Below the pieces are notes generated by a model, which saw nothing but the letters and a program-made list of their open reading frames with translations, had not been told where the DNA came from and searched no databases. A DNA stretch of 63,671 nt, taken from an uncultured Muribaculaceae bacterium (lineage in GTDB: Bacteria; Bacteroidota; Bacteroidia; Bacteroidales; Muribaculaceae). The translations under genes were made by a program, and so were the position numbers. Shown in pieces: positions 1-63,671 of this stretch (within the stretch, counting starts at the first letter, position 1; every line of letters begins with the position of its first letter). Location: positions 1 through 63,671 of the forward strand of contig CAMXAZ010000007.1 in NCBI GenBank assembly GCA_947179295.1, read 5' to 3'.

Positions 1-44
1 ATCTAAAAGATACACCACTCAGATTTTAACTCTTGTTTTTAAAC

Positions 45-59
45 AACCTCTTAGAGGTT
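45..59 (-). terminator. Possible terminator hairpin after trpC
   Basis: A short inverted repeat, AACCTC-TTA-GAGGTT, directly abuts the trpC stop codon. On the minus strand it is followed by GTTTAAAAACAA, which is only weakly T-rich. It may end or reduce transcription after trpC. Genes for trpF and trpA are not in this window and may lie further left, so read-through is quite possible. Confidence 0.35.
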
Positions 60-826
60 TAGCTTTTAAGAAACTCGCTCAGGGCTTTTCCGGGGTCGGC
101 GTTGCGCATGAAGGTCTCGCCGATGAGAAAGCCTCGGAATCCGGCTTCGCGCAGCTGCCTGACTTCATTCATGGTGCTCAGTCCGCTTTCAGCCACTTTC
201 ACCACGCCATCAGGCAGTTCGCGGGCCACTGTGGCCGACAGCTGCGGATCGGTGGCGAAGGTTCGCAGGTCGCGGTTGTTGACACCTACCATGTCTACCT
301 CCGGAGTGAATCTGTCAAGCTCGGCGGCGTTGTGGATCTCGAACAGTACTTCCAGTCCGAGCGAATGGGCATAGCCGGTCAGGTCTTCGACCTCAGGGCG
401 AGTGAGCGCGGCGGCTATCAGCAGAATGGCATCCGCGCCGTAGAACCGTGCTTCGGCTATCTGGCGGCGGTCCACTATGAAATCTTTGCGCAGCAGCGGA
501 AGTGAGGCGCGGCAACGGGCCTGCGCGAGGTCGGTGAGCGCTCCGCCGAAATAGACCGTGTCGGTGAGCACCGAGCAGGCCGTGGCCCCGGCCTTTTCAT
601 AGGCCGGGATCACGTCGGAGGGAAGTGCGAGCGGATGGATCTCCCCTTTCGACGGGGAGCGGCGTTTGAATTCGGCTATTATCCCGGTGGGGCTGTCGGT
701 CAGGGCCTGCTTCATGGAGACCGTCGGCCGGGATGAGACCGCCGCCGGTATCTCGCCTCCGAGACGGGCCATCGCCTCCACCTCACGCCGCTTGTTTGCT
801 ATTATACTGTCAAGAATGTTTGCCAT
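59..826 (-). CDS. trpC: Indole-3-glycerol-phosphate synthase
   Basis: Catalyses ring closure of CdRP to indole-3-glycerol phosphate, the fourth step of tryptophan synthesis, in the cytoplasm. The 255-residue product is a single TIM barrel of normal family length. Visible motifs are IIAEFKRRSPSKG at residues 49-61 (catalytic Lys and phosphate region), LLRKDFIVDRRQI, VAESGLS and GFLIGETFMR near the C-terminus (phosphate loop). I chose the ATG at 824-826 (MANILDS), because the longer open frame upstream is out-of-family sequence overlapping the end of trpD. There is no fusion to trpF. It is the last trp gene seen here, 28 bp downstream of trpD in the same direction. Confidence 0.96.
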   Translation of the reverse strand: MANILDSIIANKRREVEAMARLGGEIPAAVSSRPTVSMKQALTDSPTGIIAEFKRRSPSKGEIHPLALPSDVIPAYEKAGATACSVLTDTVYFGGALTDLAQARCRASLPLLRKDFIVDRRQIAEARFYGADAILLIAAALTRPEVEDLTGYAHSLGLEVLFEIHNAAELDRFTPEVDMVGVNNRDLRTFATDPQLSATVARELPDGVVKVAESGLSTMNEVRQLREAGFRGFLIGETFMRNADPGKALSEFLKS

Positions 827-854
827 GTCTGTGTTGTCTGTCTGTTTTCTATTG

Positions 855-1850
855 TCAGCTGTTGATTTCAACGAATTTTCTGAACGTCTCGGCGGCTCTG
901 CCCGAACGGATGCTTTCACGCGCTTCGCCGATGGCTGTCTCCAGTGCCACTTCCGGGTCAAGGGTGCGGATGGCGAATGCAGCATTGGCCACCACGCAGT
1001 TTTCCTGCGCTTCGGTAGCCTTTCCGGCAAGCACGGCATCGAAAATATTCGCGGCATCGCCGATGGTATCTCCTCCCCGGAGATCCTGCTCCGTGGCCTG
1101 CCGGAAGCCTAACGATTCAGGGGTGTAGACTTTCTCTCCCTCGGCTGAGACCGCTTTGAAGGGCGTTGTCAGCGAGATTTCGTCATAGCCGTCAAGCGAG
1201 TGGACTATGGTGCATTTTACCCCTGACTTCTGGGCTATGTAGTTGTAGAGGCGCATGAGTTTCAGATTGTAGACACCGAGCAGCTGATACTCCGGCAGAG
1301 TCGGGTTGACCAGCGGGCCGAGCATGTTGAAGAAATTGCGCACGGCAAGCGCCTTTCTGACCGGGGCCACGCTCTTGAGCGCGGGGCTGAAAAACGGAGC
1401 GTGGAGATAGCTGACGCCACACTCGTCGAGCGAGCGGCGCAGGCGGTCCTGATTGTCAGTGAAGCAGACTCCGTGGTGTTCGAGCACATTACTGGCTCCT
1501 GAAACGGAGCTTGCACCGTAGTTGCCGTGCTTGACCACCTTGCGGCCTGTACCGGCCACCACGAAGCAGGTGGCGGTCGAGATGTTGAAGGTGTTTTTGC
1601 CGTCGCCTCCGGTGCCGACAATGTCGATGGCTTTCACGCCGCCGAGATCAACCGGCCGGCGGCGTTCGAGGAGTGCGTCGCGGAAGCCGCTGAGCTCGTC
1701 GAGGGTTATGCTTCTCATCAGAAAGACGGTCATGAAGGCGGCCAGCTGGGCATCGTTGTAGCGGCCGTCGGCTATGTTGAGCAGCACCTCGCGGGCTTCT
1801 TCGCGGCTGAGGTTCTTGTGCTCGAACATTTTATATAGCAGATTTTTCAT
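855..1850 (-). CDS. trpD: Anthranilate phosphoribosyltransferase
   Basis: Transfers phosphoribose from PRPP to anthranilate, the second step of tryptophan synthesis. The 331-residue protein has the family's helical N-terminal domain. It then carries the PRPP loop GTGGDGKNTFNIST (residues 79-92) and the anthranilate/PRPP segment KHGNYGASSVSGASNVLE from about residue 107. The ATG at 1848-1850 (MKNLLYKMF) matches family length; further in-frame sequence upstream runs into the trpG-trpD spacer and is unlike the family. It is a separate gene and is not fused to trpG as in enterobacteria. It lies 55 bp downstream of trpG in the trp operon. Confidence 0.97.
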   Translation of the reverse strand: MKNLLYKMFEHKNLSREEAREVLLNIADGRYNDAQLAAFMTVFLMRSITLDELSGFRDALLERRRPVDLGGVKAIDIVGTGGDGKNTFNISTATCFVVAGTGRKVVKHGNYGASSVSGASNVLEHHGVCFTDNQDRLRRSLDECGVSYLHAPFFSPALKSVAPVRKALAVRNFFNMLGPLVNPTLPEYQLLGVYNLKLMRLYNYIAQKSGVKCTIVHSLDGYDEISLTTPFKAVSAEGEKVYTPESLGFRQATEQDLRGGDTIGDAANIFDAVLAGKATEAQENCVVANAAFAIRTLDPEVALETAIGEARESIRSGRAAETFRKFVEINS

Positions 1851-1905
1851 TTTCGGTAAACTGTGTGGTGGGTGAGATTGTCTGTGGCGTAGAGAGGGAG
1901 GGCGG

Positions 1906-2469
1906 TCAGTGTCTGAGCCAGTTTTCAAGAATTGTCAGCCCGTAGGGAGTAAGGATTGATTCGGGATGGAACTGCACTCCGCGCACGTCAAGCCGGCGGT
2001 GGCGCATGGCCATGATCTCGCCGTCGGGACTCACGGCTGTGACCTCAAGCTCTTCCGGCAGGCTCTCGCGCTCTACCACCCAGGAGTGGTAGCGCCCCAC
2101 CTCGAAATCGCAGGGCACTCCGGCAAAAAGATAGTCGTCACAGACAAGCCGTGCGGGGGTCTGCACTCCGTGATAGACCTCAGGGAGATTGCGGAGACGT
2201 GCGCCGAAGCGTTCGCCTATGGCCTGATGGCCGAGGCAGACTCCGAGTATCGGCTTTTCGGTGGCGTAGCGCCGGAGCATCTCCTGAAGCAGTCCGGCTT
2301 CGGAGGGAATGCCCGGTCCGGGCGAGATGATGATTCTGTCATAGGCGTCTATCTCGTCGAGGGTGATGCGGTCGTTGCGCCTGACATCAGGATTGACGCC
2401 GAGTTCGCGCATGGCGTGGGCTATGTTGTAGGTGAATGAGTCGTAGTTGTCAAACAGTAGGAGTTTCAT
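1906..2469 (-). CDS. trpG: Anthranilate synthase component II (glutamine amidotransferase)
   Basis: Supplies ammonia from glutamine to TrpE for anthranilate formation. It is a 187-residue class I amidotransferase. The nucleophile lies in GVCLGHQAIGE (Cys78), the oxyanion strand in ISPGPG (about residues 49-53), and the His/Glu pair in VQFHPES near the C-terminus. The chosen ATG (MKLLLFDNYDSFTYN) is the family start. The gene lies 41 bp downstream of trpE, as expected for a two-subunit enzyme. In some bacteria such a subunit also serves folate synthesis (PabA); the trp context favours TrpG. Confidence 0.96.
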   Translation of the reverse strand: MKLLLFDNYDSFTYNIAHAMRELGVNPDVRRNDRITLDEIDAYDRIIISPGPGIPSEAGLLQEMLRRYATEKPILGVCLGHQAIGERFGARLRNLPEVYHGVQTPARLVCDDYLFAGVPCDFEVGRYHSWVVERESLPEELEVTAVSPDGEIMAMRHRRLDVRGVQFHPESILTPYGLTILENWLRH

Positions 2470-2510
2470 GTCAGTGGTGATTGTCCGGGTTGGGGGTAAT
2501 GGAAGTGATG

Positions 2511-3920
2511 TCATTTGCCGAATTCCTCAGCATAGGTGATGGCCTTGCTGAGCGCGCCGAGCTTGTTGCGGGTTTCCTGCAGCTCGCTTTCAGGATTGGA
2601 GCGGGCCACTATGCCGGCCCCGGCCTGAGAGTAGAGGCGGCCGCCGTGGCTGAGGAAGCTGCGGATGGTGATGGCCTGGTTGATGTCGCCGTTGAAGCCG
2701 AGATAGCCTATGCAGCCTCCGTAGAGCAGACGGCTGTGAGGTTCGACCGAGTCGATGATCTGCATGGCTCTGACTTTAGGCGCGCCGCTGAGAGTTCCGG
2801 CAGGGAAGGTGTCGGCAAACAGGCGGTATTGGTTGACCCCTTCGGGCAGTTCGGCCTTGACGCGCGACACCATGTGGATCACATGGGAGTAATATTGTAT
2901 CTGCTTCAGGAAGTCTATCTCGACCTTGCCGCCGCTACGGCTGAGGTCGTTGCGGGCGAGATCAACGAGCATGATGTGTTCGGCGTTCTCTTTTTCATCG
3001 GCTAAAAGCTCGTCGGCCAGGCGGCGGTCACGCTCTTCGTCGCCGGTGCGGCGGAATGTCCCGGCTATAGGGTCGATGTAGGCTGTCCGCCCGCTGATGC
3101 GCAGATGTGTTTCAGGCGAGGAGCCGAACACCTTGAAGTTACCGAAATCGAAATAAAACAGATAGGGCGACGGGTTGATGCAGCGCAGAGCGCGGTAGAC
3201 GTTGAACTCATCGCCGCTGAAACTTCTCGAAAAGCGGCGAGATGGCACGATCTGAAACACATCGCCGCGCAGCGAGTGGCCGACGCACTTTCTGACTGCC
3301 TCTATGAAGTCGGCGTCGCTCATGCTCGATTCCAGATCGTCGGCGGCCTTGAAGGGATATTGCGCCATATTGTTGTTGTGGAGCACCGCTATCAGCTCCT
3401 CAGTGCCTGATGGAGTCCCTTCGGGGCAGTTTTCCACTATAGTCATCTCGTTCTTGTAGTGGTCCACCTGTATCAGGTAGCGATACAGCACATAGTACAT
3501 GTCAGGCACATCGTCGAACCTTTCCTCCCGCCGCTGAATCTCTACATTCTCGAAATATCTCACAGCGTCATAAGCCGTATAGCCTAAGAAGCCGTTGGCC
3601 GTCCTGCCGTCGGCATCTCCGTCGAGGCTATAGCTGCGTATGTAGTCGCGCAGTTCGTCGACCACATCGGTCTTTCCGTCTGAAAGATCTTTCCTGACAA
3701 CCTCTCCGCCGGGATATGAGAGAACAACCTGCTCATTCTCCACTTTGAAACTGCCTATCGGCTCTACCCCGACAAAGGAAACGGCATTCTGCGAGGCATG
3801 ATAGTCGGAACTCTCCAGCAGCGCCGACTGGGGGTAGAGATCGCGCACTTTCAGATAGATCCCCACCGGGGTTTCAAGATCAGCCGGAATGGTGCGCATA
3901 TATTGGGTAAGTCTTTTCAT
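2511..3920 (-). CDS. trpE: Anthranilate synthase component I
   Basis: Converts chorismate and ammonia (from TrpG) to anthranilate, the committed and feedback-controlled step of the pathway. The 469-residue protein has an N-terminal regulatory domain with LLESSD, the LLES element that binds feedback tryptophan in TrpE. Its C-terminal chorismate-binding domain carries IVPSRRF, PIAGTFRRTG, LVDLARNDL, PAGTLSGAPK and GAGIVARSNPE. The feedback motif separates it from PabB. It lies between trpB and trpG and is controlled by the upstream attenuator. Confidence in family and function is high. Confidence 0.97.
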   Translation of the reverse strand: MKRLTQYMRTIPADLETPVGIYLKVRDLYPQSALLESSDYHASQNAVSFVGVEPIGSFKVENEQVVLSYPGGEVVRKDLSDGKTDVVDELRDYIRSYSLDGDADGRTANGFLGYTAYDAVRYFENVEIQRREERFDDVPDMYYVLYRYLIQVDHYKNEMTIVENCPEGTPSGTEELIAVLHNNNMAQYPFKAADDLESSMSDADFIEAVRKCVGHSLRGDVFQIVPSRRFSRSFSGDEFNVYRALRCINPSPYLFYFDFGNFKVFGSSPETHLRISGRTAYIDPIAGTFRRTGDEERDRRLADELLADEKENAEHIMLVDLARNDLSRSGGKVEIDFLKQIQYYSHVIHMVSRVKAELPEGVNQYRLFADTFPAGTLSGAPKVRAMQIIDSVEPHSRLLYGGCIGYLGFNGDINQAITIRSFLSHGGRLYSQAGAGIVARSNPESELQETRNKLGALSKAITYAEEFGK

Positions 3921-3958
3921 TGTATCGGTAGTTTATATATTATATAGGTGGTAAATTC

Positions 3959-5158
3959 TCAGCCCTCAATTTTCAGTTCTCTCATATATGTGTTCATGTC
4001 CTTGTCTCCTCGGCCCGACACATTAATCACTACGATTTCATCGCTACCGAACTTCAGGCGGTCGAGCACCGCGAGGGTATGAGCGCTTTCGAGAGCCGGG
4101 ATGATGCCTTCAAGGCGGGTGAGGGTCATGGCCGCATCGAGAGCCTCGCGGTCAGTCACGGCCAGCACATCCGCACGGCCTGACCGGGCAAGGAAGGCAT
4201 GAAGCGGCCCGATGCCGGGATAGTCAAGACCGGCCGAAATGCTGTATGGCTCCTCGATCTGGCCGTCGGGGGTCTGCATCACCAGAGTCCTGGCGCCGTG
4301 GATTATGCCCTCCGAACCTGCCTGGATAGTGGCCGCTGTCTGTCCGCTGTCCACTCCGAGGCCGGCGGCTTCGGCTGCGATGAGTCTCACCGACGGCTCG
4401 TTGATGAAGTGATAGAACGCTCCGGCCGCATTGCTGCCTCCGCCCACACAGGCCACCACATAGTCTGGAGTCTCGCAGCCAGCCTGACTTTTCAGCTGAC
4501 TGCGGATCTCGCTGCTGATGACCGACTGGAAGTGGGCCACCATCTCCGGGTAGGGATGCGGCCCCACGGTGCTGCCTATGATATAGAAGCTGTCGGGGTT
4601 GCAGCACCAGTCGCGGATAGCCTCGTTGGTCGCGTCCTTAAGAGTGCGGTTGCCCGACATCACCGGAACCACCTTGGCGCCGAGCATTTTCATGCGCTCC
4701 ACGTTGGGCTGCTGCCGAGCCACATCAGTCGCACCCATATAGACCACACATTCCAGCCCCATGAGAGCACAGACGGTCGCAGTCGCCACACCGTGCTGTC
4801 CGGCACCCGTTTCGGCTATGATGCGGTGCTTTCCCATCCTCCGGGCCAGCAGAGCCGACCCTATGGCATTGTTGATCTTGTGGGCTCCCGTGTGGTTGAG
4901 ATCCTCGCGTTTGAGATAGATGTTTGTTCCGTAGTGTTCGCTCAGACGGCCGGCGCGGTAGAGGGGCGAGGGGCGCCCTACGTAGTCACGCATCAGCGTG
5001 TCGAATTCCTGTTTGAAATCATCATCGTCAACATAGCGGTAGAAAGCCTTGCGCAGGTTTTCTACATTGCTGTGAAGAATTTCCGGGACGTATGCGCCGC
5101 CGAAACGGCCATAGTAACCTTCCTCGTCAACCGGAAGCAGAGACTTATAGGTGCTCAT
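3959..5158 (-). CDS. trpB: Tryptophan synthase beta chain
   Basis: Condenses indole with serine to form tryptophan, using PLP. The 399-residue protein has the PLP lysine in [12 protein letters not shown] (Lys94), the catalytic Glu in ETGAGQHG and the phosphate cup GGGSNAAG. This is the TrpB1 type that normally partners TrpA. The ATG at 5156-5158 (MSTYKSLLP) was preferred to an upstream in-frame Met, because the extra 23 residues are leader sequence between the attenuator and the gene. trpB is the first structural gene of this operon, and the order B-E-G-D-C suggests trpF and trpA lie beyond the left edge. Confidence 0.97.
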
Positions 5159-5232
5159 TGTCGGGTAAAATGTATAGTTTGTTGTATCTGTTGATTCTGA
5201 AACGTGATGAAAACTTGTCTTTTGCAAGCCCC

Positions 5233-5270
5233 AAAAAAGAAGCGGCCGCCGATTGATTATCGACAGCCGC
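5233..5270 (-). terminator. trp operon attenuator terminator
   Basis: Read on the minus strand, a 12-bp GC-rich stem (GCGGCTGTCGAT at 5270-5259 with ATCGGCGGCCGC at 5253-5242, five-base loop, two G-U pairs) is followed by TTCTTTTTT. It stands between the Trp-rich leader peptide and trpB, about 75 nt before the trpB ATG. Its 5' arm overlaps GCTGTCGATAAT (5267-5256), which can pair over 12 positions, two of them G-U, with ATTATCGATGGC (5333-5322) inside the leader reading frame. These are mutually exclusive structures, as in classical amino-acid attenuators. Confidence 0.88.
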
Positions 5271-5316
5271 CTGTAAAATCCTTAAAATCTACATTCTCTT
5301 GATCTGTGGACGCAGA

Positions 5317-5391
5317 TCATCGCCATCGATAATTGTTACCGATGCGCCACCAATAAAACTTGCTGTTGAATAAACTGATCATAGTCTTCAT
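5317..5391 (-). CDS. trpL: trp operon leader peptide
   Basis: A 24-codon reading frame encoding MKTMISLFNSKFYWWRIG and ending NNYRWR, with tandem Trp codons (5352-5347) and a third Trp codon (5325-5323). Trp is the rarest amino acid, and three in 24 codons just upstream of a terminator and the trp genes marks an attenuation leader peptide. A consensus promoter lies about 40 bp upstream. A ribosome stalled at the tandem Trp codons would leave region 5333-5322, which starts 13 nt further on, free to pair with the terminator arm and so allow transcription of trpB-C. A ribosome reaching the stop codon would cover it and let the terminator form. Confidence 0.88.
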   Translation of the reverse strand: MKTMISLFNSKFYWWRIGNNYRWR

Positions 5392-5431
5392 TGATTTGTG
5401 GCTTTGGTGATGCTTCATTGCGTCAACGCGA

Positions 5432-5463
5432 CAAAATTACGGATACTGATTGAAAACACCAAA
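5432..5463 (-). promoter_or_regulatory. trp operon promoter
   Basis: On the minus strand, a perfect Bacteroidetes -33 box TTTG (5463-5460) and a perfect -7 box TAATTTTG (TAnnTTTG, 5439-5432) are separated by 20 nt. Transcription would start near 5425, about 34 nt before the leader-peptide ATG. Confidence 0.85.
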
Positions 5464-5626
5464 TAAATTCGCAGAAAATTTACATAAAATCCGACAAAAT
5501 ATCACAAATCGCCAATACCTGCCTACTGATTGACGCAATTATCCGTCTATTTCAAATAAAATATCACAAACCACCTTAGTATATTATACCGGATCCACAG
5601 ACAGTGACGAATCCGCCAATGCAGAC

Positions 5627-5768
5627 TCCGGACAGCCTGTGGTCAGCGGGTTCCGGCCGCCATGTGGCCAGCAGGCTCCGGACGGCTTGTGGTCAGCGGG
5701 CTCCGGCCGGTCTGTGGTCAGCAGGTGTCCGACAAGGCATGATTCGGACAACCTATAGTCAGCGGGTG
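5627..5768. repeat. 25-bp GC-rich minisatellite
   Basis: Four consecutive 25-26 bp units begin at 5627, 5652, 5677 and 5702. All share TCCGG(A/C)C, a TGTGG(T/C)CAGC core and an ending AGG or GGG. A fifth, longer and more diverged unit runs from 5728 to 5768. The units are directly joined without spacers, so this is a tandem repeat and not a CRISPR. Alternate units (1 and 3, 2 and 4) resemble each other most, which suggests a 50-bp higher-order duplication. No function is apparent. Confidence 0.8.
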
Positions 5769-5782
5769 TCCGACAGGACACC
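5765..5782. repeat. Small palindrome GGTGTCC-N4-GGACACC, copy 1
   Basis: A 7-bp inverted repeat with a four-base loop, followed by GATTTA. The same arms, again followed by GATTTA, recur at 5857-5876 with a different loop. It sits at the end of the minisatellite in the non-coding region upstream of susC. Confidence 0.7.
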
Positions 5783-5795
5783 GATTTATTCGTAG

Positions 5796-5834
5796 CCCCT
5801 GACACCGCAGCGCAATGCGCGTAGGTGTCGGGGG
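5796..5834. repeat. Palindromic hairpin element (CCCCTGACACC arms)
   Basis: Eleven-base arms CCCCTGACACC (5796-5806) and GGTGTCGGGGG (5824-5834) pair completely with one G-U. The intervening sequence contains a second stem, GCGC-AAT-GCGC. No U-run follows on either strand, so it is not a typical terminator. It looks like an intergenic REP-like palindrome. Confidence 0.7.
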
Positions 5835-5856
5835 AAAAAGACATCCAACCAAATGT

Positions 5857-5876
5857 GGTGTCCGGTCGAGGACACC
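5857..5876. repeat. Small palindrome GGTGTCC-N6-GGACACC, copy 2
   Basis: Same 7-bp arms and trailing GATTTA as the element at 5765-5782, with a six-base loop. The conserved arms with a changed loop suggest either duplicated DNA or a selected structure or protein-binding site. Confidence 0.7.
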
Positions 5877-5996
5877 GATTTACCTTTCCGGACGGCCTCT
5901 CAGAGACAGGGCCGACGAGACGGCCTCCGGATAAAATCATAGCTTCCCTAAGAGCCGGTTCGACAATAAATGTCTCGAAGAGACTGAGTTTTCGAA

Positions 5997-6042
5997 ACCC
6001 CAGGGTAAGCGAGCGCCCAAAGGGCCGAGCGATGCCTGGGGT
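5997..6042. repeat. Palindromic hairpin element (ACCCCAGG arms)
   Basis: Arms ACCCCAGG (5997-6004) and CCTGGGGT (6035-6042) enclose an inner stem GCCC-AAA-GGGC. This has the two-level hairpin form of a REP-like intergenic palindrome. There is no following T-run on either strand. It lies between the trp promoter and susC. Confidence 0.65.
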
Positions 6043-6076
6043 AGTCAAGTCAGTAAAATGCTTGCCTCGGAGAGGC

Positions 6077-6588
6077 TGGATAACATAGCCGCCACATCAG
6101 CCACAGAAAGACCCGATGACGCAGCCTCAGATCCGTCAAGGCCAATAATAAGATTAAATCCAAAATTTAGCCCTGCAAAACCTTTCACTTTTTCATCTTT
6201 TCGGTGGGAATAATAACAGATTTAATGCCATAGAGTTCGCAATTAACAAACTTTCACATTAAACAAACCCTATGCTACGCTAAAAAATATTACTTTTGTG
6301 ACCGAATTGAAACATCCGTGCAAAAAATCTTTAATTCCCACAGTTGTTTCTCAAACAAGAGGCCGGCGCGTAGCCACCCTCACCCCCATATTATTTCTAT
6401 CTCATATAAGGTTTCCAATAATGACATTACGACATCATTAGAAGCTCCCCGCTTCCCGACAAAGCTATCTCTCTCTCAACAACCCCAATCGGGAGGCCCC
6501 TGCAGAAAAGTGACTTTTCCGCACCTCTGTTTAAAAAATTATCATCATTTTATACTTTAACTAATTTCGTATTACTTAACTATTAGGT
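6077..6588 (+). other. susC upstream region with a -7 promoter box
   Basis: No convincing gene is present. A perfect -7 box, TACTTTTG (6291-6298), lies about 290 bp before the susC ATG, but no TTTG stands 19-21 nt upstream, so the promoter call is incomplete. If used, it gives an unusually long leader. That leader contains a small hairpin GAAAAG-TGA-CTTTTC (6505-6519) and a pyrimidine-rich tract near 6460-6480. Open frames here have no coding character. Confidence 0.45.
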
Positions 6589-9500
6589 ATGAAAAAGCTG
6601 TTTCTACTACTGACGGCCCTCGTTGTGGCAGTCGGGACGCTTGCGGCTCAGAACCGCACAGTTTCCGGCACCGTGATCAGTGCCGCTGACGGTGATCCGC
6701 TGATCGGAGCCACTGTCATGGGTGTGGGTACCAAGATCGGTACCGCTACTGACATCGATGGAAAGTTCACTCTGAGCCTTCCCGAATCAGTGACCAAAAT
6801 TCAGGTTTCTTACATCAGCATGAAGACTGTCGAGGTGGCTATCACTCCCGGTCAGATGATGATCTCGATGGAGAATGCCAACACTCTTGACGAAGTGGTC
6901 GTTACCGGTTACGGTGTTCAGCGCAAGGCTGCCTTTACAGGTGCTGCCTCTGTGCTCGACGGTGAGGTCATCGACAAGAAGTCTGATGTGAACTTCGTGA
7001 AGTCTCTCGAAGGTTCGGTCACCGGTTTCCAGTACAACAACTCCACTTCTTCGCCCGGTACATTCGGTTCGGTCTATATCCGTGGCCGCGGTTCGCTTTC
7101 TTCAAGCTCGCAGCCTCTGTATGTGATCGACGGTGTGCCTGTCAATTCTGATGCCGACGGTATCAGCAGCTCGTCCAACAACTTCTTTGATCCGATGGCT
7201 GCCTACAATCCCAGCGATATCGAGAACGTGACTGTGCTCAAGGACGCTGCCGCAACCGCGATCTACGGTTCACGCGCTGCCAACGGTGTGATCGTTATCA
7301 CCACAAAGAAGGGTGGCGAGGGCAAGTTCAACCTCAATGTCGACATCAAGCAGGGTCTGACCAAGATGGCTAACCACAACATGAATTATGCCAATGCCGC
7401 AGAAACTATGGACTGGTTCACCAAGGGCTACGTGGCTTTGAGAGGCGGTACGTATGACGAGTGGTATGACAAACTTGTCGGCGCTCTCGGCTGGGACGGC
7501 AAGACCGACACCGACTGGATCGACGCTGTCACCCGCACCGGTTATTTCCAGGAATACAACATCAGCTTCAACGGCACAAGCGGCAATACAAACTACTATG
7601 CCTCTATCGGCTATGTAGATTCAGAAGGTATTGTGATCAACTCAGGCAACACCCGCTATTCAGGCCGTGTGAACCTCGACACCAAGTATAAATATTTCTC
7701 TGCCGGTGTCAACGCTTCTCTTTCATGGAGCAAAAACAACAACTTCAGCCAGTCGACAACTGGCGCAATGTCGAACCCTCTGACCGGAGCGGTCTCTTCA
7801 TGGCTCCCGATCGACCCCATCTACAATGAAGACGGTTCATATTACGGTGTTTCAGGCTACAACCCTGTGGCTGTCAATGACGAAAAACTCGGTAACCTCT
7901 ATGAGGTGACAAACCAGACCATCAATGCCAATCCCTGGCTTCGCATCGACCTGCCATTCGGCATCTGGGCCAAGACAAATCTCGGTGTCAACCTCGTTGA
8001 CCAGACCGACTATGACTACTGGAGTGCCGTCTACAACCCGCAGGGTATGAATTATAACGGTCTCGGCCGACAATATAAGCAGCGTATCAGTACTATTACC
8101 TGGACCAACACTTTCGGCTGGACCAAGACTTTCGACAAGCATGACATCAACCTCCTTCTCGGTCAGGAATGCCAGCGCTACGACTACCACGAAGATTTCT
8201 ATTCACGCACTGACTTCCCATTCGCTGACTCAGGTATGCGCGATCTGACAACCGCAGCAACAGACAACGGCAGCTCATATTACCGCAGCGAATCGCGTCT
8301 TGCATCATACTTCATGGATGCCCACTATTCATATGACGACCGTTACTACCTGTCGGCTTCTTTCCGCCGCGACGGTTCATCGGTGTTCGGCGCTGACAAC
8401 CGCTGGGGTAACTTCTGGTCAGTCGGCGGCAAGTGGCGTCTGTCACAGGAATCATTCGCAAAAGATCTCACCTGGCTCAGCAATGCCGCACTCCGCATCT
8501 CTTACGGTACTGTCGGCAACCAGTCTCTGCCTAACCTCTATGCAGCCCGCGGATACTATTCAGCCGGATATAACTACAATCAGATTCCCGGTATGATTCC
8601 CGCTCAGATCTCAAATCCGGATCTCACATGGGAAACTTCCCGCAAGTTTGACGTAGGTTTTGACCTCTCGCTCTTCAATCGAGTGAACTTCACTTTTGAC
8701 TACTACAACGATGATACTTCCGATGCTCTCTACAAGGTGCCTCTGTCAATGACCACCGGTATGAATTCATACTATAAGAACATCGGCAAGATGCGCAACC
8801 GCGGTATTGAATTCGGTGTCAACGGTGTGGCCTACACAAGCCGTGATCTCACTGTCAGCCTCTTCGCCAACCTCACATGGAATGACAACAAGATCCTCAA
8901 GCTTGCCGACGGATCTGTAGAATACACCTTTCAGCTTCTTGAAGAAGGCCGTCCCTTCACTCAGTTCTACACTCAGGAGTATGCAGGTGTAGACCGCGAA
9001 ACCGGTAAGGCTCTTTATTACCGTTATGCCAAAGGAACAAAAGACGAGAACGGTAACGACCTCAGCAATGTGCTTACCGATGACTACAATGCAGCTGAAA
9101 AGCGCTATGTAGGTTCGGCAGCTCCCAAGGTGTTCGGTGCGTTCGGCCTCAATGCCCGCGGTTACGGGTTTGACCTCTCCATGCAGTTCAACTATCGCCT
9201 CGGCAGCAAGGTGATCGACACCGGCCACGACTTCACCGGCTGGAACATGAGCACCTACCGTACACCGCTGAAGGAAATGATTAAAAATTCATGGACTCCT
9301 GAGAATCCTGATGCCAAGTATCCGCAGTACATCATCAGCGACCCCAACCAAATTTCTTCCGACAACTATTCGTCACGCTGGATCATGAGCGGAAACTATC
9401 TCCGTCTGAGCAACATCACATTCGGCTACACTATCCCTGCCTCGATCACCCGCAAGGCTCTTATCTCTAAGTGCCGCATCTACACCAGCTTCGACAATGT

Positions 9501-9621
9501 GCACACCTGGACTGCATCTGATTTCATCGGCTACAACCCTGAAACCTATGCTAACGGTGAGATCGCATGGCAGTATCCCGCAGCGTTCACCTTCACAGGC
9601 GGCATCCAGCTGACATTCTAA
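6589..9621 (+). CDS. SusC/RagA-family TonB-dependent outer membrane transporter
   Basis: Imports a bulky nutrient, usually a glycan fragment, across the outer membrane with its SusD partner, driven by TonB. The 1010-residue protein has a signal peptide (residues 1-20, ending LAAQ). A carboxypeptidase-regulatory-like domain follows (RTVSGTVISAADGDPLIGATV onward is its family-typical start). Next comes the plug with LDEVVVTGYG and the SusC motifs PLYVIDGVPV, LKDAAATAIYGSRAANGVIVITTKKG, then the 22-strand barrel ending ITFGYTIP and a terminal Phe. susD follows after 49 bp. No glycoside hydrolase, sensor or anti-sigma gene adjoins the pair, so the substrate cannot be deduced. Confidence 0.95.
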   Translation: MKKLFLLLTALVVAVGTLAAQNRTVSGTVISAADGDPLIGATVMGVGTKIGTATDIDGKFTLSLPESVTKIQVSYISMKTVEVAITPGQMMISMENANTLDEVVVTGYGVQRKAAFTGAASVLDGEVIDKKSDVNFVKSLEGSVTGFQYNNSTSSPGTFGSVYIRGRGSLSSSSQPLYVIDGVPVNSDADGISSSSNNFFDPMAAYNPSDIENVTVLKDAAATAIYGSRAANGVIVITTKKGGEGKFNLNVDIKQGLTKMANHNMNYANAAETMDWFTKGYVALRGGTYDEWYDKLVGALGWDGKTDTDWIDAVTRTGYFQEYNISFNGTSGNTNYYASIGYVDSEGIVINSGNTRYSGRVNLDTKYKYFSAGVNASLSWSKNNNFSQSTTGAMSNPLTGAVSSWLPIDPIYNEDGSYYGVSGYNPVAVNDEKLGNLYEVTNQTINANPWLRIDLPFGIWAKTNLGVNLVDQTDYDYWSAVYNPQGMNYNGLGRQYKQRISTITWTNTFGWTKTFDKHDINLLLGQECQRYDYHEDFYSRTDFPFADSGMRDLTTAATDNGSSYYRSESRLASYFMDAHYSYDDRYYLSASFRRDGSSVFGADNRWGNFWSVGGKWRLSQESFAKDLTWLSNAALRISYGTVGNQSLPNLYAARGYYSAGYNYNQIPGMIPAQISNPDLTWETSRKFDVGFDLSLFNRVNFTFDYYNDDTSDALYKVPLSMTTGMNSYYKNIGKMRNRGIEFGVNGVAYTSRDLTVSLFANLTWNDNKILKLADGSVEYTFQLLEEGRPFTQFYTQEYAGVDRETGKALYYRYAKGTKDENGNDLSNVLTDDYNAAEKRYVGSAAPKVFGAFGLNARGYGFDLSMQFNYRLGSKVIDTGHDFTGWNMSTYRTPLKEMIKNSWTPENPDAKYPQYIISDPNQISSDNYSSRWIMSGNYLRLSNITFGYTIPASITRKALISKCRIYTSFDNVHTWTASDFIGYNPETYANGEIAWQYPAAFTFTGGIQLTF

Positions 9622-9670
9622 AATTATCTTCTATCTTTCAAGAATCATAATTCACAAACTAAAGGAAAAT

Positions 9671-11161
9671 ATGAAAAAACTACATATCAAGGCTCTTGCC
9701 ATGCTGCTTCTGGGCGGAAGCATGGTCAGCTGTGGAGATGACTTCCTGGATTCAAAGATCTATGATGGCATCGACATAGAGACCGGCCTTAACAGCGTCA
9801 ACAATATCGGCTATGCACTCAACGGTACATATTTCAGTCTTTACCGTTACTATTTCGCCGGTAACTATGCCACCTCATTCGGTGACATTGCATCTGACCT
9901 GGCATACTGGAACCGTTCGTCGAGCCACTTCAATGCAATCAACCAGTTCACTCCGTCAGTGACTGACGTCTATCTCTCATACATCTGGGAGTATGGTTAC
10001 AAAGTGGTTGACAACAGCGCCAGAATCATCAAGGCCGGTGAGGCCATGAAAGAGAATGTCAGCGAAGATGAAATCGCTGACCTCGACATGTATCTCGCTG
10101 AAGCCTATGCGCTTCGCGCCTATGCGAATCTTGTGCTTGTCAATGTGTTCGCCCATCAGGTGATGGTTGACGGTCAGGATTTCTCGGCTCAGCCCGGTAT
10201 CGTTGTGGTCAACGAGCCTGTGGCTGCCGGTTCGATGGTCAGCCGTAGCACAGTAGGCGATGCCTATACTTCGATTGTCAATGACCTGAAGTCTTCAATC
10301 AGCTATTTCGAACTCGCAGGCCAGACCAAAGAAAACCGTGTCTATATGTCGCCGGCAGCAGCATGGGGTCTTCTCTCACGCGCTTATCTCTACATGGAGA
10401 AGTTCGATGAATCGATTGACGCAGCCAAGAAGGCGCTCGCCGCAGCAGGAGATCCGGCGCTTGCCTATACTCCCGCCGCCTACAAGGCTCTCTACAACGG
10501 TGAAGGCAGCAACACTGAAAGCTTCTTCTATCTTGCCATCAATACTTCCGACAACTGGAGCGCAAACTCCTGCGGTACACTCTGGTCGACCTACAGCTAT
10601 GGCCCCACTCCATATCTGCAGTCAATCATGACAGACGGTGACGTGCGTCGCGCAGTGTGGAGCTGGAAGACTAATGACAAGGGTGTCGAAGAATTCGGCA
10701 GCGGCAAGTTCGGAGCCTATGGTCTCGGTGGAAACTCGGCTTACGGCACAAACTATCTGATCAATGCTCCTGAGATGTATCTCAACCAGGCTGAAAGCTA
10801 TCTGCGCTCTTCGTCGGCTGACATCACCAATGCCCAGAACGCACTCCTTGTGGTTGCAAAGCGTAACCCGGCCATCACTTCGGTTGCCGATCTGCCCTCT
10901 GACAAGGACGGCCTCATGAGCTTCATTCAGGACGAACGTGCCCGCGAGCTCTTCCAGGAAGGTCACCGTCTCTATGATCTTCGCCGCTGGGATGTAAGTG
11001 CAAATCTTGCTCAGGACAATGTTTCTTATCCTGAAATCGACTGGGCAATCACCGGTTTCAAGATCTCTGACTGTGTTTATCCCATCCCTGCTGATGAGAT
11101 CAATGCCGGATTCGGTGTGACACAGAATGAAGGCTGGCAGAACACATTCCCCAAGAAGTAA
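9671..11161 (+). CDS. SusD/RagB-family surface lipoprotein
   Basis: A ligand-binding lid for the preceding SusC transporter, lipidated and displayed on the cell surface. The 496-residue product has a lipoprotein signal ending in GGSMVSC (acylated Cys21). A helical TPR-rich body follows, with LAEAYALRAYANL near residue 155, and the C-terminal SusD segment RARELFQEGHRLYDLRRW. The length is normal for the family. AAAGGA just before the ATG is a weak ribosome-binding site. Its position directly after susC and the shared terminator at 11198-11240 indicate one transcript. Confidence 0.95.
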   Translation: MKKLHIKALAMLLLGGSMVSCGDDFLDSKIYDGIDIETGLNSVNNIGYALNGTYFSLYRYYFAGNYATSFGDIASDLAYWNRSSSHFNAINQFTPSVTDVYLSYIWEYGYKVVDNSARIIKAGEAMKENVSEDEIADLDMYLAEAYALRAYANLVLVNVFAHQVMVDGQDFSAQPGIVVVNEPVAAGSMVSRSTVGDAYTSIVNDLKSSISYFELAGQTKENRVYMSPAAAWGLLSRAYLYMEKFDESIDAAKKALAAAGDPALAYTPAAYKALYNGEGSNTESFFYLAINTSDNWSANSCGTLWSTYSYGPTPYLQSIMTDGDVRRAVWSWKTNDKGVEEFGSGKFGAYGLGGNSAYGTNYLINAPEMYLNQAESYLRSSSADITNAQNALLVVAKRNPAITSVADLPSDKDGLMSFIQDERARELFQEGHRLYDLRRWDVSANLAQDNVSYPEIDWAITGFKISDCVYPIPADEINAGFGVTQNEGWQNTFPKK

Positions 11162-11197
11162 AGACCACATCAGCCCATAGCATCAATCTATAATACA

Positions 11198-11240
11198 GAG
11201 GCCGCGTCTGAATTCAACTCAGGCGCGGCCTCCGTTTGTT
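11198..11240 (+). terminator. Terminator of the susCD operon
   Basis: A 14-bp inverted repeat GAGGCCGCGTCTGA / TCAGGCGCGGCCTC (one G-U) is followed by CGTTTGTT on the plus strand, 36 bp after the susD stop. The T-run is imperfect but the stem is strong. It may also serve the convergent EamA gene. Confidence 0.75.
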
Positions 11241-11288
11241 ATTGGGTGTTTCCGGTTTCAGATGATGGTCCGGAGCAGTAGGGATGTG

Positions 11289-12173
11289 TCAGGAGTGTTG
11301 CCGGCGGCCGGAGAGAATGAGCACGATGACGGCGAGGATGATGAGCACAATTCCGATCGAGGCTCTTACAGTCAGGATTTCGCCGAAGAGTGCCACTCCA
11401 AACATTACTCCGGTGATAGGTTCGAGAGCGCCAAGAATGGAGACCGGAACCGAGCCGATGCACTGGATTGATATGGCTACTGTCAGCAGCGAGACTATGG
11501 TGGGGACAATCGAGATGCCCGCCACACAGGCCCAGGGGAGCAGTCCGGAGGGCACAGGCTGCACTTCGGTGAAGCCGTCGGTGCGCACGGCAAAGACAAT
11601 CATGCCGAAGAGCAGTGAGTAGAAGGTGAGAGTGGAGCCTGAGAGATGGCGTATGCGGCTCTTGTTGATCATCACCATGTAGAGCGCATAGGCCAGTGAC
11701 GAGAGTATGACGAGGGTGACACCTGTGGCTGTCACATGTGCGCCTTCGCCCGGATTGCACAGAAAGACTACTCCGGTGAGGCAGATGGCTATGGAGATGA
11801 GGGTCCACAGCGAGATGCGTTCGTGGAAGAAGATCCAGAGTATCAGTGCTATGAAAACGGGCTCGACAAAGAGCAGCGTGGAGGCAAGGCCTACGTCCAT
11901 ATATCTGTAAGCCTCGAACAGCAGCACGGACGACATGGCGAAGAAGATGCCGAGGAGCACCATCAGCGGCAGGTCGCGGCGGGCGAGCCGGAAGCTGTCG
12001 CCGCGGATGAGCATGATGGTGCCGAGTATGATTGTGGCAAACAGATAGCGGTAGAAGAGTACGGAGGAGACACCCATCCCAAGTTCATAGAGCGGGACGG
12101 CGAAGAGCGGGTTGGTGCCGTAGCTCACAGCAGCAACCGCACCAAGAATATATCCTTTGGTGGTCCGGGTCAT
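11289..12173 (-). CDS. EamA/DMT-family transporter
   Basis: An inner membrane permease of the drug/metabolite transporter superfamily. The substrate is unknown; relatives export amino acids or metabolites. The 294 residues form about ten hydrophobic segments arranged as two EamA repeats. The first begins YILGAVAAVSYGTNPLF and contains SSVLLFEAYRYMDVGLASTLLFVEP in family-typical positions. The second ends with GALEPITGVMFGVALFGE. The tail is short and basic. It lies 68 bp downstream of metX on the same strand and may be co-transcribed with it, but nothing links it firmly to methionine metabolism. Confidence 0.9.
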   Translation of the reverse strand: MTRTTKGYILGAVAAVSYGTNPLFAVPLYELGMGVSSVLFYRYLFATIILGTIMLIRGDSFRLARRDLPLMVLLGIFFAMSSVLLFEAYRYMDVGLASTLLFVEPVFIALILWIFFHERISLWTLISIAICLTGVVFLCNPGEGAHVTATGVTLVILSSLAYALYMVMINKSRIRHLSGSTLTFYSLLFGMIVFAVRTDGFTEVQPVPSGLLPWACVAGISIVPTIVSLLTVAISIQCIGSVPVSILGALEPITGVMFGVALFGEILTVRASIGIVLIILAVIVLILSGRRQHS

Positions 12174-12241
12174 GAGTGTATGTGAAAAAGGGGCGGCCTC
12201 AGGCCGGTTTTGGGCTTTAACAGTTATTGAGAAACACCCTC

Positions 12242-13252
12242 TTAGTTTTTGATGAATGGGAGCAGGAGGTTGTTGAGCTGATTGTATTCCACAAGGAAGC
12301 CGTCGTGGCCGAAGGGAGAGTGGATCTCGCCGTAGACGGCACCGGGAATCTTGGAGCAGAGTTCCTGCATCTCGCGGGGAGGGAACACGATGTCGGTTTC
12401 GAGACCTACAACGAGGGTGCGGGCCTTGATGCGCTTGAGAGCGGCATCGAGGCCTCCGCGGCCGCGGCCCACGTCGTGGGTGTCAAAGGCTTTCAGAATG
12501 GCATAGTAGGAGTAGGCATCGAAGCGGCGGCAGAGTTTCTCGCCCTGATACTGCTGGTAGCTCGACGCGCGGTGCACTTCGGGCAGTTCCTCGACATCTT
12601 TCTGGGTGAGATTGTAGCCGTAGTATCCGCGATAGCTCAGCAGGCCGATGGCGCGGGCGGCGGCAAGGCCTTTGCGTCCGGCCAGAGGGTCGGGATCGCC
12701 GAAGGTCGGGTCGGCTTCGATGCTCATGCGCATTGTCTCGTCGATGGCTATGGTCCAGGGTGTGGCTATGGCGTCAGTGGCCATCAGCACGAGCCGTTCG
12801 AAGCGGTCGGGTTCCATCACGGCCCACTCAATGGCCTGGAAACCGCCTACAGAGCAGCCTACCAGCGCCTTGATCCGGCCTATGCCGAGCGCTTCGGCCA
12901 GGACGCGGTGGGCGTTGACAATGTCGCGGATGGTGTAGGGCGGGAAATCTTTGTAGTAGGGGGCGCCGGTGGCGGGATTGGTGTGGAGCGGGGCAGTGGT
13001 GCCGTAGGGCGATCCGAGAATGTTGGCGCAGATTATGAAATTGTCGGCCGGATCGAGGAATTTGCCTTCCTCCACGGTGTGAGGCCACCAGTCCTGCACG
13101 TCGCTGTTGCCGGTAAGAGCATGGCACACCCAGACGACGTTGCTTTTGTCGGCATTGAGTGTGCCATAAGTGTGATATGCTATGCGGAGGGCATCGAGCC
13201 GTCCGCCGAGTTCAAGGCTGAATGGTTCGGGATGGTGATAATAGTTGATCAT
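12242..13252 (-). CDS. metX: Homoserine O-acetyltransferase
   Basis: Acetylates homoserine with acetyl-CoA, the entry step of methionine synthesis in this lineage. It is a 336-residue alpha/beta-hydrolase. The nucleophile elbow is GCSVGGFQAIEW, the acid lies in LVVGLETDIVFPP and the catalytic His in HSPFGHDGFLVE. The N-terminal ALTGNSD and NILGSPYGTT segments are typical of MetX. I preferred the ATG at 13250-13252 (MINYYHHPEPF) over an upstream Met, because it sits about 22 nt after the start expected from the promoter at 13280-13310. Assigning homoserine acetylation over serine acetylation rests on overall family resemblance. Confidence 0.92.
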   Translation of the reverse strand: MINYYHHPEPFSLELGGRLDALRIAYHTYGTLNADKSNVVWVCHALTGNSDVQDWWPHTVEEGKFLDPADNFIICANILGSPYGTTAPLHTNPATGAPYYKDFPPYTIRDIVNAHRVLAEALGIGRIKALVGCSVGGFQAIEWAVMEPDRFERLVLMATDAIATPWTIAIDETMRMSIEADPTFGDPDPLAGRKGLAAARAIGLLSYRGYYGYNLTQKDVEELPEVHRASSYQQYQGEKLCRRFDAYSYYAILKAFDTHDVGRGRGGLDAALKRIKARTLVVGLETDIVFPPREMQELCSKIPGAVYGEIHSPFGHDGFLVEYNQLNNLLLPFIKN

Positions 13253-13279
13253 TATGAGGCTTCTTAACAGTTGCGGAGC

Positions 13280-13310
13280 AAAGTTAAGCATAATAAGTAA
13301 CTCTTCAAAA
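13280..13310 (-). promoter_or_regulatory. metX promoter
   Basis: Minus-strand -33 TTTG (13310-13307) and -7 TAACTTTG (13287-13280) are separated by 19 nt. Start near 13274 leaves a leader of roughly 22 nt. A second -7-like octamer, TAATTTTG (13314-13307), overlaps the -33 box. The foldback element at 13325-13487 ends about 15 bp upstream. Confidence 0.75.
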
Positions 13311-13324
13311 TTACGCGGTATGTT

Positions 13325-13487
13325 AGAGATTGTCTAAAATTTATATCACTTTGCTTTTGAGTGTCTTGTCGGTGTCTTTTTACTTATTCTTCGGTCACGT
13401 AGCTACGGCTACGCTCCCTCATCACAAGCAAAAATCCATACGACAATTCTTCTCAAAATCCGTATCATATAAATTTAGACAATCTCT
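13325..13487. mobile_element. 163-bp MITE-like foldback element, copy 1
   Basis: The element begins AGAGATTGTCTAAA and ends TTTAGACAATCTCT, and the two halves are imperfect reverse complements along the whole length. Matched internal blocks include TTTATAT, TTTTGAG, TTGTCG and the apex CGTAGC/GCTACG. A second copy at 63048-63210 has the same length and differs at only three positions. No transposase is encoded, and the open frame across it is a by-product of the repeat. I see no clear target-site duplication. Confidence 0.8.
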
Positions 13488-13543
13488 GAGACCGCCGCGA
13501 TTTGGGCGAATGCGATTTTTTCAGAGTTGCCCTGACGGAATGA

Positions 13544-14506
13544 TCAGAATATCACGTTGTATTTGGTCAGAAGTTCTGCGGGGTGGTATGATTCTTTGGC
13601 GTGGCGCAGACCCGGATCGCCAACGTCTTCCTCGCGGTTGATGTAGATGAGGCCGGGATGGCGCCCGGTCATCATTTCGGCGAAGAGCTTGTTGACGGTC
13701 TCGCCGGCTCCGTTGACTTCATGGTCCATTTTTTCGATGTGGACAAAGAGGGTGTCGCCCTTGACTTCGCCGAGGGTGAATGCTACTATGCCGTTGGCCG
13801 GGGTGGAGAGCACTGCGCCCTCGAAGCCGAAGAGGCCGGGGGTGGAGAGCACCTGCATCACCTGCTCGCGCTCAATGTCGGCAAGCGCCGGTTTTGACAG
13901 CGGAAGGTGACGTGCAAGGAAAAATTCTTTGACCGCGGGTATCAGTTCCGGGGTCAGCGGTTCGAAGGTGTAGCCGGGATTTTCGGCTTCGAAACGGTTG
14001 ACATGGTTGCGTTTCTTGCCTAATTTCTTGCCTGAAAGGGTGGCGAGGGCCGAGGCCTCGTAGAGGTAGTCGCTCCAGTCGGCAAGCTGTCTGACACTTC
14101 TTGCGCCGAGGGCTTTGAGCGGGGCCACGAAGGCTTCCGGGACGGCCGAGAAAATGAGACGGCAGCCTGTGGCGGCGCAGTATTCACGTAAAAGAGCGAC
14201 CGACTCCTCAATCCCCATTTTGCCCACGGGGATTGAGAAAGCCGGTCGGCTTACATCGTCTTCAGTGACACCTTTGATGAAAAGTGTGTCATTGAATATG
14301 CAGTATGAGTAGTCGAAGTATTCGAGCCACATGAATGTGCCGCCTACGGTGAAGTCGCATGTGCGGCAACATGCCTGCGCGAGCAACGGACGCAGAGTGT
14401 CGATGTCTGCTATGCGCAAAGGCTTGAAGCTGAGTGAACATTCTTTTTTCGGCCTGGCCTTTGGCGCTGTCTGCGTCGCGGCTGCCGATTGTCGAAGCGT
14501 GATCAT
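13544..14506 (-). CDS. DUF2156 (LPG_synthase_C-like) domain protein
   Basis: A 320-residue cytoplasmic protein of the DUF2156 family, a GNAT-like fold also found as the catalytic C-terminal domain of aminoacyl-phosphatidylglycerol synthases. It lacks the membrane-spanning N-terminal half of those enzymes, so lysyl-lipid synthesis should not be assumed. The core starts near residue 27 (LSFKPLRIADIDTLRPLL). It includes LSGKKLGKKRNHVNRFEAENPG, a family hallmark, and ends INREEDVGDPGLRHAKESYHP, also characteristic. The first 26 residues are low-complexity, and the true start could be slightly downstream. It follows fabD by 97 bp. The substrate is unknown. Confidence 0.82.
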   Translation of the reverse strand: MITLRQSAAATQTAPKARPKKECSLSFKPLRIADIDTLRPLLAQACCRTCDFTVGGTFMWLEYFDYSYCIFNDTLFIKGVTEDDVSRPAFSIPVGKMGIEESVALLREYCAATGCRLIFSAVPEAFVAPLKALGARSVRQLADWSDYLYEASALATLSGKKLGKKRNHVNRFEAENPGYTFEPLTPELIPAVKEFFLARHLPLSKPALADIEREQVMQVLSTPGLFGFEGAVLSTPANGIVAFTLGEVKGDTLFVHIEKMDHEVNGAGETVNKLFAEMMTGRHPGLIYINREEDVGDPGLRHAKESYHPAELLTKYNVIF

Positions 14507-14603
14507 AATCTGAGATTTCTATGATTGTGTGTTTACTGAAAAACACACAGCGCCCCGATGAGGTTCATCTCAGGCTCCGGAGTGAGGCCCGATCGGGTGT
14601 GGC

Positions 14604-15482
14604 TTACTGACGGCCTGAGGTGGCTACTTCGCGGTTGATCTTGGCAACGAGGCCCTGGAGCACCTTGCCGGGTCCGACTTCGATGAATTCGTCGGCACCG
14701 TCGGCGATCATGTTCTGCACGCTCTGAGTCCAGCGCACGGGAGCGGTCAGCTGGGCCACGAGGTTGGCCTTGATCTCAGCAGCATCGGTGTGGGGCTTGG
14801 CGTCGACATTCTGGTAGACGGGCACCGCGGGGTTGTGGAATTCAGTCGCAGCGATGGCTTCGGCGAGTTCGGCGCGGGCAGGTTCCATGCAGGGAGAGTG
14901 GAAGGCACCGCCTACCTTGAGGCGCATGGCGCGCTTTGCACCTGCTTCCTTGAGTTTCTCGCAGGCTGCGTCGATGGCTTCTTCTTCACCTGAGATCACG
15001 AGCTGGCCGGGGCAGTTGTAGTTGGCGCAGACAACCACTCCGGGAATCGAGGCGCAGATTTCCTCAACCTTTTCGTCGGGGAGGGCGATAACGGCAGCCA
15101 TTGTGGAGGGCTTCAGCTCACAGGCTTTCTGCATGGCGCGGGCACGGGCGGCTACCAGACGGAGGCCGTCTTCGAAGCTGAGGGCGCCGGCGGCTACGAG
15201 TGCCGAGAATTCACCTAAAGAGTGACCGGCTACCATAGAGGGCTGGAAGTCTTCGCCGAGTGTCTTGGCGAGGATCACAGAGTGGAGGAATACGGCGGGC
15301 TGGGTCACTTTGGTCTGACGGAGGTCTTCGTCAGTGCCTGCAAACATCAGGTCGGTGATGCGGAAGCCGAGGATCTCGTTTGCCTTCTCGAACATTTCCT
15401 TGGCTACTTCATTGCTTTCATAGAGGTCTTTGCCCATTCCTACGAACTGGGCGCCCTGACCGGGGAATACGTAAGCTTTCAT
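14604..15482 (-). CDS. fabD: Malonyl-CoA:ACP transacylase
   Basis: Loads malonyl groups onto acyl carrier protein for fatty acid synthesis. The 292-residue protein shows the N-terminal FPGQGAQFVGMG, the nucleophile motif GHSLGEF (Ser88), the substrate-carboxylate Arg in AARARAM and the catalytic His in GAFHSPCM. The length matches stand-alone FabD. A -7 box TAACTTTG lies upstream at 15539-15532 (minus strand), without a matched -33 box. It stands apart from other fab genes. The DUF2156 gene follows on the same strand. Confidence 0.96.
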   Translation of the reverse strand: MKAYVFPGQGAQFVGMGKDLYESNEVAKEMFEKANEILGFRITDLMFAGTDEDLRQTKVTQPAVFLHSVILAKTLGEDFQPSMVAGHSLGEFSALVAAGALSFEDGLRLVAARARAMQKACELKPSTMAAVIALPDEKVEEICASIPGVVVCANYNCPGQLVISGEEEAIDAACEKLKEAGAKRAMRLKVGGAFHSPCMEPARAELAEAIAATEFHNPAVPVYQNVDAKPHTDAAEIKANLVAQLTAPVRWTQSVQNMIADGADEFIEVGPGKVLQGLVAKINREVATSGRQ

Positions 15483-15664
15483 TGAATTGTCGTGAATTTG
15501 AATTCGTTTGAATATGATTGGTTTGAGAGTGCAAAGTTACGCTTTTCTATTGATTAGTTAAGGTTCAAAAACCATTTTTAACATCAGCGGAGTCTGCGGT
15601 GAGGGGTTTTAAACAGATTTGCAGCAAAAAAATCACTAACTTTGCAGAAAACCCAAATATCAGA

Positions 15665-15874
15665 ATGACACCCTGCATTTTCAATCTCGGCACCGGAGAG
15701 ATCATAGTGATTCTCGTGGTGGTGCTTCTGCTTTTCGGCGCCAAGCGCATTCCCGAACTCGCCCGCAGCATGGGCAAGGGCATCAGCCAGTTCAAACAGG
15801 GCATGAATGACGCCGTCAGCGAAATCAAAGATAATACGACCGACAATTCCGACAAAAGCGCTGCTGAAAAGTGA
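15665..15874 (+). CDS. tatA: Twin-arginine translocase subunit TatA/E
   Basis: A 69-residue Tat component that forms the pore or membrane-weakening assembly for export of folded proteins. After a short periplasmic segment, one transmembrane helix (about residues 11-29, [20 protein letters not shown]) leads through the conserved FGAKRIPEL hinge. An amphipathic helix ([15 protein letters not shown]) and a charged tail follow. The ATG at 15665 gives the expected short N-terminus; an upstream Met would add leader sequence. A -7 box TAACTTTG is at 15637-15644. Its end overlaps the tatC start by 4 nt. Confidence 0.93.
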
Positions 15875-16683
15875 GCGGCGAAATGGGATTCTGGGATCAC
15901 GCCGAGGCCCTGCGCGGAGTGCTGCTCCGCATGGCGGCCGTCATTGTCGTGCTTACGGTCGTGCTGTTTGCGGCCATGCCCCACATTTTCGATTCTGTGA
16001 TCCTGGCTCCATGTCGCGGCGACTTCATACTCTACCGGTGGCTTGACTGCCTTTCCGTGGGGTCACTGATGCCGGGTGGGAGCGGCGGCGATTTCGAAGT
16101 GCATCTGATCAACATCCGTCTGGCTTCGCAGTTTTTCATCCACATGTCAACCTCCTTCTGGCTGGCGGTAGTGCTTGCTTTTCCGCTCTGTGTGTGGCTG
16201 CTCTGGGGCTTCATCGCTCCTGGGCTTTACGAGGAGGAGAAGCGCGGGGCGAGAGGTGCGTTTTTAGCCGGGAACCTGATGTTTTTCTTAGGTGTTGCCA
16301 CCGGCTACTTCCTTGTGTTTCCACTGACTCTGCGCTTCCTTGCAGACTATCAGCTGAGTTCACTGATTCCCAATCAGATTTCGCTCGATTCCTATATGGA
16401 CAATTTCATGATGCTGATTCTCGTGATGGGCATTGTGTTCGAACTGCCCCTGGTGGCATGGCTGCTGGGCAAGGCCGGAATTGTCAGCCGCGGACTTTTC
16501 AACCGTTACCGCAGACATGCCGTGGTGGCGCTTCTTGTGGCGGCGGCAGTCATAACCCCGACGGGCGATCCATTCACCCTGATGGTGGTCTTCCTGCCTC
16601 TCTATCTCCTCTGGGAGCTTTCGGCTCTGACTCTCCCCGGGAAAAATCAGAAACTGAAACAACAATCTCTAAGTAACTTATGA
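15871..16683 (+). CDS. tatC: Sec-independent protein translocase TatC
   Basis: The Tat receptor subunit that recognises twin-arginine signal peptides. The 270-residue inner membrane protein has six predicted helices. The N-terminal [16 protein letters not shown] corresponds to the family's FxxHLxELR segment, followed by the family-typical region around [22 protein letters not shown]. It starts at GTG in a GTGA overlap with tatA and ends in an ATGA overlap with mtnN, indicating translational coupling. With only tatA and tatC present locally, this is a minimal two-component Tat system. The first helix region carries an insertion with [11 protein letters not shown]. Confidence 0.94.
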
Positions 16684-17345
16684 AAATTGGCATTATAGTG
16701 GCCATGAGCAAAGAGCTGGCCATGATATTACCCCTTCTCTCCGAAGCGACTGTAGAAACCCGCGGTGCGGTCACCCTCCACCGCGGACGCATAGGCGGCA
16801 ATGACATTGCCGTGATGCAGTGTGGCATAGGCAAGGTCAACGCGGCTATCGGTGCCGTGAGCCTGATCGACGCTTTCTCTCCTGATCTTGTGATCAACAC
16901 CGGAGTAGCGGCAGGCGCCGGCGATGACATCCGGGTGATGGATATAGTGGTGGCCGATTCTCTCGCGCATCATGATTTCTGGTGCATAGGCGAGGAGTGG
17001 GGCCATGTGCCCGGCTGTCCGCGTCTTTTCCCGGCCGAGGTGCCGGCTGTTGCGGAAAAAAGCGGAGCGAAGAAGGGACTCATTGCTTCCGGCGAGCTGT
17101 TCATAAGCCGCAAGGAGGAGATCGACTCTATCCGCTCGCATTTTCCGGAGGTGAAGGCCGTCGACATGGAGTCGGCCGCCATAGCCCAGGCCTGCTGTCT
17201 GCGCCAGGTGCCGTTCATGTGTCTCCGTGTGATTAGTGACTCCCCCTGGACTTCGCATGACAATTCGAGCCAGTATGAGGATTTTTGGACTGAAGCTCCG
17301 CAGAAGTCGTTTGCAGCAGTGAGCGAGATTCTTGCTTCATTGTGA
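16680..17345 (+). CDS. mtnN: 5'-methylthioadenosine/S-adenosylhomocysteine nucleosidase
   Basis: Cleaves adenine from S-adenosylhomocysteine and methylthioadenosine. The 221-residue protein is a nucleoside phosphorylase-like fold with GIIVAMSKELAMI at the N-terminus, NTGVAAGAG, and VDMESAAIAQAC (catalytic Glu and ribose contact). The C-terminal Asp lies in RVISDSPW. It overlaps tatC by ATGA, and luxS follows 40 bp later. This pairs the two consecutive enzymes of the methyl cycle: nucleosidase yields S-ribosylhomocysteine, LuxS consumes it. The coupling with tatAC is physical, with no clear metabolic reason. Confidence 0.95.
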   Translation: MKIGIIVAMSKELAMILPLLSEATVETRGAVTLHRGRIGGNDIAVMQCGIGKVNAAIGAVSLIDAFSPDLVINTGVAAGAGDDIRVMDIVVADSLAHHDFWCIGEEWGHVPGCPRLFPAEVPAVAEKSGAKKGLIASGELFISRKEEIDSIRSHFPEVKAVDMESAAIAQACCLRQVPFMCLRVISDSPWTSHDNSSQYEDFWTEAPQKSFAAVSEILASL

Positions 17346-17385
17346 TCCGTCGACGATTCTGAAAACAATCTCTTAAGACTTACTT

Positions 17386-17868
17386 ATGGAAAAAATAGCA
17401 AGCTTTACGATTGACCACAACCGTCTGCAGCGGGGCATCTATGTGTCGCGCCGCGATGTCACCCCCTCAGGCGATGTGCTCACTACTTTTGACATACGAA
17501 TGACCGAGCCCAACTGCGAGGAGGCTCTCGCGCCTGAGGCGCTGCATGCTATGGAGCATCTTGCGGCCACCTTTCTGCGCAACCATCCGCAGTGGAAAGA
17601 CCGGGTGGTCTACTGGGGGCCTATGGGCTGCTGCACCGGCAACTATCTGATTCTGCAGGGCCGGCTCGAATCGGCTGAAATCACCGGTCTGATACGCGAG
17701 ACAATGGAGTTTGTAAGCTCCTTTGAAGGCGAGGTGCCGGGAGCCACACCGCGTGACTGCGGCAACTGGTCGTTCATGGATCTTGAGGCTGCCCGCAAGG
17801 CTGCCCGCCGTTATCTCGACGAGGTGATCTGCTGTCTGAAACCTGAAAACCTTGTCTACCCTCAGTGA
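17386..17868 (+). CDS. luxS: S-ribosylhomocysteine lyase
   Basis: Converts S-ribosylhomocysteine to homocysteine and DPD, the AI-2 precursor. The 160-residue protein carries the metal motif HAMEH (His54, Glu57, His58), a third metal ligand Cys125 in DCGN, and the catalytic Cys82. The catalytic loop reads MGCCTGNYL where most LuxS proteins have GCRTGFYL, so Arg is replaced by Cys next to the active Cys. The other active residues are intact, so activity is likely. It lies downstream of mtnN, and its stop overlaps the next start by one base. Confidence 0.94.
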   Translation: MEKIASFTIDHNRLQRGIYVSRRDVTPSGDVLTTFDIRMTEPNCEEALAPEALHAMEHLAATFLRNHPQWKDRVVYWGPMGCCTGNYLILQGRLESAEITGLIRETMEFVSSFEGEVPGATPRDCGNWSFMDLEAARKAARRYLDEVICCLKPENLVYPQ

Positions 17869-18542
17869 TGAAAGACCTGAAAGGGATCAAGGGTAAATAT
17901 TACATAGCCCGTCTGATCGAAGAGGGCGAGCATGAGCACCAGGATTTCAAATTCGCCATCTCGGATGCCCGTAAGATAGCCCGCAGCATATCGGCCTTTG
18001 CCAACAGAGACGGCGGCCGTCTGCTTGTGGGGGTGAAAGACAACGGCGTGGTGGCCGGTGTCAGAAACGAGGAAGACATCTTTGTCATCGAGCAGGCTGC
18101 CGAGATGTATTGCCGTCCTCCGCAGGAAATCCGCGTCACGGCTTTCAAGGCTGAGGAAGAGAAGACGGTGTTGCGCATCGAGATTGACCGCGCGCAGCGC
18201 CGGCCGGTGCTTGTGATGGAGGCTGACGGATCGGCCCATGCCTATTACAGGGTCAAGGACGAGAATATCTCGGCTACGCCGCTTATGGTGCGGGCCTGGG
18301 AGGCTGCCTCTTCCGAGACCGAGGGGGTGCTGATATCGCTTAGCGAGTCGGAAAGCCGGCTTGCAGGCATGATTGCCGACGGGCCGGTCACCGTTGAGGA
18401 GTTCATGCTTGCGGCAAAGGTGTCGCGCTCGACGGCCGAGGATATAGTGGTCAGACTCCACACCATGAATCTGCTCGATTTCGTCTACAACGGCAAGACT
18501 TTCCTCCTCTGCCGTATGGCTGAGCCTGAAGAGGAATCGTAA
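17868..18542 (+). CDS. AlbA_2/Schlafen-type domain protein
   Basis: A 224-residue protein with an N-terminal AlbA_2 (AAA_4, Schlafen-like) domain. The core is EHQDFKFAISDARKIARSISAFANRDGGRLLVGVKDNG at about residues 23-60, followed by the family's YYRV.D element. A C-terminal winged-helix-like region includes TVEEFMLAAKVSRSTAEDIVVRL. Such proteins are often called transcriptional regulators or nucleic-acid binding proteins; direct function is unknown. It starts at the ATG in a TGATG overlap with luxS (a GTG one codon earlier is also possible). It is the last gene before a strong terminator, so it is co-transcribed with mtnN-luxS. Confidence 0.82.
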   Translation: MKDLKGIKGKYYIARLIEEGEHEHQDFKFAISDARKIARSISAFANRDGGRLLVGVKDNGVVAGVRNEEDIFVIEQAAEMYCRPPQEIRVTAFKAEEEKTVLRIEIDRAQRRPVLVMEADGSAHAYYRVKDENISATPLMVRAWEAASSETEGVLISLSESESRLAGMIADGPVTVEEFMLAAKVSRSTAEDIVVRLHTMNLLDFVYNGKTFLLCRMAEPEEES

Positions 18543-18591
18543 CAGCACCATGTCCGGAGGACTGTTGAAGTCCGCTCCGGAACTGAATGAT

Positions 18592-18637
18592 AAAAAACTC
18601 GTCCGGCTGACAATTGTGTCTGCCGGACGAGTTTTTT
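18592..18637. terminator. Bidirectional terminator between luxS operon and pgi
   Basis: A 16-bp perfect stem, AAAAAACTCGTCCGGC paired with GCCGGACGAGTTTTTT, ends in T-runs on both strands. It is well placed 50 bp after the AlbA_2 gene and, on the other strand, downstream of pgi. Confidence 0.9.
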
Positions 18638-18651
18638 ATGGATTGAAGTGA

Positions 18652-18671
18652 CCTCCTGCTGATGCAGGAGG
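18652..18671 (-). terminator. Hairpin downstream of pgi
   Basis: An 8-bp perfect stem, CCTCCTGC-TGAT-GCAGGAGG, lies 20 bp beyond the pgi stop. No T-run follows directly, so it may stabilise the 3' end while the stronger terminator at 18592-18637 ends transcription. Confidence 0.5.
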
Positions 18672-18691
18672 CTACCTGCTATGTTACTTTA

Positions 18692-20032
18692 TCAGATGCG
18701 GGCTTTGATGGCCTCGGTTTCTTTTTCGTAGCCGGGTTTTTCGAGGAGAGCGAACATGTTGCGCTTGTAGGCTTCCACGCCGGGCTGGTTGAAGGGGTTG
18801 ATGCCGAGAATATAGCCGCTGATGCCGCAGGCTTTTTCAAAGAAGTAGATGAGCTGGCCGAGATATTTCTCTTCGAGGGCGGGGATGGTCACAAGGATGT
18901 TGGGAACACCGCCGTCAACGTGAGCCAGACGAGTGCCGAGTTCGGCCATCTTGTTTACTTCGTCTACGTGTTTGCCGGCGATGTAGTTGAGACCGTCGAG
19001 GTTAGCCTCGTCAGAGGGAATGAGTTTTTCGTGCTTGCTTTCGCCAACAGAGATCACGGTTTCAAAGATGGTGCGTTCGCCTTCCTGAATCCACTGACCC
19101 ATCGAGTGGAGGTCGGTGGAGTTGTCGACAGCGGCGGGGAAAATGCCCAGATGGTCCTTGCCTTCGCTTTCGCCGTAGAGCTGCTTCCACCATTCGCCGA
19201 AGAAGTGGAGTTTGGGGTTGTAGTTCACGAGGATCTCGGTCTTCTTGCCGGCCTGATAGAGGGCGTTGCGGGTTTCGGCATAGAGGTATGCGGGGTTCGA
19301 AGCATCGGCCGAGTTGGTCATCTTTTCCATTTCTGCCGCACCGTCGATGAGAGCGCGGATGTCGAAACCGGCCACTGCGATGGGGAGCAGGCCCACGGGG
19401 GTGAGCACCGAGTAGCGGCCGCCCACGTTGTCGGCGATGACGAAAGTCTTGTAGCCTTCTTCGGTAGCGAGGCGGCGGAGAGCGCCACGCTGGGCGTCGG
19501 TGATGGCTACGATGCGCTTGCGGGCTTCTTCAAGACCGAGCTGGCGTTCGAGCTGTTCTTTGAGCAGACGGAAGGCGATGGCCGGTTCGGTGGTTGTTCC
19601 GCTCTTTGAGATCACGATGATGCCGAAGCGTTTGTCTTTGAGATAGTCCTGGAGTTCATAGAGATAGTCTTCGCCGATGTTCTGGCCTGCGAAGAGCACC
19701 TTGGGGTTGCCCTGTTCTGCGGGACGGTATGCGGCAAAGCTGTCGCTGAGAGCTTCGATCACGGCTTTTGCTCCGAGATAAGAGCCGCCGATGCCGATGG
19801 CTACCACTGTGTCACAGTCGCGGCGGAGTGCTTCGGCTGTGGCCACGATGTCGTCAAGGAGAGCGTCGGTGGTTTCCGTCGGGAGGTTGACCCAGCCGAG
19901 GAAGTCGCTGCCGGCTCCGGTTCCGTTGAGAACTTTGTCGAGCGCGCTTGCGGCATTCGCATCGAGCTTATTGATCTCGTCCTGGCTCACTGTGCCGAGG
20001 ACGTCTTTGATGTCAACATGTAAGGTCTTCAT
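18692..20032 (-). CDS. pgi: Glucose-6-phosphate isomerase
   Basis: Interconverts glucose 6-phosphate and fructose 6-phosphate. The 446-residue protein is the short bacterial form. It shows [19 protein letters not shown] (phosphate-binding first SIS domain), [18 protein letters not shown] (second SIS domain), the signature [20 protein letters not shown] and the C-terminal [17 protein letters not shown]. It follows gpsA by 65 bp and lysS beyond that, all on the minus strand, suggesting one housekeeping transcript ending at the hairpins at 18592-18671. Confidence 0.97.
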
Positions 20033-20097
20033 GCTATTTTATTTTTTAATTGGTAAGAACTCAGTTGCAGGGGGCACTGTCAGCAGCACCCGCTTAT

Positions 20098-21090
20098 TTA
20101 TATAAACCATTTTCCGAGCGATCTGATTGACCGTTCGGCATTGGCGTGGCGGTAAAGCACATCGTAGACGGCGTCAAGGATCGGCATTTCAACCCCGTAG
20201 CGCTTGTTGATTTCCTTTATGCACTTTGTGCCGTAGTAGCCTTCGGCTGTCTGCTCCATCTCCATCCTTGCGGTCGACACGGAGTAGCCTTTGCCTATTA
20301 TGGAACCGAAATTGTGGTTGCGGGAGAAGCGTGAGTAGGCCGTCACCAGCAGGTCGCCGAGATAGACCGAGTCACAGATGCAGCGCGGGCGGGGGCATAC
20401 TTCGTCAATGAAACGTTCCATCTCGCGGATAGCGTTGCTGACGAGCATGGCGAGTAAATTGTCGCCTCCTTTCATGCCGTGGACAATTCCGGCGGCTATG
20501 GAGTAGACGTTTTTCAGCACGGCCGCATATTCGATGCCTTCCACGTCGCTTGATGGTATGGCGCGGGTGTTGGGCGAGGTGAGTAGCTTGCCGAAGAGTT
20601 CGGCGTTGGCTACGTCATGACAGCCTACGGTCAGAAAACTCGGCCGGTCGAGGGCCACTTCCTCTGCATGGCAGGGGCCGGCCACCACCAGCACGTGTTC
20701 GGGCTTCACCCCGAAATGGTGGACGACGAAATCCGAGATGATCTCGTTGTCGCCGGGCACTATGCCCTTGACAGCCGAGACGATGTGTTTGTCGGATATG
20801 TCGGTGGTGATTTTGTTGATATGGGTTTTGAAGTATGGCGAAGGCATGACCATCAGCAGAGTGTCAGCCTGGGAGCATACGTAGTTTATGTCGCTTGAAA
20901 ATTCAATCCGTGTGACGTCAAACTGGACGTCGGTGAGGTAAGCGGGATTATGGCCGAGCTTTTTGAAGTCGTCGATACGGTCATCGCGCCGCATATACCA
21001 GAGTATGGAGTCACAGTTGCGCAGGAGGAGCTTGGCGAGCGCTGTAGCCCAGCTCCCGCCGCCCATCACTGCTATTTTGTTGAATGCCAT
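20098..21090 (-). CDS. gpsA: Glycerol-3-phosphate dehydrogenase [NAD(P)+]
   Basis: Reduces dihydroxyacetone phosphate to sn-glycerol 3-phosphate for phospholipid synthesis. The 330-residue protein has the dinucleotide loop GGGSWATALAKLL near the N-terminus, VSAVKGIVPGDNEI, AGPCHAEEVALDRPSF, and the catalytic-helix segment EGIEYAAVLKNVYSIAAGI. C-terminal helices contain NHNFGSIIGKGYSV. In many GpsA proteins the AGP motif reads AGPSHAEE; here Ser is Cys. It lies between lysS (51 bp upstream) and pgi. Confidence 0.96.
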   Translation of the reverse strand: MAFNKIAVMGGGSWATALAKLLLRNCDSILWYMRRDDRIDDFKKLGHNPAYLTDVQFDVTRIEFSSDINYVCSQADTLLMVMPSPYFKTHINKITTDISDKHIVSAVKGIVPGDNEIISDFVVHHFGVKPEHVLVVAGPCHAEEVALDRPSFLTVGCHDVANAELFGKLLTSPNTRAIPSSDVEGIEYAAVLKNVYSIAAGIVHGMKGGDNLLAMLVSNAIREMERFIDEVCPRPRCICDSVYLGDLLVTAYSRFSRNHNFGSIIGKGYSVSTARMEMEQTAEGYYGTKCIKEINKRYGVEMPILDAVYDVLYRHANAERSIRSLGKWFI

Positions 21091-21141
21091 GAGTATGCGC
21101 GAAATGATTTTATTGTCAGGGTCGAATGAGTGTGGAGTCTG

Positions 21142-22884
21142 TTATTCGCCTGCCGCGGGTGTGGCGGCTGCTATCCACTGTTCGATTTCGTCGACGAGGG
21201 GAGCTTTGAAACCGAGTTTGAATTTCTTGTTGATGCCGCAGAGTTCCTGGTGGAGTTTTCCGGCGCTCTGGGCCGAGAGAAGTTCTACGGTGTAGACTCC
21301 GGCCTTGTAGAGGGGCGCTACCCATTCGGCGGGAACGCCGAGGGCGGTGAAGGCTTCCTCCTTATCGCGGCGCTGCACCTTTTCGGGGCGCATCTGCGGG
21401 AAGAAGAGCACTTCCTGGATGGTGCTCTGGCCGGTCATCAGCATGACGAGGCGGTCGATGCCCATGCCCATTCCTGAAGTGGGGGGCATGCCGTATTCGA
21501 GAGAGCGCACAAAGTCCTGGTCGATGATCATCGCTTCGTCGTCGCCTTTGTCGGCAAGCTTCATCTGCTCTACGAATCGTTCATACTGGTCAATCGGGTC
21601 GTTAAGCTCCGAATAGGCGTTGGCGAGTTCCTTGCCGTTGACCATCAGCTCGAAGCGTTCGGTCAGTTCGGGGTTCTCGCGGTGTTTCTTGGTCAGAGGC
21701 GACATCTCGATGGGGTAGTCGATGATGAAGGTGGGCTGTATGTAGCTGCCTTCACACTTCTCGCCGAAGATTTCGTCGATGAGCTTGCCTTTGCCCATAG
21801 TCTCGTCTACTTCGATGCCGAGCGAGGTGGCGGCTTCGCGGAGCTGCTCTTCGGTCATGCCGGTGATGTCTATTCCGGTGTGCTCCTTGATGGCGTCGGT
21901 CATGGTGACGCGGCGGAAGGGGGCCTTGAAACTGATCATGTTGTCGCCCACCTTGATCTCTGTGGTGCCGTTGACTTCGAGGCAGATGGTCTCAACGAGC
22001 TTTTCGGTGAATTCCATCATCCAGTTGTAGTCCTTGTAGGCCACATAGATTTCCATGCAGGTGAATTCCGGATTGTGGGTGCGGTCCATGCCCTCGTTGC
22101 GGAAGTTCTTGCCTATTTCATAAACTCCGTCAAAACCGCCTACAATGAGGCGCTTGAGGTAAAGCTCGGTGGCGATACGCATGTAGAGCTCCATGTTGAG
22201 GGAGTTATGGTGGGTGATGAAGGGACGGGCGCTTGCTCCGCCGGCTATCGACTGGAGAATCGGGGTCTCTACCTCCATGTAGCCGTGGTCATTGAAGAAC
22301 TTGCGCATTGAGTTGAGCACTTTGGTGCGCTTTACGAAGATATCTTTCACGCCGTCGTTGACAATGAGGTCAACGTAGCGGCGACGGTAGCGGAGTTCGG
22401 GATCGTCAAAAGCGTCGTAGGTCACGCCGTCTTTCACCTTCACGATGGGCAGCGGGCGCAGTGACTTGCCGAGCACAATCAGTTCCTGGGCGTGGACCGA
22501 GATCTCGCCGGTCTGGGTGCGGAACACGTAGCCTTTGATGCCTACAAAGTCACCGATGTCAAGGAGTTTCTTGAACACCACATTGTAGAGGTCTTTGTCT
22601 TCGCCCGGACAGATTTCGTCGCGGTTCACATAGACCTGTATGCGGCCTTTGGAGTCCTGAAGTTCGAGAAAAGAGGCTTTGCCCATGATGCGGCGGCCCA
22701 TGATTCGGCCTGCGATGGCCACATCGCGGCGGGGGGCGTCGTCTGCAAAGGTTTCTTTAATTTCGTCGGAGTAGCCGCTGACCGGAAATTCGGCTGCGGG
22801 GAAGGGGTCTATGCCACGGCGGCGCATTTCGTCAAGACTGCCTCGACGTACGATCTCTTGTTCACTGAGTTCAAGGACATTCAT
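21142..22884 (-). CDS. lysS: Lysyl-tRNA synthetase, class II
   Basis: Charges tRNA-Lys. The 580-residue protein has an N-terminal OB-fold anticodon-binding domain (about residues 55-170, [19 protein letters not shown]). The class II catalytic domain follows, with motif 2 [15 protein letters not shown] and motif 3 [14 protein letters not shown]. After the usual end ([10 protein letters not shown]) there is an extra C-terminal segment of about 70 residues, beyond the E. coli length, common in Bacteroidetes. A -7 box TAAATTTG lies upstream at 22979-22972, with an imperfect GTTG 20 nt before it. It is the first gene of lysS-gpsA-pgi. Confidence 0.97.
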
Positions 22885-23135
22885 ATATTGATGATTTTGA
22901 TTTTACTTTGCTTATATATATTAAGGTGTAAATTGAGCTTGTTTTCCGGCCGTAGGGGCGGGAAATAAGTGCAAATTTAAATAATTTTTCGCCTATGCCC
23001 AACAAAATAGGCTCCAAAACCTAATGACTATTGTTAAAAACGCTAAAAATGAAGCTGTTGAGGCTATGCTGAAATTTTACTGACGGTCAGATGCCGGAGT
23101 GCCTTTTCAGGTGCTTCAAGAGAGATCTAAATAAT
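22885..23135. other. lysS promoter region
   Basis: An AT-rich non-coding stretch upstream of lysS. On the minus strand TAAATTTG (22979-22972) matches the -7 consensus, and GTTG (23003-23000) stands 20 nt upstream as an imperfect -33 box. Nothing else recognisable was seen before the fkp terminator. Confidence 0.5.
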
Positions 23136-23191
23136 CAGCCTCGGAGAGGCAGGTTGACAGATCTGTCTGCGAACCTGCCTTTCCGAGGCTG
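23136..23191 (-). terminator. Long hairpin terminator after fkp
   Basis: Twenty-base arms CAGCCTCGGAGAGGCAGGTT and AACCTGCCTTTCCGAGGCTG pair with a single mismatch. The loop contains the palindrome GACAGATCTGTC. On the minus strand the stem is followed by ATTATTTAG. It begins 25 bp after the fkp stop. The left arm contains GCCTCGGAGAGGC, also found at 6064-6076. Confidence 0.75.
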
Positions 23192-23216
23192 AATATCGTG
23201 GGGCTAATGGATGTTG

Positions 23217-25952
23217 TCAGCTGCGGGTCACGGTCAGACCGGAGCGTGAGAGCGACATGTCGACGAAGCGGGCGTTGGGACGGAGCGGGTCGGCATTCAG
23301 TGTCTGACGGATGCGTGCGGCGGCTTCCGGATCTTTTGCCACCATGTAGAGATAGCCACCGCCACCGGCTCCGGGGAGCTTGTAGCCGAGACAGAAATCG
23401 TCGATGCGGCGGGTGATGGCCTCGACTGCCGGCGGGTTGGTGCCGCTGTCAAGAGCCATGTTCTGTGACCAGGTGTCGCGGATCAGGCGCCCCATGCGCT
23501 CGAAGTTGCAGCGCTGGATAGCGTCGAACATCTCAAGCGTGTGGGCTTTCATGTGGCGCAGCAGGCGCAGCTGTTTCCCTTCGTTGAGGAACATGTTGCG
23601 GACAATTTCGGCGAGAATGTCTTTGGCGGTGCGGGTGATGCCTGTGTAGTAAAGCAGGTGGCAGGCTGAATAGCCGGGATCGGTGAACACGGTGTCTGGG
23701 AGCCAGTTGACTGCCGGGTTCTGGTCAAAACCCTTGGTGCTTTGGAGCAGTTTGACTCCGCCGATCACTCCGCCGTACTGGTCCTGCCAGCCGCCGCCGG
23801 TGGTCAGGAGCTGTTCGAGCACGAGAGTGCGCTTGCAGATCTCGTTTTTGTCCCAGGCCAGGGCGCAGAAGTCGCTGAGGGCGCCGAGCACTGTGGCCGC
23901 GAGGATGCTGCTTGTGCCCAGACCGCTGCCTGCGGGGATGGCTGAGAAGAGGGTGATTTCCAGTCCTGAGCCGAAGTCGAGGAGCTGGTCGCGCAGAGAG
24001 GGGTAGCTGACGCTGCAGAAACGTGGGTGGAATCCGGCGAGCGCGAGTGCGGCCTTTGGGATGGAGAAGGGGCTGCCCACGCGGTGGAAGTCGAGGATGC
24101 CGTCAAAAGATTCGATTATTTCTTCGGCTCCGAGGTCGATGCTGCGGCAGATGATGTGGGGTTCCGGACAAGGACGCACGTAGGCCTGGAGCGGCTGCTG
24201 GCCGTTGAGCTCGATGGCGAAGTTGATCACGTTGCCACCCTCCATCAAACAGAACGGCGGGGTGTCGGTCCAGCCTCCGGCTATGTCGATGCGCACCGGC
24301 GAGCGGCTCCAGACAATCTGGTCGGAGCAGACGTCGCGCCGGGGGAGTTCTTTGTGTTCGAGCACGGTGCGGGTGAGACCTTCGCGCAGGAGCGAGAAGG
24401 CGCGCTCTTCATGGGCCTGCGGGTCGGCGCCGGTGAGTCTGCTGATCTCGGCGCGGAACATCGAGTCGCTGATGCGGGTGATCAGCGGTTCGTCATCGGC
24501 GAGCGGTGCGGGCATCTTCAGGGAGTCATTGGCAAAGGCTTCGGCTGCTTCGCGCAGGTCGCTCTGATAGAAGACGCTGTGGCGGTGATTGGCGGCGAGG
24601 GCTTCGCGGTTGGCTCTGCGGAATCTGCGGCGCTGGTCCACGAGGCGGTCCAGGCGGGCTATGTCGGAGATGCGTTCGGCGCTGATCAGTTCGTAGGCCG
24701 AGAGGTCGGATTCTCCGGCGAGCATGGCTTTGATGACGCGGCCCATTTCGGCTATGTCGCTGACGATGGGGAAGCGCGGATGGGTCTGCTCTTCGCCGGC
24801 AAATTTGTCGTCGATGCCGTAGACGCGCACGGCGAATCCGGTATCGCCCACGGGGACTATGTCAATGCACTGGCCGGGGGTGAGAGCCAACTGCCAGTCG
24901 TTTTCAGGTATGCCTGTGAGGATGTGGTCAGAGGTGAGCTGCCATCCGGAGCCTATGCAGCTGTTTTCAATCCAGATGTTGGTGTTGGCCGAGGTAAATT
25001 TTATGCCGGCTTCGGAGTTCTGGACAAAGATTGACGGATGGGGCTTGCGGTCTCGGTGCATGATCTCGCGCTGGTCGTTGACAATGTTCTGCACGGCGAG
25101 GGTGGAGCTGATCATCTCGCGTCCGGTGCCGTAGTGGTAGAACTCTCCGCCCGGCAGGGGGACTATGGCTACTTTGAGCTGGCTCAGTTCCGGATCGGAG
25201 ACGCCGGGATTGGTGCCTAAAGCGCATCCGAAGTCTGAGTAGAGGTCATATTCGCGGAGAGCTCCCTCGGCGTCGCGGCTGCGTCGGCGCAGGAGTTCCA
25301 CGGCACGGTCGCTCAGAAGCCATACGCCTATGTCGGTCAGGTAGTAGCCGGTCTGCAGGAGTGAGTTGAGAGTGTCGACTGAGGGTTTCTGCAGCATTCG
25401 GTCGAGAATCGAGGGTGCGGAGTGGGTGCTGTAGAAAACGCCGTGGTCTTTGGCAATGGATGAGTCGAGCCAGAGGCCATAGCAGACCACGTCGGCTTCA
25501 GGCACCGGGGGGAGCTGGGCGGCCGCGCGGATATAGACATCGCCGCTGACAATCATGGTGTGGACGTTGGCCGGAGCGGCGTCCATGATGCGTTCGTAGA
25601 GAGGCAGCTGGAGGTCAAGCAGGGTCTGGGTGATGGACTGTCCGCGCTCCCAGCGGAACACGGGGACAGGGGTGAGAATCTTGCCTGAGGGTGCGTAGGA
25701 GGGGAGGCGGCGGCTCTGTCCTCCGGCGTGGAGTATGATGCGTTTCTGGCCGGCAAGCCAGTTTTCGAAGGGCTCGGCTGATGATTCGGAGGCCCGGTGG
25801 CATTCTTCGAGTATCCAGGTGGTGCCGCCGCCACTGCCGAGGCGGTGGCCGATGGGGTCTGATGTGCAGAAGTAGTCCGAATCCGGAAGCCCGGTGATTT
25901 TATGGAAACAGCCCACGAGGTTGGGCGGAAGTGACAGCAGTTTTTTTGTCAT
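23217..25952 (-). CDS. fkp: Bifunctional L-fucokinase/GDP-L-fucose pyrophosphorylase
   Basis: Turns free L-fucose into L-fucose 1-phosphate and then GDP-L-fucose, so host-derived fucose can be placed on bacterial capsules and glycoproteins. In this 911-residue fusion, the N-terminal guanylyltransferase half has LHAGGQSRRLPSYAPSGK (residues 74-91). A C-terminal GHMP kinase half (about 575-911) has PVRIDIAGGWTDTPPF, the ATP loop AIPAGSGLGTSSILAATVLG and LPGAGGGGYLYM. The size and domain order match Bacteroides Fkp. fucP lies 46 bp upstream on the same strand, so uptake and activation of fucose are encoded together. Confidence 0.95.
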   Translation of the reverse strand: MTKKLLSLPPNLVGCFHKITGLPDSDYFCTSDPIGHRLGSGGGTTWILEECHRASESSAEPFENWLAGQKRIILHAGGQSRRLPSYAPSGKILTPVPVFRWERGQSITQTLLDLQLPLYERIMDAAPANVHTMIVSGDVYIRAAAQLPPVPEADVVCYGLWLDSSIAKDHGVFYSTHSAPSILDRMLQKPSVDTLNSLLQTGYYLTDIGVWLLSDRAVELLRRRSRDAEGALREYDLYSDFGCALGTNPGVSDPELSQLKVAIVPLPGGEFYHYGTGREMISSTLAVQNIVNDQREIMHRDRKPHPSIFVQNSEAGIKFTSANTNIWIENSCIGSGWQLTSDHILTGIPENDWQLALTPGQCIDIVPVGDTGFAVRVYGIDDKFAGEEQTHPRFPIVSDIAEMGRVIKAMLAGESDLSAYELISAERISDIARLDRLVDQRRRFRRANREALAANHRHSVFYQSDLREAAEAFANDSLKMPAPLADDEPLITRISDSMFRAEISRLTGADPQAHEERAFSLLREGLTRTVLEHKELPRRDVCSDQIVWSRSPVRIDIAGGWTDTPPFCLMEGGNVINFAIELNGQQPLQAYVRPCPEPHIICRSIDLGAEEIIESFDGILDFHRVGSPFSIPKAALALAGFHPRFCSVSYPSLRDQLLDFGSGLEITLFSAIPAGSGLGTSSILAATVLGALSDFCALAWDKNEICKRTLVLEQLLTTGGGWQDQYGGVIGGVKLLQSTKGFDQNPAVNWLPDTVFTDPGYSACHLLYYTGITRTAKDILAEIVRNMFLNEGKQLRLLRHMKAHTLEMFDAIQRCNFERMGRLIRDTWSQNMALDSGTNPPAVEAITRRIDDFCLGYKLPGAGGGGYLYMVAKDPEAAARIRQTLNADPLRPNARFVDMSLSRSGLTVTRS

Positions 25953-25998
25953 GGTGATGATGGATAGGATAGGGGGTGAAGGTAGTGTGGTGTGGTTC

Positions 25999-27330
25999 TT
26001 ATTCAGCTTCGCCGGAGTGTGCGCGGCGATAGGCGCGGGTTCCGTATGCTGTGATGACTATGAAGCAGATCAGAGGAATGGCGAATGAGAGATTGGTCGA
26101 TGGAAGTCCGCCGGCGGTCACTCCGGAGTCGATGACAAGGGCCTGGAGCGGGGGGAACACCGAGCCGCCGAGAATCGACATGATAAGTCCGGCGCTGCCG
26201 AATTTGACATTGTCGCCGAGCCCGCGAAGGGCTATGCCGTAGATGGTGGGGAACATGAGCGACATGCAGGCGCTGATGCCTACGAGGCAGTAGACGCCTG
26301 AGCGGTCGGTCATCACTATGGCGCCGACAGAGAAAATGGCCGCCAGGATGCCGAGAATTGAAAGCAGGCGTCCGGGGGCAATGTATTTCAGGAACCATGT
26401 GCATACAAAGCGGCTGCAGGTGAAGCAGATCATGGCCGCGATGTTGAATTTCTGCGAAAGGATTTCGGCGCTGCGTTCGTCCATGCCTTCTGACATAAAG
26501 ACGTGAGTGCCATACTGGATGATGAAAGTCCAGCACATCACCTGGGCGCCTACATAGAAGAACTGGGCTATGACACCTTCGCGGTAGTTTTTGATTCTGA
26601 CCAGTTCGCCGAGGGCGGTAGAGAGTTTCTTGCTCGAACGGGTGTCGCCGGCCTTCGGCATCTTGAGCAGGCGCACGAGTATGATGATGGCCACGAGCAC
26701 GGCGGCTATATAGATGTAGGGCTGGATGAGCACCCACAGGTCATCGCTTTTGACCTGTTCGAATTCTTCGGGCGAGAGCAGGGCGCGCTCGGCGGTGTCG
26801 AGCGGATGAAGCCGTTCCTGCACAAAGTGCATGGCCACATACATGCCTGCCAGTGCTCCGATCGGGTTGAAAGCCTGGGCGAGGTTCAGGCGCCGGGTGG
26901 CGCTTTCTTCCGGTCCCATGCAGTAGATATAGGGGTTACAGCTCGTCTCAAGAAAAGACAAGCCGCAGGTCATGATGAAATAAGCGACAAGGAAGGGATA
27001 ATAGAACCCGGCCATCTGGGCGGGGATGAACATGGCGGCGCCGACGGCGTAGAGCGAGAGCCCAAGAAGCACACCGGCTTTGTAGGAATAGCGCTGGATG
27101 AACAGAGCGGCGGGGAAGGCCATGCAGAAATAGCCGAGGTAGAAGGCCACCTGGACAAGTGCGCCTTCGGTGACGCTCATGCGGAAAATTTTTGAAAAGG
27201 CTTTGACCAGCGGACCGGTAATGTCATTTGCAAAGCCCCAGAGGGCGAAACATGAGGTGATGATGATAAAGGGCAAGAGAAGGCTTACGCCGTCGCGCGA
27301 CAGCAGCGGAGCTTGTTTAGAAGAACTCAT
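25999..27330 (-). CDS. fucP: L-fucose:H+ symporter
   Basis: A major facilitator permease that brings L-fucose across the inner membrane. The 443-residue protein has about 12 membrane segments. The N-terminal region around FIIITSCFALWGFANDITGPLVKAF includes the FucP-type GFANDITGPLV. Family landmarks LETSCNPYIYCMGPEE and RLNLAQAFNPIGALAG follow. A long cytoplasmic loop occurs mid-protein. A -7 box TAACTTTG lies upstream at 27390-27383. It is transcribed ahead of fkp. Fucose fits best given fkp next door, though the family also covers related sugars. Confidence 0.92.
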   Translation of the reverse strand: MSSSKQAPLLSRDGVSLLLPFIIITSCFALWGFANDITGPLVKAFSKIFRMSVTEGALVQVAFYLGYFCMAFPAALFIQRYSYKAGVLLGLSLYAVGAAMFIPAQMAGFYYPFLVAYFIMTCGLSFLETSCNPYIYCMGPEESATRRLNLAQAFNPIGALAGMYVAMHFVQERLHPLDTAERALLSPEEFEQVKSDDLWVLIQPYIYIAAVLVAIIILVRLLKMPKAGDTRSSKKLSTALGELVRIKNYREGVIAQFFYVGAQVMCWTFIIQYGTHVFMSEGMDERSAEILSQKFNIAAMICFTCSRFVCTWFLKYIAPGRLLSILGILAAIFSVGAIVMTDRSGVYCLVGISACMSLMFPTIYGIALRGLGDNVKFGSAGLIMSILGGSVFPPLQALVIDSGVTAGGLPSTNLSFAIPLICFIVITAYGTRAYRRAHSGEAE

Positions 27331-27558
27331 GAGTAATTAGATATCTGTATGATATGAAAGTTTAGAAGGCTTTTTAGCCGTGCAAAGTTACAATAAATCG
27401 TTGATATTTCACCTATAAATAAGGCGTGATTTGAATGACGCGCGTCAGCAGGGCTGGGGGAGAGGCGGATGTTTTTGCCGGGCGGAGGTTGAATTTAAGC
27501 CGAATTAAACTCGACAGATGGCGCAAATTCGATTTATTTCCTTAAATTTGCTGCTGTA

Positions 27559-28476
27559 ATGGCAAAGTTTCAGATCAATATTCTCGGATGCGGTTCTGCA
27601 ACGCCCACGGCGCGGCACCAGCCGTCGTGTCAGGTTGTGAATTTTCGTGACAAACTTTTTATGATAGATTGCGGCGAGGGCGCGCAGTCGCAGTTCCGGC
27701 GCATGGGGCTGAAGTTCTCGCGCCTGAACCATATCTTCATCTCGCATCTCCACGGCGACCATCTTTTCGGCCTGCCGGGATTGCTTTCCACAATGGCGCT
27801 CCACGAGGTGAGCGGTTCGGTGACAATCCACATCTTCCGCGACGGCGCAAGGCTCATGAAAGAGTGGATGGATTTTTTCAACCGCAACTCTCCGTTTGAG
27901 ATCATCTATGACGTGATTGAAGAGGGCGAACGCCGCATCGTCTATGAAGACGGCGGTCTGACCGTGGAGACTTTTCCGCTCTACCACCGCACCCCCTGCA
28001 CGGGCTTCATCTTCCGCGAGAAACCAAAACTGCGCCATCTGCGCGGCGATATGGTGAAATTCCACAATATACCCATAGCCATGCTTCAGGCTGTCAAGGA
28101 GGGTGCCGATTTCGTCAGAGAAGACGGCTCGGTGATTCCCAACGCGCTTCTGACCTCTCCGGCCGATCCGTCGGTGAGCTATGCCTATTGCAGCGACACG
28201 ATGATGGACCCGCGGGTAGCGGCTGACATCAGCGGAGTCGACACGGTGTATCACGAAGCGACTTATGATGACTCGATGGCCGACCGTGCCCGCGAACGCG
28301 GCCATTCAACCGCCCGCCAGGCTGCGGAAATCGCACTGCAGGCCGGTGCCCGGCGCCTGATAATAGGGCATTTCTCAAAACGCTACAATTCGGAAGAACT
28401 CCTGCTCCGCGAAGCCGGAGAGGTGTTCCCTGATGTCATTCTGGCCAACGAGGGCCTGAAAGTAGATCTCGAATAA
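27559..28476 (+). CDS. rnz: Ribonuclease Z
   Basis: Endonuclease that matures tRNA 3' ends. The 305-residue metallo-beta-lactamase protein has the zinc motif HLHGDH (residues 63-68), ILGCGSATPT at the N-terminus, the PxKxxxLRxG-like KPKLRHLRGD and GHFSKRYN near the C-terminus. The -7 box TAAATTTG (27543-27550) stands only 8 bp before the ATG, so the transcript would be nearly leaderless. It is first of three plus-strand genes (rnz-pepP-gamma carbonic anhydrase). Confidence 0.96.
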   Translation: MAKFQINILGCGSATPTARHQPSCQVVNFRDKLFMIDCGEGAQSQFRRMGLKFSRLNHIFISHLHGDHLFGLPGLLSTMALHEVSGSVTIHIFRDGARLMKEWMDFFNRNSPFEIIYDVIEEGERRIVYEDGGLTVETFPLYHRTPCTGFIFREKPKLRHLRGDMVKFHNIPIAMLQAVKEGADFVREDGSVIPNALLTSPADPSVSYAYCSDTMMDPRVAADISGVDTVYHEATYDDSMADRARERGHSTARQAAEIALQAGARRLIIGHFSKRYNSEELLLREAGEVFPDVILANEGLKVDLE

Positions 28477-28516
28477 ACAGTTTAAACAACGAACTCTTAA
28501 ATCAAACAGAATACTT

Positions 28517-30301
28517 ATGCAAAATCCCGTCATCGAGCGCATAGCCGCTCTCCGCAAGGAAATGAATGAAGCCGGAGTCAAGGCTGTAGTCCTGCCCCGT
28601 ACCGACGCCCATCTGAGCGAATATATCTCGGCCCACTGGCATATTGTCCGCTACCTCAGCGGTTTCACCGGTTCGGCCGGCACTATGGTTGTCACCGACA
28701 AGGAAGCCCTGCTGTGGGTCGACAGCCGCTATTTCCTCCAGGGAGCGCAGCAGATTGAAGGCACAGGCATAATACTGATGAAAGACGGTCTGCCTGACAC
28801 CCCGTCGATTGTAGGCTATCTCTGCGAGAACCTTTCGAAAGGCGACAAGGTTGGCATAAACGGTATGCTGATGTCGATCGACGAGACTGCCGCTTTGCGC
28901 AGCCGCCTCAATGCCGCAGGCATAGAGCTTGACGTGGACTTCGATCCGATTGACCGCATCTGGGCCGACCGCCCCGCACTCCCCTCCGACAAGATCTTTA
29001 TCCACGACGAAAAATATGCCGGTGAATCAGCCGCTTCGAAAATGGGCCGCATCCTCGACTCTGCCAAGGCCCAGGGCGCGCAGGCTTATTTCACCTCGGC
29101 CCTCGACGAGATAGCCTGGATTCTCAACATCCGTTCTAACGACGTGCCCTGCAATCCGGTGGCAACCTCCTTCCTCTATGTGGCTCCGTCAGGCAGCAAT
29201 CTCTTTGTCGATGAAGCCAAGCTGACCCCTGAGGTCAAGGCTTATTTGGCCCAGGCAGGTGTTGACACCGCACCCTACGCCTCCGTGCTCTCCGCCCTGG
29301 CTGCCCTGCCTGCCGGAGTGAAGGTGCTGTTAAGCGGTTCAAGAGCATCGGGAGCGATAGCCCATGTGCTCGAAGGCCGTTATGTCAAGGGCGATTCTCC
29401 CGTAGCGCTTCCCAAAGCAATCAAGAATGACGTGCAGATCGCCGGCATCCGTCAGGCACATCTGCGCGACGGTGTGGCTATGGTCCGCTCGCTCATGGAA
29501 ATCGAACGCACGGTTGCCGCAGGCGAACGCCTCACCGAAATGGACGTGGCCGACATCCTGCTACGCCATCGTTCTAAAGGCGATCTCTACTTCGATCTCA
29601 GCTTTGAAAGCATCTGCGGTTTCGGAGCCAACGGCGCGATTGTCCACTACACCGCCGACGAGACCAGCAACACCGTCATCACCAAAGGCAACCTCCTGCT
29701 CATCGACTCAGGCGCCAACTATCTCGACGGAACCACTGACATCACCCGCACCATCGCCATCGGAGAACCCTCGGCCGACATGCGCCACGATTTCACCCTC
29801 GTGATGAAAGGCCACATCGCCATCGCCACCTCCGTCTATCCCGAAGGCACCCGCGGGGCACAGCTCGACGCGCTTGCCCGAATGCCGCTCTGGAAAGAAG
29901 GCAAGAGCTATCTCCACGGCACAGGCCACGGAGTAGGCCACTTCCTCAATGTCCACGAAGGCCCGCAGAGCATCCGCCTCAACGACACCCTCGCACCGCT
30001 CACCCCCGGAATGCTCACCTCAAACGAACCCGGAGTCTATCTGGCAGACCGCTATGGCATACGTTGCGAAAACCTCGTGCTTACCATCCCCTACGAAGAA
30101 ACCGAGTTCGGCAAATTCTATGCCTTCGAGACCATCACGCTCTGCCCGTTTGACCGCTCGCTGTTCGACACCTCGATCATGTCGGCCGAAGAAATCCGCT
30201 GGGTCGACGACTACCACCGCACCGTCTATGACCGTCTGGCCCCGCTGATGGAAGCCGACGAACGCCAGTGGCTCGCCGCAGCAACCGCACCCTTGAGATA
30301 A
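28517..30301 (+). CDS. Xaa-Pro aminopeptidase (M24B, aminopeptidase P)
   Basis: Removes N-terminal residues preceding proline. The 594-residue cytoplasmic protein has two creatinase-like N-terminal domains (about residues 5-310) and a pita-bread catalytic domain. Metal ligands are visible in LLIDSGANYLDGTTDITRT (two Asp), GTGHGVGHFLNVHEGP (His), TSNEPGVY (Glu) and GIRCENLVL (Glu). The length matches the long eukaryote-like APP form common in Bacteroidetes and not the short E. coli PepP. It lies 40 bp after rnz and 26 bp before the gamma carbonic anhydrase gene. Confidence 0.94.
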   Translation: MQNPVIERIAALRKEMNEAGVKAVVLPRTDAHLSEYISAHWHIVRYLSGFTGSAGTMVVTDKEALLWVDSRYFLQGAQQIEGTGIILMKDGLPDTPSIVGYLCENLSKGDKVGINGMLMSIDETAALRSRLNAAGIELDVDFDPIDRIWADRPALPSDKIFIHDEKYAGESAASKMGRILDSAKAQGAQAYFTSALDEIAWILNIRSNDVPCNPVATSFLYVAPSGSNLFVDEAKLTPEVKAYLAQAGVDTAPYASVLSALAALPAGVKVLLSGSRASGAIAHVLEGRYVKGDSPVALPKAIKNDVQIAGIRQAHLRDGVAMVRSLMEIERTVAAGERLTEMDVADILLRHRSKGDLYFDLSFESICGFGANGAIVHYTADETSNTVITKGNLLLIDSGANYLDGTTDITRTIAIGEPSADMRHDFTLVMKGHIAIATSVYPEGTRGAQLDALARMPLWKEGKSYLHGTGHGVGHFLNVHEGPQSIRLNDTLAPLTPGMLTSNEPGVYLADRYGIRCENLVLTIPYEETEFGKFYAFETITLCPFDRSLFDTSIMSAEEIRWVDDYHRTVYDRLAPLMEADERQWLAAATAPLR

Positions 30302-30327
30302 CCCACAAAAAACACCAATTATAACAT

Positions 30328-30864
30328 ATGGCTCTGATCATACCCGTAAGGGGATTTACACCCGAAATCGGCGAAGATACATTTCTGGCTGAAAACGCCA
30401 CCGTCATCGGCGATGTGGTGATGGGCAGCGAATGCAGCGTCTGGTTCAACACCGTGATCCGCGGCGACGTCAACTCGATCCGCATCGGCAATCGCGTTAA
30501 CATCCAGGACGGCTCCGTGCTCCACACCCTCTACAAAAAATCGACCATCGAAATCGGCAACGATGTCTCGATCGGCCACAACGTCACCATCCACGGCGCC
30601 AAAATCCATGACTACGCCCTCATTGGCATGGGCGCAGTGGTGATGGACGATGCCGAAGTAGGCGAAAACGCCCTTGTGGCCGCCGGCTCCGTAGTGCTCT
30701 CCCGCACCAAGATCGGCCCCAATGAACTCTGGGGTGGCGCTCCGGCCAAATTCATCAAAATGGTCGACCCGGAAACATCGCGTGAGCTCAACACCAAGAT
30801 AGCCCGCAACTACCTGATGTATTCCCGCTGGTACACCGACCCTGACGCACCGACCGATTTCTGA
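30328..30864 (+). CDS. Gamma-carbonic anhydrase family hexapeptide protein
   Basis: A 178-residue left-handed beta-helix protein of the gamma-carbonic anhydrase (YrdA/PaaY/CaiE-like) family. Hexapeptide repeats run through most of it (for example VIGDVVMGSECSVWFNTVIRGD). The three zinc-site histidines appear in DGSVLH and GHNVTIHG. The C-terminal helix contains YLMYSRWY. Family members range from true carbonic anhydrases to acyl-CoA-related proteins, so catalytic identity is uncertain. It ends the rnz operon at a strong terminator. Confidence 0.88.
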   Translation: MALIIPVRGFTPEIGEDTFLAENATVIGDVVMGSECSVWFNTVIRGDVNSIRIGNRVNIQDGSVLHTLYKKSTIEIGNDVSIGHNVTIHGAKIHDYALIGMGAVVMDDAEVGENALVAAGSVVLSRTKIGPNELWGGAPAKFIKMVDPETSRELNTKIARNYLMYSRWYTDPDAPTDF

Positions 30865-30888
30865 CCTCCCCCTCGTCGGCAAAAAACA

Positions 30889-30942
30889 ATCCGCAGGCAC
30901 CTCTTCCGGCTCAGTCCGGAAGACACCTGCGGATCGTTTTTT
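30889..30942 (+). terminator. Terminator of the rnz operon
   Basis: A two-part stem, outer ATCCGCAGG/CCTGCGGAT and inner TTCCGG/CCGGAA, is followed by CGTTTTTT. It lies 25 bp after the gamma carbonic anhydrase stop. Confidence 0.9.
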
Positions 30943-30984
30943 CAGCCAAATTTTGAAAAAGCCGTGCAAAACCACGCCTAAATA

Positions 30985-31016
30985 ATTGGCGGGAATAAAA
31001 AAAATCACTACCTTTG
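30985..31016 (+). promoter_or_regulatory. tRNA-Leu/tRNA-Ser promoter
   Basis: A -7 box TACCTTTG (31009-31016) with a near-consensus -33 box ATTG (30985-30988) exactly 20 nt upstream. It lies about 60 bp before the first tRNA. Confidence 0.75.
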
Positions 31017-31077
31017 TGGCCGTCTAAATCACGGACCGCACTCAAAGCCCTCCGTGAGCCGAAGCTGAAAAGCACTT

Positions 31078-31159
31078 GCCCGGATGGCGGAATCGGTAGA
31101 CGCGCCGGTCTCAAACACCGGTGGAGCAATCCATCCCGGTTCGATCCCGGGTCCGGGTA
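31078..31159 (+). tRNA. tRNA-Leu (anticodon CAA)
   Basis: An 82-nt class II tRNA. The acceptor stem GCCCGGA/TCCGGGT has one G-U. The D arm contains GGCGGAATCGGTAGACGC, and the anticodon loop CTCAAAC sits between CCGGT and ACCGG. A short variable arm is TGGAGCAATCCA, and the T arm carries GGTTCGATCCC. The 3' CCA is not encoded. It is followed 23 bp later by tRNA-Ser. Confidence 0.95.
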
Positions 31160-31182
31160 CAAAGAATAAACCAACGATCACA

Positions 31183-31269
31183 GGAAGGATGCCGGAGTGG
31201 TCGATCGGGGCGGTCTCGAAAACCGTTGTTCCCTTACGGGAACCCAGGGTTCGAATCCCTGTCCTTCCG
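31183..31269 (+). tRNA. tRNA-Ser (anticodon CGA)
   Basis: An 87-nt class II tRNA with acceptor stem GGAAGGA/TCCTTCC, anticodon loop CTCGAAA and a long variable arm, GTTCCCTTACGGGAAC. The T arm carries GGGTTCGAATCCC, and the discriminator base is G. CCA is not encoded (the next bases are CA). It shares a promoter with the preceding tRNA-Leu. Confidence 0.95.
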
Positions 31270-31283
31270 CAGAAAACTCGAAT

Positions 31284-31310
31284 GAAACCCGCTGCCAGCC
31301 AGCGGGTTTC
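31284..31310 (+). terminator. Terminator of the tRNA operon
   Basis: A perfect 11-bp stem, GAAACCCGCTG-CCAGC-CAGCGGGTTTC, is followed by ATTTGTTTTA, 14 bp after tRNA-Ser. Confidence 0.85.
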
Positions 31311-31408
31311 ATTTGTTTTACACCTCCCCAGCCCCGGCAGTGGAGGGTCAGCGGATTCAGTGGCCATCCGGGTCGTATCGCCCCCCCGCTTTTTTATAGA
31401 CCAACCAA

Positions 31409-31436
31409 AAAAAGCCCTGCCGGAGCAGAGCTTTTT
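31409..31436 (-). terminator. Terminator of the beta-carbonic anhydrase gene
   Basis: A stem AAAAAGCCCTGC/GCAGAGCTTTTT (one mismatch) with loop CGGA. On the minus strand it is followed by TTTGG. It lies 20 bp past the stop of the carbonic anhydrase gene. Confidence 0.8.
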
Positions 31437-31456
31437 CAAACTTGTTTCAATTGAGT

Positions 31457-31996
31457 TCAGAGACTTTCGAGGAGGCCGGTCTCGGAATCCATGATGTAGC
31501 CCGCCACACGGACATCCTTGGCCATCAGCGGATGGTTGCGTATCAGATCCACAGTCTCGTTCACCGCCTCGGCAGTGTCTGAGAAACCATGCAGCCAGCT
31601 GTTGAGATCAATACCGCAGTGGCGCATGAGCGAGATATGCTCCTCGTCGATGCCGCGCTCGCGCATCAGACCGAGCATCTCCTCGGCATCCATGCCCTGC
31701 ACTCCGCAGCCCGTGTGGCCGATGACCATCACCTCGTTGACCCCAAGCTCGTAGACCGCCACCAGCAGGGAGCGCATCGTGGAGTCAAACGGATTTGTAA
31801 TCGTGCCCCCGGCATTCTTTATCATCTTCACATCACCGTTTCTGATGCCGAGAGCGGCAGGCAGAAGTTCGACAAGGCGTGTGTCCATACAGGTCACGAT
31901 AGCGATACGTTTGTCGGGATATTTCGAAGTCTTGAACTGCCGGAAGCCCTCCGACTCGACAAACTCGCGGTTGTATTTCAGAATTTCGTCAATCAT
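31457..31996 (-). CDS. Beta-carbonic anhydrase
   Basis: Zinc enzyme interconverting CO2 and bicarbonate. The 179-residue protein has the zinc/dyad motif CMDTRL (Cys and Asp-Arg pair), the second zinc motif HTGCG (His, Cys) and KNAGG. It resembles the short clade of beta enzymes seen in Gram-positives and Bacteroidetes. The ATG at 31994-31996 (MIDEILKYN) is the family start; a longer frame upstream is leader sequence. With the gamma-family gene at 30328, the window holds two unrelated carbonic-anhydrase-type genes within 1.2 kb. It is not part of the polysaccharide locus upstream, since 141 bp separates them. Confidence 0.92.
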   Translation of the reverse strand: MIDEILKYNREFVESEGFRQFKTSKYPDKRIAIVTCMDTRLVELLPAALGIRNGDVKMIKNAGGTITNPFDSTMRSLLVAVYELGVNEVMVIGHTGCGVQGMDAEEMLGLMRERGIDEEHISLMRHCGIDLNSWLHGFSDTAEAVNETVDLIRNHPLMAKDVRVAGYIMDSETGLLESL

Positions 31997-32137
31997 AATG
32001 CAACAAACTTCGGTTGATTTGAAAAATTGCTGCAAAATTAGCTCAAAAAATCCTCACAGCGTAAAATTTCAGACGAAAAAACCGAGCGGCACATCCGCCG
32101 AAAAGCCGGATGCTGAAAAGCCGGATCAGTGAAAAAC

Positions 32138-32899
32138 CTACACGTGTTCCGGCATATGAGCCATGACAGCCCTCTTCCTCCGATATTCGCCAAAAAGCAG
32201 CCGCGGAAGCGATCTGATGATGTCCATGCAGCGGCCTATCTGCTTGCCCGGCTCCGAGAAAATGCGGTGGACAAACTCAAGATGATTCCTGATCATCCAC
32301 TCAGGCGCACGCTTGATATCTTCCGAACCGTAAAACTTGAAAGCCGCACCGACGGCTATCATCACCCCGTGGCGCAGATAAGGCTTCAGCTTGCTCATGA
32401 ACCACTCCTGCTTCGGAGCGCCCAGCGAAACCCAGATGATGTCAGCCCCGTCGCGGTTCACCATATCGGCTATCGCCTTATAGTCAAATTCATCGGCCCC
32501 GCAAAAGGGCAACTCGATGAACTGCATCTGTTCAACGTCGGGATTCCAAGGTAAAATGTTTCTTTTCAGTCCTTTAAGTATTTCGGTCGACGAACCGAGA
32601 AAGATCATCCGATAGCGCCGGCTGCTGACAATATCCTTGAAAATCGAACTTCCGCAATACTGCGGGAAGCGCTTGCCGTAGATCCATTTTATATAGAGCG
32701 GCACATATGAACTGTCGCAGATAGAAAACATTCCGCCGTTGACCACATCGAGATACTCCTGATTGCGGTTGACCTCATTGAGAATCACCCCGTCGGCCAC
32801 GCACACATAATCGCCCCCCGGCATCTCCATCCTGCGCGCAATAGCCCTGTGGACCTCACCACGGTCAAACTCGTAACGTATGTTGAAATAACTATTCAT
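32138..32899 (-). CDS. WecG/TagA/CpsF-family glycosyltransferase
   Basis: Transfers a sugar, in known relatives ManNAcA, ManNAc or glucose, to a lipid-linked intermediate in surface polysaccharide assembly. The 253-residue protein has the GT26 core: a conserved central D-G-rich region, then IIWVSLGAPKQEWFMSKLKP and VGAAFKFYGSEDIKRAPEWM, which are hallmarks. The C-terminal tail is basic and hydrophobic, suiting peripheral membrane attachment. It is the last gene of the minus-strand polysaccharide operon. The donor sugar cannot be deduced. Confidence 0.9.
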   Translation of the reverse strand: MNSYFNIRYEFDRGEVHRAIARRMEMPGGDYVCVADGVILNEVNRNQEYLDVVNGGMFSICDSSYVPLYIKWIYGKRFPQYCGSSIFKDIVSSRRYRMIFLGSSTEILKGLKRNILPWNPDVEQMQFIELPFCGADEFDYKAIADMVNRDGADIIWVSLGAPKQEWFMSKLKPYLRHGVMIAVGAAFKFYGSEDIKRAPEWMIRNHLEFVHRIFSEPGKQIGRCMDIIRSLPRLLFGEYRRKRAVMAHMPEHV

Positions 32900-32924
32900 T
32901 TAGATATGAGAAGAATTGTAGGTT

Positions 32925-34028
32925 TTACTGCACAATTGCTGATTTTAACTGAGCATATATCTTTTGCTCAAAATTGGAAATAGTATATTTGATATAAAAA
33001 TCTTTAAATGCCGTTTCTGCCAATTCTTTGCGCTTAAGTGGATTCGTGATCAGATATTTGATTTTTGTAGCCAATTCTTTGGGCTCATTGGCTGGGACAA
33101 TGATTCCTGACTCTTCGTTTCTGATTATGTCAGGAATCCCCCCGACATCTGTCGTGACGATCGCACATTTTTGTTGCATAGCTTCAAGTATCACCAATGG
33201 AAAACATTCATTGGAATAGTTTGTCGGAAAAACAAAAATATCGCAATTGGCCAAATGACGGTATTTATCATCTCCGAATTTGCATCCTAAGTAAGTAAGG
33301 TTTTTTCCAAGATTTCGTTTATTTACTTCATCAATAAATTGTTTTTTTGAAATCTCGCTTGTCTCTCCGCCAATGAAATCGCATTGAAAATCAATGTTGG
33401 ATTCCTTCAGGATTTTGCAAGCATCCAGAAGTGTCATGACACCCTTACTTTCTATAAGATTCGATAAAAAAAGCAGACGTGGAACCGGATTGTCAGTTTT
33501 AGGATATTGGTCTGCCACAGGAATTCCATTAGGGCAGATTTTGACTTGAGAGCGGCTGACAATTTTTTCAATATCAGGATATAATCTCCATGACAAAAGG
33601 ATGACTGTCGCTTTTGAATAAGCTGACTTAAACAGAGGCCTGAATAATTTTTTATCAACATCGGCACTCATCCCTTTATTATGTTGATGTATAATAATTT
33701 TATTGCCAAAAAGTCGGCAAAGCATTATGAACGGAAAATCTTTTAAGAATCCGATTCCGTGACAAGTGATTGCCAGATAACATGCTGAATACCTGTTTGA
33801 AATGAGTTTTAGCCCGGTTTGAAAAAAAGATGACATGAACCGACCGATCTTTTTTAATGGATTTTTGCCAATCTCATCCATCGTCCTTGATGTAGACAGA
33901 TTAATCCAATCCAGTTCAAAATTCTCATTGATGATGTCACTGTTTTTGATATATTGTGTCATCATCGCAGATCCATGAACTGGAGGTGGCAATGGCGCGA
34001 TCATTAGTATTTTGGGCTTTCTATTCAT
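32925..34028 (-). CDS. Glycosyltransferase family 4 protein
   Basis: A 367-residue GT-B fold transferase. The N-terminal APLPPPVHGSAMMTQYI is the glycine-rich acceptor loop. The C-terminal half shows RLLFLSNLIESKGVMTLLDAC (donor-domain start), the retaining E-x7-E type segment ECFPLVILEAMQQKCAIVTTDVGGIPDII, and a final region of helices. Codon and base use are clearly AT-richer than in flanking housekeeping genes. It is part of the surface polysaccharide operon. The linkage it makes is unknown. Confidence 0.9.
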   Translation of the reverse strand: MNRKPKILMIAPLPPPVHGSAMMTQYIKNSDIINENFELDWINLSTSRTMDEIGKNPLKKIGRFMSSFFQTGLKLISNRYSACYLAITCHGIGFLKDFPFIMLCRLFGNKIIIHQHNKGMSADVDKKLFRPLFKSAYSKATVILLSWRLYPDIEKIVSRSQVKICPNGIPVADQYPKTDNPVPRLLFLSNLIESKGVMTLLDACKILKESNIDFQCDFIGGETSEISKKQFIDEVNKRNLGKNLTYLGCKFGDDKYRHLANCDIFVFPTNYSNECFPLVILEAMQQKCAIVTTDVGGIPDIIRNEESGIIVPANEPKELATKIKYLITNPLKRKELAETAFKDFYIKYTISNFEQKIYAQLKSAIVQ

Positions 34029-34057
34029 TGTGCATAATGGTTTATGTATGACGAAAA

Positions 34058-34975
34058 TCAGGAGTGTAGGTAATACATTAGTTTACTCCAGATCCTTATA
34101 GGAATTCCATTATATGCCTTCACTTGTCTGAACATCTTATTATTGATTTTTATGGAATTCGGGAACTTAAAGTCAGTTATAGATTCATCCATGAGGTCAA
34201 ATTTGAATCGGCTCCATTTTTTGCAGTTTGTCCCACTCCCATCAAAACCGTCATTGATTATCAGACTTTTTACTGGGAAAAGAGACAGTCTGTCTTGTAA
34301 AAATTGAGAATAACAGAATCGAATGGCCCAAGATTTGTTTTTCCCGTTCTTCCATCCTTCAAGCATACTGAAGCAATCAGAACCGCCCCATTTATTGAAA
34401 GCATTTTTGTTGGATTTATGTTTCTCCCAATCGTATAGATTCCAATCGACTGATTCCCACCGATCTTTCCATGTGCCCCAGCCCCAGGAACTACTTCGGG
34501 TACAGAAATAGGCATTGTAATTATAGTCATCGGGGATTTTTATTTTGTTTGTATATCCGCATATAGAGAATACTTTATCAATATTCTCATATGTTTCAAG
34601 CCCCTTGTTCATAAAAGTCAAAAAGTTTGGCATTATCACCAGATCATCTTCCAATATGATAGCTCTGTCGTAGTTTGCCATAACATCGGAGACCCCCTTG
34701 ATTATAGAGGGGCCAAGACCGTTGTTTTTTTCTGAAAATTTGTGAGTTACTTTCCGGAATCCCGTTATGGATCTGACATAGTCCCTGACTTCTTGCACTT
34801 TAATTGCTTCATTGTCGTTTCGTGGACCGTCAACAAATACGTAGACATCGCTTGACGCTGCTTCTGGGCATTTTTTGAGTGATTCAATTAGCCTTTGGAG
34901 CGTGGTAGTCCTGTTAAACGCAAAAATAACTATAGGTGCAGTCATACTGTTTTGGTGCATTACTGTTTTCTCCAT
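34058..34975 (-). CDS. GT2-type (GT13/GNT-I-like) glycosyltransferase
   Basis: A 305-residue GT-A fold protein. It opens with IVIFAFNRTTTLQRLIESL. The DxD-type motif falls in ILEDDLVIMPNFLTFMN, and VFSICGYTN and SSSWGWGTWKDRW follow, a pattern shared with bacterial proteins annotated as GNT-I or sugar transferases. No membrane helix is obvious. The first ATG overlaps the preceding gene by 16 nt; an ATG five codons later (at 34960) is an alternative that would barely touch it. It belongs to the AT-rich part of the polysaccharide operon. Confidence 0.82.
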   Translation of the reverse strand: MEKTVMHQNSMTAPIVIFAFNRTTTLQRLIESLKKCPEAASSDVYVFVDGPRNDNEAIKVQEVRDYVRSITGFRKVTHKFSEKNNGLGPSIIKGVSDVMANYDRAIILEDDLVIMPNFLTFMNKGLETYENIDKVFSICGYTNKIKIPDDYNYNAYFCTRSSSWGWGTWKDRWESVDWNLYDWEKHKSNKNAFNKWGGSDCFSMLEGWKNGKNKSWAIRFCYSQFLQDRLSLFPVKSLIINDGFDGSGTNCKKWSRFKFDLMDESITDFKFPNSIKINNKMFRQVKAYNGIPIRIWSKLMYYLHS

Positions 34976-35796
34976 AGAGCTGGAAATAAGACGTGAATGA
35001 AATTTGAACAGAACGTCATGCAGGCCGGAAGCAATCCGGAGTGGCGCTTGCGGAATCTGAAAAATTCAAATGGATTCGCTCCTGTCGGTGACATGAAATG
35101 ACGCCAGCGTTCGGGAAACGGCTTTGAACTGTCAGCCCACTTCGCAATATTCGGATGAGTGTCACAGATCCCCGGAAATCCGGGTGCTATCACGCTGTTT
35201 ATACCCGATTCCGATGCCCGGAGACCATAATCGAAATCTCCGAGACTATGGCGGAAGACCGGGTCAAGAGTGCCGAGTTTCCGATAGACCTCTGCGGGAA
35301 CCAGGACGATGTTGCCGTTAAACGTCCTGCACCGGGTCTTCTCGCTGTCCTTCGGATCAATCAGCTTCATATTGGAGTCACGTCCGCCATATGTGATCCG
35401 ATTCGGATTGTCGGAGGCATGGCAGGTGCCGACAATGATACAGCCGGGGTTCTTTTCTGCTGTCCGGATCAGATTCCCGATAGCATCAGAGAGAAGCGTA
35501 GTGTCATCATTGAGCCATAGATAGAACTCCGGATCAGATTTTGCCGCCTCATTCCAAGCGGCGATCATACCGCGGTTCCAGTAGAGAGAACCGTCACCTG
35601 CAACGATTCTCACATCCGGAAATCTTTCTCTGACAGCATCGGCGGTTCCGTCCGTACATCCGTCATCAGTCAGATAGACCTCGATGGAATATCCTTCGGG
35701 AACACTACCCGAAAACAGCGACTCCAGACAGGCAAGAGTCGTCTCTCTTCGGTTGAACACTGTAAGAAGAACTGCAATTCGCTTGTTCATGATCAT
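34960..35796 (-). CDS. Glycosyltransferase family 2 protein
   Basis: A 278-residue GT-A transferase resembling rhamnosyl/galactofuranosyl-type GT2 enzymes. IAVLLTVFNRRETTLACLESL is the nucleotide-binding start, followed by LTDDGCTDGTADAV, the DxD equivalent in FYLWLNDDTTLL, and SLGDFDYGLRASESG (catalytic ED-like segment). It begins in an ATGA overlap with the upstream GT4 gene; a second ATG two codons on is possible. Its base composition is nearer to the housekeeping genes than its immediate neighbours are, pointing to a mosaic operon. Confidence 0.88.
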   Translation of the reverse strand: MIMNKRIAVLLTVFNRRETTLACLESLFSGSVPEGYSIEVYLTDDGCTDGTADAVRERFPDVRIVAGDGSLYWNRGMIAAWNEAAKSDPEFYLWLNDDTTLLSDAIGNLIRTAEKNPGCIIVGTCHASDNPNRITYGGRDSNMKLIDPKDSEKTRCRTFNGNIVLVPAEVYRKLGTLDPVFRHSLGDFDYGLRASESGINSVIAPGFPGICDTHPNIAKWADSSKPFPERWRHFMSPTGANPFEFFRFRKRHSGLLPACMTFCSNFIHVLFPALWRKQ

Positions 35797-36896
35797 CTGT
35801 TATACAGCTTATATATTTCCTTGATATTTCTTGGCAGAAAATATTTTGAATTTACAAGTTTATAAGCATTCTCTACGATTTCATTCTTCAATGTCGGTTC
35901 GGCTTGCAATTTGTTTACTGCTGTCACAATCTCCTTATTGCTCTCAGGAATTAGTATCGAGCATTTTGAACCGGAATTGAAATCGCGCAAACCGGGAACA
36001 TCATAAAGTATAGCCGGAATTTTGCAAGCCATAGCCTCGATAGTTGTGATCGGGATTCCCTCGAATCGAGAAGTCATGATATAAATGTCTGATGCGATCA
36101 AAAATTTTCTGACATCCCGTTGATTGCCGAGGAAGCGGATATGTTTTTCAACTTTAAGTTCCTTGGCAAGTGCTTTCTCTGCATCAGTAGAAATTCCTTC
36201 GCCTAAATGCAGGTAAACGATATTGGGATATCGAGTTGTCAGTTCCGGTATAATCCGGATTATTTCATCATGACGCTTCACAGGTGAACAGCCACCTACA
36301 GAAACAATGACAAGAGCGTCTTCCGGGATAGACAACGCTTTCCTCGTCTCGCGTTTTTCATCATCGGTTGCCGGGTAAAAACGTTTGTTACCGAACCAGT
36401 TGTAAACTTTCGTTGTCTTATTGTGATAATAATTGCGTTCGTTGTTATAGACACTGTCGGAAATCGACTGGAACTGGCAGCCCAGAAGTTTTTTCGCACT
36501 CCATCTGAGCCATGCCTGATATGGCCATGTCAGCAGTCGTGAGCGGAAGCAGTTGTGAAAAGTGTACACAGACTTAATTCCGGCCATTCGGGCTACAAAA
36601 GCCATGCCCCATTTCAATTTTGATGAATGAGTGTGGATTATATCAATTTGTTCATCTTTTACAAACTTCACCAGATTTTTGTAATACGATATTTTACCGA
36701 TGACACTATTAGGATAGGGACGATGCAGCACCGTATAACCGGCATGCTCAAATGCCGGTGCATATTCTCCGAGTTCCGATGCGGTGTTCATGACATATAG
36801 CTCGCAGCCTAATTTATTAAATTCATCAGCAGCATCAACATACATTATCTCCGCACCCGAATAGCAAAGTTTATTTAAAACGTGTAGAATTTTCAT
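35793..36896 (-). CDS. Glycosyltransferase family 4 protein
   Basis: A 367-residue GT-B transferase. It begins ILHVLNKLCYSGAEIMYVD (acceptor loop), then IDIIHTHSSKLKWGMAF, and the donor domain with IVSVGGCSPVKRHDEIIRI. The E-x7-E segment is RFEGIPITTIEAMACKIPAI. It resembles EpsF-type exopolysaccharide transferases. It is translationally coupled to the following GT2 gene. Sugar specificity cannot be told from sequence alone. Confidence 0.9.
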   Translation of the reverse strand: MKILHVLNKLCYSGAEIMYVDAADEFNKLGCELYVMNTASELGEYAPAFEHAGYTVLHRPYPNSVIGKISYYKNLVKFVKDEQIDIIHTHSSKLKWGMAFVARMAGIKSVYTFHNCFRSRLLTWPYQAWLRWSAKKLLGCQFQSISDSVYNNERNYYHNKTTKVYNWFGNKRFYPATDDEKRETRKALSIPEDALVIVSVGGCSPVKRHDEIIRIIPELTTRYPNIVYLHLGEGISTDAEKALAKELKVEKHIRFLGNQRDVRKFLIASDIYIMTSRFEGIPITTIEAMACKIPAILYDVPGLRDFNSGSKCSILIPESNKEIVTAVNKLQAEPTLKNEIVENAYKLVNSKYFLPRNIKEIYKLYNR

Positions 36897-36926
36897 CTTG
36901 AATCAATTAAAATAGTAAATATGTAA

Positions 36927-38147
36927 TTAGATCAGATACAGCAATCCTGATTTCAGTAGATTGTCTAAATTGGTATATGACCAGACACTATGCAGTGTCA
37001 GATAGATAAATATTGCAAGGATCATGATAGATCCGAATAAAAACAGCAGGCGGTTGATTTTGGAATTTCTGAACAGAGCTGCGAAAATCAGCGATATAAA
37101 CGGATAGAGCAGCATCAGAAAGCGGGCGAATATCTCACTGAGATTTACATTCAGCAGGACGAATACAGCGATTATTGCAGGAATATTGAACAGGTGTCTT
37201 AATCCGTTCGATGTATTGTCAGTCGCGTTTCGGGTCTGCATCTGACCGCAGTAAAATGATGTTACCAATATGGTCACAGCAAGCAGTATGGCTGCCGGAG
37301 ACGCTTCGCCGAGATCGAATACTTCGGTGGCACTCGCACGTTGCAGGGCATATGATGCTGTAGAGTCGCTGAATATTGACAGTGAAAGCAGGTAGCTGCT
37401 TATCAGACGGATGCTCCCTATGATCAGAAGAACGATTGAATAGGCTGTAATGTTCTTTTTGATCGGTTTGTCAAGAATCGGGATAAAAAGCAGTATCACC
37501 GGAAGCAGCGTCATTGTGTGGATGGTAGGGCAGAGTATCAGCAATATCCAGTGTGTTTTTTGATACAGACACCGTTCCACCATAACATAGATGAAGATAC
37601 TTACAGCTAAACTCTGACGGACTAACTGGATTGAAAGTGAAAAGACATATGGATTAAAGCAAGTCAGCATGACTGCAGCTATCACTACATATTTTTTTGC
37701 ATTCGTCTTGTTGCAGAACTTTAATGTGGCCAGATTGAGAAAAATATACTGTATTACGGTTGTCGCAAATTTATATATTTCCTCTTTGCTGCTTATGAGG
37801 TGATTGACACACCAGACATATGTGGCATACGCAACTTCACTCTTTTTTTTCTGGACGGATAAATATGATAACAGGTCTGTCTTGCCGCTTCGTCTAAATG
37901 ATCGGACATAATAGAACAAGTCATTTTCATTGACCTTTGACGAGTTGATGATGGCGAGCAGCAGAATGGAGAAAATGATCAGGAAAATAATGTTTCTGTT
38001 CCATATCCTCTGACCCATCGACGGGGAGGCATAGCAGACCAGTAGCAGCACCACCAATGCCCCGACAGGCTGGATGAGGAAAAGGCAGAAAATGAAAAGG
38101 TACAGTATTGTGTACTGGCTTTGTGTATAAGTTCTCGTGGCTATCAT
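36927..38147 (-). CDS. EpsG/Wzy-like polysaccharide polymerase
   Basis: A 406-residue integral membrane protein with about ten to twelve hydrophobic segments. The EpsG-family layout is visible: a periplasmic-loop segment YYVRSFRRSGK, then the conserved NPYVFSLSIQLVRQSLAVSIFIY, and HTMTLLPVILL. It probably joins repeat units at the periplasmic face of the inner membrane. It lies between the flippase gene and the GT genes, the usual spot for a polymerase. Sequence divergence is normal for this class, so the call rests on topology, the SxQxxRQxxA segment and context. Confidence 0.82.
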   Translation of the reverse strand: MIATRTYTQSQYTILYLFIFCLFLIQPVGALVVLLLVCYASPSMGQRIWNRNIIFLIIFSILLLAIINSSKVNENDLFYYVRSFRRSGKTDLLSYLSVQKKKSEVAYATYVWCVNHLISSKEEIYKFATTVIQYIFLNLATLKFCNKTNAKKYVVIAAVMLTCFNPYVFSLSIQLVRQSLAVSIFIYVMVERCLYQKTHWILLILCPTIHTMTLLPVILLFIPILDKPIKKNITAYSIVLLIIGSIRLISSYLLSLSIFSDSTASYALQRASATEVFDLGEASPAAILLAVTILVTSFYCGQMQTRNATDNTSNGLRHLFNIPAIIAVFVLLNVNLSEIFARFLMLLYPFISLIFAALFRNSKINRLLFLFGSIMILAIFIYLTLHSVWSYTNLDNLLKSGLLYLI

Positions 38148-38171
38148 AAAAACAGAAACTTATATGTAATA

Positions 38172-39527
38172 TCATTTGTCCCAATAACCCGTGGCGGTGT
38201 TATTGAGAATTTTATTGATCTGTATATGGCCTGATATAGCCTGGCAAAAGCATACCAGTGTTGGGATCAGCAATAGTCCGGGAACCCCGTAAAGGTGACA
38301 CAACCATGACATACATGGATATGCGATAACGGCAAATGTAAGATATATCACGAGCTGAATGTGGATCTTGCCGATTCCGTTTATCATACACATGTATATG
38401 CCTCCGCATAAATTTGCAAAAATATAGATGGCTTCGCTGATATTGATTTCTGCCGGAACGGTAACTTTCTTGTCAATCCATAGATTGATAAACGGAGTTG
38501 CCAGAAAGTACATTATGATCGTTACAGGTATTCCAGCCAGAAGCGCTTTCTGCAGGATTGAGGCTATTCTGCGCATCCATTCAAAATTTTTCTGTGCATA
38601 GGCATCCGTGAAAGCAGACCAGATATTGCCTAAAATAAGGCTTGAGACCATAGTCAGTATGCTGAAATATCTATGCGATATATTGTATTGGGTCACAACT
38701 TCCGGGCCTAAATTGCGAGAGATGATAATGTTCATTATCTGGTAGATAAACAACATGGAAGTCGTGATAATGAAAAATTTTCCTCCGATCCCAAGAATAT
38801 CTTTCACATATTTGAGCCGTATGTAGCCGAAATTCGGGCGAAACTGGCGGTAGCGGGTGTTGAAGAATATGATTGAGCAGATCACCAGCGTGACAAACGG
38901 GATGCCGGAAAAAATGAATGCAAGTGAGGTTATGGAACCTGATTTGACAGTCTTGGTCAGAATGAAGATTACCAGTAACGCAAGGCCCTGGCCCAATACC
39001 TGTATGCCTGACGAAAAGGCTGACCGCTGGTCGGCTATAAGCATGGTCGAGAATGTCTGAAAAACTATATTCAGACCGAAAAATCCCAGAAGAACCGCAA
39101 ATGTCATTCTCAGTTCCTCGCAGTATGACTGATCTACTTTCAGCACAGAACTCCAGTCAACTATGAAGCTGACAGGGATCAGTACCGACATGAAAACCAC
39201 AAAGGAAATGAACAGAGCCGCATAAGTGGTCGACACATATACGCGGGCCATCTTCAGTTTCCCACATGCTTTCAGAGTCGTAAAGCGGTTTCTGAAACCG
39301 TTTGTCAGGCCGATGTCAAAGAAATAGAACCAGGCCATGAGCGAACTCAGAGTCAGCCAGATGCCATATTGGACCGGATTTACGTAATTGATGGTTATAG
39401 GAACGATGAACAAAGAAATCAGCATACTGATTCCTTTAAGGACAACCGATGCCAGTATATTTTTCTTTAATAATACTGTGCGTTGGTCTCCTTTTTTGAA
39501 GAACATCCTGAGTGATTCAAGATTCAT
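38172..39527 (-). CDS. Wzx-type oligosaccharide flippase
   Basis: A 451-residue membrane protein with about 12 to 14 helices of the MOP superfamily, expected to flip lipid-linked repeat units across the inner membrane. The N-terminus (VLLKKNILASVVLKGISMLISLFIVPITINYVNPVQYGIWLTL at residues 18-60) has the typical lipid-linked-saccharide exporter pattern with the Y-G-x-W element. It follows ugd by 55 bp and precedes the polymerase by 24 bp. Presence of flippase and polymerase together indicates a Wzx/Wzy-dependent polysaccharide. Confidence 0.88.
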   Translation of the reverse strand: MNLESLRMFFKKGDQRTVLLKKNILASVVLKGISMLISLFIVPITINYVNPVQYGIWLTLSSLMAWFYFFDIGLTNGFRNRFTTLKACGKLKMARVYVSTTYAALFISFVVFMSVLIPVSFIVDWSSVLKVDQSYCEELRMTFAVLLGFFGLNIVFQTFSTMLIADQRSAFSSGIQVLGQGLALLVIFILTKTVKSGSITSLAFIFSGIPFVTLVICSIIFFNTRYRQFRPNFGYIRLKYVKDILGIGGKFFIITTSMLFIYQIMNIIISRNLGPEVVTQYNISHRYFSILTMVSSLILGNIWSAFTDAYAQKNFEWMRRIASILQKALLAGIPVTIIMYFLATPFINLWIDKKVTVPAEINISEAIYIFANLCGGIYMCMINGIGKIHIQLVIYLTFAVIAYPCMSWLCHLYGVPGLLLIPTLVCFCQAISGHIQINKILNNTATGYWDK

Positions 39528-39582
39528 GAGCCGATGCTGTGGTTGACGGATTTTGTCAGTGGATTAAACTGTACTGCCTCTC

Positions 39583-40899
39583 TCAGTCGCGGCTGAAGAG
39601 ATCTCTGGTGTAGACTTTGTCGCTGACATCCTCAAGGTCGGCGGAAGTGCGGTTGGCAAGGATGGCATGAGAGAGGCGCTTGAACTCTTCCAGATCATTG
39701 ACAACACGCGAGCCGAAAAACGTAGTCCCGTTCTCAAGCGTAGGCTCATAGATGATCACCGTGGCGCCCTTGGCCTTGATGCGCTTCATAACGCCCTGGA
39801 TCGACGACTGGCGGAAATTGTCGGAATTCGACTTCATGGTCAGGCGGTAGACCCCGATCACACACTCCGTCTCAGCCCCTGTCGAATAGGCGTTCTGGGA
39901 ACTGTAGTCATAATATCCGGCCTTTTTAAGCACCTGGTCGGCTATGAAATCCTTGCGGGTACGGTTGCTCTCAACGATTGCCGACATCATGTTCTGAGGC
40001 ACATCGGCATAGTTTGCCAGAAGCTGCTTCGTGTCCTTCGGCAGGCAGTAGCCGCCATAGCCGAACGACGGATTGTTGTAGTGGGTGCCGATGCGCGGGT
40101 CAAGCCCGATTCCCTCGATGATGGCCTGCGAGTCGAGACCCTTGACCTCGGCATAGGTGTCAAGTTCGTTGAAATAGCTCACTCGGAGCGCGAGATAAGT
40201 GTTGGCAAACAACTTCACCGCCTCGGCCTCCTTCATGCCCATGAACAGGGTGGGGATCTCCTCTTTGATGGCCCCCTGCTGCAGAAGCGAAGCGAAAGTC
40301 CGGGCGGCCTCGTCGAGACGCGCAATGTCTGTCACAGCCAGGATAGCCTCGTTTTCCTCGCTGAAACGCTCGTCGGCAATGATCTTTGGAGTGCCTACAA
40401 TGATGCGCGAGGGATAGAGATTGTCATAGAGCGCCTTGCTCTCGCGCAGAAATTCAGGCGAGAAGAGCAGGTTGAACTGCTTTACACCCTTGGCGGCATA
40501 CTTCAGATAGAGCGAGCGGCAGTAGCCCACCGGAATGGTCGACTTTATGATCATCACGGCATCCGGATTCACTTCAAGCACCAGATCAATCACCTCTTCC
40601 ACGTGCGACGTGTCGAAATAATTCTTCACCGGGTCATAGTTGGTCGGAGCGGCTATCACAATGAAATCAGCCCCGCGGTAAGCCTCGGCCCCGTCGAGCG
40701 TAGCCCGCAGGTCGAGATTCTTTTCGGCGAGATATTTCTCGATATACTCATCCTGGATCGGAGACTTGCGCCGGTTGATGGCTTCGACCTTTTCGGGAAT
40801 CACGTCGACTGCGGTGACGTGGTTGTGCTGAGCGAGAAGAGTCGCTATGCTGAGTCCTACGTAGCCTGTCCCGGCTACAGCTATGTCATACTGTTTCAT
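39583..40899 (-). CDS. ugd: UDP-glucose/nucleotide-sugar 6-dehydrogenase
   Basis: Oxidises UDP-glucose (or a related nucleotide sugar) to the uronic acid, supplying an acidic sugar to the polysaccharide. The 438-residue protein has the NAD loop [15 protein letters not shown] (residues 9-23), the central dimerisation helix with the family Lys ([22 protein letters not shown]) and the catalytic Cys in [14 protein letters not shown]. The C-terminal domain follows. The shorter GT-rich flank genes are downstream. A long leader of about 240 nt separates it from its predicted promoter. UDP-glucose is the likeliest substrate by similarity; others are possible. Confidence 0.92.
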
Positions 40900-41146
40900 T
40901 TGTGACTGTATAATGTGATATGCGAAAACGTGAGAGGCCGGAGCCGTTTTTTAGCTCGCGCCCTGAAAAAAGTATGAGCCCGATGCGTCAGGCGTCAAAA
41001 CGTGATGCAGTGAAGCCGCAGGCCATCAGCCTGAGGCAGATGAGTGACCCCGGCGGAGTGTAGACAACCCCCGTCGGGCCGGAACAATCATTAGCGGAGG
41101 CCTGTGCCGACACGGCCTCTGAGAGTGAAAAGTTAGTATAGTGCTG
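40900..41146 (-). other. Long structured leader of the polysaccharide operon
   Basis: There is no convincing gene. Downstream of the promoter at 41147-41178 and before the ugd ATG lies about 240 nt rich in short inverted repeats. These include GAGGCC...GGCCTC (about 41097-41119) and CAGGC...GCCTG (about 41020-41034, minus-strand sense). A 21-codon frame (41091-41026, minus) starts with ATG but has no telling composition. Such a leader could carry transcriptional control of the operon, but no known element was recognised. Confidence 0.4.
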
Positions 41147-41178
41147 CAAAATTAATAATTAACATTTAAATTAGCAAC
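41147..41178 (-). promoter_or_regulatory. Polysaccharide operon promoter
   Basis: On the minus strand, -7 TAATTTTG (41154-41147) with GTTG (41178-41175) 20 nt upstream, one mismatch from the TTTG -33 consensus. It would drive ugd and the eight downstream genes. Confidence 0.65.
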
Positions 41179-41244
41179 TTTTAAGAAACTGATAACATCT
41201 CCATACTAACGTCTGCGGGCTGCCGATTGTTCATTTTCCGCCGA

Positions 41245-42105
41245 TCAAAAAGGCAGTGGTGCGCGGGCAAAGGCATCGATGAAAGACCCCGGAGTAGAAT
41301 TGACAACTGTGATCCCGCGGGATTTTGCATAAGCCTCCACCCGGTGATACGACCTGAAGGCAAGATAGAAACTCAGAAGCACATCGTGGAGCTTGACGTT
41401 GCTGTAAACGCTCGCCACCCTTGAATGCTCCTCCTCATTGTCCTTATAGAAATGAGGCTGGAAGTTCACCACCGTATTCTCCTCGGTCACGCCGAGCGTC
41501 GACAGCCAGCCGTGGTCGGCCCCCGTCAGATAGATGGTACGGAAACCGGCCAGCATCGCCGTCATCAGCGCCGGCACCAGCACATTGCGCGGACGCGGCA
41601 TAGCCAGTCCGGCCCCATAGAGCCACCGTTCAAGCCATCCGAACCCCTCGGCCCCGATGAAATTGAACCGCTCTATTCTTATGTTCCGATTAGTGATCTT
41701 CAGCCCCGACGCCTTCTGCGAGGCCGGAATATATAGCGTCATCGACCAGTCCACGAGACTGTTGAAGCGCTCAAACATTTTTCTGACATTCGGGTCCGAC
41801 TCACGCCCCTCGAAGAAATGCGGATCGGCCAGAAGATAGAAATCAGGCCGCAGCATGGCAAACTCCTCTGCATTGGCCGCGAAATTCAGAGCCATCGTCG
41901 TAGCCCCGCGCAGCTGTTCGCCCTTGGTGTCGATCAGAGTCCTGAGTGACGGCCCGTTGCCGAGAATGATCAGCGGCTTCCCCTCGGCGGCCATCGGCGA
42001 TGGGCTCACACCGGGCCTGCGCCCAAGAATCGCCACCTTGGCCAGACTCTTCACACTCGCTCCGAGCCTCGCCCCGAAAACACTCAATTTTTCTGTCAGT
42101 TTCAT
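41245..42105 (-). CDS. GT42/DUF115-like putative glycosyltransferase
   Basis: A 286-residue protein. The core begins PLIILGNGPSLRTLID, like the GNGPSL nucleotide loop of GT42 sialyltransferases and DUF115 proteins, then MALNFAANAEEF and LRPDFYLLADPHFF. Later come IYLTGADHGW, QPHFYKDNEEEHSR (HFY element) and AKSRGITVVNSTPGSFIDAF. I chose the ATG at 42103-42105 (MKLTEKLS); an upstream in-frame Met adds 20 residues. Position just upstream of the polysaccharide operon suggests a surface-sugar role. Sialic acid synthesis genes are not visible here, so sialyl transfer is only one possibility. Confidence 0.65.
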   Translation of the reverse strand: MKLTEKLSVFGARLGASVKSLAKVAILGRRPGVSPSPMAAEGKPLIILGNGPSLRTLIDTKGEQLRGATTMALNFAANAEEFAMLRPDFYLLADPHFFEGRESDPNVRKMFERFNSLVDWSMTLYIPASQKASGLKITNRNIRIERFNFIGAEGFGWLERWLYGAGLAMPRPRNVLVPALMTAMLAGFRTIYLTGADHGWLSTLGVTEENTVVNFQPHFYKDNEEEHSRVASVYSNVKLHDVLLSFYLAFRSYHRVEAYAKSRGITVVNSTPGSFIDAFARAPLPF

Positions 42106-42173
42106 GAAGATTGATGAATTAGCCGCTCCCGCACCGATGGCGCTTGTAGGGGCTTTTATAATCAAAGCGATTT

Positions 42174-42683
42174 TCAGTTTTGGCTCAACCGGTATTTCAC
42201 CACTCCCATGATGGAGTCAGCCTTATGAGGTCTGCTCGACTGATGCTCTGATCCGTCAGGGTTGAATGAATATGTGTCTAAAGTCTTTTCATCAATAAAC
42301 TTCTTGACCCTGCGTATTTTATATCTGCTTGTGTCAGCCAGGTATATTAAAAGCACATCATTGTGCTTAATCTGACTGCTAAGATCCTTTTTCGGATTGA
42401 TCTTTATAGCGAGCCATTCATCTCCGTGGTTAATGTCGATAGGAGACATGCAAGTTCCGTTGATGCGTATCCGATGAAAAGATCTGGTATTGGCATAAGT
42501 GCCATCAGGCAGTTTGATCACAGTTGATTTTTCAGAAAAGACTGTTGGTTCGGCTGAATTGTGTGGCTCGTCTGAACTTCCGGCAGAGGCTGAATACACC
42601 ACGTCATTCCGGCTTATGGTACGTGGGTAGCCATAGGCAATACAGATTGCAAGAAATATTAAGAATAGAATAACTGATGTCAT
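42174..42683 (-). CDS. Membrane-anchored S24/LexA-like protein with Cys for Ser
   Basis: I do not recognise a named family member. A 169-residue protein with one N-terminal transmembrane helix (residues 3-18) and a disordered stretch to about residue 65. A domain resembling the S24/S26 peptidase fold follows: GTCMSPIDINHGD (76-88) matches the GxSMxP...GD signature but has Cys78 at the nucleophile site. NDVLLIYL corresponds to the GDxVxV strand, YKIRRVKKF (121-129) to the Lys strand, and SSRPHKADSIMGVVKYRL closes the fold. It could be a Cys-dependent protease or an inactive binding domain. It lies 8 bp after a four-helix membrane protein gene. Confidence 0.6.
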   Translation of the reverse strand: MTSVILFLIFLAICIAYGYPRTISRNDVVYSASAGSSDEPHNSAEPTVFSEKSTVIKLPDGTYANTRSFHRIRINGTCMSPIDINHGDEWLAIKINPKKDLSSQIKHNDVLLIYLADTSRYKIRRVKKFIDEKTLDTYSFNPDGSEHQSSRPHKADSIMGVVKYRLSQN

Positions 42684-42691
42684 AATTAGAA

Positions 42692-43180
42692 TTATTGATT
42701 TTTTCCGGGCCCTTCTGATACCGTTACAGGAGCGCTGAATTCCACAAATGTTTTTAAAATGAAAACAAGTATCATAAGGAAAACAAACAGCCCTATCGAG
42801 AAGTTATCCAGATTGAGCGGAAAGATAAGTTCGGAATGAGCCTTGATAGCAGCTTTACAGCAGTGAATGTAAATTGAAAGTGAAAGGACAAGCCCGGCAA
42901 CGATAGCCCAGACAATGGCCCGATGGATATTCTTATTCTTGGCTGAATAGTCAAAAAGGAGCATTATGATTAGTCCGAAATTCACAAAAAGAGAAATGCT
43001 CCGTATGTGCAATTCCTGAAATTTTGATGCGAACGCAATGTCATTGGAAACCAAGGCAACCAATAGATCCGTATAGGTGAAGAAAAACATAAAGCATATC
43101 CATGAAAATGCTATCCACGCTGTTCTGGAATCAGCCTTAAGCCTGGATATATATTGTCTAATGCTTTGTGTAATAATCAT
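42692..43180 (-). CDS. Hypothetical four-helix membrane protein
   Basis: No family recognised. The 162-residue protein has four hydrophobic segments at roughly residues 22-45, 60-78, 88-108 and 124-146, and short hydrophilic ends. The cytoplasmic or exposed loops contain SRLKADSRTAW and DYSAKNKNIHRA. Its own perfect promoter (43188-43219) places the transcript start at most a few bases before the ATG. The S24-like gene follows after 8 bp and is surely co-transcribed. The pairing suggests the two proteins work together in the membrane. Confidence 0.7.
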   Translation of the reverse strand: MIITQSIRQYISRLKADSRTAWIAFSWICFMFFFTYTDLLVALVSNDIAFASKFQELHIRSISLFVNFGLIIMLLFDYSAKNKNIHRAIVWAIVAGLVLSLSIYIHCCKAAIKAHSELIFPLNLDNFSIGLFVFLMILVFILKTFVEFSAPVTVSEGPGKNQ

Positions 43181-43187
43181 AATGATG

Positions 43188-43219
43188 CAAAATTACGATT
43201 TTATTCTAAAAAATCCAAA
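43188..43219 (-). promoter_or_regulatory. Promoter of the membrane-protein/S24-like gene pair
   Basis: A perfect -33 TTTG (43219-43216), 20-nt spacer and perfect -7 TAATTTTG (43195-43188) on the minus strand. The ATG at 43180 lies only 7 bp beyond the -7 box, implying a leaderless or nearly leaderless mRNA. Confidence 0.8.
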
Positions 43220-43261
43220 AAAGATCATCCATATTCTAAATGGCTGATAAGTAGACGTAAA

Positions 43262-43324
43262 AAATATCATAGACCGCATATTGGAGAATTTTAGCTTGTC
43301 TCCGATATAAGGTCTATGATATTT
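43262..43324 (-). terminator. Long-stem terminator after the glutaminase-like gene
   Basis: Two 26-base arms (43262-43287 and 43299-43324) pair with three mismatches around an 11-base loop. On the minus strand the stem runs into TTTTTTACG. It stands 63 bp after the stop of the glutaminase-like gene and just before the promoter of the next minus-strand genes. Confidence 0.8.
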
Positions 43325-43387
43325 CAAAAGTCAGGGTATAGGAGTGTGGATTGGTTCCCTCCGTTTATATATGAGGATTCTAAAAAA

Positions 43388-44341
43388 TCAGACTTCCACC
43401 TTGACTCTGGCGCTGCCGAAGGCATTGAGCTGCAGCTGGGTCACTATTTCTTTCACTGCCTTGGCCGCTTTGGCGGGCACTCCGGCCTCGTTGAGTTCGG
43501 GCGAGAACGCTGCGATTGAGCCGAAGCCCGGAATGACAGTGACAAAACCGCCTCCGAAGCCCGACATTGCAGGAACTCCGGTGATGATCAGCCACGGTTT
43601 GCCCATATGCTTCGGGCCTTTGGCTGCCATCATGGCGCAGAGCGAGGCTGAAAGACTGCCGTCGAAAGCAATCTCCTTAGTAGCTGGATTGACTCCGTCG
43701 GCAGCGATCGTCGCACCCATCTCGGCAAGCTGCTCGGTGGTCACGAGCATAGAGCGCAGGCGTGTGTAAAGATCAATAGAGATGTCAGCGGCATCATACA
43801 GCTCATAGCCGGCCTCGGCGAAGGCATTGACCTTATCGGCTCCGGCATTCTCGGCCATCGAGGCCTTGTAAAGCTGATCGTCAAGCACGGGCGACGATCC
43901 CATCAGCGATACCATTATATCGGAAAGAATCTCCATCTTGCCGTCGAAATCGCCGGTAGGTTCAACAAGGCTCACAGCCCTCACACCCTTGGCATGGAGT
44001 CCCTTCAGCGGTTTCTCGCCCTGCTTGTCGGGCTGAGACTGGCATCCGCATTTGCAGCCTTTCTTCCCAAGCCCCATTTTCCCTACAAGTTCTTCAGGCT
44101 TCATCTGGGTAAGCAGCTGCACGGCTATCGGCAGACGGCTGATGGCTCCCATTGCAAACTGAGCCTGAGTGTGGCCCGTGTCAAACTTAGTGCCGTCAGT
44201 GAGTCGCACCGAAATGCCGAACTGACCTTCGTTCATGCCTGCGGTTTTCGGATCAGGAGTGCCGCATGTATCGTTTTTGTGACTGTCATAAGCTTTCTGT
44301 ACCGCCGACTTCAGATCAGCGAGTTTTATGATTCTTTCCAT
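43388..44341 (-). CDS. Glutaminase-like protein lacking the catalytic motif
   Basis: A 317-residue homologue of the serine-dependent glutaminase family. Framework matches are FGISVRLTDGTKFDTGH, a VEPTGD segment, GATIAADGVNP and ITGVPAMSGFGGGFVTVIPGFGSIAAFSPEL. The SxxK catalytic motif (SISK in typical glutaminases) reads AISR at residues 66-69. The NAGA and GMY segments are also absent. A Cys cluster GCKCGC (residues 95-100) is inserted. It is therefore probably a pseudoenzyme or has a changed activity, and annotation as active glutaminase should be avoided. A -7 box TAATTTTG is upstream at 44501-44494. Confidence 0.75.
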   Translation of the reverse strand: MERIIKLADLKSAVQKAYDSHKNDTCGTPDPKTAGMNEGQFGISVRLTDGTKFDTGHTQAQFAMGAISRLPIAVQLLTQMKPEELVGKMGLGKKGCKCGCQSQPDKQGEKPLKGLHAKGVRAVSLVEPTGDFDGKMEILSDIMVSLMGSSPVLDDQLYKASMAENAGADKVNAFAEAGYELYDAADISIDLYTRLRSMLVTTEQLAEMGATIAADGVNPATKEIAFDGSLSASLCAMMAAKGPKHMGKPWLIITGVPAMSGFGGGFVTVIPGFGSIAAFSPELNEAGVPAKAAKAVKEIVTQLQLNAFGSARVKVEV

Positions 44342-44547
44342 AATGAATTGAGGTTAAAATTTTCTGTCATTATAACCTCCGGCCGCCGGCGTATGTTGGG
44401 CGCTTTTACGGAAACTTATCCAATTTTAGCGGATTTTTGAAATCCTGACCGACGTAATGTGTTAATTATGGAGTGATGTTCAACAATTTAAGGCAAAATT
44501 ATGTTTAATCTGTATAAAAATCTTCATCTACAAATCTTCTACTGCTT

Positions 44548-44997
44548 ATGAGCCGCCTTGAAAAATTTCTCTTCCTGCCGATAGTTGTCGGCATCATTGT
44601 TCTTGGAGCCTGTTCATCCAATGTCTGGGACGAAGTTCCATCCCCGATAACATCTTTTGTCGAACAGTATTATCCCGGAAGCGGGCTCAGTTCCTACCAT
44701 CAGACCGACAACGGCTATCAGGTAAAAATCACCAACGGAGCCACTCTGTCATTTGACAGCGACTATTCCTGGACTTCGATTGACGGCAACGGCGTCCGCC
44801 TGCCCGAAGTCCTTGTCTACAATCAGCTTCCCCCGGCTCTGTTCAACTATCTTCAGGGCGTAGAGCTGCAGAACTCCGTCTATCGCATGAGCCGCGATGC
44901 GCATTTCTATAAACTCACTATGGAAAATACGGTCATCACCTATGACATCGCCACCGGAAAAGTCACCTATCCCGACGGCAAGACCGTAGACTCATGA
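44548..44997 (+). CDS. PepSY-like (DUF2874) lipoprotein
   Basis: A 149-residue exported protein. The signal sequence ends in VLGACSS (lipobox, Cys about residue 22). The rest looks like one and a half PepSY-like units (ITSFVEQYYPG...YQVKITNGATLSFDSDYSWTSIDGNG, then LPPALFNYLQG). This is the pattern of the Bacteroidetes DUF2874/beta-lactamase-inhibitor-like periplasmic proteins of unknown role. It is convergent with the NSS symporter gene, with 28 bp between stops, and transcribed away from the glutaminase-like gene. Function is not known. Confidence 0.8.
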   Translation: MSRLEKFLFLPIVVGIIVLGACSSNVWDEVPSPITSFVEQYYPGSGLSSYHQTDNGYQVKITNGATLSFDSDYSWTSIDGNGVRLPEVLVYNQLPPALFNYLQGVELQNSVYRMSRDAHFYKLTMENTVITYDIATGKVTYPDGKTVDS

Positions 44998-45025
44998 TAT
45001 TTCCGCCCCTCGCAATTCTGACCGG

Positions 45026-46399
45026 TCAGATGAACTGGCTGACCAGCACTGTTGCTATCAGCAGTGGCGCCACCCATTTCACAATGAAGGCCACAAGTCC
45101 GAAAATGTGTGATTTCAGAGTGCCGCCGTTGGTCATCTCGTTGCGGAAGAACGAACGCGGAGCCACCCATCCCATGTAGATGCACATCAGAATGCCGCCA
45201 ACGGGGAGCATGATGTTTGTAGCCACCGTGTCGAGAAAATCGAATATGGTCATGCCGCATATCGTATAGCCGCTCCACGGGCCGACAGACAGCGAGCAGA
45301 TCGAACTGAGAACGAAAAGCGGCAGAATCACGGTCAGCACAGCCTTCGTCCTGCTGAAACTGAAACGGCATTCCAGAAACGCCACCGAGACTTCGGCCAG
45401 TGAGATGGTCGATGTGAAAGCGCCCACCGAAAGGAGTAGGAAAAAGAGCGCCGACCAGACCTGGGTGCTCCCCATCTGCGCGAAAATCTCAGGCAGGGTG
45501 ATGAACACCAGCGCCGAACCGGCCAGATTGTGGTCGGCAAGTCCGAATGTCATCACCGCCGGGAAAATTATGAGGCCCATCAGAATAGCCACTCCGAGGT
45601 CAAGAAGCGAGACGGTGACAGCCGTGCGGGTGAGCTTTGTGTCTTTAGGATAATAGCTCGAATATGTCACGAGGATGCCCATTGCCAGACTGAGCGAAAA
45701 GAAGGCCTGGCCCAGGGCGTTGACCACGGTCCCGGCCGAGATAGCCGAGAAATCAGGTTTCAGGAAAAACTCCACTCCCTCGGCAGCCTTTGGCAGTGAC
45801 AGCGAGACCGCACAGAACACCACCAGCAGCACAAACAGCAGCGGCATCATGATATTCGACATCTTCTCGATTCCTTTCTGCACACCCTTCAGCAGCACAA
45901 AAAGGTTGGCGGCAAGCATGATGTAGGTCATCACAAGCGGGCGATAAGTCCCGGTGATATATTGGGCCATCTTGTCACTGAAAAGCCTTTCTGCGCCATC
46001 GGGTCCGACAGCCGGCGATGCCGAAGAATAGAGATGGCCGGTGACGGACTGCACAAGATATTCAAGCGTCCAGCCGGACACGACCATGTAGAATGACAAT
46101 ATCAGATACGATGCGAGAATGGCAAGCGCGCCTACAAGCCACCAGCCCTTCTTGCCGGGAGTGACGTTGCGGAAAACTCCCGTGGCGTCAGAGGCTCCGC
46201 CGCGTCCGAGCGAGAATTCGGCTGTCATCACCGGAATTCCGAGCAGAAAGACGCAGGCCATGTATATGAGCAGGAAAGCCGCGCCTCCGTTGGCTTGGGT
46301 TTCTGCCGGGAAGCGCCACACGTTGCCGAGTCCGACCGCAGAGCCTACAGTAGCGGCGATCAGTCCGATTTTTGATGCGAAAGTTGTTTTCTGTGACAT
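45026..46399 (-). CDS. Neurotransmitter:sodium symporter (NSS) family transporter
   Basis: A sodium-driven importer of the LeuT fold, likely for an amino acid or amine. The 457-residue protein has about 11 to 12 helices. TM1 carries GLIAATVGSAVGLGNVWRFPAETQANGGAAFLLIY, including the NSS signature GxGNxWRFP. The TM6 unwound region shows ALGQAFFSLSLAMGILVTYSSYY. The substrate is not predictable from sequence. The Crp/Fnr regulator gene lies 90 bp upstream on the same strand. Confidence 0.93.
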   Translation of the reverse strand: MSQKTTFASKIGLIAATVGSAVGLGNVWRFPAETQANGGAAFLLIYMACVFLLGIPVMTAEFSLGRGGASDATGVFRNVTPGKKGWWLVGALAILASYLILSFYMVVSGWTLEYLVQSVTGHLYSSASPAVGPDGAERLFSDKMAQYITGTYRPLVMTYIMLAANLFVLLKGVQKGIEKMSNIMMPLLFVLLVVFCAVSLSLPKAAEGVEFFLKPDFSAISAGTVVNALGQAFFSLSLAMGILVTYSSYYPKDTKLTRTAVTVSLLDLGVAILMGLIIFPAVMTFGLADHNLAGSALVFITLPEIFAQMGSTQVWSALFFLLLSVGAFTSTISLAEVSVAFLECRFSFSRTKAVLTVILPLFVLSSICSLSVGPWSGYTICGMTIFDFLDTVATNIMLPVGGILMCIYMGWVAPRSFFRNEMTNGGTLKSHIFGLVAFIVKWVAPLLIATVLVSQFI

Positions 46400-46488
46400 T
46401 TGCAGTTATAGAATGTGTGTGTTTCAGAGGCTGTTGTTTTTACAACCTGTATATCCGTTATTCTCTGACCCTCCCGGTCGTCCCTGCA

Positions 46489-47190
46489 TCATCCGAATTT
46501 AGAGATTTTGCGGAGCATCGGTTCGTTAAGTATCTTGATCTTGCGGCCGTCTACCACAATTATTTTTTCCGTGACGAAGTTCGACAGTGTGCGGATGGCG
46601 TTCGAGGTGGTCATGTTCGAGAGATTCGCAAGGTCCTCACGGGCCATATAGATCTTCAGAGTCATGTTGTCATCCTCCTCGTAGCCGTAGGTGTCAAGCA
46701 GCACAATCAGGGCTTCGGCAAGGCGTCCGCGGATATGCTTCTGGGTGAGATTGACGATTTTAGTGTCTGAATTGCCGAGGTTGCGTGACAGCTCATGGAT
46801 GAAAAACATGGCAAGCCGGTTGTTTTTGCTGATCATTTCCTCTACAAGGCTCATGGGCAGAGTGCCTAAAGTCGACGGCTCGATAGTAGCGGCGCTTGAC
46901 ACGTATGGCTCGCCGGCAAAGAAAGCCCTGTAGCCGAAATACTGGCCTGGATTGACCAATCGGAGAATCTGGACTCTGCCGCCCACACCGTCCTTATACT
47001 TCTTTACCTTGCCGTCAATAAGGGCCCAGAGATATTCGGGGTCCTCTTTTTCAGCATAGATGATCTGGTTCTTTTTATAGTGGTGGATGGTGAAATTGTC
47101 AATCAGCTTACGCTTTTCCTCGTTGGTGAGAAGCGCCCAGATTTCGGCAAGTTCTTCCGTCAGGATTTTTTCAATTGTACTTTTGACCAT
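46489..47190 (-). CDS. Crp/Fnr-family transcriptional regulator
   Basis: A 233-residue regulator. The N-terminal cyclic-nucleotide-binding-like jelly roll (about residues 20-140) includes YKKNQIIYAEKEDPEYLWALIDGKVKKY and LVNPGQYFGYRAFF. The long dimer helix and the C-terminal winged helix follow, with YMAREDLANLSNMTTSNAIRTLSNF as the recognition region. The ligand is unknown: residues for cAMP contact are not evident and no Cys cluster for Fe-S is seen. A -7 box TAATTTTG (47231-47224, minus) precedes it. Its targets may include the downstream NSS symporter. Confidence 0.92.
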   Translation of the reverse strand: MVKSTIEKILTEELAEIWALLTNEEKRKLIDNFTIHHYKKNQIIYAEKEDPEYLWALIDGKVKKYKDGVGGRVQILRLVNPGQYFGYRAFFAGEPYVSSAATIEPSTLGTLPMSLVEEMISKNNRLAMFFIHELSRNLGNSDTKIVNLTQKHIRGRLAEALIVLLDTYGYEEDDNMTLKIYMAREDLANLSNMTTSNAIRTLSNFVTEKIIVVDGRKIKILNEPMLRKISKFG

Positions 47191-47278
47191 GAGTAGTGTC
47201 GAGCAACTATGTTATATAACACGCAAAATTAACAATTTATAGTGGCCCGCATCCTCAAAGAGATGTTAAAAATTACAA

Positions 47279-47321
47279 ATATGAAGGCTGAGGCCTATGG
47301 ATGAGCCTTTGCCTTCATATA
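47279..47321 (-). terminator. Terminator of the ABC-export operon
   Basis: Arms ATATGAAGGC and GCCTTCATAT with an inner GAGGC/GAGCCTTT partial stem. On the minus strand it is followed by TTTGTAATTTTT. It stands about 60 bp after the tolC-like stop, upstream of the Crp/Fnr gene. Confidence 0.7.
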
Positions 47322-47378
47322 AATTGTGGAAATCTGCTGTTGAAGCGGCTTTTTTATTGACGATTGTATGGGGTAGCG

Positions 47379-48674
47379 CTACTTGCGGTTGTAGAACTGC
47401 AGCACGCGGTTGCGCAGAATCAGCTCATATTTGGCCTGTACCTGCTGGGCCAGGGCGGTGATATAGTCCGACTGTGTCTGCTCCCACTCGGTGGCGTTGG
47501 CTTTTCCGTAGGTATATTTTTCGGTCATGGCGTCGAGAGATGCCTTGGCGGCCTCGACTGCTATTTTTCCGGCCTCGAACTTCTTTTCGGCTCCCACTGC
47601 CTGATGATAGGCGAGGCGGATGCTCTTGTGGAGTTCGCTTTCCTGCTGGGCGAGGCTGATCTGGGCGCTGAGCTTGCGCACCTTGGCCTGACGCACGTTG
47701 TTGCGGGTCGAGAATGCGTCGAAGATCGGAACCGAGAGCGAGAAGCCGAGCTGCTTGGAAAAGTTGTCTTTCATCTGGGCTGAGAATGACTCTCCCTGCT
47801 GGCCTGACACGGTGTAGTAGCTGCTGCCGAGCCCGGCGTTGAAGTTCAGACGCGGAATGTAACCGCTGCGGGCCACTGATATGGCATCGTCAGCCGCTTT
47901 GATATTCTGCCGTGAGGCCTGTAGGGCCGGATAGTTGGCCAGGGCATTGGCATAGACTTCGTCGGCGCTTGCAATGGCCGGCCCGTTTTCGTCGATCGGC
48001 GCCACATCGAAGCCGCTGATGTCATCGAGTTCAAGATCTTTGGCCAGATTTATAAGCGAGGTCTGATATTCGTTCTCTGAATTGACCACCTGGACCTCGC
48101 TCTGCGCCACCTTTGACCGGGCCTGTATCACGTCGACCTCCGGCACTTTGCCCCCTTCGAGCAACACTTTCTGGCGTTCGAGCTGCACCCGGCTCAGGCG
48201 TAGCTGCTCGCGGCTAACTTCGAGAAGTTCCTTGTTGTAGAGCACCTGCAGGTAACCGGTGATGACGCTGAGGCGCACCTCGTCGCGGGCGGCTTCGGCC
48301 TGCATCTCAAGCGCTGTCAGAGAGGATTTCGAATAGCGCAGCTGGCGTATGTTTCTAAGCCCCTGGAAAACGGGCAGTGACATCTGCGCGCCCCATGAAA
48401 ACATGGAGGTGTTGCGGTTGGCATAGGTGTTTGACGAGGTCAGGCCGCGCCCGAAGTCCCAGCTCTGCGATGCCGAGGCGTTGAGAGTGGGGAGGAAAGC
48501 GTCTTTGGCCTCGGTGACGGAATATTCGCCCTGGATGCGTTCGAGTTCGGCTGACTTTATCCGCAGGTTATGTTCGAGAGCGTAGCTGATGCAGCTGTCG
48601 AGGCTCCAGGTCTCGGCTGAGGCGGAAGCGATGGCCATCGAGCACAGCAGCAGCGGTAATGATAAGCGTTTCAT
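47379..48674 (-). CDS. TolC-family outer membrane efflux protein
   Basis: An outer membrane channel and periplasmic tunnel for the exporter encoded upstream. The 431-residue protein has a signal peptide (cleavage after ASASA, about residue 20). Two OEP repeats follow, with long coiled-coil helices: YALEHNLRIKSAELERIQGEYSVTEAKDAFLPTLNASAS opens repeat 1, and YANALANYPALQASRQNIKAADDAISVARSGYIPRLNFNAG opens repeat 2. It is the last gene of the five-gene operon, 49 bp after the adaptor gene. Confidence 0.94.
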   Translation of the reverse strand: MKRLSLPLLLCSMAIASASAETWSLDSCISYALEHNLRIKSAELERIQGEYSVTEAKDAFLPTLNASASQSWDFGRGLTSSNTYANRNTSMFSWGAQMSLPVFQGLRNIRQLRYSKSSLTALEMQAEAARDEVRLSVITGYLQVLYNKELLEVSREQLRLSRVQLERQKVLLEGGKVPEVDVIQARSKVAQSEVQVVNSENEYQTSLINLAKDLELDDISGFDVAPIDENGPAIASADEVYANALANYPALQASRQNIKAADDAISVARSGYIPRLNFNAGLGSSYYTVSGQQGESFSAQMKDNFSKQLGFSLSVPIFDAFSTRNNVRQAKVRKLSAQISLAQQESELHKSIRLAYHQAVGAEKKFEAGKIAVEAAKASLDAMTEKYTYGKANATEWEQTQSDYITALAQQVQAKYELILRNRVLQFYNRK

Positions 48675-48723
48675 CTGTATTCTTTTTAAACAACTTATGT
48701 GTTAGCGAAATGGCGGCTGTCTG

Positions 48724-49824
48724 TCAGTTTTTCTTGACCGCGCCGCCGCGCAGCAGCTGAGTCTTTTCGATACCGTCGGTCACATGGATGTTGATGCCGT
48801 CAGAGGTGCCGGTTCTGATGGCCTTGCGCTCGAATTTCTGTTCGGGCAGGCTGTCGGTGAGCACATAGACGAAAGTGCTGTCGCCTTCCCACTCGATGAC
48901 GCTTTCCGGAATGGTAAGCACATCGGAGACCTTGCTTAGGCTCACGGTGGCGTTGGCGCTGTAGCCCGCGCGCAGAGTGTCGCCTGAAGGCACTTTGATG
49001 GCCGCTTTGATCTCGAAGGTGTTCGCGCCGTTGGTCTCGGTGCCTTTGGGGGCTATGAGTTCGATGACAGCATCGAGTTTCAGATCGGGGAGGGCGCCGA
49101 TCGAGATGCTCATTGGCTGCCCCACGGAGAGGAGTCCGACCTCGGTCTCGTCGACCTTGCCTTCAAATATGAGATTGTTCATGTCGGCAACGGTGGCCAC
49201 GGTGGTGCCGTCGTTCATCGTATTGGCCTGGATCACCGAGCTACCCACTTTGACAGGCACGTCGAGCACAAGGCCGGTGATGGTGGCGCGCACAAGGGTG
49301 TTGCTCTCCGTGGCATTGGTTTTCGAGACACCTTCCTTGACAATCGAGTAGGCATCTTCAGCCGCATTCAGTTCGGCCTTGGCCTGGGCGAGTGCGGTGG
49401 CGGTGGTCTCGAACTCCTCGCGGCTGATCACCTTCTTGTCATAGAGCAGCTGGTTGCGCTCATGCTTGACGCGCGCGTCGTCGAGGCTGATTTTGGCGGT
49501 CGCTATGCGTGACAGGGCCGATGAAAGCTGCCCTTCGTCAGGCACAACCTTGATGTGGGCTATGACATCGCCTGCCTGCACCATGTCACCTTCCTCTACA
49601 TTGATCTCCGAGATGATGCCGGATACCTGCGGCTTGATCTCGATCTCGTCGCGCGGCTCGATCTTGCCTGTCAGCACAGTGCTGCGCTCAATGTCGCCGG
49701 TCGAGGGGCTGACGAGTTCATATTTTTCTTTTTCCGGGCGGGATTTCATGAAAAGATAGACGAATGTCCCGATGAAAACAGCGGCGATCAGACACCACAT
49801 GAATATCCGCAAAAATTTCTTCAT
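48724..49824 (-). CDS. MacA/HlyD-family periplasmic adaptor
   Basis: Links the inner membrane ABC transporter to TolC. The 366-residue protein has an N-terminal transmembrane anchor (about residues 5-24). Biotinyl-lipoyl-like halves (SGIISEINVEEGDMVQAGDVIAHI and LVRATITGLVLDVPVKVGSSV) flank a helical hairpin. A beta-barrel and a membrane-proximal domain ending SDGINIHVTDGI follow. Typical MacA features are present, including PRDEIEIKPQVSG. It follows the second permease by 71 bp and precedes the TolC gene. Confidence 0.93.
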   Translation of the reverse strand: MKKFLRIFMWCLIAAVFIGTFVYLFMKSRPEKEKYELVSPSTGDIERSTVLTGKIEPRDEIEIKPQVSGIISEINVEEGDMVQAGDVIAHIKVVPDEGQLSSALSRIATAKISLDDARVKHERNQLLYDKKVISREEFETTATALAQAKAELNAAEDAYSIVKEGVSKTNATESNTLVRATITGLVLDVPVKVGSSVIQANTMNDGTTVATVADMNNLIFEGKVDETEVGLLSVGQPMSISIGALPDLKLDAVIELIAPKGTETNGANTFEIKAAIKVPSGDTLRAGYSANATVSLSKVSDVLTIPESVIEWEGDSTFVYVLTDSLPEQKFERKAIRTGTSDGINIHVTDGIEKTQLLRGGAVKKN

Positions 49825-49895
49825 AGCGTTTCTGTATGGGGGTTACGTTGGTTATAATTTTCTGTTGCTTGTTCCGATGTGACAGGGTGGATGGG

Positions 49896-51140
49896 TTATT
49901 TGTCGTTGAGTGCCTCGATCGGCTTGATCCTCATGGCTTTTATGGCCGGAATCAGACCTGCGGCAGTGCCGAGCACGAGGAAGGTGGCGAGTATGGCCAC
50001 GGCCTGGCTGAAGGAGAGCTGGAAGGCTATGACACCGCGGTCGTTGGAGAAGGCCATTTCGGCTCCTCCGAGCAGCAGGATGGCCAGGACTATTCCCGCC
50101 AGGCCGGCCACTGTGGTGAGCACCATGCTCTCGGAGAGAATCTGGGTGATGATGTCGCGGGGCTTGGCACCGAGCGCTCGGCGTATGCCGATCTCATGGG
50201 TGCGCTCCCGCACTATTATCCACATGATGTTGCCCACTCCGATGATGCCTGACATCAGAGTGCCGGCGCCTACCACGAGTGCAAGCAGTGTGATGCCGAG
50301 AAAGAGATTGTCTACCATCTTGAACTGCTCCGAGACATCGAAGAAGAAGACTGCGCCTTTGTCAGCCGGATCGACCGGGTGGTTGCGGGCAATCAGGCGG
50401 CGCACGGTTTTCTCATAGTCGCCCGGCGAGTAGCCGCTGCGCAGAGTCATCATGAACATACCCACGTCGTTGCCGAGATTGTAGTTGGCCCGCATCGAAT
50501 TGTAGGGGATGATGACAGACTCGTCAAGTTCGGCGCCCATGCGTATTTCGGATGTCTGTCCGGCAATGCCTACCACCTTGTAATATATGCCGTTGAGCGA
50601 GATGTCTTTTCCTATGCCTGACTCGGAGCCGAAGAGTTCATCGGCGGCTTTTTTGCCTACCACGCAGACTTTGCGGCTGCGGGCGTTGTCGGCCTCGTTG
50701 ATGAAACGGCCTTCGTAGATCTTAGGCACGAAGATTTTGTCATAGCCGCTCTCCACGCCGGTCAGCTGTGCGGTGGTCTGGTTCTGCCCGTAGAGAGCCA
50801 CGCCCCAGAGATTGTTGACAGCCGACGAGTTTTCTATCTCAGGTATGGCACGGCGGATGTTGATGACATCCTGCAGGTTGAGCTGCACTTCCATTCCCTT
50901 GTTGAAACCGCCGTATGACACGGTGGTGCGGCCCGGAAACACGATGGCCACGTTCGTGGCAAAGCCATCGAAGTTACGGCTCATGAAGCTCTTCAGACCC
51001 TTCGATCCGCCTATGAGCATGGCGAGAATCGCCGTACCCCAGAAGATGCCGAAGGCGGTCATGAAAGTGCGCGTCTTGTTCTGAGCCAGGGTTGTGCCTA
51101 TCTCGCGCCAGTTTTCTATGTCAAATATCGGATTTTTCAT
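49896..51140 (-). CDS. MacB-type ABC transporter permease (second copy)
   Basis: A 414-residue inner membrane permease with the MacB layout: TM1 (about residues 21-41, TFMTAFGIFWGTAILAML), a large periplasmic MacB_PCD domain (about 45-260) and an FtsX domain with three C-terminal helices including VGNIMWIIVRERTHEIGIRRALGAKPRDI, the coupling helix. The ATPase is encoded separately. Two non-identical permeases in series suggest a heterodimeric transporter. It is not a frameshifted duplicate: both are full length. The cargo is unknown. Confidence 0.93.
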   Translation of the reverse strand: MKNPIFDIENWREIGTTLAQNKTRTFMTAFGIFWGTAILAMLIGGSKGLKSFMSRNFDGFATNVAIVFPGRTTVSYGGFNKGMEVQLNLQDVINIRRAIPEIENSSAVNNLWGVALYGQNQTTAQLTGVESGYDKIFVPKIYEGRFINEADNARSRKVCVVGKKAADELFGSESGIGKDISLNGIYYKVVGIAGQTSEIRMGAELDESVIIPYNSMRANYNLGNDVGMFMMTLRSGYSPGDYEKTVRRLIARNHPVDPADKGAVFFFDVSEQFKMVDNLFLGITLLALVVGAGTLMSGIIGVGNIMWIIVRERTHEIGIRRALGAKPRDIITQILSESMVLTTVAGLAGIVLAILLLGGAEMAFSNDRGVIAFQLSFSQAVAILATFLVLGTAAGLIPAIKAMRIKPIEALNDK

Positions 51141-51167
51141 TTCTCGTAGTCGCGTTTGGGCTTAGGG

Positions 51168-52400
51168 TCATTCATCTCTGAGGGCTTCGACCGGTTTTAT
51201 TTTCAGTGATTTCATGGCCGGGAAGAGGCCTGCGAGCGCTCCGGCTATGATGAGCACGAGTGTCACCTGGAAGGCTATCGCAAGATCTACGGTGGGATCT
51301 TTGAGTATCTGGCGTCCGCCTTCGCCGCCACCTGCCGTGAGGGCGGCGATGCCCTGCGAGGCGAGAACTCCGAGCACTATGCCGACATAGCCGAAAAGTG
51401 TGGTGATGGCCACGCTTTCGAATATGATCTGCCGCAGGATGCTGCGGGGTTTGGCTCCGATGGCGCGGCGCACGCCTATCTCATGGGTGCGTTCGCGCAC
51501 CGAGACAAACATGATGTTGCTCACGCCTACTATGCCTGAGAGCATGGTCAGCAGGCCTATTATCCAGACAGCCATGCCGAGCACTCCCATTGCCGAGGAG
51601 GTGGTCAGATAGTCAGAGAAGCGGTTCCAGATCCAGAGGGCTCCGCTGTCATCGTCGGCGAAGGTGTGCTGCCGGCCGAGGGTGGAGCGGAAGCCTTTTT
51701 CGGCGTTCTCGCTGTCTTCGAGCGTCCTGACGTCTTTAAGTTTGACGGTGATGTTGTTGACGTAGTCCGACCCTCCGCTCATGGAGCGGGCGGTGGTGTA
51801 GGGGATGAAGTTGTCGCGGCGCCATTCCTGCTTGTAAGTGCCAACAACGGTGAATGACAGGTCGCAAATCTTGACCTGCTGCCCTATGGGATCTTTGTCG
51901 CCGAAGAGGGTTTCGGCCGATTCGCTGTGGATCACCACCACGCGCCGCTTGCTGTTGATATCGCTCTGGTTTATGAAGCGGCCTTTCTCGATGGTCACGC
52001 CGCTGTTGCGCATTTCGGCGGGATAGACACCTTTGTAACCGTCGGTCAGATAGTCTTTGGAGGTGGAGATCTGGGCCGAGTCGTTTGTGACGCTTGCCAC
52101 GACCTCGGCTGCGACATTGCCGTTCTGCGAGGCTACGATTGCGATGTCTTTGTCGCGCAGGCGCACACGGCGGTTTTCTTTCAGTCCTTTGTAGGCTTTC
52201 TGTGCGTAGCCGCCGCGGATCGACACGGTCTCGGTGTCGCGCTGCCCGAACATGGCGTCCATGCCGTTGACCAGTCCGCGTGACACGCTCAGGAGCACGA
52301 TCAGCAGGAAGATGCCCCACGAAACGGCAAAACCGGTCAGTGCGGTGCGCAGTTTGTTGTTGCGCAGCGTGGCTAATATTTCATTAATGAGGTCGAACAT
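51168..52400 (-). CDS. MacB-type ABC transporter permease (first copy)
   Basis: A 410-residue paralogue of the next permease, with TM1 (about residues 22-42), a MacB_PCD periplasmic domain (including RGGYAQKAYKGL) and an FtsX domain with VSNIMFVSVRERTHEIGVRRAIGAKPRSI. Sequence identity to its neighbour is concentrated in the C-terminal coupling region, while the periplasmic domains differ. This fits two distinct half-transporters in one complex. It lies 59 bp after the ATPase gene and 27 bp before the second permease. Confidence 0.93.
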   Translation of the reverse strand: MFDLINEILATLRNNKLRTALTGFAVSWGIFLLIVLLSVSRGLVNGMDAMFGQRDTETVSIRGGYAQKAYKGLKENRRVRLRDKDIAIVASQNGNVAAEVVASVTNDSAQISTSKDYLTDGYKGVYPAEMRNSGVTIEKGRFINQSDINSKRRVVVIHSESAETLFGDKDPIGQQVKICDLSFTVVGTYKQEWRRDNFIPYTTARSMSGGSDYVNNITVKLKDVRTLEDSENAEKGFRSTLGRQHTFADDDSGALWIWNRFSDYLTTSSAMGVLGMAVWIIGLLTMLSGIVGVSNIMFVSVRERTHEIGVRRAIGAKPRSILRQIIFESVAITTLFGYVGIVLGVLASQGIAALTAGGGEGGRQILKDPTVDLAIAFQVTLVLIIAGALAGLFPAMKSLKIKPVEALRDE

Positions 52401-52459
52401 CTATGTAAGAGCGAATATGTGAGAGCGGATATTGAAGTTGTCAGACAAGGAGGTTGAGT

Positions 52460-53122
52460 TTAGCTGACTATACGGCCGTCGGCAATGCGGATGATGCGGT
52501 TGGTCTGCTCGCCCACACCGGGGTCATGCGTGACGATCACTATGGTCATGCCTTCGGCGTTGAGGTCGCGGAACACCTGCATCACCTCCCGCGAGGTCTT
52601 GGAGTCGAGAGCGCCTGTAGGTTCGTCGGCGAGAATGATGGAGGGCTTGGTGATCAGCGCGCGTGCAATTGCCACACGCTGTTTCTGCCCGCCTGAGAGT
52701 TCGCTCGGCAGGTGGGTGGCGCGGTCGGCCATTCCCATGCGTTCGAGCTGTTCCATAGCGAGTTTGTTGCGCTGCCGGCGCGACACGCCGCGGTAGAAGA
52801 GCGGAAGAGCCACGTTTTCAAGAGCGTTCTTGTAGCTGATGAGGTTGAATGACTGGAAGACGAAACCGATCATGTAGTTGCGCAGGTCGGCGGCCTTGTT
52901 CTCGCTCAGATTCTTGATGAGGACACCGTCGAGCCAGTATTCTCCGGAATCATAATTGTCAAGAATTCCGAGTATGTTCAGCAGCGTGGATTTTCCGGAA
53001 CCCGACGCACCCATGATTGAGACAAGTTCTCCTTTGTCAATGGTGAGGTTGATGTCTTTGAGCACATGCAGGGGCACGACTCCGGGATAAGATTTATTGA
53101 TGTCCTTCAGGCTGATAATCAT
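52460..53122 (-). CDS. MacB/LolD-type ABC transporter ATP-binding protein
   Basis: Energises the two permeases downstream. The 220-residue protein is a single nucleotide-binding domain: Walker A GASGSGKST (residues 39-47), Q-loop FVFQSFNLI, signature LSGGQKQRVAIARAL, Walker B IILADEPTGALD and H-loop VIVTHDPG. It is the first gene of the export operon ATPase-permease-permease-adaptor-TolC. A -7 box TAATTTTG lies upstream at 53217-53210 (minus). Cargo could be a toxic compound, peptide or lipoprotein; the sequence does not say. Confidence 0.95.
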   Translation of the reverse strand: MIISLKDINKSYPGVVPLHVLKDINLTIDKGELVSIMGASGSGKSTLLNILGILDNYDSGEYWLDGVLIKNLSENKAADLRNYMIGFVFQSFNLISYKNALENVALPLFYRGVSRRQRNKLAMEQLERMGMADRATHLPSELSGGQKQRVAIARALITKPSIILADEPTGALDSKTSREVMQVFRDLNAEGMTIVIVTHDPGVGEQTNRIIRIADGRIVS

Positions 53123-53308
53123 AGCAGAATGAAAATTATACCGATTGGCATGATGTCAAGTGAGCAGGAAACACTGACTGTTTTTAAGATGTTTTTTCCT
53201 AATTAGACGCAAAATTACCTAAATAGTTACAGCCTGCGTCAGAAAAAGCGTTGAAATCCGTATCTTTGCAGTGTTAAATTTATGTAAACAGTTGAAAATA
53301 CGATAAAA

Positions 53309-54070
53309 ATGAAATTTGTTTCATGGAATGTCAACGGCCTGAGAGCTGTGTGCGCCAAGGGTTTTGACGAGCTTTTCGCCTCGATGGATGCCGATTTTTT
53401 CTGCATTCAGGAAACCAAACTCAGCCCCGGCGCGCTTGAACTCGAATTCGAGGGCTATCAATCATACTGGAACCTTGCAGACCGCAAGGGTTATTCGGGA
53501 ACGGCCATCTACACCCGTCAGCAGCCGCTGTCGGTCAGCTATGGCATCGGTGTGGAGGAGCACGACCGCGAAGGGCGTGTCATCACCCTCGACATGGGTG
53601 ACTATTATCTGGTGACGGTCTACACTCCCAACGCGCAGTCGGAGCTTGCCCGGCTTGACTACCGCATGGCCTGGGAGGAGGCTTTCCGCAATTATGTCTG
53701 CGGGCTTGACAGCCAGAAGCCGGTGATCATCTGCGGTGACATGAATGTGGCCCACAAGGAGATCGACCTGAAGAACCCCAAGTCTAACCGCAGGAATCCG
53801 GGATTTACCGATGAGGAGCGCGGCGAGTTTTCAAAACTGCTCGACTGCGGTTTTGTCGACACCTTCCGCGCCATCCATCCCGATCTTGAGGATGCCTACA
53901 CATGGTGGAGCTATCGTGCACGGGCCCGCGAGAAGAATGTGGGCTGGCGTATAGACTACTTCCTAATCAGCTCGCGGCTGCTCCCGCGTCTGGCCGATGC
54001 CAATATCCGTGGCGATGTCATGGGGTCGGACCACTGCCCGGTGGAACTGTATCTGACCGATCAGCCCTGA
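53309..54070 (+). CDS. xth: Exodeoxyribonuclease III
   Basis: An AP endonuclease and 3'-5' exonuclease of base excision repair. The 253-residue protein shows the EEP family motifs in order: SWNVNGLRAV, CIQETKL (metal Glu), GYSGTAIYTR, GDMNVAHKEIDL (catalytic Asp/Asn), WWSYRARAREKNVGWRIDYFLIS and SDHCPVEL (catalytic His). A -7 box TATCTTTG (53261-53268) precedes it. It is divergent from the ABC-export operon and single, ending at a strong terminator. Confidence 0.95.
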   Translation: MKFVSWNVNGLRAVCAKGFDELFASMDADFFCIQETKLSPGALELEFEGYQSYWNLADRKGYSGTAIYTRQQPLSVSYGIGVEEHDREGRVITLDMGDYYLVTVYTPNAQSELARLDYRMAWEEAFRNYVCGLDSQKPVIICGDMNVAHKEIDLKNPKSNRRNPGFTDEERGEFSKLLDCGFVDTFRAIHPDLEDAYTWWSYRARAREKNVGWRIDYFLISSRLLPRLADANIRGDVMGSDHCPVELYLTDQP

Positions 54071-54111
54071 TCAGGCCATACTTTTTAAGGAACGCGCTCT
54101 AAATAATAAGT

Positions 54112-54166
54112 ATAAAGAAAGTCACCGTCAGAGGAGTTTTCAATCCTTGACGGTGACTTTCTTTAT
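54112..54166 (+). terminator. Terminator of xth
   Basis: A perfect 19-bp stem, ATAAAGAAAGTCACCGTCA with TGACGGTGACTTTCTTTAT, and a 17-base loop. Because the stem ends in A/T-rich sequence, it can act on both strands, also ending the convergent GH3 transcript. Confidence 0.9.
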
Positions 54167-54231
54167 CAGATTGATTTTTAGATGTTGTTTTTTAACAACC
54201 TCTTATCTGCGGTGATCTTTCAGGAGGCCGT

Positions 54232-56799
54232 TCAGATTTTTACCTTGACGGTCTTGAGATCTCTGGCATCGCTTGACGAGCCTACCATCAGTTCATATTC
54301 GCCGGGAACGACGCGCATTTCCTGAGCGGCTTCATCCCAGTTCTCGAACAGTTCGCGGGGGAAGTCGATCTCTACGGTTTTGCTCTGGCCGGGGGCGAGA
54401 TCCACGCGGGTATAGCCGCGGAGGGTCTTGTTGGGGCCTGCCGTGTCAGAGGGGCGGCGCATGTAGACCTGCACGATTTCCGTGCCGCTGACCTTGCCGG
54501 TGTTTTTGACGCTGACAGTCACCTTGCCGTTCTTGTATTTCGGCTTCGAGATGTCAAAAGTGGTGTAGCTCAGACCGTAGCCGAAGGGGTAGAGCGGAGC
54601 CTGCTGCAGGTAGCGGTAGGTGCGGCCTGCCATCAGATAGTCGTCGAAAGCCGGGAGCTGGGAGTCGTCCTTGTAGAAGGTGACGGGGAGCTTTCCGGAG
54701 GGATTGTAGTCGCCGAAGAGCACATCGGTCACGGCATATCCGCCCTGTTCGCCGGGATACCATGCCTGGAGAATGGCATCGCAGGTCTCGCTTTCGGGAG
54801 TGAGGGCCACGGCGCTGCCGCTGCAGTTGACGAGCACGATTTTCTTGCCGGCTTCGTGGAGGGCCTTGAGGATTTCACGCTGGGGAGCGGGGAGCTCGAT
54901 CGAGGTGCGGTCGCCGTCGTCAAATCCCGGTTCGCGCACCTTGGCTTCTTCTCTTTCATAGGCTGGAGAGATGCCTCCGACGAAGATCACCACGTCGGCA
55001 TCCTTTGCCTGGGCTACGGCGTCGGCCGCTGTCACCGGGCGGGTGCGCATGATGTCGAAATTGAGAGTGGCGTCGTCTTCAAGCTGCATGTAGTCGACCT
55101 CGATGTCATATTTCTGACCTTTCTTCACTTTCAGCTCACGTTCACGGAAGCCGAGGGGATCGGTTTTCCAGCGGTTGTGGACGGTGTCGCCGTTGATGAT
55201 GATGCGGAGGCCGTCATCGTTGTTGTAGATCATATTGAGAGTCTCGTCGCGGTCGGCCACGAGGGTGCCCTTGATGCGGGCGGTGAAGTTGGTGAGGTTG
55301 ACTCCTGGGGCGAACACGGTGTTGCCTCCGTTGTCAAGCTGTATGGCTGAGGTATAGACGGTTTCGGCTGCGGGAGTGCCTTCCATCTTGGTGTTGTTCC
55401 AGTAAGTGGCCTCCATGCCGCGGCCTTTGGAGCTGGTCATTGATCCGAACACGCTCTCGCGGTCGGTCATCTGAGTGACAGCACATCCGCGCACGTAGGG
55501 CAGATCCTTGCCGAGGCGTTCGCGCAGAGCTTCAAGGATGGTCACCGTGTGGCCGGGCTGTCCGTAGTAGATGCCCCACTGCATGGTGGAGTCAGCGGCA
55601 TTGGGGCCCATGACCATAACTTTGCCTGACTTGGGCGAGAGGGGCAGCAGGCCGTTGTTTTTCAGGAGCACCATCTGTTCGCGTCCCATCTTGCGGGCGA
55701 GATCGCGGTGGGCTTTTGAATTGACCACGCTCAGAGGTATCGAGGTCCAGGATACGAGTGAGTCGGGGTCGAAATCGCCGAGCTCGAAGCGGCCTTTGAG
55801 CAGGCGCTTTACGCTGACGTCGATGTCAGACTCTTTGATGTCGCCGCGGGCCACTGCGGAAGGCAGGCGCTTGTAGACGCTACCACACTCCACGTCGGTG
55901 CCGCTGAGCACACCTAAGGCCGAGGCTGCTTCGGCATCTTTCGAGACACCGTGGCGGCCTTCGCGGTAGAAGTCGCCGATGGCGCCGCAGTCGCTGACCA
56001 CGAGGCCGTCGAAGCCCCATTTGTAGCGGAGTATCGAGTTGAGCAGGCGGTCAGATCCGCAGCAGGGAGCGCCTTCGAAACGCTGGTAGGCACACATGAC
56101 CTGCTGCACGTTGCCTTCCTGCACGAGCATCTTGAATGCGGGGAGATAGGTTTCCCAAAGTTCGCGGGCGGGGAGGGTGTTGATGTCGAACTGATGGCGT
56201 GTCTTTTCAGGACCGCTGTGCACGGCATAGTGCTTGGCGCAGGCGTGGAGCTTCCAGTATTTGTCGCTGCCGTCGCCCTGGAGTCCGCGCACCACTCTGA
56301 GGCCCATGCGGCCGTTCATGTAGGGGTCTTCGCCGTAGGTTTCCTGGCCGCGTCCCCAGCGGGGGTCACGGAACACGTTGATGTTAGGGGTCCAGAACGA
56401 GAGGCATTTGTATTTCCCTACGTTGCCCTGCTTGCGGGCGAGGGTGTTTTTGGCGCGGGCTTCGTCACTGACGGCGGTGAACACCTCTTCTATAAGGTCG
56501 TCGTCAAAAGAAGCGGCCATGCCGATACAAGAGGGGAAAACAGTGGCCAAGCCGTTGCGGCCCACACCGTGGAGAGCCTCGCTCCACCAGTCGAAAGCCG
56601 GAATTCCAAGGCGTTCGATGGTCGGAGAGGAGTTCATCATGAGCTTCACTTTCTCTTCGAGAGTGAGTCTCGAACAGAGATCCTCGGCACGCTCGGTCGA
56701 TGAGAGGGCCGGATTCTGATAGGGCAGCATCTGGGCGCTCACAGCCGGAGCTGTCATGGCGAGCATGGCCGCAGATACTATCGCGTGGGTAAGTTTCAT
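54232..56799 (-). CDS. Glycoside hydrolase family 3 enzyme with PA14 domain
   Basis: An exported enzyme removing beta-linked glucose or xylose from the non-reducing ends of plant oligosaccharides. The 855-residue protein has a signal peptide (after VSAQ, about residue 23) and a GH3 TIM barrel with KHYAVHSGPEKTRH and the nucleophile Asp in GLVVSDCGAIGDF. A PA14 domain (about 450-590, GMEATYWNN) is inserted in the C-terminal GH3 domain, and a fibronectin-III-like end follows (SYTTFDISKPKYKNGKVTVSV). SDC in place of SDW and the overall pattern resemble beta-xylosidase-type GH3 enzymes. Its promoter (56919-56950) faces that of GH105. Confidence 0.92.
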   Translation of the reverse strand: MKLTHAIVSAAMLAMTAPAVSAQMLPYQNPALSSTERAEDLCSRLTLEEKVKLMMNSSPTIERLGIPAFDWWSEALHGVGRNGLATVFPSCIGMAASFDDDLIEEVFTAVSDEARAKNTLARKQGNVGKYKCLSFWTPNINVFRDPRWGRGQETYGEDPYMNGRMGLRVVRGLQGDGSDKYWKLHACAKHYAVHSGPEKTRHQFDINTLPARELWETYLPAFKMLVQEGNVQQVMCAYQRFEGAPCCGSDRLLNSILRYKWGFDGLVVSDCGAIGDFYREGRHGVSKDAEAASALGVLSGTDVECGSVYKRLPSAVARGDIKESDIDVSVKRLLKGRFELGDFDPDSLVSWTSIPLSVVNSKAHRDLARKMGREQMVLLKNNGLLPLSPKSGKVMVMGPNAADSTMQWGIYYGQPGHTVTILEALRERLGKDLPYVRGCAVTQMTDRESVFGSMTSSKGRGMEATYWNNTKMEGTPAAETVYTSAIQLDNGGNTVFAPGVNLTNFTARIKGTLVADRDETLNMIYNNDDGLRIIINGDTVHNRWKTDPLGFRERELKVKKGQKYDIEVDYMQLEDDATLNFDIMRTRPVTAADAVAQAKDADVVIFVGGISPAYEREEAKVREPGFDDGDRTSIELPAPQREILKALHEAGKKIVLVNCSGSAVALTPESETCDAILQAWYPGEQGGYAVTDVLFGDYNPSGKLPVTFYKDDSQLPAFDDYLMAGRTYRYLQQAPLYPFGYGLSYTTFDISKPKYKNGKVTVSVKNTGKVSGTEIVQVYMRRPSDTAGPNKTLRGYTRVDLAPGQSKTVEIDFPRELFENWDEAAQEMRVVPGEYELMVGSSSDARDLKTVKVKI

Positions 56800-56918
56800 G
56801 GATCTATGATTGGATTAATTTGATTGTTTTTGCGATGCAGGTGGCGGAGGATGGCTTATTGTACAAAATACCATATTCCGCAGGCTATCGACTTTTGGCA
56901 GAGCCGATTGGTTTTATG

Positions 56919-56950
56919 CAAAGATACGATTAAAACTTCTTAAATCCAAA
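56919..56950 (-). promoter_or_regulatory. GH3 gene promoter
   Basis: On the minus strand, perfect -33 TTTG (56950-56947), 20-nt spacer, perfect -7 TATCTTTG (56926-56919). The leader to the GH3 ATG is about 115 nt. Confidence 0.82.
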
Positions 56951-56968
56951 TGCCGGAGCAGGAGTCTG

Positions 56969-57000
56969 TTTGGCAGTTAGGCGGATTCTTACTACTTTTG
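56969..57000 (+). promoter_or_regulatory. GH105 gene promoter
   Basis: Perfect -33 TTTG (56969-56972), 20-nt spacer and perfect -7 TACTTTTG (56993-57000), about 40 bp before the ATG. Only 18 bp separate its -33 box from that of the divergent GH3 promoter. Confidence 0.85.
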
Positions 57001-57040
57001 TGCTGAAATCAATATCCGTTTATCACAACCTCTAAAACCA

Positions 57041-58327
57041 ATGAAAAAGTTAAAGCTAATGCTTGCCGGGGCTGTAATGTCGGTTTTTGCAGCCGAAGCG
57101 GTGGCTTCGATGCCCGCCGCGCCTGCACCCGAAAAGCCCAAACACTATTCGGAATGGATGACACGCTCTGAGATGCAGCGTCAGCCGAAAAGTTATCTTC
57201 TGGACTTCTCCGACCGCCCGAAATGGAGCTATGTCATGGGTATCGAACTGGAGTCAATGCTCGACACCTATCTGCGCTACGGCGGTGACGATATCAAGGC
57301 TTATTGTATAGAATACACAGACACGATGATCTCGCCCGCAGGTGAGATACGCCGCTACAATCTGAAGGACTACAATCTCGACAATGTGCGCACCGGCCAC
57401 TTCGTGACCCGCATGTATGAGCACTTCCCCGAAGCCAAGAATCTCCGGGCCATGAACACTCTCATGCTCCAGCTCAACGACCAGCCCAGAACCAAAGAGG
57501 GTGTCTACTGGCACAAGGCCATCTACGCCTATCAGGTGTGGCTCGACGGCATTTTCATGGGCCTTCCCTACCGTGTGCTGACCGCTTCAATGATCTATGC
57601 GCCCGAACAGGCTCTCCCGATCTACGACGACGCTGTAGATCAGGTCAAGAAGACCTATGAGCGTACCCTCGACCCTGCCACCGGTCTGAACCGCCATGCC
57701 TGGGACGAAAACCGCGACATGTTCTGGAGCGACAACGAGACCGGCCTTTCGCAGCACTGCTGGGCGCGCGCCCAGGGCTGGTACACTATGGCTCTCGTGG
57801 AACTTCTCGATGCTCTGCCTGAGGACTATGCGCGCCGCGGCGAGGTGATCGAACTGCTGACCAAGACATTTGACAATGTGATCAAGTGGCAGGACAAGAA
57901 GACCGGTGTGTGGTATCAGGTGATGGATTCACCCACCCGCAAGGGCAACTATCTTGAATCGACAGCATCTTCCATGTTTGCCTACTCTCTGCTGAAAGCC
58001 GCCCGCAAGGGTTGGGTAGGCCAGAGCTACCGCGACGCCGGCATCAAGGCCTATCGCGGAATTCTCAAGGAATTCATCAAGGAAAATCCTGACGGAACCA
58101 TCTCGCTCACCGACTGCTGCGCTGTGGCCGGCCTCGGTCCGGGCATGAGCCCCTCAGTGAAGGCTGCCGCTCCCAAGGTGAAGGAAAACACCCGCCGCGA
58201 CGGTTCGTATGACTACTATCTCAGCGAGCCTATCCGCGACAACGACGCCAAGGGCATCGGCCCGTTCATCTGGGCTTCGCTCGAAATGGAACAGCTTGGC
58301 TACGACACGAGCATGAAGAAAAAATAA
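57041..58327 (+). CDS. Glycoside hydrolase family 105 (unsaturated rhamnogalacturonyl hydrolase)
   Basis: Removes unsaturated galacturonic acid from pectin-lyase products such as rhamnogalacturonan disaccharides. The 428-residue exported protein has a signal peptide (ending about residue 23, AVASM) and an alpha6/alpha6 barrel. The catalytic Asp lies in LNRHAWDENRDMFW, and the GH105/GH88 segment WARAQGWYTMALVELLDALP is clear. The C-terminal EMEQLG is also typical. It is divergent from the GH3 gene, suggesting joint plant cell wall use. GH88-type activity on host glycans is a less likely alternative. Confidence 0.9.
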   Translation: MKKLKLMLAGAVMSVFAAEAVASMPAAPAPEKPKHYSEWMTRSEMQRQPKSYLLDFSDRPKWSYVMGIELESMLDTYLRYGGDDIKAYCIEYTDTMISPAGEIRRYNLKDYNLDNVRTGHFVTRMYEHFPEAKNLRAMNTLMLQLNDQPRTKEGVYWHKAIYAYQVWLDGIFMGLPYRVLTASMIYAPEQALPIYDDAVDQVKKTYERTLDPATGLNRHAWDENRDMFWSDNETGLSQHCWARAQGWYTMALVELLDALPEDYARRGEVIELLTKTFDNVIKWQDKKTGVWYQVMDSPTRKGNYLESTASSMFAYSLLKAARKGWVGQSYRDAGIKAYRGILKEFIKENPDGTISLTDCCAVAGLGPGMSPSVKAAAPKVKENTRRDGSYDYYLSEPIRDNDAKGIGPFIWASLEMEQLGYDTSMKKK

Positions 58328-58365
58328 GCTCAATAAGCAAGATTTTCAAATTTATTTTTTCACAA

Positions 58366-58854
58366 TCATCGGCTGCTGCCTGTCAGGGATCGTCCCGGCG
58401 GGCAGCAGTTTTTTTGTCCGCTCTTGCGGGCCATGCGCCGCAGGGCCATCTCGCGGAGGCGTCGCTGACGGCGGTTGAGCATTACGGTGACGGGAGCCTC
58501 TTCGGCTTCGGCCTCCTCTTCAGGTTCATCGGTGCGGATTGTAGAAAGCGCTTCGGCCTGAGTGGCGGCCACAGCCGCTTCTTTGCGCCTGCGGCTGCGC
58601 TGACGGGCTTTGGCCGAGCGGGCTATGGCTTTCTCGATTTCGGCTTTCAGCAGCATGACGGTCAGCAGCTGCTGCCCCTCAAGCCTGCGCTTAGGCGCTT
58701 TTCCGTCTTTCAGATATTCGTAGATATAGCCTTTGACCTGATCTGTCTCCTCCTGGGCGGCTCTGACGGCTTTCATGGAGCTGTCGACGCGGGCCATTAT
58801 CCCGTCATAGAAGTTTTGCGATACGCTCAGATACTGTTTTTTCTGTCTTTTCAT
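58366..58854 (-). CDS. Hypothetical basic coiled-coil protein
   Basis: No family recognised. The 162-residue protein has a helical N-terminal half (SVSQNFYDGIMARVDSSMKAVRAAQEETDQVKGYIYEYLKDG). A Lys/Arg-rich stretch (ARQRSRRRKEAAVAA), an acidic patch (EEEAEAEEAP) and a second basic run (RRQRRLREMALRRMARKS) follow, consistent with nucleic acid or ribosome association. Its last 15 or so codons coincide with the terminator of the convergent GH105 gene, so the C-terminus is probably unconstrained. A -7 box TATATTTG lies upstream (58908-58901). Coding status is supported mainly by the biased composition and clean placement. Confidence 0.6.
   Translation of the reverse strand: MKRQKKQYLSVSQNFYDGIMARVDSSMKAVRAAQEETDQVKGYIYEYLKDGKAPKRRLEGQQLLTVMLLKAEIEKAIARSAKARQRSRRRKEAAVAATQAEALSTIRTDEPEEEAEAEEAPVTVMLNRRQRRLREMALRRMARKSGQKNCCPPGRSLTGSSR
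58373..58415 (+). terminator. Terminator of the GH105 gene
   Basis: CTGCTGCC paired with GGCAGCAG, an inner GGGA/TCCC stem, then seven T residues on the plus strand. It lies inside the 3' end of the convergent hypothetical gene. Confidence 0.85.
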
Positions 58855-58880
58855 AACCGTATGGATGTGATGTGTGTGTG

Positions 58881-58904
58881 TTTGCAGTGATTTTTCACTG
58901 CAAA
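58881..58904. promoter_or_regulatory. Perfect palindrome over a -7 promoter box
   Basis: TTTGCAGTGA-TTTT-TCACTGCAAA is a perfect 10-bp inverted repeat. It overlaps the TTTG part of the minus-strand -7 box TATATTTG (58908-58901) of the hypothetical gene. It may be an operator, a 5'-end hairpin, or a terminator for agcS just upstream; the overlap does not distinguish these. Confidence 0.5.
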
Positions 58905-58927
58905 TATACGGTTGCGGGGAGACGGAT

Positions 58928-60322
58928 TTAGTGCGATAATGCGGGACGGCCTGTGAATTTTCTGATTTCTTCCCTCACTTTGCCGCCGAGAAGCAGTAGA
59001 GTGATCATAGTCGGGAAGGCCATGAGCGCGTAGAACAGGTCGCAGAACCCTATGGCCACTCCGAGTGGCATGACAGCGAAGACCACGAGCGTCAGGATGA
59101 AAAACCAGGTGTAGAAGCGCGCACGGCGTTCGCCGAAGAGATAGGCCGCGCAGCGGTTGCCGTAGAAACTGTAGCTGAACATCGACGAGAGCGAGAAGCA
59201 GAGCACTATGCCCATCAGCAGATATTCGCCGGCGGGAATGGCCTTGCCGAAGGCTTTCATGGCCACATCGAGCCCCTTGATTCCTTCCACAGCCTGCAGA
59301 TCGCCGCAAAGCAGCAGCGCGAGGGCCGTGAGGGTGCACACAAGGCCTGAGTCGATGGCCGGGCTGAGCATGGCGATGAGGCCTTCACGCGCAGGCTCGC
59401 GGTTGACCGAGGCTCCGTGCATGATGGTTGCCGTGCCGACTCCGGCATCATTGACAAGCGCGGCTCTGCGGGCGCCTATGATGGCTATTCCGGCCAGAGC
59501 GCCCCAGCCTGCGCGCAGGTTGAAGGCTTCGGCGAAGATTGATCTGAAGGCCGCGGGGACTTCGTCAAAATGAGTGATGATGATGTAGAGCACCAGGAGG
59601 AAGTAGAGCCCGACCATGAAGGGTACGAGCCAGCCTGCCACTCCGGCTATGCGGCGAATGCCGCCTACGACCACCGATGCCACTATCAGGGCTATGACTA
59701 TTCCGACCATGAGGCGGAAGGCCGCTTCGTGGCCCCAGCCGAGAGCCGAGGCGAGAGTGCCTACAGCCGTACTGTTTTCAAGCCATTCGGGGGTGGTGAA
59801 GGTGCTGACCACGGCCTCGGTGAGCTGGTTGGCGTTCATGATGCAGAGGGTGCCGAGCATTCCGGCCACGGCGAAGGTGAGCGCCATCCAGTGCCAGCGC
59901 GGGCCGAGTGCGCGGTCTATGATATACATTGTGCCGCCCGAAGTGCGTCCGTCAGGGCCGGCGGTCTTGTAGCGTGTGGTGAGGACTCCTTCATGGAATT
60001 TGGTAGACATGCCCACCAGGGCGCTGACCCACATCCAGAAAATGGCACCCGGTCCGCCCATCACAAGGGCTATGGCCACACCGGCTATGTTGCCCATGCC
60101 TACGGTGGCCGCTACCACAGAGGTCAGCGCCTGGACCGATGAGATCTGCCGTCCGGATTCGCGCGACTGCTTGCCGCGCAGTTCCCTGAACGCCGCGGGG
60201 AGCAGTCGCAGTGACACCATGCCTGAACGCATGAAGAGATAGAAGCCGCCGCCGATGAGCAGGATGAACAGCGGATAGCCGCAGAGGAAGTCGGCGAGAG
60301 CCGTCACAGATTCGCCTACCAT
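58928..60322 (-). CDS. AGCS-family sodium:alanine/glycine symporter
   Basis: Imports alanine, glycine or related small amino acids with sodium. The 464-residue protein has about 10 to 11 helices. VVAATVGMGNIAGVAIALVMGGPGAIFWMW is the sodium/substrate-binding family signature, followed by FHEGVLTTRYK, RAALVNDAGVGTATIMHGAS and a positive tail (KVREEIRKFTGRP). The start overlaps the end of the TPM-domain gene by 7 nt, so the two are translated from one mRNA. The exact substrate is unknown. Confidence 0.93.
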   Translation of the reverse strand: MVGESVTALADFLCGYPLFILLIGGGFYLFMRSGMVSLRLLPAAFRELRGKQSRESGRQISSVQALTSVVAATVGMGNIAGVAIALVMGGPGAIFWMWVSALVGMSTKFHEGVLTTRYKTAGPDGRTSGGTMYIIDRALGPRWHWMALTFAVAGMLGTLCIMNANQLTEAVVSTFTTPEWLENSTAVGTLASALGWGHEAAFRLMVGIVIALIVASVVVGGIRRIAGVAGWLVPFMVGLYFLLVLYIIITHFDEVPAAFRSIFAEAFNLRAGWGALAGIAIIGARRAALVNDAGVGTATIMHGASVNREPAREGLIAMLSPAIDSGLVCTLTALALLLCGDLQAVEGIKGLDVAMKAFGKAIPAGEYLLMGIVLCFSLSSMFSYSFYGNRCAAYLFGERRARFYTWFFILTLVVFAVMPLGVAIGFCDLFYALMAFPTMITLLLLGGKVREEIRKFTGRPALSH

Positions 60323-61626
60323 CGTCCGCCTGCGCCTCCGCCGCCTGTCATGCCACCGCCGAACGATCCGCCGCTGAAGCCTCCTCCTCCTCCTCCGCGG
60401 AGTGAACTGCCGAGAATGCTCCCGGCCACTATGGCGGCTGTCGGATCGGCTTTCCGGGGGATGCGGAAGCGTTTCTGATGCTGGTTTCCGCAGTTTTTGC
60501 AGATGTAGATGTCAACGCCCTCGCCTTCATGGGAGACGGTGGGCTGGCGCAGGGTGCGGCGGTCGACGAGCGACATGGCGCGCGCCCCGCAGCGCTCACA
60601 GACGCTGTAGTTGTTCTGGCGGTTGATGTAGGGGAGTATCTCGGTCTGGTGACACTTGGGGCAGTGCCATACGTCATAGTCTATCGAGTTGATGCGCTCC
60701 TCGGTGTCCTGCGCAGGGGTGAGATAGTCGTTGTCATGCTCCTCGTCGATCAGCTCCATGCGGGTGCCGCAGTGGGGGCAGTCGCGTCTGTGGCGGCGCA
60801 CACGTTTCATCTTGAAGACGAGGAGCAGGAAGGCGGGGAGAGCCATGCCGAGGGTGAGGAAGAGGCCGAACAGAGCGGCGGTGCGGTACTGGTCGAGGGC
60901 ACGGTAGCGCTGCACGTCGTCGAGACGGCGGGTCGATGCGATTGCGTAGATCACCAGCACCAGGAGCGCCAGGGCCACTGCGCCTGCAAACGATAGATAC
61001 ATGTTGAAGAGATCGCTGCCGCTGAGGTCATTCTCGAACTCCCGGCGCGAGTCATTGGCATATTTCGATTTCAGTTCTTCGGCAAGTTCCGGGTTGCGGA
61101 TTATCTCTGCGATGCTGCTGACTCCGGCCGCAGTGCCTTCGTCATAGCGGCCTTCGCGGTAGAGGGGAAGCATGACGTTGCGGATTATGCGTCCGGCTAT
61201 GATGTCGGGGATGGCTCCTTCCACTCCGTAGCCGGTGCGGATGATGGCGGCATGGTCGTCACGCGACAGCAGCACCAGTATGCCGTTGTCTTTGTCTTTC
61301 TTGCCGATGCCCCATTTTTCGAACAGTTTTGTGGCAAATTCCTCAGGAGTCATCGAGGCGTCTACGCGGTCCACGGCCACGACGGCCAGTTCGACCGAGG
61401 TGTCGGTCCACAGTGATCCGATTTCAGCGTCGAGACTGCTGACGGCGGCGTCGGAGAGGACAGCGGAGGGGTTGGAGACGTAGCGGGAGCGGTCGGCCAC
61501 ATGTACGTTAGGCACCTCGTCGACGGTGATGGCTTTCGCCGTCAGCGCCAAGAGGAAGAGCAGCATGGCGAGGCCCGGACGCAGGATGGAGCGGAGGGTG
61601 TAAGATGGGTGGTTTCTGGTCATCAT
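60316..61626 (-). CDS. TPM-domain protein with zinc ribbons
   Basis: A 436-residue envelope protein. An N-terminal signal or anchor (about residues 15-33) leads to a TPM domain (about 50-185; VLSDAAVSSLDAEI, NGILVLLSRDDHAAIIRTGYGVEGAIPD). Two hydrophobic helices (about 212-232 and 250-272) precede zinc-ribbon motifs CPHCGTR, CPKCHQ, CERCGA and CKNCGN. The Gly-rich end is GGGFSGGSFGGGMTGGGG, typical of YgcG-like proteins. TPM proteins are variously described as phosphatase-like or photosystem/chaperone-related; function here is unknown. Its start overlaps the dgt stop by one base. Confidence 0.86.
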   Translation of the reverse strand: MMTRNHPSYTLRSILRPGLAMLLFLLALTAKAITVDEVPNVHVADRSRYVSNPSAVLSDAAVSSLDAEIGSLWTDTSVELAVVAVDRVDASMTPEEFATKLFEKWGIGKKDKDNGILVLLSRDDHAAIIRTGYGVEGAIPDIIAGRIIRNVMLPLYREGRYDEGTAAGVSSIAEIIRNPELAEELKSKYANDSRREFENDLSGSDLFNMYLSFAGAVALALLVLVIYAIASTRRLDDVQRYRALDQYRTAALFGLFLTLGMALPAFLLLVFKMKRVRRHRRDCPHCGTRMELIDEEHDNDYLTPAQDTEERINSIDYDVWHCPKCHQTEILPYINRQNNYSVCERCGARAMSLVDRRTLRQPTVSHEGEGVDIYICKNCGNQHQKRFRIPRKADPTAAIVAGSILGSSLRGGGGGGFSGGSFGGGMTGGGGAGGRW

Positions 61627-62972
61627 CAGTTGTTGATTTTAAGACTCATGCCCTTCAGACGGCTGTAGAGGTCGAGGGCATATACATCGGTCATGCCTGA
61701 GATGTGGTCAAGCACGGCCTGGAGTTTGCCGTAAAGCCCAGGCGAATTTACTTCGTATTGCTCCGGGATCTTGGCCAGAAGCAGGCGCGAGTAGTTCAGA
61801 TCGGGGTTGCAGACGGCTTTGACAAGTTCGTGGATCAGGAATGATATGATGCGTGTGCCGGCAAGTTCGATGTCGACCACATCGCCCGCACAGTAGATCT
61901 TTTTCCATGAAAGGGCCTCGCAGTCGCGGTAGGCACGGTGTTCGGGATCGGGAATGTGGTCGAGCAGCGAGCCCCGGAACTGTCCGCGGAGTATCTCTTC
62001 CTCGTGGTTGAGGAAGGTCTCGGCGCAGCGGTTGACGAGCGCTCCGATGATGCACGAACGCAGATAGGCAATCTTTTCGTTCGGATCGTCGACGCTTTCC
62101 ATCACGCGCGTTATGTGGGCGCGCCGGGCTTCGTCGAAATAGCCGAGGAAGAGGGGAATGACTTCTTCAGTGGAGAGTATCTTCAGTTTGTGGGCGTCTT
62201 CGATGTCCATGATCTCATAGCAGATGTCGTCAGCGGCCTCCACTATGTAGACCAGCGGGTGGCGGGCGAAGCGAACGGCTCCTGAGGGTTCCTTGTGGCG
62301 GATCATGCCTAATTCGTCGGCCACTTTTATGAAATCGTCCTGCTCGGATGAGAAGAAGCCGAATTTGCCGTGTGAGCCTGCCAGCGAGGAGTCGAAGGGA
62401 TATTTCGCTATCGAGGCGAGGGTGGAGTAGGTCATGGCGAATCCGCCGGGCCGGCGTCCGTTGAATCGGTGGGTGAGAAGGCGGAAGGCGTTGGCGTTGC
62501 CTTCGAAGTTGGTCAGGTCGGTCCACTGGAGGTCTGTGAGGCGGTCGCGGAAACAGCGGCCTTCGCCTTCGCTGAAATAGGTCGAGATGGCTTTTTCGCC
62601 TGAGTGGCCGAAGGGTGGATTGCCGAGGTCATGGGCGAGGCAGGCGGCGCTGACTATCTCGCCGATGGAGTAGAGCTTGCCGACCCACGGTTCAGAGGAG
62701 TATTTCTGCCGCAGTCCGGCGGCTATCTCGGCTGCCATCGAACGGCCCACGCTGGCTACTTCGATGCTGTGGGTCAGGCGGTTGTGGACAAAGATGCTGC
62801 CCGGAAGCGGAAACACCTGGGTTTTGTTTTGCAGACGTCTGAACGGCGAGGAAAACACCAGCCGGTCGAAGTCGCGCTGGAAGTCACTGCGCGAGCCGGT
62901 TTTCGGGTCGTGGAAGTGTTCGAGCCCGAAGCGTTTGTCGTTGATGAGTCTGTCCCATGACATCTGTTCCAT
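61626..62972 (-). CDS. dgt: Deoxyguanosinetriphosphate triphosphohydrolase-like protein
   Basis: Hydrolyses dNTPs, classically dGTP to deoxyguanosine and triphosphate. The 448-residue HD-domain protein shows RDFDRLVFSSPFRRLQNKTQVFP, NRLTHSIEVASVGRSMA (first metal His) and CLAHDLGNPPFGHSGE (HD pair and following His), then YIVEAADDICYEIMDIEDAHK (second Asp). I chose the ATG at 62970-62972 (MEQMSWDRL); an upstream Met lies in promoter sequence. It leads the operon dgt-TPM-agcS. The foldback element lies about 75 bp upstream. Confidence 0.94.
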   Translation of the reverse strand: MEQMSWDRLINDKRFGLEHFHDPKTGSRSDFQRDFDRLVFSSPFRRLQNKTQVFPLPGSIFVHNRLTHSIEVASVGRSMAAEIAAGLRQKYSSEPWVGKLYSIGEIVSAACLAHDLGNPPFGHSGEKAISTYFSEGEGRCFRDRLTDLQWTDLTNFEGNANAFRLLTHRFNGRRPGGFAMTYSTLASIAKYPFDSSLAGSHGKFGFFSSEQDDFIKVADELGMIRHKEPSGAVRFARHPLVYIVEAADDICYEIMDIEDAHKLKILSTEEVIPLFLGYFDEARRAHITRVMESVDDPNEKIAYLRSCIIGALVNRCAETFLNHEEEILRGQFRGSLLDHIPDPEHRAYRDCEALSWKKIYCAGDVVDIELAGTRIISFLIHELVKAVCNPDLNYSRLLLAKIPEQYEVNSPGLYGKLQAVLDHISGMTDVYALDLYSRLKGMSLKINN

Positions 62973-63047
62973 AATCGAGGTTTTTGAAGATGGTTTGTAT
63001 TTGCGAAGATACGCAATATTTGTGAGTGAGTCTGATAACAAATGTTA

Positions 63048-63210
63048 AGAGATTGTCTAAAATTTATATCACTTTGCTTTTGAGGATCTTGTCGGTGTCT
63101 TTTTACTTATTCTTCGGTCACGTAGCTACGGCTACGCTCCCTCATCACAAGCAAAAATCCATACGACAATCCTTCTCAAAATCCGTATCATATAAATTTA
63201 GACAATCTCT
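63048..63210. mobile_element. 163-bp MITE-like foldback element, copy 2
   Basis: Same length, ends and internal structure as the element at 13325-13487, with three base differences (two adjacent to the TTTTGAG block, one near TCTCAAAA). The inverted repeat extends slightly outward here (TTAAGAGATT and AATCTCTAAG). It lies between the fba terminator and dgt. No transposase gene is present. Confidence 0.8.
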
Positions 63211-63241
63211 AAGATTCACTCTCTGAGTGGCCGGAAAATCG

Positions 63242-63276
63242 GACAGGGCCGATGCGCGGTGCGCATCAGCCCTGTC
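63242..63276 (-). terminator. Terminator of fba
   Basis: GACAGGGCCGATGCGC paired with GCGCATCAGCCCTGTC (one G-U), three-base loop, followed on the minus strand by CGATTTTCC. It lies 37 bp after the fba stop. Confidence 0.75.
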
Positions 63277-63312
63277 TGTCAGATTATTTTTATTGTTCGG
63301 TGCGGAAGCTGA

Positions 63313-63671
63313 TTATTCAGCCTTGCCGTTTGAGCCGAGCACAGCAACGATTTTGTGCTTGTAGAGCTTCTCCATTTCGTCGCGGGCCGGACCGAGGTAT
63401 TTGCGGGGGTCGAATTCTGCGGGCTTGGTGGCCATCACCTTGCGCACGGCGGCGGTCATTGCCAGACGGCTGTCAGAGTCGATGTTGATCTTGCAGACAG
63501 CGCTCTTGGCAGCCTTGCGGAGTTCTTCTTCGGGGATACCGATTGCGTCGGGGAGCTTGCCGCCGTATTCGTTGATTTCGTCAACGTATTCCTGGGGCAC
63601 AGAGCTTGAGCCGTGGAGCACGATGGGGAATCCGGGGAGTTTTTCCATAACGGCGTCGAGCACGTCGAATG
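63313..63671 (-). CDS. fba: Class II fructose-bisphosphate aldolase, C-terminal part
   Basis: Partial gene cut by the right edge of the window; about 119 C-terminal residues are present. It cleaves fructose 1,6-bisphosphate in glycolysis using zinc. Visible are VLHGSSSVP (zinc His and phosphate-binding Gly-Ser-Ser), AVCKINIDSDSRLAMTAAVRKVM (Asn and Asp of the DHAP and zinc region, NxDxD), and the C-terminal FDPRKYLGPARDEMEKLYKHKI. These match class II aldolases of Bacteroidetes. The start codon lies outside the window. Confidence 0.93.
   Translation of the reverse strand, partial: FDVLDAVMEKLPGFPIVLHGSSSVPQEYVDEINEYGGKLPDAIGIPEEELRKAAKSAVCKINIDSDSRLAMTAAVRKVMATKPAEFDPRKYLGPARDEMEKLYKHKIVAVLGSNGKAE

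Follow-up and report, generated by a model that had tools for sequence, protein, structure and literature searches.

The window analysed here, a 63,671-nt stretch of DNA from an uncultured Muribaculaceae bacterium (GenBank assembly GCA_947179295.1, contig CAMXAZ010000007.1), carries a probable trp attenuator on its minus strand (5463-5233). A promoter of the Bacteroidota type can be read there directly, as can a leader ORF containing two adjacent Trp codons, a strong terminator and an alternative pairing of 12 pairs. With a probability of about 0.9, this element would control the trp operon through ribosome-mediated attenuation of transcription, with charged tRNA-Trp as the signal sensed. At the level of sequence, a promoter, a coding leader in which two Trp codons stand in tandem, and a set of three covarying helices that exclude one another are established; the attenuator is real, conserved and working-looking, and its mechanism is a known one. 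In Muribaculaceae it takes the form of a distinct variant, which Rfam did not detect in the scanned loci and in which the antiterminator appears to be arranged in the opposite way to that of most of the order.

Muribaculaceae are a major family of the gut microbiota, and they gain here a predicted and testable tryptophan switch that was missed by Rfam in the loci scanned. Shine-Dalgarno sequences are little used in the phylum Bacteroidota, and a well-supported trp attenuator with four segments makes the coupling of ribosome and RNA polymerase directly testable there.

The trp leader in the window

The operon in the window has the gene order trpB, trpE, trpG, trpD, trpC, and four of the five genes pass the NCBIfam cut-off for a trp family, the exception being trpE (Table 1). 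The promoter was classed as Bacteroidota type by a consensus which we take to be that of the phylum. When the whole window was scanned for TAnnTTTG followed by a short ATG ORF and a strong terminator, the trp leader was the sole element returned; it appeared three times, starting from the in-frame ATGs at 5418, 5391 and 5382, which share the stop codon TGA at 5319-5317. Since an ATG lies exactly 10 codons before Trp-Trp in 37 of 62 Muribaculaceae leaders, that of the window included, a start at 5382 (21 codons) is likelier than one at 5391 (24 codons). The trp promoter is separated from a divergent ORF of 1010 codons at 6589, which by eye resembles a SusC/TonB-type receptor, by a region that contains a GC-rich tandem repeat just upstream of the promoter (5621-5725, period 25 or 50, about four or two copies). 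Elsewhere in the window, genes for tRNA-Leu (CAA) and tRNA-Ser (CGA) are adjacent to each other (31078-31270).

Table 1 Features of the trp locus in the window
Feature	Position	Strand	Basis or remark
Promoter: TTTG 5463-5460, N20, TAATTTTG 5439-5432	5432..5463	-	Direct reading
Leader ORF MISLFNSKFYWWRIGNNYRWR and stop, 21 codons	5317..5382	-	Alternative in-frame starts at 5391 and 5418
Tandem Trp codons (putative regulatory codons)	5347..5352	-	Direct reading; Trp-Trp in 62/68 Muribaculaceae trpB upstream regions
Segment 1, partner of segment 2 (1:2 hairpin); its first position is also the final base of Trp codon 2	5336..5347	-	Folding; covariation
Segment 2, partner of segment 1 or segment 3	5322..5333	-	Folding; duplex fit; covariation
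Third Trp codon, within segment 2; codon not conserved	5323..5325	-	28/62 loci by pattern
Segment 3, putative antiterminator partner of segment 2	5256..5267	-	2:3 covariation (helix excluded from the model)
Intrinsic terminator hairpin (segments 3 and 4), loop 5258-5254	5240..5272	-	14 pairs, 8 of them G-C; -23.0 kcal/mol
Terminator U-run	5233..5238	-	Direct reading
trpB, first gene of the putatively controlled operon, start ATG 5158	3959..5158	-	TIGR00263, 586.5 bits (cut-off 392.45)
trpE, anthranilate synthase component I	2511..3920	-	Best family TIGR00564, 423 bits, under its cut-off of 517.7
trpG, glutamine amidotransferase subunit	1906..2514	-	TIGR00566, above cut-off
trpD	855..1928	-	TIGR01245, above cut-off
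trpC; the window ends 58 bases further on	59..880	-	NF001377, above cut-off

The first-pass annotation of this DNA had described four parts on the minus strand, namely promoter, leader peptide, GC-rich stem with U-run and alternative pairing, and all of them are present in the sequence where it had placed them. It was right about the leader ORF but probably not about a length of 24 codons. The 13-nt gap that it gave between the tandem Trp codons and the pairing segment was correct (5346-5334), as was its 12-position pairing of 5333-5322 with 5267-5256, which consists of ten Watson-Crick and two G-U pairs. Its terminator and its 2:3 pairing thus stood, while the structure as a whole was incomplete since the 1:2 hairpin had been overlooked. 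This hairpin (5347-5336 with 5332-5322) completes the classical set of 1:2, 2:3 and 3:4 helices.

The 201-nt leader folded with -65.5 kcal/mol (z -4.5 against its own dinucleotide shuffles) into a best structure that combines the terminator with the 1:2 hairpin. Energies of -10.1, -13.6 and -23.0 kcal/mol were calculated for the 1:2 helix, the 2:3 duplex and the 3:4 helix, respectively. When segment 4 was removed, the RNA refolded into the 12-pair 2:3 helix, 1.8 sd below shuffled sequences, of which 9/200 were as good. Segment 2 fitted the 5' arm of the terminator with p = 0.035 and the 3' arm with p = 0.955. This support from a single sequence (z -1.8, p = 0.035) is not beyond doubt; the antiterminator is carried by the comparative data described below.

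The effect of ribosome position was modelled by imposing an assumed footprint of 18 nt on the 5' side and 12 nt on the 3' side of the start of the A-site codon. With the ribosome stalled at the first or second Trp codon and segment 4 not yet made, the probability of the 2:3 helix was 0.977; it was 0 when the ribosome had moved on to the third Trp codon or further to the stop codon. Under the assumed footprint, a ribosome stalled at the tandem codons would shield segment 1, and the spacing would keep segment 2 accessible, as had been claimed earlier for the pairing segment. It had also been proposed that stalling at the third Trp codon should have the opposite effect, which holds in the folding, where a ribosome at 5325 abolishes 2:3; a starved ribosome, however, would meet the tandem codons first, and the third codon is present in only 28/62 loci. 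In ribosome-free RNA before synthesis of segment 4, the equilibrium model preferred 2:3 (0.81) to 1:2 (0.15), so that termination by default in the absence of translation is not predicted at equilibrium. In the full-length RNA of the window, the 3:4 helix formed at equilibrium in every ribosome state tried (P 0.95-0.99), and the choice would therefore have to be kinetic and fall before segment 4 is made.

The element would thus operate as follows. When charged tRNA-Trp is scarce, the ribosome would stall at 5352 or 5349 and cover segment 1, and the freed segment 2 would pair with segment 3 once the latter is transcribed. Segment 4 would be left unpaired, and RNA polymerase would read into trpB. 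When tryptophan is plentiful, the ribosome would reach the stop codon at 5319 and cover segment 2, segments 3 and 4 would form the terminator, and transcription would end near 5233. The decision is predicted to be taken during transcription, as 2:3 must form before segment 4 is made. In the trp leader of Escherichia coli, the decision is likewise held to occur during transcription.

Conservation and covariation in Muribaculaceae

Among the 27 genomes of the genus, 14 contained TrpB proper, matched along most of the protein; together with a draw of 198 genomes of the family, 69 loci were obtained. Many of the remaining family genomes contained a distant TrpB-like match only, or none, and TrpB fragments in two genomes (G019 and G107) were not used. 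One locus with only 69 nt of upstream sequence was left out (L144), so that 68 were counted. An ATG ORF with adjacent Trp codons preceded trpB in 62/68 of these upstream regions, compared to 20/3,400 dinucleotide-shuffled ones, and the conservation of the Trp codons in relatives, proposed as a check in the first-pass annotation, was thereby confirmed. The Trp-Trp leader was not found at the other six loci (L013, L114, L117, L149, L151 and L152); one of them, L013, retains a single Trp codon in a degenerate-looking leader. A promoter pattern, TT[TG]G-N17-23-TAnnTTTG, was present upstream of the leader in 45/61 loci and in 1.4% of shuffles. A Trp codon near the position of the third one occurred by pattern in 28/62 leaders; the bases of this codon would be kept for pairing, and their reading as Trp would depend on the length of the preceding loop. 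In two family genomes (L197 and L202), the leader lies at the edge of its contig, and trpB is either absent or located on a different contig; assembly breaks therefore hide some operons.

A plain MAFFT alignment of 29 leaders left some divergent loci out of register by eye and was replaced by an alignment rebuilt on 23 leaders, followed by realignment with a covariance model. The 23 leaders served as seed of this model, R1, which included the helices 1:2 and 3:4 only, with 2:3 held out. Within the family, R1 yielded 80-111 bits in the 28 best loci and 46 places at E <= 0.01, which were sorted by hand into 39 places before trpB or at a contig end, distributed over 39 of the 198 family genomes, and seven others. 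Of the latter, one was antisense to a true leader, two were second places in their genomes (G186 and G099), and four (L198-L201) reached up to 42 bits but had no trp gene in the fetched stretch and the look of ordinary terminators; they were rejected as trp leaders. Outside the family, R1 found 12 weak places (30-38 bits, L184-L195), only one of which, L187, has a trp gene (trpE) nearby; the pairing in L187 was not significant. Given these low-scoring places without a trp gene, a score above about 44 bits can be regarded as safe, and a lower one needs a trpB neighbour.

Covariation was assessed on 45 realigned sequences (alignment A4) that were chosen by score from 82 sources, which biases the set to the conserved type; it comprises 39 records from the family set and six from genome contigs (L034, L035, L046, L053, L057 and L064). 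For 1:2, 93.5% of cells were paired, with 16 double-change cells against a shuffled mean of 3.3, and for 3:4, 93.6% were paired, with 85 double-change cells against 23.4 in shuffles. The held-out 2:3 helix was paired in 88.0% of cells and had 19 double-change cells against 7.3 in shuffles, 0/500 of which were as high. The shuffles used for the helices ignore the kinship among the sequences. Sliding the partner by 1-3 columns strongly lowered each helix, with 2:3 dropping to 9-58% paired. On the same alignment, 2:3 did not exceed the shuffles in pairs changed on both sides (40/500 as high) or in further pair types (81/500), nor did 1:2 in pairs changed on both sides (160/500). Covariation in both competing stems, a further check proposed earlier, was thus found for 2:3 and 3:4 in the 45 sequences.

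The 2:3 pairing was also assessed in single leaders, in which it was located by Trp-Trp and the terminator alone. Of the 62 leaders, 58 could be used, after exclusion of three with N letters (L129, L140 and L156) and one without a called terminator (L130). Segment 2 fitted the 5' arm of its own terminator at p < 0.05 in 47/58 leaders and the 3' arm in 5/58, while the 2:3 fit missed this level in 11/58. When partners were swapped between loci, the energy rose from -16.9 kcal/mol with the 5' side of the own locus to -13.1 kcal/mol with that of other loci (z -10.3), and a worse fit was likewise seen when the test was confined to the 35 non-seed loci (z -9.3). In several leaders, among them L125, L131, L158 and L121, the letters are very different and the plan is unchanged.

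Alternative explanations

The element exhibits the features of a classical trpL-like attenuator, i.e. a leader ORF with adjacent Trp codons, a terminator before the first gene, mutually exclusive 2:3 and 1:2 helices and the corresponding spacing. The ribosome-mediated trp attenuation proposed in the first-pass annotation is the best-supported explanation, given that the Trp codons are conserved and both competing stems covary. We consider it highly unlikely that the leader ORF is not sensed at all, with the hairpin acting as a simple terminator, or as a partial attenuator that works constitutively, and the Trp codons being by-products of pairing. Such an origin would fit the overlap of TGGTGG with the base of the 1:2 hairpin and the recurrence of GGUGGC-like letters in segments 2 and 4, and GGUGGC can, by eye, pair with GCCAUC of segment 3. 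The reading frame argues otherwise: an ATG in the 33 nt before Trp-Trp is in frame with it in 61/62 loci, against three and six loci for the other two frames, and stop codons in the 62 leaders are concentrated in those other frames (52 and 29, compared to four in the Trp-Trp frame). TGGTGG furthermore persists in L125, L131, L158 and L121, although their segments 2-4 are greatly changed.

Systems of the TRAP or T-box type control trp operons in Firmicutes without translation of a leader, and a tryptophan- or tRNA-binding element, be it TRAP, a T-box or a Trp aptamer, could in principle act here in the same way. We regard this as the least probable of the explanations considered, since the genome of the bacterium (95% complete) gave no match at E <= 1 to TRAP/TrpBP (PF02081), to the T-box covariance model (RF00230) or to the Trp repressor TrpR (PF01371), and no Rfam family exceeded its cut-off at the locus. 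A scan of the locus with relaxed thresholds returned four chance-level matches only, to a lncRNA, a microRNA and two snoRNA families. Attenuation as proposed might also be supplemented by a translated leader that acts via Rho or by a leader peptide that acts in trans. For the trp leader peptide of Sinorhizobium, action in trans is described in one report (PMC7298713); the leader in the window, however, ends in a strong hairpin followed by a U-run, and the N-terminus of the peptide is by eye poorly conserved among the leaders, so that we consider such an additional role highly unlikely.

Comparison with known trp leaders and two putative designs in Bacteroidales

Rfam contains a family named Bacteroid-trp (RF01692), for which it gives the description 'Bacteroidete tryptophan peptide leader RNA'. 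Weinberg et al. (2010; PMC2864571) assign it to Bacteroidetes in their Table 1, with 'y' for RNA and for cis-regulatory and 'n' for switch. In a draw of 295 genomes from the order, 42 matched RF01692 at E <= 0.01 and 15 exceeded the cut-off. Twelve loci were fetched; the match was located before trpB, within about 150 nt, in 11 of them and at a contig end in the twelfth. A Trp-Trp leader ORF followed by a terminator was present in 10/12, while one (L171) had no ORF under the limits of the script and another (L177) was cut off. As RF01692 already precedes trpB in other families, trp peptide leaders are already known in Bacteroidales, and the earlier idea that a clear case was still lacking in this order has to be given up. 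The work of Lopatovskaya and colleagues from 2010 may cover Bacteroidetes as well. Among the matches listed in the open-licence full-text literature, no title or abstract described a trp attenuator of Muribaculaceae or two designs.

RF01692 (cut-off 49 bits) had no match in the window, nor in the genome of the bacterium at E <= 10. At cut-off it matched 0/40 Muribaculaceae trpB loci, 37 of which have a Trp-Trp leader, and in the same kind of scan it matched 10/19 loci of other Bacteroidales. The highest score in a Muribaculaceae genome was 40.0 bits (L148), and no Rfam family at all exceeded its cut-off at the locus in the window. The Muribaculaceae element resembles Bacteroid-trp in its position before trpB and its Trp-rich leader. 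It differs in that its segment 2 fits the 5' arm of the terminator, whereas the leaders of other families mostly fit the loop and the 3' arm, a feature that was derived here and is not part of the Rfam description.

With the trp leader of E. coli (RF00513), the Muribaculaceae element shares a tandem Trp followed by Arg, a distance of about 20 nt from the first Trp codon to segment 2, and the pairing of segment 2 with the 5' arm of the terminator. The same script gave -10.9 kcal/mol and p = 0.080 for the 5' arm of the E. coli leader and p = 1.0 for its 3' arm. The two differ in phylum and in promoter type, and no match to TrpR was found in the genome studied here. RF00513 (cut-off 41 bits) had no match in the window or in the 40 Muribaculaceae loci, compared to 93.1 bits for the E. 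coli control. The stretch TGGTGGCGCA that is common to the leaders of Muribaculaceae and E. coli is probably convergent.

Outside Muribaculaceae, 87 trpB upstream regions were compiled from the best-scoring TrpB places, a subset in which one region (L220) has only 14 nt of upstream sequence. A Trp-Trp ORF was present in 42/87; three (L244, L257 and L289) were dropped by eye as non-leaders, leaving 39. Their segment 2 is often GUCGURAG-like and equals a copy of the 5' arm of the terminator. Unbroken helices of at least 8 were formed with the loop and 3' arm in 19/39 of these leaders (2.9% of shuffles) and with the 5' side in 1/39 (4.9%). In Muribaculaceae, the corresponding values were 9/58 for the loop and 3' side (9.7%) and 44/58 for the 5' side (7.7%). 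At a threshold of 7, 45 Muribaculaceae leaders were labelled five-prime, two three-prime and 11 unclear, compared to three five-prime, 28 three-prime and eight unclear among the others; both labels and thresholds were picked after the data had been seen.

The results point, with a slight balance in favour, to two mirror-image attenuators of the same operon within one order. The TrpB lineage of Muribaculaceae would have undergone a switch of geometry in which neither the Trp codons nor the location ahead of trpB was lost. In most Bacteroidales, segment 2 would be a copy of the 5' arm that invades the loop and the 3' arm; in Muribaculaceae, it would be a copy of the 3' arm that captures the 5' arm, a contrast towards which we lean without great confidence. 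In the other families, p < 0.05 against shuffles was reached by the 3' side in 15/42 leaders and by the 5' side in 7/42. The swap test, however, did not single out the 3' side in these leaders (z -2.6 for the 5' side, z -1.7 for the loop and 3' side), and this half of the argument therefore rests on helix length and the shared motif.

In a TrpB tree of 51 leaders with full TrpB and two outgroup rows, the arm labels required two changes, one of which concerns the weakly labelled L228, and the Muribaculaceae branch had an SH-aLRT support of 99; this tree contains only one of the five label exceptions and lacks L150, L165, L263 and L271. In a tree of 97 leaders, 46 rows of which cover about 100 residues, the arm labels required six changes and the family labels four, with 47/96 forks weak. 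Counted with three labels, the larger tree needed 20 changes against a mean of 41, a clustering stronger than in all 200 shuffles. Contrary or weak results, the 97-leader tree among them, slightly lowered our confidence in two mirror-image designs. If confirmed, two opposed designs within one order would constitute a natural experiment on a regulatory RNA that changes its pairing partner. They would also offer a natural series for how attenuators alter their design without loss of control.

Three loci from Muribaculaceae genomes (L148, L155 and L165) have leaders that by eye resemble RF01692, and the N-termini of their TrpB are nearest to those of other Bacteroidales families; the leader design therefore seems to follow the trpB lineage. 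A transfer of the trp operon together with its leader would explain these cases, as would misbinned contigs. In two genomes of family f78 (L204 and L205), segment 2 upstream of trpB keeps GUCGUGAG while the terminator arms are changed, so that mainly the loop is still complementary; these leaders may represent either antitermination through the loop only or decay.
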